A stretch of 31,630 bases of DNA. It comes from a virus. Numbering within the stretch: the first letter of the stretch is position 1; each line of letters begins with the position of its first letter. Shown here piece after piece: positions 1 to 31,630 of this stretch. Position numbers and translations under genes: made by a program. Below the pieces are notes generated by a model. The model was not told the DNA's origin, did no database searches, and saw only the letters and a list, made by a program, of their open reading frames with translations. Where the stretch lies: positions 1-31,630 of the IMG/VR virus record IMGVR_UViG_3300029319_000279; one strand, 5' to 3'.

Positions 1-2
1 TT

Positions 3-1916
3 TCTAAATTTGCTCAGGCAACAGGCAGTCCTGAAACTAGCGTAAGAGAGTACTTTAAAGAGTTTACCGATAACATTTCTGGTAAGTCTACAGAGAATCC
101 GACAAGAACAACTCAAGTAGAGCATAGTCGTAAATGGAAACATATACCACATGCTATTGAAGTTGGTGGAGATATCATACCTTTAGTAGAGTATAGACCT
201 TATGAATATGCTCAAAGGTTAGCTGAGACAGGGGCCGCTAGGGTTGGTGTTGCTACTACGTTTGGTCAAGAGATAAACAATACAAGCACAGTAGACAAAT
301 TTAAAAAGGCTATAGAATCTGAGGGTGGAACTACAATAGAATTTCACGAAATGATCAGGGCTTTAAGTGGTGCACCTATTGAAGCTCCCATATTAGAAGC
401 AGGTTCTGTAGGCGGTAAAGCCATGAGGGCGGTTAATAGTGCTTATAATACAGTAAGGGCTAGTTCATTATCTGCTTCTGTTATACCAAACGTAGCTGAG
501 TTTTTAGGAAGCATCAGAAGATTTTCTGGTACACCCGGTTTAATCAAAGGTCTTTATGATTTAAAATTAGGGCTACCTTCTGGTAATGCTAAAGCATTGG
601 AAGCTACTTTAAATTCTTTAGGTGCGTTTACATCCGATGTTACCAATTTAGCTACAAACCCAGTACGGCCTGTAGAGTCTAGAGTTAGGCAGTTGAACGA
701 AGCTCAAAGAAGTGCTTTTTTATATAGATACCTAAATGAATTTCAAGAAAAGATAAGTGCTGTTGTTGCTTCTAATAAAGTACAAAAATTTAAAAATCAA
801 AAAGGAACAGGTACAGATGCGTTGCTTTTAAGAGAAATGGGTTTTTCAAGGTCTGAAGCAGAATTAATGGTGTCAGGAAAAGCCCCGCAAGAGTTGTACG
901 ATGCTTTAATTAGAAGGGCTCCCGCCGCTTTGACTGGTGGTGCTCAAAGAGCAGGCGAACAGTCTAGATTAGAACAGTCTAGAATATTCAGATTTGTAAC
1001 AGCTTTTGAAACATACGCTCAAATGAAGGCAAGGTCTTTTAATAGAATTATTAGAACAAATTCAAAAGCGATTAATGAATCAATAGTTGAACAGGACTAT
1101 AAAAAGTTGGTTAATGTTACGCAATCAGTAATGAGTGACTTGTTTGGCGGTGCTGTTTCTGGTGCCAGTGCACAGTTTCTATTGGCATACATGTATGGTG
1201 GTGAAGACAATGTTGAAATAAAATGGAACGAGGTAAAGGAGCAACCATTGGAGTTTATTGCAAAGAGCTGGGCATATACAACATTTGCTGGTTTGTATGG
1301 TCAAATATTGCAATCTACAGCAGGCGGGAAAGAGAGTGTTTTAGATATTTTTTATCCTTGGGTTTTAGGAAAAGAATTAACCCAAGCGATACGAGGTACG
1401 GGTAAATACACTTATGATGAAGCAATGGACAGGGCTATAAAGTTTGGAGAAAGATTTTTTCCTGCTAACAGAGTATTTAAGCAAATGGTAGTTGGAGTAG
1501 GTCTTGGCAATCCAGAAGCTAGTAAAGACGATAATGCTATCCGTGCATATTACAGATGGAAGTTTGAAAACAAGTATGGTGGAACATATATATCTAAACC
1601 AGATGAAGAAATTAAAAAATTTAGAAGGAACATGAATAAAGCATACGATGCTATCATGGCAGGAGACGATCCATCTACAGTAAGTAAGTATATTGTAGAT
1701 GCTGTTAGCGATACAGGAAAAGACCCGGCTAGTATATCTAAATCTATTATTGGAAAAAGATTGTTAATTAAATCTAAGATAGCTCCGGGTAAAAGCGACT
1801 TGGTTTATTCTCAAAGATTAGCAGAGCTAAGAAAGAGAATAGGAGATAAGGCATATAAAAGACTTTTGAGGCATGATGAATTATTAGACATGTACTCTGA
1901 GTTTTTTCAATTCTAA
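3..1916 (+). CDS. C-terminal part of a large virion / polyvalent-type protein (5' end outside window)
   Basis: The reading frame is open from the left edge of the window, so the first internal ATG (351) is not the real start; about 637 residues are visible. The protein is mostly helical with no transmembrane stretch I would trust. A segment near residues 325-345 (FRFVTAFETYAQMKARSFNR) and a following Gly/Ala/aromatic-rich stretch resemble the C-terminal helical domains of very large phage polyvalent or internal virion proteins that are carried into the host with the DNA. That role is inference; no catalytic motif is visible here. It is the last rightward gene before the leftward arm: its TAA (1914-1916) overlaps the TAG of the opposing gene by three bases. 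If the genome is circularly permuted, it would be the end of the late operon that starts at about 14.8 kb. Confidence 0.75.
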   Translation, partial: SKFAQATGSPETSVREYFKEFTDNISGKSTENPTRTTQVEHSRKWKHIPHAIEVGGDIIPLVEYRPYEYAQRLAETGAARVGVATTFGQEINNTSTVDKFKKAIESEGGTTIEFHEMIRALSGAPIEAPILEAGSVGGKAMRAVNSAYNTVRASSLSASVIPNVAEFLGSIRRFSGTPGLIKGLYDLKLGLPSGNAKALEATLNSLGAFTSDVTNLATNPVRPVESRVRQLNEAQRSAFLYRYLNEFQEKISAVVASNKVQKFKNQKGTGTDALLLREMGFSRSEAELMVSGKAPQELYDALIRRAPAALTGGAQRAGEQSRLEQSRIFRFVTAFETYAQMKARSFNRIIRTNSKAINESIVEQDYKKLVNVTQSVMSDLFGGAVSGASAQFLLAYMYGGEDNVEIKWNEVKEQPLEFIAKSWAYTTFAGLYGQILQSTAGGKESVLDIFYPWVLGKELTQAIRGTGKYTYDEAMDRAIKFGERFFPANRVFKQMVVGVGLGNPEASKDDNAIRAYYRWKFENKYGGTYISKPDEEIKKFRRNMNKAYDAIMAGDDPSTVSKYIVDAVSDTGKDPASISKSIIGKRLLIKSKIAPGKSDLVYSQRLAELRKRIGDKAYKRLLRHDELLDMYSEFFQF

Positions 1917-2110
1917 TTTTTAGCTCTTTCGTAAAACTCTTCAGCCCATTCTGGAAACCCATGCTTTTTCCAGAAGTCACCTAGATTTTCCCAGTACACA
2001 TTAAGAGGTACAACTTTATTTTGTAAGTCTCTCATAATCTTAGTGATTTCGTCAGCTTGTTCTTTTGTCAGTTCTCGCTGTTCTTTTGGAAACTCATCTA
2101 GTATATCCAC
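1913..2110 (-). CDS. Small hypothetical protein, 65 aa (GTG start)
   Basis: I do not recognise this protein. It is charged and helical, beginning MDILDEFPKEQRELTKEQAD and ending in an aromatic-rich stretch (WENLGDFWKKHGFPEWAEEF). The start is GTG at 2110, chosen because AAGGAG lies six bases upstream and the GTG overlaps the TAG of the preceding gene (TAGTG), suggesting translational coupling. It is the last gene of the leftward arm, and its stop overlaps that of the convergent late gene, leaving no room for a terminator between them. Confidence 0.7.
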   Translation of the reverse strand: MDILDEFPKEQRELTKEQADEITKIMRDLQNKVVPLNVYWENLGDFWKKHGFPEWAEEFYERAKN

Positions 2111-2409
2111 TACTTACTCCTTATCTCTAATGCTTGCAGTTCTAATCTTTTATTTTTTGTATATGTTGTCTGCTGACTCTTTGTCATCTCAAGCCAACAC
2201 TCTGGAAGCGATGAAACTCTAGTATCATAACCGCCGGCTATGCCACAAAATTCTCTTTGCTCACCATCAAAATCTCTAATTTCTGGATTGTAGGTTGTAA
2301 AACCACAAAAACCACAGCTTTTTCCTGTCTTGCTACAAATTTGAAACATTGGTGTTAAAAAACCCCCTCTATTCTCCCGTATTTCGCTGTAAAATAAATT
2401 CTTTGACAT
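2110..2409 (-). CDS. Cys-containing hypothetical protein, 99 aa
   Basis: I do not recognise the family. The protein has five cysteines, at residues 25, 32, 35, 55 and 71, of which CSKTGKSCGFC (25-35) looks like part of a metal site, possibly zinc. There is no signal peptide or membrane segment. The start at 2409 has only a weak upstream AGGCG. It lies just downstream of the hairpin at 2437-2460, so its expression probably depends on read-through of that hairpin or on an unseen promoter, and it is followed with a one-base TAGTG overlap by the 65-residue gene. Confidence 0.65.
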   Translation of the reverse strand: MSKNLFYSEIRENRGGFLTPMFQICSKTGKSCGFCGFTTYNPEIRDFDGEQREFCGIAGGYDTRVSSLPECWLEMTKSQQTTYTKNKRLELQALEIRSK

Positions 2410-2436
2410 AAGTATCGCCTATTTAAAAGGTATTGA

Positions 2437-2460
2437 ATAAGGGGGCCGTAGCCCCCTTAT
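2437..2460 (-). terminator. Perfect 10-bp GC-rich hairpin, probable terminator
   Basis: ATAAGGGGGC and GCCCCCTTAT form a perfect 10-bp stem with a four-base loop. It lies between the stop of the gene ending at 2473 and the start at 2409. There is no long T run on either side, only TTATT in the leftward direction, so termination may be partial or bidirectional. Confidence 0.65.
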
Positions 2461-2472
2461 AATCAATCAGCA

Positions 2473-2685
2473 CTAGAAAGGGCTACTTTTCTTTTTATAT
2501 GGGTCTTTGAACTGACCAGAAAGGTATCTATCCCCTTTCTCGTCTTCATTGATCCACAAAGAGAACTGTTGCTTCTTGCCATTGACCATTCCGTTACCGG
2601 TGTAGTCAGGCTTTTTGTCGCCGTCTTCTTTGTACTTGTTTTTCCACAGTGTAAAACTGCCGTCTTTTTGTTTGTATTCAGCCAT
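2473..2685 (-). CDS. Small conserved-type phage protein, 70 aa
   Basis: This is a small, soluble, Lys/Gly-rich protein starting MAEYKQKDGSFTLWKNKYK, with alternating polar and hydrophobic residues consistent with a small beta-barrel (FTLWKNK, FSLWINEDEKGDRYLSGQFK). This layout, a short L/F-x-x-N-K motif followed by a W-I-N/K repeat, is common in small single-domain phage proteins near recombination genes; the function is not known to me. The start at 2685 is supported by AGGAG nine bases upstream. An overlapping 90-residue frame (2463-2735) lacks these features and is treated as a shadow. The terminator-like hairpin at 2437-2460 follows directly. Confidence 0.75.
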   Translation of the reverse strand: MAEYKQKDGSFTLWKNKYKEDGDKKPDYTGNGMVNGKKQQFSLWINEDEKGDRYLSGQFKDPYKKKSSPF

Positions 2686-2710
2686 GCTGATCTCCTATTT
2701 ATGAGATGGC

Positions 2711-2920
2711 TCAGTTTCGGTCTTCTTTTAGCCAACCGAAGGAAACGCTTTCGTCATCCTTTAACCTACTCCTAAGCCATCTCGTTTCTTTGATATGTTG
2801 TCTTTCTAGTTGTCTCATTCTATGATAGGCAGGGCCATTTTGTTTTATGGTGTTTTCTTTTAACATCCTCTTATACACAGAAATGATTCCTCTTCTTTTT
2901 AATTCGTTACTATCCCTCAT
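2711..2920 (-). CDS. Basic small hypothetical protein, 69 aa
   Basis: I do not recognise this protein. It is rich in Arg and Lys and probably all-helical (MRQLERQHIKETRWLRSRLK), so nucleic acid binding is possible but unproven. The frame is open to a TTG at 2929, but that TTG sits two bases from the AAGGAA sequence; the ATG at 2920 has AAGGAA about ten bases upstream and is preferred. It overlaps the end of the resolvase-like gene by 11 bases and is the distal member of the overlapping chain that runs from 5746 down to here. Confidence 0.65.
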   Translation of the reverse strand: MRDSNELKRRGIISVYKRMLKENTIKQNGPAYHRMRQLERQHIKETRWLRSRLKDDESVSFGWLKEDRN

Positions 2921-3245
2921 CTTTTGCAAGTTCCTTCATAATAGATAATAGATTTACAAAATATTCATAGTCTAAGACAATGTAGGGCTTTCCCCTGTCT
3001 TCTCTTACGACTACGCCTTCTTCTTCTTTCTCAGGCTTCAACCATTGTGCAATGCGAGTACGCCTCTTGCACCCATAGTAATGTCCTTCTATTTCTATAT
3101 CTCCCTGTTCATGCTGTGCTCCACCTCTGTCTCTGTTGTATGCCTCAAGTCCTGCATCTTTTGCCATACGTACAGCCTGTCTTTGTAATTCTGCACCACG
3201 TTGTCGTGCTCTCCTACCACGTTTCACATTCTTTGGATTTTTCAT
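2910..3245 (-). CDS. Putative Holliday-junction-resolvase-like PD-(D/E)XK protein, 111 aa
   Basis: This small basic protein has the layout of phage and archaeal-type resolvases: an N-terminal RGRRARQRGAELQRQAVRMA helix with a conserved Glu (E19), then NRDRGGAQHEQGDIEIEG with the metal-binding Asp (D49), then YYGCKRRTR holding the Lys (K60), then a beta strand VVVRED. Such proteins cut branched DNA during replication or before packaging. The usual E-x-K is read here as G58-C59-K60, so one expected acidic ligand is missing at that place; E51 or E53 could substitute, or activity could be changed. The ATG overlaps the TGA of the zinc-ribbon gene upstream (ATGA), and GAGG is weakly present before it. 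The family call is firm, the activity is not. Confidence 0.75.
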   Translation of the reverse strand: MKNPKNVKRGRRARQRGAELQRQAVRMAKDAGLEAYNRDRGGAQHEQGDIEIEGHYYGCKRRTRIAQWLKPEKEEEGVVVREDRGKPYIVLDYEYFVNLLSIMKELAKDEG

Positions 3246-3412
3246 AATGCAAGCCTCATTCTGCTATTGATTCTTTTTACAAAACATTTAGGACAGCGTT
3301 TAAACAGTTTCTTTGAATCGCTCCAGTAAACATAATCACACTCTGGACAATCATATAGATACTCAACAAACTCATATCCTTCTTTTACTTTTTTACGTGT
3401 AGTCTTACGCAT
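3242..3412 (-). CDS. Zinc-ribbon mini-protein, 56 aa
   Basis: This short gene is read directly from the minus strand. It encodes a basic N-terminus (MRKTTRKKVKEG), then CPEC (residues 22-25), YVYWSD, and CPKC (residues 40-43) with a basic tail. The paired C-P-x-C knuckles 14 residues apart are a classic single zinc ribbon, suggesting a nucleic-acid-binding or adaptor role. The ATG lies inside the end of the 80-residue gene (8-base overlap), and its TGA overlaps the ATG of the resolvase-like gene (ATGA), so it fits exactly into the coupled chain. That positioning plus the two CxxC pairs is the reason for calling it real. Confidence 0.75.
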   Translation of the reverse strand: MRKTTRKKVKEGYEFVEYLYDCPECDYVYWSDSKKLFKRCPKCFVKRINSRMRLAL

Positions 3413-3647
3413 TTTGCACTACTGTAGACTCTACTTCCTCTTTGTGCTTGTACCCATTTATTGAAGCATCGTTTTCTTTATCAAGCATTTCGTTATTGAT
3501 TCTTTTCATATCCTTCAACAGCTTCTCGTATCTACCACGATAATTTGTCAATGCAGGGTTAGTCAAAGCCATCTTTAGTGCATTAATATGTAGCTCTACT
3601 TCTTGCCTTGTATATTTTATTTTTGCAGTACACATATATTTAGTCAT
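3405..3647 (-). CDS. Small helical hypothetical protein, 80 aa
   Basis: I do not recognise this protein. It is predicted helical and highly charged, with a middle stretch (YRGRYEKLLKDMKRINNEML) that could form a short coiled coil. The ATG (3647) overlaps the TGA of the upstream nuclease gene as ATGA, so it is probably translated by coupling; no strong separate ribosome site is seen. Its end overlaps the zinc-ribbon gene by eight bases. Confidence 0.65.
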   Translation of the reverse strand: MTKYMCTAKIKYTRQEVELHINALKMALTNPALTNYRGRYEKLLKDMKRINNEMLDKENDASINGYKHKEEVESTVVQNA

Positions 3648-4126
3648 AATAGTTCTATTCCTTTTTTAAATGGCAAGTATGCATTGGTTCTTTTGATCTT
3701 GCCTCCATTGATTGTTTTTTGTGTTGTTGTATTTCTAACGTCAAAGTCAAACAAAAAGTTCCCATAACTATCTGTTATTTTCCAATACATAACTACCTGA
3801 TCTTTGATTAAGTACAGAAAACCAAGATAGGGAACTCGTAGCATTTCTGAAAGTCGCTTGCCGTCCATAATTTTATCAAACGTCACAAGCCAAGAGCCAA
3901 AGTTTCGTAACTCCATCAAGCTCAGGTCTCTACATTTAGATTCAAAGATACCTGACAGCTCATTGTTTTTTATGATAATGCCGTCCACCTTAGCATCTGT
4001 ATCCTTTTTTGTCTCCACCAGTGTAGAGTTGCTTTTGTGTTTGTTGCAGATACTGTGCCTAATTCTGTCTAGCATTTCTCTTTCATACTCTAATGACTTC
4101 TGTCCCTTCTTTGTAAGTATATCCAT
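3644..4126 (-). CDS. PD-(D/E)XK nuclease-like protein, 160 aa
   Basis: The central part has the nuclease core signature: KVDGIII (D48) followed 14 residues later by FESKCRD (E62, K64), that is D-Xn-E-x-K, with an upstream Glu-rich helix (LEYEREMLDRI) that could supply the first acidic residue. This pattern is shared by restriction-endonuclease-fold enzymes that cut DNA. The C-terminal half (LGFLYLIKDQVVMYWKI) looks like the further strands of the fold. The exact family and substrate are not evident; a phage repair or resolvase function is an inference. The gene starts in TAATG overlap with the SSB-like gene; GGAGG lies upstream inside that gene's end. Confidence 0.7.
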   Translation of the reverse strand: MDILTKKGQKSLEYEREMLDRIRHSICNKHKSNSTLVETKKDTDAKVDGIIIKNNELSGIFESKCRDLSLMELRNFGSWLVTFDKIMDGKRLSEMLRVPYLGFLYLIKDQVVMYWKITDSYGNFLFDFDVRNTTTQKTINGGKIKRTNAYLPFKKGIELL

Positions 4127-4602
4127 TAGAATGGTACCTCCGCAGATTGAATTAGTTGTATTGTTCTTGCCACAGGGTACCTGACCTCTGAGTCCAAGTC
4201 ATTGTAAAATGTTTTCATGGTTACATCTATCAAAACCTTAGCACCTTTTATGTCAGGCAGATAAAGGAAGGGCAGTTGCCCACCCTGTCCTTTATCCTTG
4301 CGGAGTTGCATAATAGATAAGAACTGAGCAAAGCCCCAGTTCTTTCTATGTTCGTATAATTGACCATCTACCTTCTTGTAGCGAAACACACCATTGTCCT
4401 TGACAGTACATGATTCATACTCAGGGTGCTCCTTTCCATCAACTTCGTATTCGGGTTTGAATACATCTGCCACATACCTACCAAACCTAACATTTTCAGA
4501 TGTGTCCATTCCTACGATACTAGCTGTGTATCTACCAGTAGGTACCGATCTTGTAAACTGACTCTCGTCAGCAGGGTAATATGCATCTCCTATGTCTACC
4601 AT
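4126..4602 (-). CDS. Probable single-stranded DNA-binding (SSB-like / DUF669-like) protein, 158 aa
   Basis: The protein opens with MVDIGDAYYPADESQF, has a strand-rich body (GRYTASIVGMD, VLIDVTMKTFYNDL) and ends SAEVPF. The short acidic-hydrophobic tail resembles the D-x-x-P-F tip of bacterial and phage SSB proteins that recruits repair partners, and the neighbourhood (Cas4-like nuclease, resolvase-like protein) is typical for a phage recombination module. The body is not a textbook OB fold that I can prove by eye, so this is a moderate call. Its start lies two bases after the preceding stop and has no clear ribosome site, which suggests coupled translation. Confidence 0.5.
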   Translation of the reverse strand: MVDIGDAYYPADESQFTRSVPTGRYTASIVGMDTSENVRFGRYVADVFKPEYEVDGKEHPEYESCTVKDNGVFRYKKVDGQLYEHRKNWGFAQFLSIMQLRKDKGQGGQLPFLYLPDIKGAKVLIDVTMKTFYNDLDSEVRYPVARTIQLIQSAEVPF

Positions 4603-4604
4603 GC

Positions 4605-5021
4605 TTAGAAGTGTTTCATTACCGCAATTTTATCTAAGCAAGCCTGAAGGTTGTCAACAGTAATGTTGCCTTGTTTCAGTTGGTATAGGACTTTGTTCTT
4701 GTCCTTCTGTCCCAATGTCTTTACAGCTTTATTGATTTCATTCTTAACATAATCTTCATCTGTTTCTTTTACCACTTCTCCATCAAACTTATCAATAATC
4801 TCTTTCTTGACCTCTTCACTGGACATAGCCTTTCTTTCACTGGCCTGTTCCAGTATGTCCTTGATGCCATCGTAGCCGTGAATGATAAACTGCACCCACC
4901 GCTCCATCAATCGCATGTTCTCTTCATTGAGCTCCATGCCTTTGCCAAAGGCTTCTACTGCAATACCGTGCCGTATCTTACCTTCGGTTATCTTATCCCA
5001 ATCGGGTTGTTGATCGCTCAT
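4605..5021 (-). CDS. Conserved-type phage hypothetical protein, 138 aa
   Basis: I do not know its function. The N-terminus (WDKITEGKIRHGIAVEAFGK) has a G-K-x-R-H-G-x-A pattern that I associate with small phage proteins encoded next to Cas4-like or RecB-like nucleases. The remainder is helical, acidic and lysine-rich, ending NLQACLDKIAVMKHF. Its ATG overlaps the TGA of the Cas4-like gene (ATGA), so the two are almost certainly translated together. A role as partner of the nuclease or of the SSB-like protein is inference from position. Confidence 0.65.
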   Translation of the reverse strand: MSDQQPDWDKITEGKIRHGIAVEAFGKGMELNEENMRLMERWVQFIIHGYDGIKDILEQASERKAMSSEEVKKEIIDKFDGEVVKETDEDYVKNEINKAVKTLGQKDKNKVLYQLKQGNITVDNLQACLDKIAVMKHF

Positions 5022-5746
5022 AGATCATCTCCTTTCTCTTTGAGTCCTCCACCACATACCTGATAGAAGTTGCAGTACTTGGGATTACATTCCCATTTGT
5101 ACACTGGTGCGACTCCTAGTTCCAGTGGTGGATTTCCTTTTTCAAATATCTTGTTGACATCGTGCCAGTATTCTTTGGCCTTGTCTATGTATGAGGTAGG
5201 TACAACCTTCTCCCTCATCCTTGAATTATCTTTGTTATAATATAGTAACGCCAGTTTCTTCAATCGGTTCCCAGATTCTTTTTCATACCACCATCCGTAA
5301 GTACCAAGCTGTAAGTTGTAATTAACTGGTTGGTCAGGGTCAGGGTTACGACCAAACAAACCTTTCCACTTCCAAGCATTACAGGTCTTGATGTCATACA
5401 ATGCATCATCTTCTACGATTATTACATCTAGGAATCCCCTTACGTTTACCTCAGGTATTTGTATCTCACGTTCTATCATTATCTGAGAACCATTGAGACT
5501 TGCATAATCTATTAGTGCTTCCTGAATATCATTGTGTACCAAGTCTCCAAGCCTGAATAGTCTCAGGGTATCATCATCTACTTCTTTAGGTTCTACTTCT
5601 GCAACGTGTTGAAAGTAATGTTTCCGCATACACATTCCTGAAGCTGAACCATGAAACCACTTCTCATTACCCTGATATCTTTTCTTGTAATGAAGGTTAT
5701 TACCTTTGCGTAACCATTCGTGATATATCTTTTGTATGTCTAGCAT
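5018..5746 (-). CDS. Cas4/RecB-like PD-(D/E)XK exonuclease with Fe-S cysteines, 242 aa
   Basis: The nuclease motifs appear in order: RLGDLVHNDI (H71), RGFLDVII (D107), LYDIKT (D118, K120) and LQLGTYGWWY (Q146), which is the RecB-family pattern with D-x-K in place of E-x-K. Four cysteines, C39 in the N-terminal part and C220, C225 and C231 near the end, have the spacing used by Cas4 and AddB proteins to hold a 4Fe-4S cluster. Such phage enzymes trim DNA ends for recombination or repair; there is no CRISPR array here, so an adaptation role is not suggested. It has AAAGGA just upstream and heads an overlapping chain of eight genes. Its leader contains the paired structure at 5772-5854. Confidence 0.85.
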   Translation of the reverse strand: MLDIQKIYHEWLRKGNNLHYKKRYQGNEKWFHGSASGMCMRKHYFQHVAEVEPKEVDDDTLRLFRLGDLVHNDIQEALIDYASLNGSQIMIEREIQIPEVNVRGFLDVIIVEDDALYDIKTCNAWKWKGLFGRNPDPDQPVNYNLQLGTYGWWYEKESGNRLKKLALLYYNKDNSRMREKVVPTSYIDKAKEYWHDVNKIFEKGNPPLELGVAPVYKWECNPKYCNFYQVCGGGLKEKGDDL

Positions 5747-5771
5747 ATTGTTTCCTTTAGTATGTAGGGAG

Positions 5772-5854
5772 GACGGGGCAAGTAAGATGTGTAGTTGTGA
5801 GCGGTCGGAAACAAATGGAGTGAAATATAACCGACCTTGTACCTGCCCCGTGTC
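5772..5854 (-). promoter_or_regulatory. Nested two-stem RNA structure in the leader of the Cas4-like gene
   Basis: On the minus strand GGGGCAGGTA (5849-5840) pairs with TACTTGCCCC (5784-5775) over ten positions with one G-U, and inside it GGTCGG (5836-5831) pairs perfectly with CCGACC (5808-5803) around a 22-base loop. A further GAC/GTC pair extends the outer stem after a short bulge. There is no T run after it, so a simple terminator is not the best explanation. It sits between the stop at 5860 and the Cas4-like start at 5746, with about 25 bases between stem and start. Confidence 0.6.
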
Positions 5855-5859
5855 ATCAT

Positions 5860-6060
5860 TTAATCTTTGTATTCTAGTACGTCTTTGTCTTTAGAGAACA
5901 GCGTGATCTCGATAGTTTCACCCGACTCTGTTTTGACATGCATCGTTCTAAAGTATTTATTATTAGGGTTTAGAGAATCTAACTTGGTAGTTTCTTCTAT
6001 CTCCACAGACTCTACCTTGTGTATACTAACCTCTTGCCCTGTTCCTAGTTGTAAGTTCAT
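5860..6060 (-). CDS. Small hypothetical protein, 66 aa
   Basis: I do not recognise this protein. It looks like a small all-beta domain (QEVSIHKVESVEIEE, RTMHVKTESGETIEITLFS), acidic, without cysteines or membrane segments. The start at 6060 has AGGAAAGGA directly upstream and lies inside the end of the preceding gene (35-base overlap). The structured leader of the Cas4-like gene follows its stop. Confidence 0.7.
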   Translation of the reverse strand: MNLQLGTGQEVSIHKVESVEIEETTKLDSLNPNNKYFRTMHVKTESGETIEITLFSKDKDVLEYKD

Positions 6061-6268
6061 TCCTTTCCTCTTTTTGGTTTTGTGTAGCCCACTTATCTAA
6101 CTCTGTTAATTCCTCTGCCTCTGCTCTTGCAATGTGATCTAAAGCAGACCTTAGTCCACATATCTCTGCAAAGTAATAGTCATTTCTAGGGTTAGTCTCC
6201 CAGTGTTCTTCCACACGTTTAATATCCTGTTTAATCCTGTACTTTAACTTGTTCAGTGTTGCGAACAT
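6026..6268 (-). CDS. Helical hypothetical protein, 80 aa
   Basis: I do not recognise this protein. It is helical and charged (LNKLKYRIKQDIKRVEEHWE; LRSALDHIARAEAEELTEL). Three ATGs stand in a row at 6274, 6271 and 6268; the third is chosen because AGGAG ends six bases upstream of it, whereas it touches the first. The gene overlaps the one before it by about 38 bases and the one after by 35. Confidence 0.65.
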   Translation of the reverse strand: MFATLNKLKYRIKQDIKRVEEHWETNPRNDYYFAEICGLRSALDHIARAEAEELTELDKWATQNQKEERNELTTRNRARG

Positions 6269-6434
6269 CATCATCTCCTTTTATGTCGTATATGTCTCCA
6301 ATGTCGTATGTGTATCCTGTATCGGGATCATACATTATGGGTACCTTGATGTATCTCTCGCCGTTGAATCCATGATACTCATAACGTATTTTAAGTTTTG
6401 CTTGAAGTCTTTTATTCATTGTTGTTTCTTTCAT
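6231..6434 (-). CDS. Small hypothetical protein, 67 aa
   Basis: I do not recognise this protein. It has a basic N-terminus (MNKRLQAKLKIRYEYHGFNG) and an acidic end rich in Asp and Tyr (YDPDTGYTYDIGDIYDIKGD), probably a compact beta structure. Of several possible starts the ATG at 6434 is chosen because it overlaps the TGA of the HNH gene as ATGA, with AGG eight bases upstream; the GTG at 6443 has no better signal. Confidence 0.65.
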   Translation of the reverse strand: MKETTMNKRLQAKLKIRYEYHGFNGERYIKVPIMYDPDTGYTYDIGDIYDIKGDDDVRNTEQVKVQD

Positions 6435-6961
6435 ACTGTACACCTGTAACGCTCATCCTTATTGTAAAGTTCCAAATTTTCTTCATATTCTTTTATAATA
6501 TCTTGAACGTCTGTATGGTACTTAAAATCTTTAAATGTTTTTATCTGATGACAGTTGCGACACCTGACCACACACTTCTCTATCTCTCTCTTGATCGTAC
6601 TCCACTTGTACCCGTTACGAACTAGATACCCAACTCCTGCACCTCTCTGATGTTTGATACTACGCTTGATTCCTGTAACATGATCGAACTCCAGAACTCG
6701 TGGGTCTTGTGTGCCACAGTCCACACATCCTTTTGAAAAGTACAGTTCTAATATTTTTTTAAAGTTGGCTCGTTTCACTCTTGCTTTTCTAGTATAATTT
6801 TTTTCTATTATTTTTTTCTTATTTTTTTTGTACCAGTTACGATTGTGGTATTTCTTTTGACACACCTTGCATTTACTTTGTCTGCCATCTTTCTTTTGAC
6901 GATTCTTATAGAAGTCTTTTATTGGTTTTTTGGTTTTGCATCTTCCACATCTTTTTAACAT
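6431..6961 (-). CDS. HNH endonuclease with N-terminal zinc finger, 176 aa
   Basis: Counted from the ATG, the first 40 residues hold two CxxC pairs (CGRC and CKVC), the usual zinc finger of free-standing phage HNH enzymes, followed by a very basic linker. The HNH core is then complete: CVDCG, LEFDHV with the Asp-His pair, and CVVRCRNCHQ with the final cysteine pair and His. Enzymes of this kind nick or cut DNA; many are mobile homing-type endonucleases. The frame begins at a TTG (6964), but the next codon, ATG at 6961, is better placed after GGGG. The gene is AT-rich at its lysine-rich linker and ends in an ATGA overlap with its neighbour, so it is either long established or was inserted precisely. 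Confidence 0.85.
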   Translation of the reverse strand: MLKRCGRCKTKKPIKDFYKNRQKKDGRQSKCKVCQKKYHNRNWYKKNKKKIIEKNYTRKARVKRANFKKILELYFSKGCVDCGTQDPRVLEFDHVTGIKRSIKHQRGAGVGYLVRNGYKWSTIKREIEKCVVRCRNCHQIKTFKDFKYHTDVQDIIKEYEENLELYNKDERYRCTV

Positions 6962-7018
6962 CAACTACCCCGCAAGTTATTGATTATTAGGACTATATGC
7001 TACCTAAAATTTTAAACC

Positions 7019-7222
7019 CTACTCCTCCTCATCTGCAACATCCCAAAGTGTTTGCTTGTCCAGTACCTCTTCCACAGTTTCATCCTGTACGTCAAACTCC
7101 CAGTACTTCTCATCATCTATGATGTACCCAATGGCGTTCTCTTTCAGAAGCTCCTCAGCTTCCTTAACTGAGTGTGCTTCTATAAAGCCACTCGATGTTA
7201 TTGTCCAATGATATGTTTTCAT
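7019..7222 (-). CDS. Small acidic hypothetical protein, 67 aa
   Basis: I do not recognise this protein. It begins MKTYHWTITSSGFIEAHSVK, continues with EAEELLKENA and ends in a strongly acidic tail (DVADEEE). The first half, a strand followed by an S-x-x-E-A-E-x-L-L helix, is a common layout of small phage proteins of unknown role. AAAGGA lies seven bases before the ATG. The GC-rich hairpin at 7240-7259 sits in its leader. Confidence 0.7.
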   Translation of the reverse strand: MKTYHWTITSSGFIEAHSVKEAEELLKENAIGYIIDDEKYWEFDVQDETVEEVLDKQTLWDVADEEE

Positions 7223-7239
7223 TTTATATCCTTTGTTAT

Positions 7240-7259
7240 GGGGCGGGTTTCCCCGCCCC
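7240..7259 (-). terminator. GC-rich hairpin, terminator or attenuator
   Basis: GGGGCGGG and CCCGCCCC form a perfect 8-bp stem with a TTTC loop (GAAA on the minus strand, a stable tetraloop). It lies between the stop at 7268 and the start at 7222. No T tract follows in the leftward direction, so it may only reduce transcription of the downstream genes or protect the RNA end. Confidence 0.55.
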
Positions 7260-7267
7260 TGTTTAGT

Positions 7268-7576
7268 TTAGCTATAGTACTTCTTGTATCTTCTTTTCAT
7301 GTATGCAACAACTTTCCTCAGCTCATTCCGTTCTTGAATAGCCGACTCGCTCCCATCCAGTATCTCATCGTAATGCACCCAACCACTTCCTTCTGAGTAT
7401 CTATCCCTAATCTCCTCAACCTCCCGTATAACTTGTTCTGGTGTCATCCTCTCCCACCAACCAATACCATCTTTAGATTCCATATCTACACTAAACTGAT
7501 ATTCTAACTCCGATGAACTAGGCGATCCCTCTAACAATACTTGATAAGGGTATTTATTTTTTACTTCTTGTTTCAT
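7268..7576 (-). CDS. Hypothetical protein, 102 aa
   Basis: I do not recognise this protein. It is acidic in the first half and basic at the end (YMKRRYKKYYS), with helical segments such as TPEQVIREVEEIRDRYSEGS. It is the first gene after the promoter at 7623-7653, with AAAGGAG placed six bases before the ATG and the shared leader sequence ACAAAGGAGTTAAA. The GC-rich hairpin follows its stop. Confidence 0.7.
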   Translation of the reverse strand: MKQEVKNKYPYQVLLEGSPSSSELEYQFSVDMESKDGIGWWERMTPEQVIREVEEIRDRYSEGSGWVHYDEILDGSESAIQERNELRKVVAYMKRRYKKYYS

Positions 7577-7622
7577 TTTAACTCCTTTGTTTGTGGCACT
7601 TTTTTTTTGTGTGCCGTTTACT

Positions 7623-7653
7623 CTTATACGCTCTAGGTTTCAAAAAGTTCCAA
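7623..7653 (-). promoter_or_regulatory. Early promoter copy A (GGAACT-N17-TATAAG)
   Basis: On the minus strand TTGGAACT (7653-7646) is followed after 17 bases by TATAAG (7628-7623). The -35 part begins two bases beyond the stop codon of the gene ending at 7655. It would drive the gene starting at 7576 and those further left. It belongs to a family of eight promoters in this arm. Confidence 0.75.
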
Positions 7654-7654
7654 A

Positions 7655-7939
7655 TTAATTTTTTAGAGGGGCGATAATATACTTGTATATCCTACCTCCA
7701 AGTGCGTTCTCATACCTAAATTCAGAAAATTTCAGAGGTTGATTGTGTTCTGCAACAAAAACCATTCTCACATAATCCCTGACTTTCTTATTTATTCTCT
7801 TCCCTTCTTTCCATTGTAATGTTCTATTCTCTCCCCAGTCATCGTAGCTAAACTCACTAGCCCTTGCACCACACATGCCCAGTAACAGCATTATTTTAGC
7901 CTCTATGGGACTTTTATGGTTGTGGGTATATGTTACCAT
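7655..7939 (-). CDS. Hypothetical protein, 94 aa
   Basis: I do not recognise this protein. It begins MVTYTHNHKSPIEAKIMLLL and carries a basic middle (WKEGKRINKKVRDYVRMVFV). The opening with S-P-I-E-x-x-I-M-x-L-L resembles the first helix of some nuclease-fold proteins, but no acidic core motif follows that I can identify, so no function is claimed. The ATG is three bases after the previous stop, with AGGAG six bases before it. It is the last gene of the unit that begins at promoter I. Confidence 0.65.
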   Translation of the reverse strand: MVTYTHNHKSPIEAKIMLLLGMCGARASEFSYDDWGENRTLQWKEGKRINKKVRDYVRMVFVAEHNQPLKFSEFRYENALGGRIYKYIIAPLKN

Positions 7940-7942
7940 GAC

Positions 7943-8236
7943 TTACTCCTCTTCTTGTAAAAAATGATACACTTCCACATGGGTGTTGCAGTCGTAGTTA
8001 GAACAAGAAAAATTGGATGCGATACCTTCCTTGTCCTCTTCTAGCATGACCTCCTGTATGTCGTGATCTCCACCCCAAATCAGTTCAGAATCACAATGCC
8101 AACATCTAAATCTGTGTAAATCATTTGGATCCTGTGATGCGATTACGTTCTGTAACTTCTTTATCTTCTCCTCTCTTCGTTCCACCATCTGTTCATACTT
8201 TAGAACTTCCAACTGCAACTCCATGTACTCTTTCAT
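7943..8236 (-). CDS. Coiled-coil / zinc-ribbon protein, 97 aa
   Basis: The first 30 residues form a likely coiled coil (ELQLEVLKYEQMVERREEKI), followed by a zinc-ribbon-type domain: CWHC (C45, C48) with a typical CDSELIWGGDHD stretch, and a second pair C78 and C83 before NTHVEVYHF. The second knuckle is C-x4-C rather than the usual C-x2-C. The open frame extends to 8431, but that part overlaps two other genes; the ATG at 8236 is preferred because it overlaps the TGA of the membrane mini-protein gene (ATGA) and has GGAGAGG just upstream. Its role is unknown; binding to nucleic acid or protein through zinc is likely. Confidence 0.7.
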   Translation of the reverse strand: MKEYMELQLEVLKYEQMVERREEKIKKLQNVIASQDPNDLHRFRCWHCDSELIWGGDHDIQEVMLEEDKEGIASNFSCSNYDCNTHVEVYHFLQEEE

Positions 8237-8364
8237 TTTCCTCTCCAGTCCTGTATCGAATAAATTACCAGACAAAAGACAAACATGACCATTGAAAACA
8301 TTACCAGACTCATGGACATGACAAAGAGATTGATTACCCATTCCCATAAATCTACCAGTATCAT
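8233..8364 (-). CDS. Single-span membrane mini-protein, 43 aa
   Basis: Read directly from the minus strand, this short gene encodes a strongly hydrophobic peptide: MILVDLWEWVINLF, then a stretch rich in Met, Val and Phe, ending SIQDWRGK. Residues about 9-37 can cross the membrane once. Its ATG overlaps the TGA of the 80-residue membrane gene (ATGA), its TGA overlaps the ATG of the zinc-ribbon gene (ATGA), and AGGAGG precedes it. Exact coupling on both sides argues that it is real. A holin-like or host-membrane function is possible but nothing shows it. Confidence 0.65.
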   Translation of the reverse strand: MILVDLWEWVINLFVMSMSLVMFSMVMFVFCLVIYSIQDWRGK

Positions 8365-8603
8365 TCTTCCTCCTGTTTTTCAAAGAGTTTCTCAAACTCC
8401 ATATATTCTTGTATGCTAGGTCTTTTACCATTCATCATATATAAAGTGTTTAAGACAATCTTTTGAGTGTCGGTAATATCCTTTGTTACGCTTTTGATAT
8501 ACCACCTCATCAGGTAATGATAGACAAGGTGTAGGACTGCAAGGTACACCACAATGAAAACATCAAACCCGTTCTCTGATAACGATTGTAACCAATGTAT
8601 CAT
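8361..8603 (-). CDS. Membrane-anchored small protein, 80 aa
   Basis: The N-terminal part contains one clear hydrophobic segment (residues about 14-34, FDVFIVVYLAVLHLVYHYL) followed by a charged tail ending EKQEEE, so the protein is probably anchored in the inner membrane with its tail in the cytoplasm. No family is recognised. It lies between two ATGA overlaps: its start with the gene ending at 8600, its stop with the 43-residue membrane gene. The two neighbouring membrane proteins may work as a pair; this is inference. Confidence 0.7.
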   Translation of the reverse strand: MIHWLQSLSENGFDVFIVVYLAVLHLVYHYLMRWYIKSVTKDITDTQKIVLNTLYMMNGKRPSIQEYMEFEKLFEKQEEE

Positions 8604-8776
8604 TCTTGCACCTGTTTCGCCCTTTTATATAAGAAAGCCTCTATGATCTGTATCATTAGATCGTGATTGATGTTATGCTCATCCATTAGATGCTCTGCCT
8701 CTCTGTCTATTGCCTCGTCAAACTCAGGGAATAAGACCTCACATAGCTTATCAAATACTAATTCGTTATCGTTCAT
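8600..8776 (-). CDS. Small acidic hypothetical protein, 58 aa
   Basis: This short gene encodes an acidic helical protein, beginning MNDNELVFDKLCEVLFPEF and including EHLMDEHNINHDLMIQIIEA, with a basic end (YKRAKQVQE). Its start is fixed by an AGGAG ten bases upstream and by an ATGA overlap with the 33-residue gene; its TGA overlaps the ATG of the membrane gene. I do not recognise a family, though the regular coupling and amino-acid composition support a real gene. Confidence 0.65.
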   Translation of the reverse strand: MNDNELVFDKLCEVLFPEFDEAIDREAEHLMDEHNINHDLMIQIIEAFLYKRAKQVQE

Positions 8777-8874
8777 TTCTTTGCTCTCCTCTTGTATTTT
8801 CTTTTTGGTTTCGGTGGCTCATAACCCAAGATCACTTGCCTTACCAGTTCCATTGTTTTTATGAACTTGTTCAT
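8773..8874 (-). CDS. Nested micro-gene, 33 aa with basic tail
   Basis: This frame opens with a good ribosome site (AAGGAAAGGATA before ATG) inside the end of the MazG-like gene (56-base overlap in another frame), and ends in an ATGA overlap with the 58-residue gene. The peptide is MNKFIKTMELVRQVILGYE followed by PPKPKRKYKRRAKK: a short amphipathic helix, a Pro-rich turn and a very basic tail. Such an organisation is not expected from a random shadow frame and would suit binding to nucleic acid or to an acidic partner. The function is unknown. Confidence 0.6.
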   Translation of the reverse strand: MNKFIKTMELVRQVILGYEPPKPKRKYKRRAKK

Positions 8875-9193
8875 TATCCTTTCCTTTGTATTTATGTAGC
8901 ATAGCTACCATTAGTAGAAGATAGTTGATGATGTCGCTCATCCTACCCTCTATTGGTTCTGCATACTCCTTACCAGTTTTAAAATAACTAAATAAACTGG
9001 ATGTATGCTTTTGTAAATATACAGATAGAACTTGCATAGGTGTAAGGTTCAATGTGTTGGCTATGTTCTCAAAATTCCACAGTACGTTTGTTTCGTGATT
9101 GCCTTCTGTATACTCAATTCGTTTCTCGTCTGAAAGTTTCAAGGTTTCTGTAAGGAACTTGTTTCTCAGAACTTCATATTCTTTAGCTGTCAT
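8819..9193 (-). CDS. MazG-like / DUF6378-like protein, 124 aa
   Basis: The pattern L-S-D-E-K-R-x-E-Y at the start, then NVLWNFENIANTLNL, the helix LTPMQVLSVYLQKHTSSLF, and near the end EPIEGRMSDIINYLLLMVAML is that of small phage proteins related to the all-alpha NTP pyrophosphatase group (MazG-like, DUF6378). Those proteins are believed to act on nucleotides, but catalysis is not proven for most phage members. The conserved acidic residues for the metal would be in EPIEGRMSD and around the first helix. The ATG overlaps the stop of the AbrB-like gene (TAATG). Confidence 0.65.
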   Translation of the reverse strand: MTAKEYEVLRNKFLTETLKLSDEKRIEYTEGNHETNVLWNFENIANTLNLTPMQVLSVYLQKHTSSLFSYFKTGKEYAEPIEGRMSDIINYLLLMVAMLHKYKGKDNEQVHKNNGTGKASDLGL

Positions 9194-9480
9194 TACTCTT
9201 TCTCATCTTTAAATATTTCTTGTGCATCAACCTTTCTAATAATCTGTACCTCTTGCCAATCAAAATCATCGTTGCTGACATTAGAAATTTGAACCTCTAC
9301 GTCTTCGTTTATCTTCCATCCCAGTTCTTCTATGATTGCTTGAGGTATGTTCACTACATTAGAAGAGGTGCTTTTCAATACTGCCTCTACATACTGACTT
9401 GGTTGAATCATGTTTGTACTGACACCTTCTTGTTCTTGAATAAGTTTCTCAAAGTGTCCAGTTTCTGTAATGTTACCCAT
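9193..9480 (-). CDS. AbrB/SpoVT-fold DNA-binding regulator, 95 aa
   Basis: Residues about 41-67 (NVVNIPQAIIEELGWKINED, then VEVQI) match the swapped-hairpin AbrB/MazE fold, in which a strand ending in I-P is followed by a short helix and the L-G-x-K-x-G/N-D turn. Proteins of this type bind DNA as dimers and act as regulators or antitoxins; no toxin partner is evident beside it. The frame is open to an ATG at 9513, but that lies at the -10 of promoter I; the ATG at 9480 has AAGGAG six bases upstream and is therefore the start. It is the first gene of the unit and could control this or related promoters. Confidence 0.7.
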   Translation of the reverse strand: MGNITETGHFEKLIQEQEGVSTNMIQPSQYVEAVLKSTSSNVVNIPQAIIEELGWKINEDVEVQISNVSNDDFDWQEVQIIRKVDAQEIFKDEKE

Positions 9481-9512
9481 TTGTTTCTCCTTCTTTTTCA
9501 TTGGATATGGCA

Positions 9513-9544
9513 TTTATACTCTCCTCGTTGTTATAAGTTCCCAT
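9513..9544 (-). promoter_or_regulatory. Early promoter copy I (GGAACT-N17-TATAAA)
   Basis: GGGAACT (9542-9536) is followed after 17 bases by TATAAA (9518-9513) on the minus strand. It begins immediately after the stop codon of the gene ending at 9545 and points to the AbrB-like gene at 9480. Its position rules out the upstream ATG at 9513 as a start, since transcription would begin downstream of that codon. Confidence 0.75.
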
Positions 9545-10021
9545 TTAGCTTGGCAACTTGTAAAAATCTTTTGCCCATCTTCGCTTGTTCTGATTCTGAA
9601 AGTTACCATTTTTCTGTGCCTTGACTGGATCGTAGAAAGCAAACTCTCTGTGGTATTCCTTTCCTTTTAGTTCTTTGGGCTGTGGGTAGAAGATAACATT
9701 TTCTGTATCTCCTTCAAGTGGTACTGCAATATAATCACAATGATTCGGCGTAACCTTTACCCGTAGTGATGTCCCGTAACTGGTCTCTGATATTCGTGTA
9801 TTGTACTTGACTTGTATGGTTCGCCACTTGTTCATTAACATTCTTTGTCCCCACCTCTTTGGTTTGCATACGACCATATCTACTCCGAGGTCTACCTCAG
9901 GTCGGGTAACAATAAATCCGTTCTTCAGGAAGAGATTAGAGACGTTATTCTCTCCAATCATCCCTTGTACCATTGTGCCTACGTCTAAGGTAGTGGTGCT
10001 TTTATATCGTTGTTTCTTCAA
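9545..10021 (-). CDS. PD-(D/E)XK endonuclease-like protein, 158 aa (TTG start)
   Basis: The N-terminal half carries the core of a restriction-fold nuclease: GENNVSNLFLKNGF with E24, then PEVDLGVDMVV with D48, then RTIQVKYN with Q70 and K72 (Q-x-K in place of E-x-K). This is the pattern of PD-(D/E)XK endonucleases found in phages and near introns. The second half (residues 80-130) is strand-rich and ends in a basic tail. The start is TTG, supported by AAAGGAG six bases upstream and by the promoter at 10043-10073; no nearby ATG fits. It forms a single-gene transcription unit. Confidence 0.7.
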   Translation of the reverse strand: MKKQRYKSTTTLDVGTMVQGMIGENNVSNLFLKNGFIVTRPEVDLGVDMVVCKPKRWGQRMLMNKWRTIQVKYNTRISETSYGTSLRVKVTPNHCDYIAVPLEGDTENVIFYPQPKELKGKEYHREFAFYDPVKAQKNGNFQNQNKRRWAKDFYKLPS

Positions 10022-10042
10022 TTTTAACTCCTTTGTTTATTA

Positions 10043-10073
10043 CTTATACTACGTTGTGTTTGATTGGTTCCAA
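10043..10073 (-). promoter_or_regulatory. Early promoter copy B (GGAACC-N17-TATAAG)
   Basis: TTGGAACC (10073-10066) and TATAAG (10048-10043) are separated by 17 bases. The element starts seven bases beyond the stop at 10080 and lies just before the shared leader with AAAGGAG and the TTG start at 10021. The predicted RNA start would be close to the ribosome site, giving a very short leader. Confidence 0.75.
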
Positions 10074-10079
10074 TTTATT

Positions 10080-10574
10080 TTAATAATGTACATCTGCGGG
10101 TACTACATACACATTCAAGTCTTTGTAGTGTTTGTTTCCCCACTTGTTTAGTACGTTGTCTAAATGCTCCCTATCTTTTATCCCTTCTCCATCTCCATCG
10201 TACAACCAAACACTATCTCCATAATAATCTCCCACAGATTTGTAGTGATACTGAAGCCAATCCTTTCTGATACCTCGCATAATTTCTGTAACACTCTTAC
10301 CTTCTGTAACTTCCTTTATCTTTCGTAAGTGGTATCGCATATCTCTTAGCGTAGCCTTCCACCCTTCTACCACCATCTTACGTCCTATCTTGCTTGTTAC
10401 ATCTGCCACCTCAGGGTACTTGTCTCCCCAATAGGACGTACCACCATTGTCAAACATATCGTAGTAATCAAATGGTCTCTGTCCTTCGCATAAGTTCTGA
10501 AAGGTATCTTCTGCCTTAGAAAGTGCTTCTTTCTCAGAATTAGCGTAGACTATGTTTCTTATTATCATATGCAT
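10080..10574 (-). CDS. Hypothetical protein, 164 aa
   Basis: I do not recognise the family. The start is set at the ATG at 10574, which overlaps the TAA of the preceding gene (TAATG) with GAGGTGG just upstream; the frame further upstream overlaps that gene and is probably not used. The protein begins MHMIIRNIVYANSEKEALSK, a strand followed by an S-x-x-E-A helix seen in many small phage proteins, and contains aromatic-rich parts (PFDYYDMFDNGG, WLQYHYKSVGDYYG). No catalytic motif is evident. The second gene of a two-gene unit. Confidence 0.65.
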   Translation of the reverse strand: MHMIIRNIVYANSEKEALSKAEDTFQNLCEGQRPFDYYDMFDNGGTSYWGDKYPEVADVTSKIGRKMVVEGWKATLRDMRYHLRKIKEVTEGKSVTEIMRGIRKDWLQYHYKSVGDYYGDSVWLYDGDGEGIKDREHLDNVLNKWGNKHYKDLNVYVVPADVHY

Positions 10575-10885
10575 TAGACCACCTCCCCATCGTGTTCTCG
10601 TATTGCCTCTTGTCGTTCCTCCCACAGATGTCTAGCCACTTCGTAGAAGTTGACCTCTTTTATAGAGCTGTAAATCATATCTACAATAAAACCAATTTCT
10701 GTACTTATACAATCATCAGCCATCTCAACCGCCCACTCTTCTAGTCTTTTACTGAGTTCGTACTCATCTAGAGAATCAAACGCCATTTCTAAAGCGTGGC
10801 TATAATCCTCTTCTTCGTTTGTAATCCACAAATTAAAGTTCCACGTCTCGTAATTTGTCCATCCGTTGTATTTATTATCTTTCAT
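10574..10885 (-). CDS. NGWTNYETW-type phage protein (DUF7249-like), 103 aa
   Basis: The N-terminus NKYNGWTNYETWNFNLWI is the hallmark of a widespread group of small phage and plasmid proteins (I believe DUF7249) of unknown role. The rest is acidic and helical (SLDEYELSKRLEEWAVEMAD). The start has the ribosome site AAGGGAG and lies behind promoter C. Its stop overlaps the next start. Confidence 0.75.
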   Translation of the reverse strand: MKDNKYNGWTNYETWNFNLWITNEEEDYSHALEMAFDSLDEYELSKRLEEWAVEMADDCISTEIGFIVDMIYSSIKEVNFYEVARHLWEERQEAIREHDGEVV

Positions 10886-10906
10886 TATTTACTCCCTTGT
10901 TTACTT

Positions 10907-10937
10907 ATCTAACTACACTATTTATTTAAAGTTCCAA
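10907..10937 (-). promoter_or_regulatory. Early promoter copy C (GGAACT-N17-TTAGAT)
   Basis: TTGGAACT (10937-10930) is followed after 17 bases by TTAGAT (10912-10907), a weaker -10 than in other copies. It begins five bases past the stop at 10943 and precedes the leader AACAAGGGAGTAAATA and the ATG at 10885. Confidence 0.65.
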
Positions 10938-10942
10938 TTTTT

Positions 10943-11266
10943 TTATTTTTTGTAACTGTTTCTAACCTCCAATGTTTCTCCACATTTGGAACACATACCA
11001 TCTTTCAATTCTGAATAATCTATATAACTATCACACTCTACACATAAAGCATCTTTTATCATATCTAAACCCTCTATGTCTGCCAATGCAGATTGTTTTG
11101 TATTTGATGAGTCCTTTGATTCATTATGTTTTTTAACATCCTCAAAGAATTTATCAACTCTTTCTTTTTGTTCCTCGCCACCATCAAAATCATAAAAATA
11201 TTTATTACCTTCTTCAAGTTCGCAAAGCAATTCACAAGCTCTGTTTAATAATTCATCTACTTTCAT
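10943..11266 (-). CDS. Acidic protein with C-terminal zinc ribbon, 107 aa
   Basis: The first 70 residues are acidic and helical (ACELLCELEEGNKYFYDF; ERVDKFFEDVKKHNE). The C-terminal part holds CVEC (C75, C78) and CSKC (C92, C95) separated by 13 residues, a single zinc ribbon. This suggests a protein that binds nucleic acid or another protein through the ribbon. No family is recognised. It is a single-gene unit driven by promoter D, with AAAGGAG before the ATG. Confidence 0.7.
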   Translation of the reverse strand: MKVDELLNRACELLCELEEGNKYFYDFDGGEEQKERVDKFFEDVKKHNESKDSSNTKQSALADIEGLDMIKDALCVECDSYIDYSELKDGMCSKCGETLEVRNSYKK

Positions 11267-11285
11267 TTTTTACTCCTTTGTTTAC

Positions 11286-11495
11286 TTATTTAACTGCACG
11301 ATGATTAAAAAGTTCCACACTTCTTTTAGATTCTTTATTCTTTAAAAGCCTCAAACTTCTTTTTAATTCTTTTATGTCTTTCTTGAACCCTTTCAAAGTT
11401 TCTTTTTCGTCTAACTTCAACACATTATTTTTATTCTTTTTGAAAATCAATGTTATTTCAAAATTCTCTGTTACTGTGTAATATTCTTTCTTCAC
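11286..11495 (-). CDS. Lys-rich hypothetical protein, 69 aa
   Basis: I do not recognise this protein. It is basic and probably helical (LKGFKKDIKELKRSLRLLKN). Its last ten codons coincide with promoter D, so the C-terminal residues (VELFNHRAVK) are read from promoter DNA; the protein may have been extended or trimmed to fit. It starts two bases after the previous stop, without a clear ribosome site other than GAGAAATA. Confidence 0.6.
   Translation of the reverse strand: MKKEYYTVTENFEITLIFKKNKNNVLKLDEKETLKGFKKDIKELKRSLRLLKNKESKRSVELFNHRAVK
11288..11318 (-). promoter_or_regulatory. Early promoter copy D (GGAACT-N17-TTAAAT)
   Basis: GTGGAACT (11318-11311) is followed after 17 bases by TTAAAT (11293-11288). 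Unlike the other copies it lies inside the end of the upstream coding sequence. It precedes the leader ACAAAGGAGTAAAAA and the start at 11266. Confidence 0.65.
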
Positions 11496-11496
11496 T

Positions 11497-11724
11497 TTAT
11501 TTCTCCAATTCTTTTCGTTCTTGTTTGCTCATCTTGTTCCAATTCTTCTGTATTACACAACCCGACTTTCTTCTGTTCTCCTCTCTCATTTCGTGCATCA
11601 TCTCAAATATTATGAAACTCAATTCTTTCTCAGAAAACTCCGTAGGTATTATTTTACCTGACTCATCCCTTATTGTAGGAAGTGCAAGTTTTCTGTGTAT
11701 CTCTTGTATTTCTGTATGTGTCAT
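11497..11724 (-). CDS. Helical hypothetical protein, 75 aa
   Basis: I do not recognise this protein. It starts at the ATG at 11724, chosen because GGGAG lies six bases upstream; the longer frame to 11754 would begin inside the hairpin at 11735-11761. The sequence (MTHTEIQEIHRKLALPTIRD) is followed by FSEKELSFIIFEMMHEMREE and a basic end. The hairpin before it may attenuate its expression. Confidence 0.65.
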   Translation of the reverse strand: MTHTEIQEIHRKLALPTIRDESGKIIPTEFSEKELSFIIFEMMHEMREENRRKSGCVIQKNWNKMSKQERKELEK

Positions 11725-11734
11725 AATTTCTCCC

Positions 11735-11761
11735 AAAGGGGATGCATTACACACCCCCTTT
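11735..11761 (-). terminator. Hairpin with GGGG/CCCC stem, possible attenuator
   Basis: On the minus strand AAAGGGGGTG pairs with CATCCCCTTT over ten positions with one G-U, around a seven-base loop. It lies between the stop at 11774 and the start at 11724. No long T tract follows, so partial termination or RNA stabilisation are both possible. Confidence 0.55.
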
Positions 11762-11773
11762 AATTTCTGTAAG

Positions 11774-11995
11774 TTAGTTTACTTTCTGTACTTCGTATCC
11801 GTACTCAGAACCCACATAATTTATGTGCTTTGACGTAGTTACAGACCACCACCCAAGAGGTGTAATTGTTCTGTTCTTGTGGTCTATCTCTGCAACCTTT
11901 GTTTCATAACTCCATACATTATTGTAATCAACTTTTAGATTCTGTTTGTATTTGTCTAGTGCTGTTCTTGTTGTTGCTGTTTCTGTTGTGTACAT
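11774..11995 (-). CDS. Small phage protein with GWWSVTTSKHIN core, 73 aa
   Basis: The C-terminal half (LGWWSVTTSKHINYVGSEYG) with the preceding S-Y-x-T-K-V-A-E-I-D-H stretch matches a group of small phage proteins that share a W/Y-S-x-T-T-S-x-H core; their role is unknown (I think of DUF8033, without being certain). It is a compact beta-type domain without cysteines. AAAGGAG lies upstream of the ATG. The hairpin at 11735-11761 follows its stop. Confidence 0.65.
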   Translation of the reverse strand: MYTTETATTRTALDKYKQNLKVDYNNVWSYETKVAEIDHKNRTITPLGWWSVTTSKHINYVGSEYGYEVQKVN

Positions 11996-11998
11996 TTG

Positions 11999-12202
11999 TT
12001 ATACTCCTTTTATTATTCTTTTAAATTCTTCTTGTACTGTGTCATTTAAACCACCCAAACACCATTTAAACTGCTCTTGCTCTGTACAATCTTTGTATTC
12101 CTCAGAGAAAAAATCTTTTAAATTCTCTTTGTGGTTTGTTTCTGTGTCTTCATCTAGTATTACAACTCCATCAACTTCTATAATTACTTTTACTTTTTTC
12201 AT
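11999..12202 (-). CDS. Small acidic hypothetical protein, 67 aa
   Basis: The true start is taken as the ATG at 12202 behind CGGAG; the longer frame would start at a TTG inside the promoter -35 and is rejected. The protein begins MKKVKVIIEVDGVVILDEDT and continues with FFSEEYKDCTEQEQFKWCL. I recognise no family. It is the first gene behind promoter E, with three further genes after it. Confidence 0.65.
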   Translation of the reverse strand: MKKVKVIIEVDGVVILDEDTETNHKENLKDFFSEEYKDCTEQEQFKWCLGGLNDTVQEEFKRIIKGV

Positions 12203-12227
12203 TTGTTTTTTTCTCCGTTTGTTTCTT

Positions 12228-12259
12228 GTTATACTCAGGAGGTCGGGAAAAGTTCCCAA
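12228..12259 (-). promoter_or_regulatory. Early promoter copy E (GGAACT-N17-TATAAC)
   Basis: TTGGGAACT (12259-12251) is followed after 17 bases by TATAAC (12233-12228). It drives the gene at 12202 and those after it. The -35 part lies within one arm and the loop of the 12-bp hairpin at 12238-12264. Confidence 0.75.
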
Positions 12260-12264
12260 CCTCC
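12238..12264 (-). terminator. 12-bp hairpin overlapping promoter E
   Basis: On the minus strand GGAGGTTGGGAA pairs with TTCCCGACCTCC, twelve pairs with one U-G, around a three-base loop. It lies behind the stop of the gene at 12280 and may end its transcript, while the same DNA supplies the -35 of the next unit. No T run follows. Confidence 0.5.
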
Positions 12265-12279
12265 CAAAGTTTTTTTTAT

Positions 12280-12555
12280 TTATTTATTATATGCTGTATG
12301 GGTTACAGTAACATATCCTTCTTCTTGTCTAAGTGAGCTTTCACACTTAGACCAACTCACTTCTTTACTATCAGTATTACTAAAACCGGAGTATTTATCT
12401 AACTTTACCTTGTCTACAGCTTTTGTATTATGGTGTTTAATATCTACAAATATTGTTCCACTCTTCAGTTTTCCCATTTCAACATAAGAGTCTTTACCAA
12501 TTATGATTTTTATTGTCTCACTGTCTTTTAATTTAATTTCGTTTAAGTCTTTCAT
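12280..12555 (-). CDS. Hypothetical protein, 91 aa
   Basis: I do not recognise this protein. It is probably beta-rich (SETIKIIIGKDSYVEMGKLK; SGTIFVDIKHHNTKAVDKVK) with a polar end (EEGYVTVTHTAYNK). It has AAAGGAG well placed before the ATG and the shared leader sequence, and lies behind promoter F as a single-gene unit. Confidence 0.65.
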   Translation of the reverse strand: MKDLNEIKLKDSETIKIIIGKDSYVEMGKLKSGTIFVDIKHHNTKAVDKVKLDKYSGFSNTDSKEVSWSKCESSLRQEEGYVTVTHTAYNK

Positions 12556-12585
12556 TTTTTTTACTCCTTTGTTTGTGTTATATAT

Positions 12586-12617
12586 ACTATACTATTTAAC
12601 TGTGAAAAAGTTCCCAA
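12586..12617 (-). promoter_or_regulatory. Early promoter copy F (GGAACT-N17-TATAGT)
   Basis: TTGGGAACT (12617-12609) is followed after 17 bases by TATAGT (12591-12586), with further TATATA just downstream. It precedes the leader ACAAAGGAGTAAAA and the ATG at 12555. Confidence 0.75.
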
Positions 12618-12682
12618 TATTTAAAAAAAAAAAATATAAACTTTTTTTGGGGGGTTGTGTGTGGGGGTTGTGGTATTCCTTG

Positions 12683-12701
12683 AAACTATATAATATAGTT
12701 T
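12683..12701. repeat. Perfect palindrome AAACTATA-TAA-TATAGTTT
   Basis: Two eight-base arms pair perfectly around TAA. The form is that of a dimer-protein binding site. It lies upstream of promoter F, far enough (about 70 bases) that it may act on it from a distance or on nothing seen here. Confidence 0.5.
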
Positions 12702-12808
12702 ATTTATGAGAGGTTATTTACTTACACAAATTACACTTAATTATATGAATTGTTTTAGTTATGAATCCCCCTTTATTTATACAGCCAATAGAAAACCATA
12801 TAAAAAAG

Positions 12809-12866
12809 TGAGTTACCTTCGTTAAGTAGTTATAAAATAATGAGTTACCTTCGTTAAGTAGTTATA
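12809..12866. repeat. Tandem direct repeat, 2 x 26 bases with period 32
   Basis: Two identical 26-base copies (12809-12834 and 12841-12866) contain AGTTACCTTCGTTAAGTAGT as core and are separated by AAATAA. The exact identity and three-turn spacing in a non-coding gap indicate a selected binding site or a recent duplication. Confidence 0.8.
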
Positions 12867-12931
12867 TTATTATATATAAAAAAATTTTTAAAATAAAAAA
12901 AAATTACAAAAATAAAAAAAATTAGAGAAAA

Positions 12932-12949
12932 GGGAGCATTTCTGCTCCC
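12932..12949 (-). terminator. Rho-independent terminator of the DUF932 unit
   Basis: GGGAGCA and TGCTCCC pair perfectly with a GAAA loop on the minus strand, followed by TTTTCTCTAATTTTTTTT. It lies 15 bases past the stop at 12965 and is the clearest intrinsic terminator in the window. Confidence 0.9.
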
Positions 12950-12964
12950 CATCTCTGTTCTGTG

Positions 12965-13900
12965 TTATGATTGGAACATATCAGTTTGATTAGGGTCTAC
13001 AAAACTGGTAGGTTCTGTATCCTTACCATACTGTAACATTCCATCAACTACTATGGTGTTGTTGCTGAAGTTAGCATTGGTTAGTTTGTTGGCATGCCAT
13101 AGAACATTAGTTCCGGCGTTCATCAATCCCCAAGCTGTGAAATCACCATCTTCAAGATATTTATCCATAAGCTGACCAAACTGTTGTGTTGGTAGTTTAG
13201 GCAAATACTGTTCTCTAATATGCTTGATTTCTGTATTGCTTATTGATTTCTGTAATTTACCACAAGCCTTAGCAAACTGTTCAATTTTGTATTCAGATTG
13301 ATTTCTCAAAATTGAAGTAGCTTGTATGATTTGGTCTTGCCAGTCAATATTCCCTAATGAGTGTTTGAACGTATGACCAAACCCAAAGACATTGGATGTC
13401 ATACCGTTCTTACAGATGAACCTTTCAAAGTAGAATTTGATTCCGGCTCTTGCTGTTCCATTATAGGAATTTTGAATTTCAGCAACTAATCTCAAAACAT
13501 CACCAACTTCAGGAACTATAGCCTCTATTGTACTGTCAGCATAGTATATATCCCTGAATTGACCCTTGTTATTGAAGAATCTCTTGTGATGTTCAAAAGA
13601 TATACCTGATGGATTTAATACTTCATTAACACAGATGTCTACTAGATCCTTGTTATTGACCAGTAAATAATCTGCTGAAACATTACCAGCAAGTACTTTA
13701 TCCTGAGAACCTAATCGGATTCCATAAACTGTTGGATTTTGAGAACCGTCGTTAAAATATACCGGCTCTTTATGAACTTCAATGAATGGATCCCAGTCAC
13801 CACCAAGATTTTCAATTACTGGTTTGACCGGCTCATTCTCCAAGTTACTTGTTTCTAGATTCCAGTTAGGTGTTATTTCTAATGCGTTATTGTGTTGCAT
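12965..13900 (-). CDS. DUF932-family phage protein, 311 aa
   Basis: The body shows the layout of the DUF932 family carried by many phages and plasmids: YGIRLGSQDKVLAGNVSADY near residue 60, then ISFEHHKRFFNNKGQFRDIY, the core FERFICKNGMTSNVFGF, and a helical C-terminal part. The role of the family is not established; members lie with early or recombination genes. The start is set at the ATG at 13900, ten bases behind the ribosome site CGGAG; the longer frame to 13975 runs through a hairpin and is not likely. It is the second gene behind promoter H, near the divergent control region, and is followed by a strong terminator, which suggests early high-level expression. Confidence 0.8.
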   Translation of the reverse strand: MQHNNALEITPNWNLETSNLENEPVKPVIENLGGDWDPFIEVHKEPVYFNDGSQNPTVYGIRLGSQDKVLAGNVSADYLLVNNKDLVDICVNEVLNPSGISFEHHKRFFNNKGQFRDIYYADSTIEAIVPEVGDVLRLVAEIQNSYNGTARAGIKFYFERFICKNGMTSNVFGFGHTFKHSLGNIDWQDQIIQATSILRNQSEYKIEQFAKACGKLQKSISNTEIKHIREQYLPKLPTQQFGQLMDKYLEDGDFTAWGLMNAGTNVLWHANKLTNANFSNNTIVVDGMLQYGKDTEPTSFVDPNQTDMFQS

Positions 13901-13942
13901 TTTATTCTCCGTTTGTTTTGAATGAAGAGTATGTTTTGAAAG

Positions 13943-13974
13943 TGGCCGGTATTCTGTTGCCAAGCTACCGGCCA
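13943..13974 (-). promoter_or_regulatory. Intercistronic hairpin TGGCCGGTA / TACCGGCCA
   Basis: Nine perfect pairs around a 14-base loop lie between the stop at 13986 and the DUF932 start. There is no T run after it, so RNA processing, stability or partial termination are alternatives. It would set the expression ratio of the two genes of this unit. Confidence 0.6.
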
Positions 13975-13985
13975 AGCTCCGAATC

Positions 13986-14189
13986 TTATTCGTTCTCTAG
14001 ATTGTCATTCTCGATAACCGTAACTAATGAACAGTCCATACCGTCTATGATTTCGGCTGAACCATCATTCTGTAGCTTTTCCAGTTTGTCAGCTTCCAAT
14101 AGAATGAAAGCTACTGATTTAGCTTTTGGATTATGCGAGAAATAATCTTGAGCTTCTTCTTTTAAGATGTCCCTCAAAATATACTCCAT
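13986..14189 (-). CDS. Small acidic hypothetical protein, 67 aa
   Basis: I do not recognise this protein. It starts MEYILRDILKEEAQDYFSHN and ends in an acidic tail (VIENDNLENE), with a strand-forming middle (AKSVAFILLEADKLEKLQ). No convincing ribosome site precedes the ATG (AACAAC only), unlike nearly all other early genes, so it may be translated weakly or depend on the folded leader at 14219-14300. It is the first gene of the leftward arm behind promoter H. Confidence 0.65.
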   Translation of the reverse strand: MEYILRDILKEEAQDYFSHNPKAKSVAFILLEADKLEKLQNDGSAEIIDGMDCSLVTVIENDNLENE

Positions 14190-14218
14190 GTTGTTTATTG
14201 TAAATTGCTATCTGATTA

Positions 14219-14300
14219 CCCTATAGTACATTGGTCATTATAGGGCGGCTACTGGCTACGGTATCTCACGCATTGACCGTATAGTTCACGACCAGTGGCC
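14219..14300 (-). promoter_or_regulatory. Folded leader: two hairpin systems upstream of the first leftward gene
   Basis: CCCTATA (14219-14225) pairs with TATAGGG (14239-14245). Next to it GGCTACTGG (14247-14255) pairs with CCAGTGGCC (14292-14300), with one mismatch on the plus strand that becomes a G-U or A-C choice by strand. Inside it TACGGT (14257-14262) pairs perfectly with ACCGTA (14276-14281). All lie between promoter H and the start at 14189, within the expected 5' leader. Confidence 0.6.
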
Positions 14301-14331
14301 TATTCTAAAATTGTCAAAAAACTCTATACTA

Positions 14332-14362
14332 TATATATCTATGTATACTGGTTAGGTTCCAA
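14332..14362 (-). promoter_or_regulatory. Early promoter copy H (GGAACC-N17-TATATA)
   Basis: TTGGAACC (14362-14355) is followed after 17 bases by TATATA (14337-14332), with TAGTATAG just downstream. It is the only copy facing out of the divergent control region and should open the leftward programme with the 14189 and DUF932 genes. Confidence 0.7.
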
Positions 14363-14734
14363 AATAATAATGAATTGTGTAATTAAATTATAAGGTGTAA
14401 GTCAATCGAGTTTTTCAACACAATTTTTCCAACGGCGAAACGCATGTGGGGGGTACGTACGTCAAATAAAAGAAGGACACACATACTAATATAATTTTTT
14501 TAAAATTTTTGGATTTTTTACTGGGCGGGTACTACAAAATACTAGGCGGGTACTATATATACTATATATACTACTTACTACTTACTATATATACTACTTA
14601 CTATATATACTATAGTACTATATATATTATATATATATAATATATACTATTATACTATATATACTATAGTACTATTATGAAAAACTTCAACAAACTAAAC
14701 AAACTTAATTAAATATATATTATCTACCATTTAG
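14363..14734. other. Divergent non-coding region with TA-rich repeat ladder, possible origin
   Basis: This gap lies between leftward early and rightward late genes. It holds a mixed-sequence part (GGGGGGTACGTACGTC near 14450), then two copies of GGCGGGTACTA (14524-14534 and 14545-14555, period 21) and a ladder of TACTATATATAC-type units to 14676. TACTATAGTACTA-like palindromes occur twice. Easily melted DNA beside short GC-rich direct repeats is what a replication origin or a protein-binding array looks like; this is inference. A rightward late promoter must lie here too, but I see none that I would defend. Confidence 0.55.
14523..14676. repeat. TACTATATA repeat ladder with two GGCGGGTACTA direct repeats
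   Basis: After the two 11-base GC-containing repeats come about ten variants of TACTATATA, including longer direct repeats such as ACTATATATACTATAGTACTA (written here only in part) at about 14600-14622 and 14653-14674, and TACTACTTACTA units between them. Confidence 0.75.
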
Positions 14735-14803
14735 ATGTCAAGTGTTATTAAATTAAATCATGGAAAGAAACCGTACATTATATCAGAGGGCCAGAATGAA
14801 TGA
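14735..14803 (+). CDS. Possible leader micro-ORF, 22 aa
   Basis: ATG at 14735 opens a 22-codon frame (MSSVIKLNHGKKPYIISEGQ plus two more residues) that overlaps the start of the next gene by eight bases. It has no ribosome site, so I list it only as a possible leader peptide at the head of the late region; it could equally be chance. Confidence 0.25.
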   Translation: MSSVIKLNHGKKPYIISEGQNE

Positions 14804-14996
14804 CTTTCAAATTGACAATGTTTATGATAATCTAGAGCGTTGCCGTGAGATATCAAACGAGCTAAAGCTTACTGATCTCATAGACCCTAATTCAAAACAA
14901 ATAGGTCTCCTATCCGAACTATTGTACCGCATGAAGAACATGCCAGAGTTGGAGATACTAGATCTAAACCTTTTGGACGATCAGGAACCAAACTGA
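14796..14996 (+). CDS. Small helical protein before the terminase genes, 66 aa
   Basis: I do not recognise this protein. It is acidic and helical (NDFQIDNVYDNLERCREISN; LLSELLYRMKNMPELEILD). The frame is open to an ATG at 14760, but the ATG at 14796 is preferred since AGAGG lies about eight bases upstream and the earlier ATG has none. It is the first gene of the rightward late region, one base before the TTG start of the small terminase. Confidence 0.65.
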   Translation: MNDFQIDNVYDNLERCREISNELKLTDLIDPNSKQIGLLSELLYRMKNMPELEILDLNLLDDQEPN

Positions 14997-14997
14997 T

Positions 14998-15753
14998 TTG
15001 GCACTGACTCGCACCATAAAGGGAGTCAAGCACTATGCCTACGAATCAGAAGAAGAGTTTCGTAAGGCTCATCCTGACACTCCATTGATTACCGATTGGA
15101 AACAGGCAGAAGAGGGAGACTGGTGCGTATCCGATGATGGTAAGATTGTTCAGATACTGAAGAAGGGTTGTTTCGTAGATAAAAAGAAAAGAGACAACAA
15201 TTATATTAGAACAGTTATTGGAATGTTTAACCACAGGGGGTCAAGTCCTTTTGTGGGAACCATCAAAGATGAAATATATAGATTCACAAAGAAAACAGGG
15301 TATCAAGTCAAAACTGGTGGCTACCTGACAGATGCAAGAAGACATTTTGCAAAGTACGTAGCACATGGTATGGATCCTGTAGAGGCATATCAAAAAGCTT
15401 TTCCCAAGACAACCAGTTTAGATCATGCAGAAAGAAGATCAACACTACTACTTAAAAACAAAACAGTGAGGCAGGCAGTGGATAAAGAAATAGAAAACTT
15501 AATGTCAGAAGTGGGTATTACAAAACGATACCTACTGGAAACAACTAAAGATGTTATTGACAAGATAGACGTTAGAGACAATGACAAACTCAGAGCAATA
15601 GAAACCTTAATGAAGATCTCTGGTTTGCTGTCTACAGAAAAGAAAGTAGATTCTGTAGCACTAATACAGGAGTTCTCTGGCTTTAGCAGAGAGAAACTAC
15701 AGGCATTTGAGCAAGGTATATTACCTGAAAAACAGAAAGAATTGTCTGAATGA
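14998..15753 (+). CDS. terS: Terminase small subunit, 251 aa (TTG start)
   Basis: It recognises phage DNA and hands it to the large subunit. Residues from about 108 on (TDARRHFAKYVAHGMDPVEA, then YQKAFPK) show the helix-turn-helix pattern of small terminase subunits, with a later helical region (SEVGITKRYLLETTKDVIDK, LRAIETLMKISGLL) that normally builds the ring. An unusual N-terminal part of about 105 residues (EEGDWCVSDDGKIVQILKKG) looks like a small beta-barrel. The only fitting start is TTG at 14998, with AGGA about ten bases upstream. Its TGA overlaps the ATG of the large subunit (ATGA), which supports the call. Confidence 0.8.
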   Translation: MALTRTIKGVKHYAYESEEEFRKAHPDTPLITDWKQAEEGDWCVSDDGKIVQILKKGCFVDKKKRDNNYIRTVIGMFNHRGSSPFVGTIKDEIYRFTKKTGYQVKTGGYLTDARRHFAKYVAHGMDPVEAYQKAFPKTTSLDHAERRSTLLLKNKTVRQAVDKEIENLMSEVGITKRYLLETTKDVIDKIDVRDNDKLRAIETLMKISGLLSTEKKVDSVALIQEFSGFSREKLQAFEQGILPEKQKELSE

Positions 15754-17339
15754 GTTTCAATATTACTCCTCCACCATCAGAAATGGAGAAAAGAGATGAG
15801 GTATTAGCAAAGGCATACAGCAACCTTATCTACTTTGGTAGGGCGTTCCTACCTAATGACTTTCTGAAAAAGTCTGAATCAGCACCCTTCCACTACGAAA
15901 TGGGAAAGAAGATGATAGATACAGCACCCGGTGCTCGTATCTGTAACATCATTCCTAGAGGTCACGGTAAATCAGTAGTAGCCAAAGCGGCTATCATGCA
16001 TAAGCTGTGCTTTGCCGCTGATGACCAACAACACTTCATTGCATGGGTATCAGAAGAGCAGTCACAGGCTATTGACCACCTGAAATACATTAGATCACAC
16101 TTTGAAAACAATAAAATGATACGCTACTACTTTGGAAACATGGATGGTGGTAGTGTAGGCAAACGCTGGACAGAAAAAGACTTAGTAACACCAAAGGGTG
16201 ATAGGGTCATATCCAAAGGTACATCACAAAGGCTTAGAGGTAGGGCAGAGGTAGATGTGCGTTATACGGGTATTGTACTGGATGACTTTGAATCAGAATT
16301 AAACACCAAAACGCCAGAAAGGCGTGCTGACATCAAAAAGTGGATTGTGTCTACAGTGTACCCTGCCTTAGAAGAAACACCGGGCAATGAAGGCTGGATA
16401 TGGCTATCTGGTACCATTGTGCACTATGACTCTTACCTGCAAATGACGTATGATGGTTGGAAAAAGGCACAAGAGGACAAAAGGGACTATCCTTGGGATG
16501 TAAACTTTTACAGAGCTATTGAAGATGGTAAACCACTATGGTCAGCTCAGTTCTCAAAAGAAAAGCTGGAAGCAAAAAAGCGTGAGTTTATTGAAGCTGG
16601 ACTGGTCAATAAGTTTGCTCAGGAGTACATGAATGATGCTAGAGATGTGTCCAGTGCATCATTTAAGATAGACAGGATACAGTATTACAACGGAAGGGTT
16701 GAATGTAAGAATAAATTTAACTACCTTATAGACGGTGACGATGCTATCCCAATCAATATCTACATTGGTGTTGACCTTGCGGCGACTGCCTCAGAGACTT
16801 CTGACTATCAAGTCATACTGGTCATGGGCATTGATTCCAGCAACAATAGATATGTACTGGAATATTTTCGTGAGCGTATACCAACATTCGATGTTCCCAA
16901 GGAGATTATCAGACTTGCGAACAAATATGCACCAGTACGCCGTGTCACGATTGAAACAGTTGCGGCACAGGAGATGGTTCGGGATATGGTTACGAGACTT
17001 TCCGCAAAAGAAAAAAGACTTCTTCCCGGCATATTTAAAGGCGTTAAGCCTCCATCTAGAATTAAAAAAGAAGATAGGCTGGAAACCAGTCTCGGCCCTA
17101 TTGTTAATTCTAAGAAGCTTTATCTACAAAGAGAAATGACAGAACTGGTGGATGAGTTCTTTGAACACCCAAAGCCTAGAAACGATGATGTGATGGATGC
17201 ATTGTACTATGCAGACTATTTTGCCAAACCACCAAAAAGCTCTAGAACAAAACGGGAAACCCTGTTAAATGAACAGGAAACACCAACCAAACGCATCGTA
17301 AAAAAGACCTATAGCTGGATGACGGGTGCACGAGTTTAA
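15750..17339 (+). CDS. terL: Terminase large subunit, 529 aa
   Basis: This is the packaging motor and headful or site-specific nuclease. The ATPase half shows Walker A PRGHGKS (residues 69-75), Walker B IVLDDFE (D178, D179, E181) and the coupling motif LSGT (219-222). The RNase-H-like nuclease half shows YIGVDLA (D342), VTIETVAA (E402) and NDDVMDALYYA (D483), so all expected catalytic residues are present. The length is normal. It is translated in ATGA overlap with the small subunit and followed by a 52-base gap before the lysis gene. Confidence 0.95.
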   Translation: MSFNITPPPSEMEKRDEVLAKAYSNLIYFGRAFLPNDFLKKSESAPFHYEMGKKMIDTAPGARICNIIPRGHGKSVVAKAAIMHKLCFAADDQQHFIAWVSEEQSQAIDHLKYIRSHFENNKMIRYYFGNMDGGSVGKRWTEKDLVTPKGDRVISKGTSQRLRGRAEVDVRYTGIVLDDFESELNTKTPERRADIKKWIVSTVYPALEETPGNEGWIWLSGTIVHYDSYLQMTYDGWKKAQEDKRDYPWDVNFYRAIEDGKPLWSAQFSKEKLEAKKREFIEAGLVNKFAQEYMNDARDVSSASFKIDRIQYYNGRVECKNKFNYLIDGDDAIPINIYIGVDLAATASETSDYQVILVMGIDSSNNRYVLEYFRERIPTFDVPKEIIRLANKYAPVRRVTIETVAAQEMVRDMVTRLSAKEKRLLPGIFKGVKPPSRIKKEDRLETSLGPIVNSKKLYLQREMTELVDEFFEHPKPRNDDVMDALYYADYFAKPPKSSRTKRETLLNEQETPTKRIVKKTYSWMTGARV

Positions 17340-17391
17340 ATCTATTGCAACATTTATCATTTTATAGCTAACATAGCCTAGTAAAATATTC

Positions 17392-17799
17392 ATGCCAAGA
17401 TATTCAAAGAGATCAAAGGAAAGACTAGCAACATGCGATCAGCGGTTGCAAGACGTGTTTAATGAAGTGATTAAGCATGTGGATTGTTCTATCTTGGAGG
17501 GATATAGAAACAAGGAAAGGCAAAACAAACTATATGATGAAAAGCGTACTAAGGTCAAGTATCCTAATGGCAGGCATAACTCTAACCCTTCTAAAGCCGT
17601 TGACGTTACCCCTTATCCTGTGGATTGGGAAGACAGGGAGCGACAAACCCTCTTTGCTGGGTTCGTTATTGGCATTGCTAGGGGCATGGGCCATAAGATA
17701 AGATGGGGCGGTAATTGGGATATGTATGAAGAAAAAGGGAGATGGGAAGTAAAAGACAACAGATTTGATGATTTTCCACACTTTGAGATAAAAGAATAA
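17392..17799 (+). CDS. Endolysin, M15-type L-Ala-D-Glu / D-Ala peptidase, 135 aa
   Basis: It cuts peptide bridges of the bacterial wall at lysis. The zinc peptidase pattern is complete: GYRNKERQNKLYDE near the start, then GRHNSNPSKAVDVTPYP with ligands H62 and D71, then WGGNWD and FDDFPHFE with the catalytic acidic pair region and ligand H130. There is no signal peptide, so release would need a holin, not found next to it. There is no clear ribosome site before the ATG. Its stop overlaps the next start (TAATG). Confidence 0.85.
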   Translation: MPRYSKRSKERLATCDQRLQDVFNEVIKHVDCSILEGYRNKERQNKLYDEKRTKVKYPNGRHNSNPSKAVDVTPYPVDWEDRERQTLFAGFVIGIARGMGHKIRWGGNWDMYEEKGRWEVKDNRFDDFPHFEIKE

Positions 17800-19433
17800 T
17801 GCCCGGAACTACAGATACAGTAAAAGCAATACTAACCCCCGGAGAGTTTGTGATCCGTAAAGAGGCAGTAGACATGATAGGAGCACCCATGCTGAATATG
17901 ATAAACAATATGCCAGAAAAAGGCGGTCACTCAAACATAGATAGTCTTATAGAAAAGGCCACAATGGCAAACATGAAAGGAATGTATGGTGGTGGTATGG
18001 TTCAAGCTGGGCCAAAGCCAATGGGTACTGGAGGAATGGTAGATGCTTATGCTGGCGGTGGCATGGTTATAGATCAAATGCAGGGGTATCAAGACGGAGG
18101 ACAGACTCAGATAGATCCTAGGATAATGGCGAGAAGAATAAGGGGTGATATTTATAGACGTTCTGGACTTTACGATGTTGATTATGACAAACAGGGAGTT
18201 ATGACGGGGGCTAGGTTGAGAACGGAGCTAAGAGATCAACCGGGTTATGAAAACTTTAGTGACATGGTTGATAATGTTAGTGCGACTGTTATTCAGGCAG
18301 AAAAAGATTTTTTTGACAAACAAGGGGGATATCCTGTTGTTGGAACCTCGTCTACAAACCCCTTGGTAAGAGCTGTATTAAAAGGCGAAGGTTACTTTGA
18401 TGAAATGAAAAAAGATGGTGGTTTAATTGGGTATATGAAAGGTGGGAAGGCTCACAAGAATTTAAAACCAATCCCTCAAGACAATCCCGGTTTAGGCAAG
18501 CTACCAGAAGCAGTTAGAAACAAGATGGGTTATATGCAAGAAGGTGGAGAGGTTCAAGACAACACAGCAACAAATATAATGAATTTACTTGCACTAAATG
18601 ATATGGTTGAAAGAGCCCCTCAGTATTCAATGTTTGATGCAGATTCTCGTGGCGGTGTTCTTTCAGAAGAAGACATTCTTGGGATATCTGAAGGTAATTT
18701 TATACCAGCCGCTGGTGTATTAAGCAAGGGATATGCTGGAATTTTTGGTTCTGGGGATGTTCCATTATCTAAAATAAAAAAATTATTAATGTCTGATAAG
18801 TTTAATCGAGGCGGAAAAGGAAGTATGCTTAGGCAATTATCAAAGCAAAGTCCAACTATGTCAGATTTTGTGAGAAATGTGTCTAGAAATGAAGAACTTG
18901 CAGATAAATACGCTAGAAGATTAATTAAAGAAGCTAGGGATGTATATAAAAAATCATATCAAGAAGGTGGAAAAGTGCAGGATTCTTTGATGGAAATGAT
19001 GTACGGTGGCATGGCGAATAAAAAGAAGAAAGGCTATCAGGAAGGTGGGATGATAGGCCCGCCATTACCACCAGAAATGATGGGGCAGGCAATGAATCGG
19101 CAACTAAGTGATAGCATTGACATGAGGATGCAAAATCCACAGGCGGGTGAGATTGGAATAGCTCGTAATCAAGCTATGGCTTTACAGGATAGTATTAATA
19201 TGAATACTGTAGACAGTGCTAGGAAGTCATTGCAGTTGTTGAAGTTGCAATCTTTGTTAAGTGAGGGTGGAGACACGCTAAACTTTGAAGGTTCTATGAT
19301 GCCTCCTAATCAAGACATGGAAAATGCAAGGGCTAGAGACTTATTAGAGTTTTTAAAAATGCAAACAATGCAAAGAGGTATGGGTTCAGTAAGGCAAGGC
19401 ATGGGAGACGAACCAATGAGAGCTCTTAGATAA
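17799..19433 (+). CDS. Gly-Gly repeat protein between endolysin and portal, 544 aa
   Basis: I cannot name its function. The N-terminus TDTVKAILTPGEFVIRKEAV is a motif known from tape-measure and other large phage proteins. After it come at least eight turns of the form Y-x-(E/D/G/K)-G-G: YGGGMV (63), YAGGGMV (84), YQDGGQT (97), YMKGGK (212), YMQEGGEVQD (245), YQEGGKVQD (387), YGGM (402) and YQEGGMIG (413). Non-repeated helical blocks lie between them. The protein is Met- and Gly-rich without membrane segments. It overlaps the portal start (TAATG), so a virion-assembly or virion role is likely, for example as a protein linking portal and tail, but this is inference. Confidence 0.7.
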   Translation: MPGTTDTVKAILTPGEFVIRKEAVDMIGAPMLNMINNMPEKGGHSNIDSLIEKATMANMKGMYGGGMVQAGPKPMGTGGMVDAYAGGGMVIDQMQGYQDGGQTQIDPRIMARRIRGDIYRRSGLYDVDYDKQGVMTGARLRTELRDQPGYENFSDMVDNVSATVIQAEKDFFDKQGGYPVVGTSSTNPLVRAVLKGEGYFDEMKKDGGLIGYMKGGKAHKNLKPIPQDNPGLGKLPEAVRNKMGYMQEGGEVQDNTATNIMNLLALNDMVERAPQYSMFDADSRGGVLSEEDILGISEGNFIPAAGVLSKGYAGIFGSGDVPLSKIKKLLMSDKFNRGGKGSMLRQLSKQSPTMSDFVRNVSRNEELADKYARRLIKEARDVYKKSYQEGGKVQDSLMEMMYGGMANKKKKGYQEGGMIGPPLPPEMMGQAMNRQLSDSIDMRMQNPQAGEIGIARNQAMALQDSINMNTVDSARKSLQLLKLQSLLSEGGDTLNFEGSMMPPNQDMENARARDLLEFLKMQTMQRGMGSVRQGMGDEPMRALR

Positions 19434-21463
19434 TGGATAAAGACCCTAGAGCTTCCTATAACGAAGAACTATATCGCCAATGGCGTGATTCAAGATCTGA
19501 CTGGGACACAGAGGCCCGTAAGGACATTGACTTCTATCTTGGGAATCATTTCAGTCAAGATGAATCTGATGAGTTGTCTCAGAGAAATCAGGCAGATATA
19601 CCAATGGATAGGATTTCTGCCGCTATTGAAAAATTTAAAGCAGTACTAACATCCAGACCACCAGCGTTTACTATAACCCCTAGAGAAGATTCCGATGTGC
19701 AGGTTGCTACATTGTGGAGAACCATTATGGGTTATGTGTGGCAAAACTCAGATGGTGACTGGCAGATGAAACAGGCAATACAGGATTATGCTACTACCGG
19801 CATGGGGTATCTGTATGCCTACATTGACTCAGAATCAGATTTCGGTAGAGGTGACGTTAAGTTCACTTATGTTGACCCGTTTAGAGTGTACGCATCTCCC
19901 AGCTCTAGAGATCGTTGGTTTGGCGATTCGGATGGCATTATCCTTTCCACCATCCTAACGGGAGAACAAGCCGTCAACCTCTACCCTGAATTAGCAGATA
20001 AGCAAGACCCGCTTACTGGAGAGGTGATACCCGGACTGATAAATGACATATCTGGATTTACTTATGATGAAGAAGATTACCCAGCATCACAAAATAAAAA
20101 CTCAATGGTGGTGTTTACACCAGCAGATGTAAAAGATAAAGACTATTATCAAGTAAAAAAGTATCAGGTATTAGAAAGATTTTATAAAGTCAAGGTTCCT
20201 TTCTATAGGGTCATTGACATGCAGACACAGGATGAGGACATTCTGTCTCAAGAAGAGTACGCCAAGTTTTATCAGGAAAACAAAGAAGCATTTGATATTG
20301 GTGCATTTACAGCTATAGAGGTGTTGCAGACTAGGGTAAAGGTATGTGCATCAATGGGAGAGGTCATACTGTATGAACAGATTTTAAATACAGACGAGTA
20401 CCCAATCATACCACTTCCAAACATTTGGACTGGTACTCCATATCCAAAGTCTGATGTGTCTAGGGCTAGGCCAATGCAAAGGCTTCTAAATAAGCTGTGG
20501 TCTTTGGCACTGTCTCATGCACAGGCATCAGCAGGATTAAAGCTTTTGGTACCTTTGGGTAGTGTGGACGACATAGATCAACTTGAAAAAGACTGGGCTA
20601 ACCCGAACGCAGTCATTGAAGTGGATTCATCCCAAGGCGAACCGCACTACCCTGCTCCTCAACCGCTTGCTGGTGAGTTTTATAGACTGATACAGCAATC
20701 AGAGTTTTACATAGATTTTATTTTTGGTCTACCAGAAATGATGCATGGATTTGCAGAAAAAGCTCCAGAGACCATGAGAGCTACAGAAAGAATGATAGCA
20801 TTGGGTAGCGAAAGACCAAAGTCTAAACTCCGAGACATAGAGTTTAGTATTAACAAATTGGGTAAGGTTTTGTATAACCTGTCCAAAGGTCATTATACCT
20901 ACAAAAAGATTTTTAGACTGGCACAGCCAAATAACAACATCACAGAGGTTATGGCAAACTTCTATACAGATGTATCTCAGGCAATCTTAGACCTGAAGAA
21001 AGAAAGACACATGCTAGATCAGCACGATGTAAGAATTGAACCGGGTTCAACAATGCCATCCAGTAAATATGCAGAACTTGCCGTATACCTAGAGGCGTTC
21101 CAGATGGGCATTGTAGACCGTTATGAAGTATTAAAGAAGAATCCTGAGCTATTTGACAAGGAAGGCATTATGAGAAGGACGGAAGAGAAGCAGTTGATGC
21201 AACAGCAGATACAGGCAATGGAAGCTCAGATAAAGAATTTGCAAGGTGACTTGCAGACAGCCCAAAGAGAATCTGTCAGCGATAGAAAGAGAGTCGAAGT
21301 TGAGAAGTTCAAGTCACGCTTGAGTGAAATCAATTCCGAGTCTAAGGCTGATAGAAGGGTACAACGTGGAAAACTAGAAAACGAGGTGAAGCTTGAGGTG
21401 GAGAAATTGGCTAATAATCTCAAAGATGTACAGAGAAAAGTCAGTTCTGCTCCAGAAGCCTAA
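19433..21463 (+). CDS. Portal protein (P22-type), 676 aa
   Basis: It forms the dodecameric ring at the head vertex through which DNA passes. The N-terminus (LYRQWRDSRSDWDTEARKDI and DFYLGNHF) and the body (FTYVDPFRVYASPSSRDRWF; PEMMHGFAEKAPETMRATER) fit P22-like portals, as does the length. The last 90 residues are a long charged coiled coil (QQIQAMEAQIKNLQ onward), comparable with the barrel of P22 portal. It is translated in TAATG overlap with the repeat protein and is followed by scaffold and capsid genes in the usual order. Confidence 0.85.
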   Translation: MDKDPRASYNEELYRQWRDSRSDWDTEARKDIDFYLGNHFSQDESDELSQRNQADIPMDRISAAIEKFKAVLTSRPPAFTITPREDSDVQVATLWRTIMGYVWQNSDGDWQMKQAIQDYATTGMGYLYAYIDSESDFGRGDVKFTYVDPFRVYASPSSRDRWFGDSDGIILSTILTGEQAVNLYPELADKQDPLTGEVIPGLINDISGFTYDEEDYPASQNKNSMVVFTPADVKDKDYYQVKKYQVLERFYKVKVPFYRVIDMQTQDEDILSQEEYAKFYQENKEAFDIGAFTAIEVLQTRVKVCASMGEVILYEQILNTDEYPIIPLPNIWTGTPYPKSDVSRARPMQRLLNKLWSLALSHAQASAGLKLLVPLGSVDDIDQLEKDWANPNAVIEVDSSQGEPHYPAPQPLAGEFYRLIQQSEFYIDFIFGLPEMMHGFAEKAPETMRATERMIALGSERPKSKLRDIEFSINKLGKVLYNLSKGHYTYKKIFRLAQPNNNITEVMANFYTDVSQAILDLKKERHMLDQHDVRIEPGSTMPSSKYAELAVYLEAFQMGIVDRYEVLKKNPELFDKEGIMRRTEEKQLMQQQIQAMEAQIKNLQGDLQTAQRESVSDRKRVEVEKFKSRLSEINSESKADRRVQRGKLENEVKLEVEKLANNLKDVQRKVSSAPEA

Positions 21464-21482
21464 AGACATCTAAGGAGAGACT

Positions 21483-22268
21483 ATGTCAACACTAGAACAA
21501 CAGGAAATGAATATCCCTGCCGAACAGCCCGGTGCTAATAGTGCTTTTGAAGAGGATATCATCAATCAGCAGGTAGGCCCACAGCTTGTCGCTGAAGAAC
21601 AAGAACCAGCACAGGAAGAAGTTCCTGCTGTAGATTATGAAGCTGAGGCTAAAAAGTTTCAGTCTATGTATGATCGGTCACAGGCCGAAAATGCTAAACT
21701 GCAACAAGGTGCTCAGATACTACAGCTACTAGAACAGAGACCTGATTTAGTTCAGGTTCTTGAGGATGGTATAGCCGGAAACAGAACACAACAGCAACCA
21801 GAGCAAACAGTAGGTAAGGATGATTTCAATCCTTGGGATGCGTTTACAGATGAAAACTCTGAGTCAGGACGGTACGTTAATAGCAAGATAGAAAATATGG
21901 TACAACAGAGATTGCAATCTGCGTTATCCCAACAACAGCAACAGATACAAGCTGAAATGCAAATGCAAAACACTGTGAATGAACTGAGAGGAACTTATAA
22001 AATGTCCGACGATGACATTCAAGAGTTTTTGCAGTTTACGACACAGCCTAAAGAGAGAGTAGGTTTGAACAATCTAGTCAAGCTTTGGCAGATGCAGAGC
22101 GGTAAATCCGTTGCTAATAATGATACAATGGAAGCGGTAACTGCGGCACAGCAGGCTCCTCGCACAGCGGGAGTTCTCCAAGGAGAGCCACCAATGCCTA
22201 AAAAGAATGATACAGACAATATGTTTGATTCAATCATGGCAACTGGGAACTCTGGAAGATTACCGTGA
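21483..22268 (+). CDS. Scaffolding-like protein, 261 aa
   Basis: The protein is acidic, rich in Gln and Glu and largely helical, with a probable coiled coil (residues about 50-80, EAEAKKFQSMYDRSQAENAK) and a Gln tract (ALSQQQQQIQAEMQMQ). Position between portal and major capsid protein together with this composition is typical for capsid scaffolds, which guide shell assembly and leave before or during packaging. Its sequence alone would not prove it. AAGGAG lies six bases before the ATG. Confidence 0.75.
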   Translation: MSTLEQQEMNIPAEQPGANSAFEEDIINQQVGPQLVAEEQEPAQEEVPAVDYEAEAKKFQSMYDRSQAENAKLQQGAQILQLLEQRPDLVQVLEDGIAGNRTQQQPEQTVGKDDFNPWDAFTDENSESGRYVNSKIENMVQQRLQSALSQQQQQIQAEMQMQNTVNELRGTYKMSDDDIQEFLQFTTQPKERVGLNNLVKLWQMQSGKSVANNDTMEAVTAAQQAPRTAGVLQGEPPMPKKNDTDNMFDSIMATGNSGRLP

Positions 22269-22301
22269 TTAATAATAACCACATAACACAAAGGTAACAA
22301 A

Positions 22302-23663
22302 ATGGCAATATCATACAATTCTGGAGTATTAAAATCCAGTGATATTACTGCTACTACCTCTGATGCTAGTGTAGGTCAAAGACCGGATAGAAGACGAATA
22401 TTTAATTTCGGCGACAGAGTTGCCGAGTTGGCTCCTGAGGAGTCTCCATTTTTCGTCTATCTAAATCAGGTTGCTAAAGCACCTACCGATGACCCAGTGT
22501 TCCGTTATTTAGAAAATCGTAACCGAATTAGCTTTACAGACCGCTCTTTTAAGATTAAAGGTGCTGTCGGCTCGGTTTCCGCAGGTTCTTCGTATTCATT
22601 TACTGTTGATACTGCTGGTGGAGCCGCTGTCGAATACCTAGTAAAAGGTATGGTTTTTGCTGTCGGTACGGTTGATTCAACGGCAGGATACGGTCAGGCA
22701 TTAGTTAGAGTAGAGTCAGGAGTAAGTCATGCAAGTTCTGATTCATCATTTACTGGTAAAGTAATTGATGTGTCTGCTGTCAGTGGAAGTGATTCCATAG
22801 CTGACGATGACGTAGCTCAAATCATAGGTTCATCCTATGAAGAAGGTTCTGGTTCCCCAGACGTATTCTCTTCTGAACTAGAAGATGACTTTGGGTACAC
22901 CCAGATTTTTAAAACAGCGGCAGAAATGACCAACACTGCTTATGCAACTCGCTATCGTGGGTATGCTGAAGAGTGGAATCGTATCTGGGCTACCAAATTA
23001 CGTGAGCACAAGATTGATATTGAAAGAGCTATGCTCTTCGGTCAAAGAGCTCGTGTAAGCGGTATCCAGTACACAGAAGGTCTAGTCGGTCACATCGTAA
23101 AGAATGTGTCACCAGTTGTGGACGATTCTGCACTTTCCTATTCTTCTGGAAGTGCATATCATCGTAGTGTTGCACAGGCTGAATTAACATACGATAGATT
23201 GCTTAGCGATCTTGAAGTGATATTTGATCCAGCTAGGGGTGGAATGGCAGAAAAGCTAGTACTATGTAGTTTACCAGTCATTACATTCTTTAACAAATTA
23301 GGTGACGGTGCGTTTCTTGATGCATCTATTGGTCATTCCAATGGCCCATTCAGACTAAACATGGACTCAAGAGAAGGTGCTTTTGGACATTCCGTTATGG
23401 TAATTGATACCATTCATGGAAAGTTAAACCTTGTCAAAGAGCCATTGTTTAGAGGAATCGCATCTGGGTTTATGCTCATGGCCGATATGACACAACTTGC
23501 TTATCGTCCCTTAATCGGTAACGGTATCAATCGTGACACTCAAGTTATGACGAACGTACAGGCGGCTGATGAGGATTTAAGGAAAGATATGATCTTAACC
23601 GAAGCTGGTTTAGAGATTACTCTTCCTGAATCACACGCACTGTTCAACCTAGAAGGAGTCTAA
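22302..23663 (+). CDS. Major capsid protein (SU10-type, HK97 fold), 453 aa
   Basis: It builds the head shell. The N-terminus (SDITATTSDASVGQRPDRRR, then IFNFGDRVAEL) and the following PEESPFFVYLNQVAKAPTDD, the central TAAEMTNTAYATRYRGYAEE and the C-terminal ADEDLRKDMILTEAGLEITL agree with the SU10-type major capsid family (DUF5309). Residues about 95-180 form a Ser/Gly/Val-rich insertion that probably is a surface domain. The gene has no signal for processing by a prohead protease. It is followed after one base by the decoration-like gene, whose ribosome site (AAGGAG) lies in the last codons of this gene. Confidence 0.85.
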   Translation: MAISYNSGVLKSSDITATTSDASVGQRPDRRRIFNFGDRVAELAPEESPFFVYLNQVAKAPTDDPVFRYLENRNRISFTDRSFKIKGAVGSVSAGSSYSFTVDTAGGAAVEYLVKGMVFAVGTVDSTAGYGQALVRVESGVSHASSDSSFTGKVIDVSAVSGSDSIADDDVAQIIGSSYEEGSGSPDVFSSELEDDFGYTQIFKTAAEMTNTAYATRYRGYAEEWNRIWATKLREHKIDIERAMLFGQRARVSGIQYTEGLVGHIVKNVSPVVDDSALSYSSGSAYHRSVAQAELTYDRLLSDLEVIFDPARGGMAEKLVLCSLPVITFFNKLGDGAFLDASIGHSNGPFRLNMDSREGAFGHSVMVIDTIHGKLNLVKEPLFRGIASGFMLMADMTQLAYRPLIGNGINRDTQVMTNVQAADEDLRKDMILTEAGLEITLPESHALFNLEGV

Positions 23664-23664
23664 G

Positions 23665-24153
23665 ATGAGATCTGACGCACTAAACGTAAATAGCGGCAGT
23701 CTAGCACTGCCTCCTAGCAAGGGTGTAATCAAGATAGAGTCGAAGCTAGTTCCTTTTGCGGCTAGTTCTGCGAATATTGATTCTGGAGCAATGTCTGTTC
23801 CTGCTAATTCAATAATCACAAGATTGACGGCTGTAGTTCATTCGGCTTTAGCTCATGCATCAGGAAACATTGGTGTAAGCGTAGGCACAGCGGCTGGAGG
23901 TACTCAATTTACGGGTACTTTAGATGCTGATTGCCTTGAAGCATCTGCTACTTCAACTGCGGCTGGAATAGGATCATCTACCGATGATGTTCTAACTGCG
24001 GCTTTAGGTGGTACAGCTATTCTAGGGACTCTAGCGGCATCTTACAGATCTGCGGATACAGACGTTCATTTTAGAGCGGTATCTTCAGGTGGTAACTTTA
24101 CTGCTGGTACTATGTGCTACATAGTTGAATACATCGAGTTGCAAAATCAATAA
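23665..24153 (+). CDS. Probable head decoration or minor head protein, 162 aa
   Basis: It is an Ala/Ser/Gly/Thr-rich, almost wholly beta protein (AMSVPANSIITRLTAVVHSA; GNIGVSVGTAAGGTQFTG) with very few charged residues, ending VEYIELQNQ. Position directly after the major capsid gene, with a ribosome site inside that gene's end, suggests high expression and a structural role on the capsid. A role as a trimeric decoration protein is inference. Confidence 0.65.
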   Translation: MRSDALNVNSGSLALPPSKGVIKIESKLVPFAASSANIDSGAMSVPANSIITRLTAVVHSALAHASGNIGVSVGTAAGGTQFTGTLDADCLEASATSTAAGIGSSTDDVLTAALGGTAILGTLAASYRSADTDVHFRAVSSGGNFTAGTMCYIVEYIELQNQ

Positions 24154-24188
24154 TCCGAATACATAAGGATAACAGTAATAGGTACTGT

Positions 24189-24215
24189 GAGGGCTGTCAA
24201 AAAAAGGCGGCCCTC
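24189..24215 (+). terminator. Weak hairpin behind the capsid block
   Basis: GAGGGCTG pairs with CGGCCCTC over eight positions with one T-G, around an A-rich loop. There is no T tract after it. It could lower transcription past the capsid genes or stabilise their messenger RNA. Confidence 0.4.
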
Positions 24216-24235
24216 GAAACCTAAAAGGATTAATT

Positions 24236-24442
24236 ATGAAAAAATGTATGCATTGCAATAAAGAAAACAAGGGAGGCTGGTTCTACTGCAAGTCTTGCGG
24301 TAAACAAGCATCTGAAAGTAAGTTCACTACGAATATGTGGATGACTTCTGACTTAGGAAAAAGAACAGACGTTGAGTTTTCTACTCAAAGCATGAGTGAC
24401 AATGTAAAAAGCATGAGGAAAAATTTAGGTTATGCCAGCTAA
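24236..24442 (+). CDS. Zinc-ribbon small protein, 68 aa
   Basis: It begins MKKCMHCNKENKGGWFYCKS with two pairs CMHC (4-7) and CKSC (18-21), one compact zinc finger, and continues with a polar tail (SKFTTNMWMTSDLGKRTDVE). The ATG has AAAGGA about seven bases upstream. It is the first of four short genes of similar style between capsid and adaptor genes, overlapping the next by 11 bases. No family name is claimed. Confidence 0.7.
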   Translation: MKKCMHCNKENKGGWFYCKSCGKQASESKFTTNMWMTSDLGKRTDVEFSTQSMSDNVKSMRKNLGYAS

Positions 24443-24731
24443 AAAGAAAAAGAGAAGAGACCCAAAGCTTGTACGGGCTGGAGTAAGTGGATATAATAAA
24501 CCAAAACGTACTCCAAATCACCCAAAGAAGTCACATGTAGTGGTCGCTAAGGTTGGGAGCACAACAAAATTAATTAGATTTGGACAGCAGGGAGTAAGAG
24601 GTGCTGGCAAGAATCCAAAGAGTAAAAAAGACAAAGCAAGACGTAAATCGTATTATGCAAGACATAATGCACAAGACTCTAAGCCTAGCAAACTATCAGC
24701 AAGGTATTGGAGTCATAAGGTGAAATGGTAA
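24432..24731 (+). CDS. Very basic protein with SHKVKW end, 99 aa
   Basis: The sequence is dominated by Lys and Arg: MPAKKKKRRDPKLVRAGVSG, then HVVVAKVGSTTKLIRFGQQG, and a C-terminus ARYWSHKVKW. The middle strand-forming block followed by a R-F-G-Q-Q-G-V turn and a W-x-x-K-x-K-W end is shared with small conserved proteins of marine phages and some giant viruses that I have seen without a function. A DNA-binding role inside the head is plausible from charge and position. It overlaps its neighbours on both sides (11 bases and TAATG). Confidence 0.7.
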   Translation: MPAKKKKRRDPKLVRAGVSGYNKPKRTPNHPKKSHVVVAKVGSTTKLIRFGQQGVRGAGKNPKSKKDKARRKSYYARHNAQDSKPSKLSARYWSHKVKW

Positions 24732-24895
24732 TGAATAAAAAAGTAAAAGCACCTACTGGTTATCATTGGATGAAAGCTGGTGCCGGTTATAAATTAATGA
24801 AGAACCCTAGAGGTGGATACAAGCCACATAAAGGTGCAAGTTTAACTGCCAGTTTTAAAGTTCAAATGACACACGCCAAAAAGAAAAAGAAATAG
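24731..24895 (+). CDS. Basic mini-protein, 54 aa
   Basis: This gene, too short for a usual cut-off, encodes VKAPTGYHWMKAGAGYKLMK followed by a Gly/Lys-rich block with PHKGASL and ends AKKKKK. The APTGYHWMK and PHKGASL segments look conserved and are followed by a short strand (FKVQM). It starts in TAATG overlap with the previous stop and ends in TAGTG overlap with the next start, so it clearly belongs to the cassette. Its function is unknown; nucleic acid binding is likely by charge. Confidence 0.75.
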   Translation: MNKKVKAPTGYHWMKAGAGYKLMKNPRGGYKPHKGASLTASFKVQMTHAKKKKK

Positions 24896-25278
24896 TGGCA
24901 ACAGCAAAAAAAAGAGATCCCGCCAAGTGGGCAAGAGCAAAGGCTAAAGCTAAAAGAAAAATGGGTGGCAAGCACTCTGCTAGGGCTATGCAACTTGCTG
25001 TAAAGTATTATAAGGATATGGGTGGAAGGTATTCTGGTAAAAAGTCATCTAAGAATAAATTATCAAAGTGGTCAAAGCAAAAGTGGGATTATGTCGTTAA
25101 GGCAGATAAGAAAAAACCAAAAGCAAAGCGTGGACGTTATTTACCTGAATCAGTTAGGAAAAGTCTTAGTGCCTCTGAAAAAGCGGCTACAAACAGAAGA
25201 AAGAGAGCCGCATCTGCAAAAGGAAAGCCAAAAGCCAAGTACTCAAAGAAGATAGCAGGTAAGGTAAGAAGAGCATAA
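24895..25278 (+). CDS. Basic protein of DUF5872 type, 127 aa (GTG start)
   Basis: The protein is extremely rich in Lys, Arg and Ala. The order KRDPAKWARAKAKAKRKMGG, KHSARAMQLAVKYYK, GGRYSGKKSSKN, LSKWSKQKWDYV and GRYLPESVRKSLSASEKAAT agrees with the DUF5872 domain seen in phages and large DNA viruses, of unknown role. The last 30 residues are a poly-basic tail. The start is GTG overlapping the stop of the mini-protein (TAGTG). As with its neighbours, packaging or condensation of DNA is a reasonable but untested idea. Confidence 0.7.
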   Translation: MATAKKRDPAKWARAKAKAKRKMGGKHSARAMQLAVKYYKDMGGRYSGKKSSKNKLSKWSKQKWDYVVKADKKKPKAKRGRYLPESVRKSLSASEKAATNRRKRAASAKGKPKAKYSKKIAGKVRRA

Positions 25279-25279
25279 G

Positions 25280-27079
25280 ATGGCAACATTTGAAGCACAG
25301 GTAGAAGCATTAACAAGTTTAAGCATAGATGGTAGTAGTGCACCAACTCAAACAGAATTAAGTCAGTTTTTAACAGATGGTGCTAAAGAGGTGATAAACC
25401 TGATGCCATCTAGGATGTTAGCTGAATGCACTACTCAGGCAACTTTAGATAACGGCACGCCTACACTTACAAATATGGATGGTAAGGGGATTGTGATATC
25501 TGTATTGAGAAATGATGGTACGATAGATCAACCTTGTAGGCTTATCCCTAGTTCTAAAAGAGGAAGAATAACAGACTCTTCGGATATGGAATACGCAACT
25601 ACAAGCGATCCTGCTTATTATTTATATCAAAACATTTTAACAGTATATCCAACGCCAACTGCATCTAACAATGCGTTCGTACAGCATGTGTCTTTTCCAA
25701 CTGTGGCGTTTGGGGATTCTAGTATATCTAGCTTTCCAGATGAGGCTGAATATCTTGTAGTTCTTTATGGTGCTATTAAATCTCTTAGTAATAAAATAAA
25801 CAGTTTAATTAAAGCAGATTTAAGCATATCTGCATCAGCACCAAGTGCTCCTAGTCTTGCTACACTGTCTTATTCGAATGCCAGCAACTCAGATGCCAGT
25901 GCTAGTCCCGTGAGTGCGATTACTGTTTCTACGGTTTCTAAGGCAGATATTAGTGGAGATGTTCCAACATATACAAAACCAACATTAACTACTAGGGTTT
26001 CATTTGAAGATTTTTTTAATCTTAGTGAAGATGGAAACCCGTTTGGAGATTCTGATCCCGGTGTATTTTCTTTAAGCAGTCCTCCAACTTTATCAACTGC
26101 TAGTTTTACCACTCCGGCGATAGGGGCAATTACAATAGGGTCTTTTGGTACTGCTCCCGCATATACAGCTCCTAAGGTTGGCGGTGAGACAGAAGAGCTT
26201 ACTGCGGCTATAACAGCGGGGACAGCGGGTACAGATGGAGACCAAACAGATGTTAGTGATTGGTGGGAGGTCTTAGGAGACTTCATTGAAGATAGCGAAG
26301 ATACGGAACTTGCTAGTGCTCAGATATCAAAATTGAATTCTTACATATCTGCTTATCAAGCGGCATTACAAAACCAACTCAATGTTTTTAATGATGCCAA
26401 TGTGGAATATCAAGCGACTATTCAAAAGCAATTACAGCAAGCACGCCTTGATGCAGAAGACTCACAGCAAGAAGCTTCTTTACTACTGCAAAAAGAAGTT
26501 CAAGAATATCAGGCCAAGGTTTCAGAATATCAAGCAGAAGTAAATGCAGATGTTCAGGTGTATTCTAGAAAGCTAGATAGATACCAAGCAGAGGTAAATG
26601 CGGCACTACAGGCTTGGACTACCACAGAAGCAAATTCATTAAGGCAATACACTACAGATATACAGAATGAGTTAAATGAGTTTAATAAAGAGAATGTAAG
26701 GTATCAAGCTAATGTGCAGGCAGAGCTTGCAAAGCACAATACTGATTTACAGGTAGCATTAAGACAGGCACAACTCGATGCGGCAGATGCACAGCAAGAA
26801 GCATCTCAAACAACTGATGTAGATAAATTTAATAAGGCTCAGGATCAGGCCCTAGACTTACAAAACAAGGCACAGACTTTACAAGCGGCTATACAAAATA
26901 ATGATGATCTTGTATCTAAGTTTTTAGCAGAATTAAATAAGTATAGTGCAGAAGTGAACAGTGAAGTTCAGTCATATTCTCAGAATCTTAACAACAATCA
27001 ACAAAACTACAACATTTATTTACAGCAACAAGCTAAATTACAGGCAGACTACGATAAAGGAATACAGGCTCTTAGGTAA
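25280..27079 (+). CDS. Adaptor-like N-domain fused to a long coiled coil, 599 aa
   Basis: The first 180 residues (TELSQFLTDGAKEVINLMPS; YYLYQNILTVYPTPTASNNA; FPDEAEYLVVLYGAIKSL) resemble head-tail adaptor-type phage proteins in which a helical bundle holds the ring below the portal. Residues about 180-330 are Ser/Thr/Pro-rich and disordered or beta. The last 260 residues form a long Gln/Ala-rich coiled coil in which Y-Q-A-x-V-N/Q recurs (EYQAKVSEYQAEV, RYQAEVNAAL, RYQANVQAEL, KYSAEVNSEV). It starts one base after the previous stop and ends in TAATG overlap with the next. A virion connector or fibre-stem role is inference. Confidence 0.65.
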   Translation: MATFEAQVEALTSLSIDGSSAPTQTELSQFLTDGAKEVINLMPSRMLAECTTQATLDNGTPTLTNMDGKGIVISVLRNDGTIDQPCRLIPSSKRGRITDSSDMEYATTSDPAYYLYQNILTVYPTPTASNNAFVQHVSFPTVAFGDSSISSFPDEAEYLVVLYGAIKSLSNKINSLIKADLSISASAPSAPSLATLSYSNASNSDASASPVSAITVSTVSKADISGDVPTYTKPTLTTRVSFEDFFNLSEDGNPFGDSDPGVFSLSSPPTLSTASFTTPAIGAITIGSFGTAPAYTAPKVGGETEELTAAITAGTAGTDGDQTDVSDWWEVLGDFIEDSEDTELASAQISKLNSYISAYQAALQNQLNVFNDANVEYQATIQKQLQQARLDAEDSQQEASLLLQKEVQEYQAKVSEYQAEVNADVQVYSRKLDRYQAEVNAALQAWTTTEANSLRQYTTDIQNELNEFNKENVRYQANVQAELAKHNTDLQVALRQAQLDAADAQQEASQTTDVDKFNKAQDQALDLQNKAQTLQAAIQNNDDLVSKFLAELNKYSAEVNSEVQSYSQNLNNNQQNYNIYLQQQAKLQADYDKGIQALR

Positions 27080-27435
27080 TGTCACATCCAATACATAGAC
27101 TATCAGTAAAACAAATTATAAGCAGAGTTAGACAAGTTTTTCCTAATGCACCAGAGGCTTACATTATGTCTTTGATTAATGATGCTATCAATGAAATTGG
27201 TCAGTATTCACAAAAAGCGATGACGGCAAAAGTAAATATAGTTGCAAATCAAATGTTTTACAGTATTGGAGATGGTTCTACCGATTCTTCTACAGAAGAA
27301 ATGGGAATCAATAAAGTGTATAGAGTAGATGTCATGGATAATGATGGTGATTATATTCAAATCCCTAGGGTGCTAGATGGAGAACCTTTAATGTTTGATA
27401 TCACATCAGAGTCTGCAATAAAGGAGCCTGAATAA
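27079..27435 (+). CDS. Probable head-tail connector protein, 118 aa
   Basis: The protein has a helical N-terminal half (SVKQIISRVRQVFPNAPEAY; IMSLINDAINEIGQYSQ) and a strand-rich remainder (VNIVANQMFYSIGDGS; INKVYRVDVMDNDGDYIQI). This helix-then-strand order together with position behind the adaptor-like gene suits a ring protein of the head-tail joint. I cannot assign a family. Both ends are in one-base TAATG overlaps. Confidence 0.55.
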   Translation: MSHPIHRLSVKQIISRVRQVFPNAPEAYIMSLINDAINEIGQYSQKAMTAKVNIVANQMFYSIGDGSTDSSTEEMGINKVYRVDVMDNDGDYIQIPRVLDGEPLMFDITSESAIKEPE

Positions 27436-27863
27436 TGGCAAGCAATATAAAGTATCCTGAAGATAAGGTATTGTATTTTATAAGAGGAGATCATTTAGGT
27501 TTGATCACCACATATTCTTCTTCTGGTGAGTCCAGAACCGATAGAAAGGCATATCAGGCATTTGATCATGCAGTCTCAAATGGTATGTTAATACATTATT
27601 ATGGAAACCCTAAAAAAGTAGATGCTCTTACAGACTTTCCAGATGTGGATAATTTATATCATTCAGCAATAGTAGATTATGTGAAAAAATGTTTGTATAT
27701 GGATAAGGCGGGTTCAACGCCTGATGCTGGCATGATGCAGGGGTATATGTCTTTGATGATGCAACATGAAAGAAAATTTGATATGGCTATTAAAAAGTAT
27801 GGCACAAAGAAAAGAAGTAAAACTGGAGGAACTAGAGCAGTAGTACCAGCAAGTTTTACTTAA
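27435..27863 (+). CDS. Probable virion connector-type protein, 142 aa
   Basis: I do not recognise the family. The protein is mixed alpha/beta, starting MASNIKYPEDKVLYFIRGDH, with a conserved-looking stretch FDHAVSNGMLIHYYGNPKKV and DNLYHSAIVDYVKKCLYMDK, and a basic end (KYGTKKRSKTGG). In phages of this layout the gene between connector and fibre often encodes a tail-attachment or neck protein. A 102-base gap follows before the fibre gene. Confidence 0.5.
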   Translation: MASNIKYPEDKVLYFIRGDHLGLITTYSSSGESRTDRKAYQAFDHAVSNGMLIHYYGNPKKVDALTDFPDVDNLYHSAIVDYVKKCLYMDKAGSTPDAGMMQGYMSLMMQHERKFDMAIKKYGTKKRSKTGGTRAVVPASFT

Positions 27864-27965
27864 TATAATTGATTGATTATTTGTTTTAATGTAAGGTAAG
27901 TTACAGAACATATAATTTGACTATATGGATGCTTTAAGCGGTGGTGGAGGAATATAGGATAGATT

Positions 27966-30900
27966 ATGGCAAACCCAAATAAATTCACCGCTAAAGAAGT
28001 TCTAAACAAAGTACTTCTAGACTCTTCAGGAAACGCCGTCACGGCAAACTCAGTAACCTCACAAGAAGCACTGAACAGTGTTTTAGATACTACAAACAAC
28101 AGATTAAATATGTCCCTAGCCGGAGGTACAATCTCTGGTGATGTAACTATATCTGGAGACTTAACAGTCAATGGTAGTGCAACTAACTCTTACGATGAAA
28201 TAGTTAATGGAGACCTTCATGTAAAATCAGATAGTGGTAATTCGACTTCTGCATTTTTAGTAGAGCAGAATGATGGAACAGATGTATTTGTTGTGGATAC
28301 TAATAATTTACGAGTTGGTATAGGCATAGCACCAGTAACTAATTTAGATGTGGCATCTCCTGTCAGTACAGACGTTACAGTATTTCCAACATTAAGATTA
28401 ACAAATCAAACAGGTTCATCAGATTGGGATAATGGAGATGTTAATGGTGCTTTTGAATTTTACACCAACGACACAAGTGGGAATGCTCCATACCCTTCAG
28501 CTTTCATAAAATCTATAAATGAGCAAGAGAATGGCACTTTACCAAGTGGTTCTTTGTCTTTTGGTACTGCTACTTATAATGCAGTTGGTGGTGCAACTGA
28601 ACGTATGAGACTAGATAGTAATGGTCGACTTGGTATAGGTGTGTCACCTTCTTACCCATTGCACGTTGAAAATTCCGCTGATACAGTAGCTTATTTTAAA
28701 AGTACAGATAATAATGGACAAATAGCAGTAGTAGATGACGACACTACAGCATACTTTGGTGCAAATGGTAGTAGAGCATTTATGGGTACAGCAAGTGGGT
28801 TAGCTGGTACTACAAATTTAGTTGTTGATAGCAATGGAAATACTGGTATAGGCACGACAAGCCCAGCAGTAAAAGCCCATATTGTAAGCACTGGTGAGTT
28901 GCTTAGAGTGGAAGGTGCAAATGCACAATTAAGAATAGATAATAGCACTACAGATACAATCAATTTGAATGTTGCTGGTGGTACTGACTCAATGACTTTA
29001 TCTACTGGTAGCACTACTGCACTTACAATAGACTCAAGCCAAGATGCTACTTTTGCTGGTGATTTAACCATATCTAAAAGTGGTAATGCTTTTTTAAATA
29101 TTACTTCTACTGGTGGCGGTGCAAGGATGAAGCTCACTGGTCAAGCAGATGAAACCACTAATGGAATACTATTTTATGAAACCACTAATGTAAGAGGTCA
29201 GATTAATTACAATCACGCTGACCAAAAAATGGAGTTTAAAACTGGAGATAGTAACACTCTTGCACTCACATTAGCCTCTGACCAGCAGGCTACTTTTAGC
29301 AATCATATAAATCTTGGTGATGATGTTAAGGCTTTATTTGGAGATTCCAATGATTTACAATTATACCACAATGGAACACATAGTTATATAAATGAAGCTG
29401 GAACTGGAAACTTAATTATTTATCAAGGTTCAAATACTGCTATTTTTAGTCCAACTTCAATAACATTAGAAAGAGATACTACTGTTTCTGGTGATGTAAA
29501 CATAAAAAGCATTGGTGGTAATAACGACCCAGCAACTCTTGCTTTATGGAGTCCTGATGTAAGTATAGCTGACAATGATAATATAGGTGTTATCTTAGCA
29601 CAAGGTTCTGATTCTGGTGGTTCTCCTCCGTACTTAGGTGCAAAAATAGAATTTAATGCTGATGCAGTTTGGGATACTGGAACAACTGGATACTACCCAA
29701 CAAGAATAGATTTTTTCACAGAATCAAACAGTGGTACTGTATCTACAGCAAGTCCCGCATTTACGATAGACTCAAATCAAAATGCTACTTTTGCTGGTAC
29801 AATTACAGCTACATCAGCATCGGATAATGTTGCAAAGTTTGAAAGTAGTGATGCAATAGCAAGAGTAGTTATTGAAGATTCTGATTCAGAAAATAATGGT
29901 AATTGGATTGCAGTTCAAAATGATGTAATGAGTTTTGCTACTAATGGTAGTAACACTGCACTCACATTAGACTCCAGTCAAGATGCTACTTTTGCTGGTA
30001 ATATAGTTGTTTCATCTGGCGTAATACAGTTAGCAGACCTTGCACAATCAATAGACTTTATTCAAAGCGGTGCAATAAACTATGATAGTAACAATGACCA
30101 AACTGGAAGAGTATTTTCAATAGGTCATAATCGTTCTGCTGGTTCATCTGGTGGAACTACAAATTTTGTTCTAGATGAAAACTCCAGAATCTCACTATCT
30201 AATAATGATGGGGGAAGTAATAATACAGTATTTGGATACAAGGCTGGTAATGCTATAGCATCTGGCACTGAAGGAAACGTAATTATAGGTCATAATGCTG
30301 GTCTTGTTTTAAATGGTGGAGACCAAAATGTAGCAATAGGTGCTGATGCCTTAAAGGCTGGTACTACAGGAATAGGTAATACAGTTGTAGGTACTTCGGC
30401 TGGTGATTCCGCTACCTCTCAAGATAACTTAGTTTTAATTGGTAAAGATGCTGGTGGTTCAATCAATCACATTGATTCTAATGGTACAACTGCAATCGGT
30501 ACTTCTGCCTTAACGCTACTTACAAATGGAAGGCAAAATACAGCAGTTGGATATGGTGCTTTGGAAACTACTGCAAATGGCGATAGAAATACAGCAGTTG
30601 GACATCTAGCACTTGGAAATGTAACTGGTGGTAATGATGGTGATAACACAGCTATCGGACATAACGCTGGACACGATGGAACTAATGATTTAACAGATGG
30701 AACTGAAAATACACTTATTGGCTCATCAACTCGTGTTAGTTCTGCATCAGCAGTAAATCAAACAGTAATAGGATACAATGCAGTAGGTGTAGGAGATAAT
30801 TCAGTTGTACTTGGAGATTCAGATGTAACTGATGTTTATATGGCATCAGATAGTGGTGCTACAGTTCATTGTGCTAAAATTCAAATGCTCAATTATAGAA

Positions 30901-31214
30901 TTATCCAAAAAGATTTTGGAGCATTATCTTCTGGTTCATCTCACGATATTGGAACTGCCAATGCAAATTTTGCTGGTACGATTAAAATGTGGACAAATCA
31001 CAACAGTGGAAGTGGTTACATTGAATACAGTTTGGTTTATTCTACAAATGCAAAAGCATTATCATTAATTCATCAAAATCAACCTTATGCTCCTTCTACA
31101 GTAACATTAAGTCTTGATACATCAACTGGAACTATATCTACTTCATCATTATCATATAATACGGATGTACATATAGTAATTGAATCAATGAATACACAAT
31201 TTACATTCGCATAA
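27966..31214 (+). CDS. Tail fibre / receptor-binding protein, 1082 aa
   Basis: This is the host-contact protein by all signs. The N-terminus (MANPNKFTAKEVLNKVLLDS) is probably the virion anchor. Then come repeated modules: TISGDVTISGDLTVNG near residue 50; GIG-x-x-SP-x-x-x-L-x-V units near 120, 222 and 298; and four copies of the form LTIDSSQDATFAGDL at about 354, 432, 598 and 665. Residues about 750-950 form a YadA-head-like beta roll built from N-T-x-x-G-x-x-A units (NTAVGYGALETTANGDRNTA; NTVVGTSAGDSATSQDN). The C-terminal 130 residues are a unique beta domain, the likely receptor-binding tip. AGGA lies six bases before the ATG. Confidence 0.85.
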   Translation: MANPNKFTAKEVLNKVLLDSSGNAVTANSVTSQEALNSVLDTTNNRLNMSLAGGTISGDVTISGDLTVNGSATNSYDEIVNGDLHVKSDSGNSTSAFLVEQNDGTDVFVVDTNNLRVGIGIAPVTNLDVASPVSTDVTVFPTLRLTNQTGSSDWDNGDVNGAFEFYTNDTSGNAPYPSAFIKSINEQENGTLPSGSLSFGTATYNAVGGATERMRLDSNGRLGIGVSPSYPLHVENSADTVAYFKSTDNNGQIAVVDDDTTAYFGANGSRAFMGTASGLAGTTNLVVDSNGNTGIGTTSPAVKAHIVSTGELLRVEGANAQLRIDNSTTDTINLNVAGGTDSMTLSTGSTTALTIDSSQDATFAGDLTISKSGNAFLNITSTGGGARMKLTGQADETTNGILFYETTNVRGQINYNHADQKMEFKTGDSNTLALTLASDQQATFSNHINLGDDVKALFGDSNDLQLYHNGTHSYINEAGTGNLIIYQGSNTAIFSPTSITLERDTTVSGDVNIKSIGGNNDPATLALWSPDVSIADNDNIGVILAQGSDSGGSPPYLGAKIEFNADAVWDTGTTGYYPTRIDFFTESNSGTVSTASPAFTIDSNQNATFAGTITATSASDNVAKFESSDAIARVVIEDSDSENNGNWIAVQNDVMSFATNGSNTALTLDSSQDATFAGNIVVSSGVIQLADLAQSIDFIQSGAINYDSNNDQTGRVFSIGHNRSAGSSGGTTNFVLDENSRISLSNNDGGSNNTVFGYKAGNAIASGTEGNVIIGHNAGLVLNGGDQNVAIGADALKAGTTGIGNTVVGTSAGDSATSQDNLVLIGKDAGGSINHIDSNGTTAIGTSALTLLTNGRQNTAVGYGALETTANGDRNTAVGHLALGNVTGGNDGDNTAIGHNAGHDGTNDLTDGTENTLIGSSTRVSSASAVNQTVIGYNAVGVGDNSVVLGDSDVTDVYMASDSGATVHCAKIQMLNYRIIQKDFGALSSGSSHDIGTANANFAGTIKMWTNHNSGSGYIEYSLVYSTNAKALSLIHQNQPYAPSTVTLSLDTSTGTISTSSLSYNTDVHIVIESMNTQFTFA

Positions 31215-31229
31215 AAATAGGAAATAACA

Positions 31230-31556
31230 ATGGATTGGAAACAATACGAATCAAAAAAAGGTCAAACAGTAGACTTTAAAAAACTTGAAAAAGTAGTGAT
31301 GCCATCTGCTGAGGAAATAGTAGATGAAAATGGCGATATTATTTCAGAAGCTAAAGCAGAGGTAAAAGAAAACTACATTGCACTATCTACTAAAAAGTGG
31401 AATAGTGAAACTGGTGAAGAATTGCCAAGTGAAGAAGTAGAATACACTTTATCTGAATTAGAAAGTAAAAAGTCTGAATACGAAGCTAACAAATTAGAAT
31501 GTGAAAATCAAATTGCTGGGTTAGCATTAGCAATAGAAGATTTTAAAAAACTTTAA
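31230..31556 (+). CDS. Small protein behind the fibre gene, 108 aa
   Basis: I do not recognise a named family. It is acidic and Lys/Glu-rich: MDWKQYESKKGQTVDFKKLE at the start, a strand-like middle (ENYIALSTKKWNSETGEELP) and a helical coiled-coil end (LSELESKKSEYEANKLECEN). Position directly after a fibre gene, with AGGA about ten bases before the ATG, is usual for fibre-assembly or accessory proteins, but no motif proves it. Confidence 0.65.
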   Translation: MDWKQYESKKGQTVDFKKLEKVVMPSAEEIVDENGDIISEAKAEVKENYIALSTKKWNSETGEELPSEEVEYTLSELESKKSEYEANKLECENQIAGLALAIEDFKKL

Positions 31557-31577
31557 TTAACTAACAAGGAGTCAATA

Positions 31578-31630
31578 ATGGCTAAAGAAAAAAAAGAAAA
31601 GCCAGTTATTAATCTTGATGGTGTAGAGTA
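31578..31630 (+). CDS. Start of a further late gene (3' end outside window)
   Basis: ATG at 31578 follows AAGGAG at a spacing of eight bases and opens MAKEKKEKPVINLDGVE, cut by the window edge. The charged start followed by V-I-N-L-D-G-V-E is common in small phage proteins behind fibre genes. No function can be given. Confidence 0.6.
   Translation, partial: MAKEKKEKPVINLDGVE

Follow-up and report, generated by a model that had tools for sequence, protein, structure and literature searches.

Why does a gap of 113 nt (positions 5747-5859) open in front of a Cas4-like nuclease gene within a phage gene row of packed same-strand ORFs, and what does the structured element that fills most of it do? 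The window analysed here is the 31,630-bp IMG/VR virus record IMGVR_UViG_3300029319_000279, taken at full length, and the gap lies in it between ORF F8 and the nuclease ORF, F0 (Table 1). A first-pass annotation had placed a nested two-stem structure in the gap and suggested that it was a regulatory RNA element or a processing site for an eight-gene recombination cassette.

Synteny across 27 loci gives the gene order of the window as F16-F6 (HNH)-F19-F7-F8-element-F0-F2-F1-F11-F3-F14-F4-F12-F5, followed by a terminator-like stem; single genes of this row differ among relatives. We infer that the minus-strand row from F16 to F5 is one operon with a shared transcript, which is likely to end at the terminator-like stem. 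Just past that stem lies GCGATACTTATGTC (2405-2418, minus strand), possibly a promoter; a similar sequence is found in many relatives, and its recurrence within the window is not above chance. In the F0 nuclease, cysteines 39, 220, 225 and 231 are invariant in an alignment of 17 homologues. For F1, which lies inside the eight-gene block behind the element, an OB fold was assigned by reading of the predicted model (mean pLDDT 80.3); among solved structures it comes closest to PrgE (E 2.9e-3) and to ssDNA-binding proteins, and neither a structure match nor a sequence-family match reaches E 0.001. Solved structures gave no sequence match to F8 and no fold match at E 0.001, and a search for the identity of F2 and F8 led to no assignment. 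The phages that carry the element have no close relative found among named phages: a named-phage collection contains no DNA similar to window positions 5000-7000 and no relatives of the F0 nuclease, and the identity of TerL to that of named phages is always below 60% (about 25-26% among the matches listed). One relative comes from a MAG labelled Candidatus Marinimicrobia, on a contig of 9,565 bases that may be misbinned.

Table 1. Features of the gene row and of the structured element, in window coordinates
Feature	Position	Strand	Evidence
Intrinsic-terminator-like stem after F5	2432..2467	-	Fold
Second structure, before F5: 12-bp outer stem, two inner hairpins	2703..2783	-	z -5.65
F1, predicted OB-fold ssDNA-binding-like protein	4126..4602	-	Structure model
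F0, Cas4-like PD-(D/E)XK nuclease	5018..5746	-	PHROG 1706 (E 1.9e-21); PHROG 1990 (E 4.6e-11); Pfam PDDEXK_1 (E 2e-8)
26-nt leader with Shine-Dalgarno-like (SD) AAAGGA at 5753-5758, then nuclease ATG	5747..5772	-	
Complete structured RNA element, from one outer-stem arm to the other	5773..5851	-	Folds; covariation; covariance model score 86.5 bits
Outer stem 3' arm, 12 nt	5773..5784	-	Folds; covariation
Long unpaired 3' strand, 18 nt, with motif CACAACTACACATCT	5785..5802	-	Alignments; mean unpaired probability 0.82 (41 loci)
Inner stem 3' arm CCGACC	5803..5808	-	Folds; covariation
U-rich apical loop with UCC, 22 nt	5809..5830	-	Aligned in 41 loci
Inner stem 5' arm GGTCGG	5831..5836	-	Folds; covariation
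Outer stem 5' arm, 12 nt	5840..5851	-	Folds; pairs covary in relatives
F8, 66-aa ORF immediately upstream of the element in the window and many relatives	5860..6060	-	Synteny
F16 ORF	7019..7222	-	Start preceded by GC hairpin
Third structure, before F16: GC hairpin with GAAA loop, 8 bp	7240..7259	-	Folds

Read 5' to 3' on the minus strand, the element consists of a 12-bp outer stem (one G-U), a 3-nt linker, a 6-bp inner stem, a 22-nt loop and an 18-nt unpaired 3' strand. The minus strand of 5765-5860 has a minimum free energy (MFE) of -30.5 kcal/mol, against -17.55 (SD 3.01) for dinucleotide shuffles (z -4.30; none of 200 as stable), and the plus strand of the same stretch gives z -1.08. Among ten folded gaps (40-600 nt, between 351 and 15753) the element gap ranks third on the minus strand (z -3.99), after 7223-7267 (z -4.98) and the terminator gap 2410-2472 (z -4.26). 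Most of the first-pass description stands: the 6-bp inner stem, the 113-base gap and the absence of a T tract are borne out by fold and sequence, the proposed span of 5772-5854 nearly matches the 5773-5851 of the minus-strand fold, and the 10 bp given for the outer stem are present and extended by two closing pairs to 12. The likeness that had been seen to a structure at 14247-14300 is weak. The fold of 14230-14320 has a z-score of -1.67 on the plus strand and -1.19 on the minus strand, and among 26 contigs of relatives searched, some of them fragments, DNA similar to that region was found in two (E <1e-16) and matches of only 14-31 nt in eight. No U-tract follows the stem as it would in an intrinsic terminator, and a consensus scan of the gap detected neither a sigma70-like promoter nor a terminator.

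The element is widespread among relatives of the window. A tblastn-confirmed scan of viral contigs yielded 61 loci bearing the nuclease, from which 48 upstream regions were taken (the window and 47 loci, without three loci truncated at the gene or 11 of a sister lineage). These regions contain 32 distinct elements, each of which by itself folds into an outer stem round an inner hairpin, with an extra hairpin in L037; continuous stem runs are 8-10 bp in some relatives, compared with 12 bp in the window. A covariance model built from nine sequences matched 47 of 62 sources at E <=1, once per source, namely the window and 46 of the 61 loci. The 15 sources that it did not match are three contigs that begin at the gene (L016, L045, L050), the expanded variant L037, and the sister lineage (L047-L049, L051-L057, L060). 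Further relatives came from the best 80 of 141 in an alignment-based scan and one from a genome scan; 22 of these loci were new, and seven carry the element immediately before the nuclease (an eighth match, in L224, is weak and on the opposite strand). The matches in these 46 and seven relatives rule out a remnant of a lost gene present only in this genome, a possibility that the first-pass annotation had raised. The distance from element to nuclease start is 18-29 nt in 41 loci. A three-way-junction form precedes the nuclease in L209. In eight loci with 57-59% nuclease identity (L228, L229, L231-L235, L237), neither visual inspection nor the model shows an element within the upstream 400 nt. 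As a separate observation, the L009 nuclease clusters with those of L015 and L021, yet its RNA element resembles those of L017 and L018, a mismatch that suggests recombination at the junction of element and nuclease.

The pairing, which the first-pass annotation had read from one sequence, covaries among relatives. Subtracting seven weak or duplicate matches (L052, L053, L055, L048, L224, L037 and a second one in L021) from 48 model matches leaves 41 elements. In the model-fitted alignment (31 distinct rows, 17 pairs), whose fitting to the structure biases it in favour of pairing counts, 94.6% of cells pair, against 77.4% when shuffled; 14 of the 17 pairs show change on both sides, against 10.2 in shuffles (2 of 500 as high), and 87 cells are altered on both sides, against 24.0. 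The covariation score is 0.532, compared with 0.222 for shuffles and at most 0.101 with the 3' partners slid. An unambiguous close pair agrees with this covariation: L026 and L029 have elements that are identical except at two mutually paired positions (G-C to A-U). At least 69 changes of state, one-sided changes included, are needed to account for the 17 pairs in the 41 elements on a quick tree of the nuclease (43 rows, with good support for 20 of 40 inner branches). Since its shape is kept by matching mutations, the element very probably acts as RNA. Non-standard cells comprise 31 G-U or U-G and nine A-C, with no C-A, and this excess favours an RNA of the minus strand, that is, of mRNA sense.

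Outside the stems, the 3' strand CACAACUACACAUCU is mostly unpaired and is conserved in most clades, not all: its sequence is quite different in L041/L043/L044/L204, L046 and L223, where the fold is retained. The conservation suggests a specific reader, whereas replacement of the strand with the fold kept speaks against a fixed one. Pairing of the strand with the leader and gene start is not above that of unmatched sets (p 0.27), nor is pairing of the apical loop with the strand (p 0.31). Sequestration of the SD was rejected, since the SD is about equally open in all three settings (mean unpaired probability over 41 elements 0.61 with the element, 0.62 without it and 0.57 with it shuffled). 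A resemblance between the unpaired strand and lambda boxA (ACACAU) was dropped on inspection by eye, the GCUCUU half not being conserved. A ribozyme was likewise dropped, on the absence of an Rfam match and the replacement of the unpaired strand in some clades.

What, then, would such an RNA do at this place? Our preferred explanation, a tentative one, is a cis-acting element of the mRNA, placed between cistrons, that would split the polycistron and serve to protect or process the 5' end of the nuclease mRNA. It would fold in the minus-strand mRNA between the F8 stop codon and the nuclease SD, marking the 5' boundary of the eight-gene block; an endoribonuclease might cut it, its stem might shield the new ends, or both, as at T7 RNase III sites, and the nuclease block would thereby gain separate mRNA stability and translation, with the conserved unpaired strand as a putative contact for a specific factor. 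The position at the head of the block, the flanking stop codon and open ribosome-binding site (RBS), the lack of promoter and terminator, and the sibling structures before F16 and F5 are best explained by a cis-acting mRNA element, a reading further supported by the covariation, the RNA-sense bias and the fixed position ahead of the start codon. The earlier suggestion of a regulatory or processing element for an eight-gene cassette fits well with the covarying pairing and the eight flanked ORFs; the kinship it proposed with the 14247-14300 structure is not supported.

T7 RNase III sites contain an asymmetric internal loop, and bacterial intercistronic or 5' stabiliser hairpins are stable stems between a stop codon and the next RBS. 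By analogy, the element may work like known phage intercistronic elements. It shares with the T7 sites (R1.1 and others) an irregular hairpin between phage genes, the asymmetric internal loop and, if the gene row is a single transcript, the presence of several such structures on it. Its setting among packed same-strand ORFs would place it between cistrons of a polycistronic mRNA if the transcript is shared as we suppose, the 12-bp outer stem of the window provides a duplex of at least about 12 bp, and the window has three intercistronic structures, one of 8 bp, on what would be a single transcript. It differs from the T7 sites in its long, mostly conserved unpaired strand and in strong covariation within one site family; its sister site before F16 has only 8 bp. 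An RNase III site is not known to need a long conserved unpaired sequence, and the strand thus counts against an RNase III-type reading. A passage of PMC9135205 counts 10 RNase III sites in T7, and one of PMC8708148 describes R1.1 cleavage as driving T7 mRNA maturation and protection and reports a 12-bp stem as enough in the smallest R1.1 derivative that is still cleaved. As the F16 hairpin falls below the length of that derivative, one enzyme may not serve all sites. Compared with the bacterial stabiliser hairpins, the architecture of the element is more complex and includes a conserved unpaired motif.

Apart from terminators, two further structure classes recur in the gene row, before F5 and before F16. 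Across 27 loci, 112 gaps measure 60-300 nt, a count that omits gaps hidden by upstream-extended ORF calls; the 16 pre-nuclease gaps have a mean z of -3.57, against -1.39 for the other 96. The structure before F5 overlaps the 3' end of F12 and stops 17 nt short of the F5 ATG; by reading of folds, 18 of the 23 other loci also have a long outer stem before F5, of different sequence and often enclosing a hairpin of the GGTTGGC type. The hairpin before F16 likewise stops 17 nt short of its ATG, and GC hairpins of this kind are found in 8 of 12 loci including the window, with GAAA or GCAA loops and a C-G to U-A change in some. In the window the F0 and F5 structures flank exactly eight ORFs, and the number of genes between the two varies in relatives. 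A broader reading, possible and on the doubtful side, is that a set of intercistronic elements, differing in sequence and sharing a layout (an outer stem whose end lies about 17-29 nt ahead of the start codon), cuts the early polycistron into separately controlled blocks; the F0 and F5 elements would define an eight-gene recombination mRNA, and a phage or host factor would read the unpaired strand. Division of the transcript is weakened as an explanation by the variable gene number between the F0 and F5 elements and by the absence of the element from the eight loci of 57-59% identity, L047-L049 and L212.

In sister lineages that lack the element at the nuclease, F7 abuts the nuclease directly, and structures lie further upstream. 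In L052-L054, L060 and L055/L056 a 14-bp outer stem before F7 encloses CCCCACAACTACTATACCTC or CTCCACGCTATACCTC without an inner hairpin, and in L051, L057, L216 and L224-L227 other long-stem hairpins precede F7. In L047-L049 and L212 the sequence examined upstream of F7 and the nuclease contains no element; L048 has other stems further upstream, including a GCAGGGCG/CGCCCTGC stem before the HNH-family F6 that was recognized by eye (model E 1.3) and is not the MFE fold of the tested stretch. We infer that the variant structures of the sister lineages are homologous to the element, and their location before F7 or F6 suggests that it is tied to the start of a gene block and not to a single gene. 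Two observations concern these leaders themselves. Upstream of F7 in L051, L057 and L224-L227, an upstream AGCAGAGT can by eye pair with ACTCTGCT in the next hairpin, and on the basis of this complementarity the leaders could switch between two folds. In L048, a gap of 79 nt that lies 461-382 nt upstream of the nuclease contains a long-stem structure (z -4.4), and after it comes a 45-aa ORF before F7.

The main rival to a cis-acting element that divides the mRNA is a translational operator, which we judge unlikely: a phage protein, for example F1, would bind the unpaired strand and spread over the RBS, in the manner of T4 gp32 and gp43, which according to a passage of PMC3014915 bind leader structures of their own mRNAs. 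The exposed strand, conserved in most clades, would suit such a protein, and F1, which by its predicted model resembles ssDNA-binding proteins, is encoded in the block behind the element; as with the T4 gene 32 and 43 operators, the RNA structure stands a few tens of nucleotides before a replication or recombination gene. However, the strand is replaced in the clades named above although the fold persists, and the folded part stops 26 nt before the ATG, clear of the SD, which is left open, so that the structure does not overlap the RBS, though a bound protein might still spread that far. A pseudoknot between loop and SD was also rejected, the loci's own pairs being no more stable than cross-locus pairs (p 0.74; 35 distinct loop/leader sets), and the first gene behind the element, unlike those of the T4 operators, encodes a nuclease.

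A translated leader is quite doubtful. Here a short ORF would run from the F8 stop codon through the element, and ribosomes would unfold the stem before reinitiating at the nuclease. In 32 of 41 elements an ATG does lie within 22 nt upstream of the stem; often it overlaps the F8 stop codon or directly adjoins it, and in all 32 the frame is open through the element. However, a mean of 2.32 of three frames is open across elements in any case, nine elements (L013, L030, L031, L036, L039, L158, L206-L208) have no such ATG, and the motif is read in all three frames depending on the locus. Close pairs give a nonsynonymous to synonymous ratio of 11:3 against an expected 3.15:1, from 14 codon changes only; with no constant frame and a near-neutral ratio, a small protein gene was rejected.

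Excision of the element from the mRNA as a trans-acting small RNA, whose unpaired strand would pair with host or phage RNA, is more doubtful again. The compact, stable fold and the exposed conserved strand would suit that role, but the element has no promoter or terminator of its own in the consensus scan, and its strong matches all occupy one place, with no other context in the material searched. A second model run against 37 whole records matched 30 at E <=1, of which 28 strongly (E <=6.5e-6), and no record was matched more than once. When viral contigs were scanned with CRCAACTACACATCT for other contexts (80 listed of 89 stretches), 79 new loci were obtained, of which 22 match the model, all of them, by contig name, on nuclease contigs already found. 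A ligand-sensing riboswitch for the nuclease genes is very improbable: a conserved leader structure does precede the SD, but neither SD sequestration nor a terminator provides an expression platform, the unpaired strand is swapped in some clades with the fold kept, and no Rfam riboswitch matches. That a DNA-level element (an origin, recombination or packaging site) extrudes here as a hairpin is barely credible, since despite its situation among recombination genes both the 31:9 asymmetry of G-U over A-C and the z-scores of the folds point to a single RNA strand and the position is tied to a stop codon and an SD.

The element adds a covariation-supported RNA family outside Rfam, attached to a Cas4-like nuclease and recombination block: the window and 13 related loci give no Rfam match at the gathering threshold (best permissive E 0.6 or worse), and the element is not described in the titles and abstract openings of the matches listed in a literature search on structured phage RNAs and on RNase III or intercistronic processing. 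If it does divide the mRNA, post-transcriptional control of the T7 and T4 kind would extend to the recombination operon of a far phage lineage. The conserved strand offers a handle for finding the factor that would read it, and the covariance model makes the element directly searchable in metatranscriptomes. Elsewhere in the window, a 409-nt AT-rich gap at 12556-12964 shows excess folding of the minus strand (z -3.02 in the ten-gap set).
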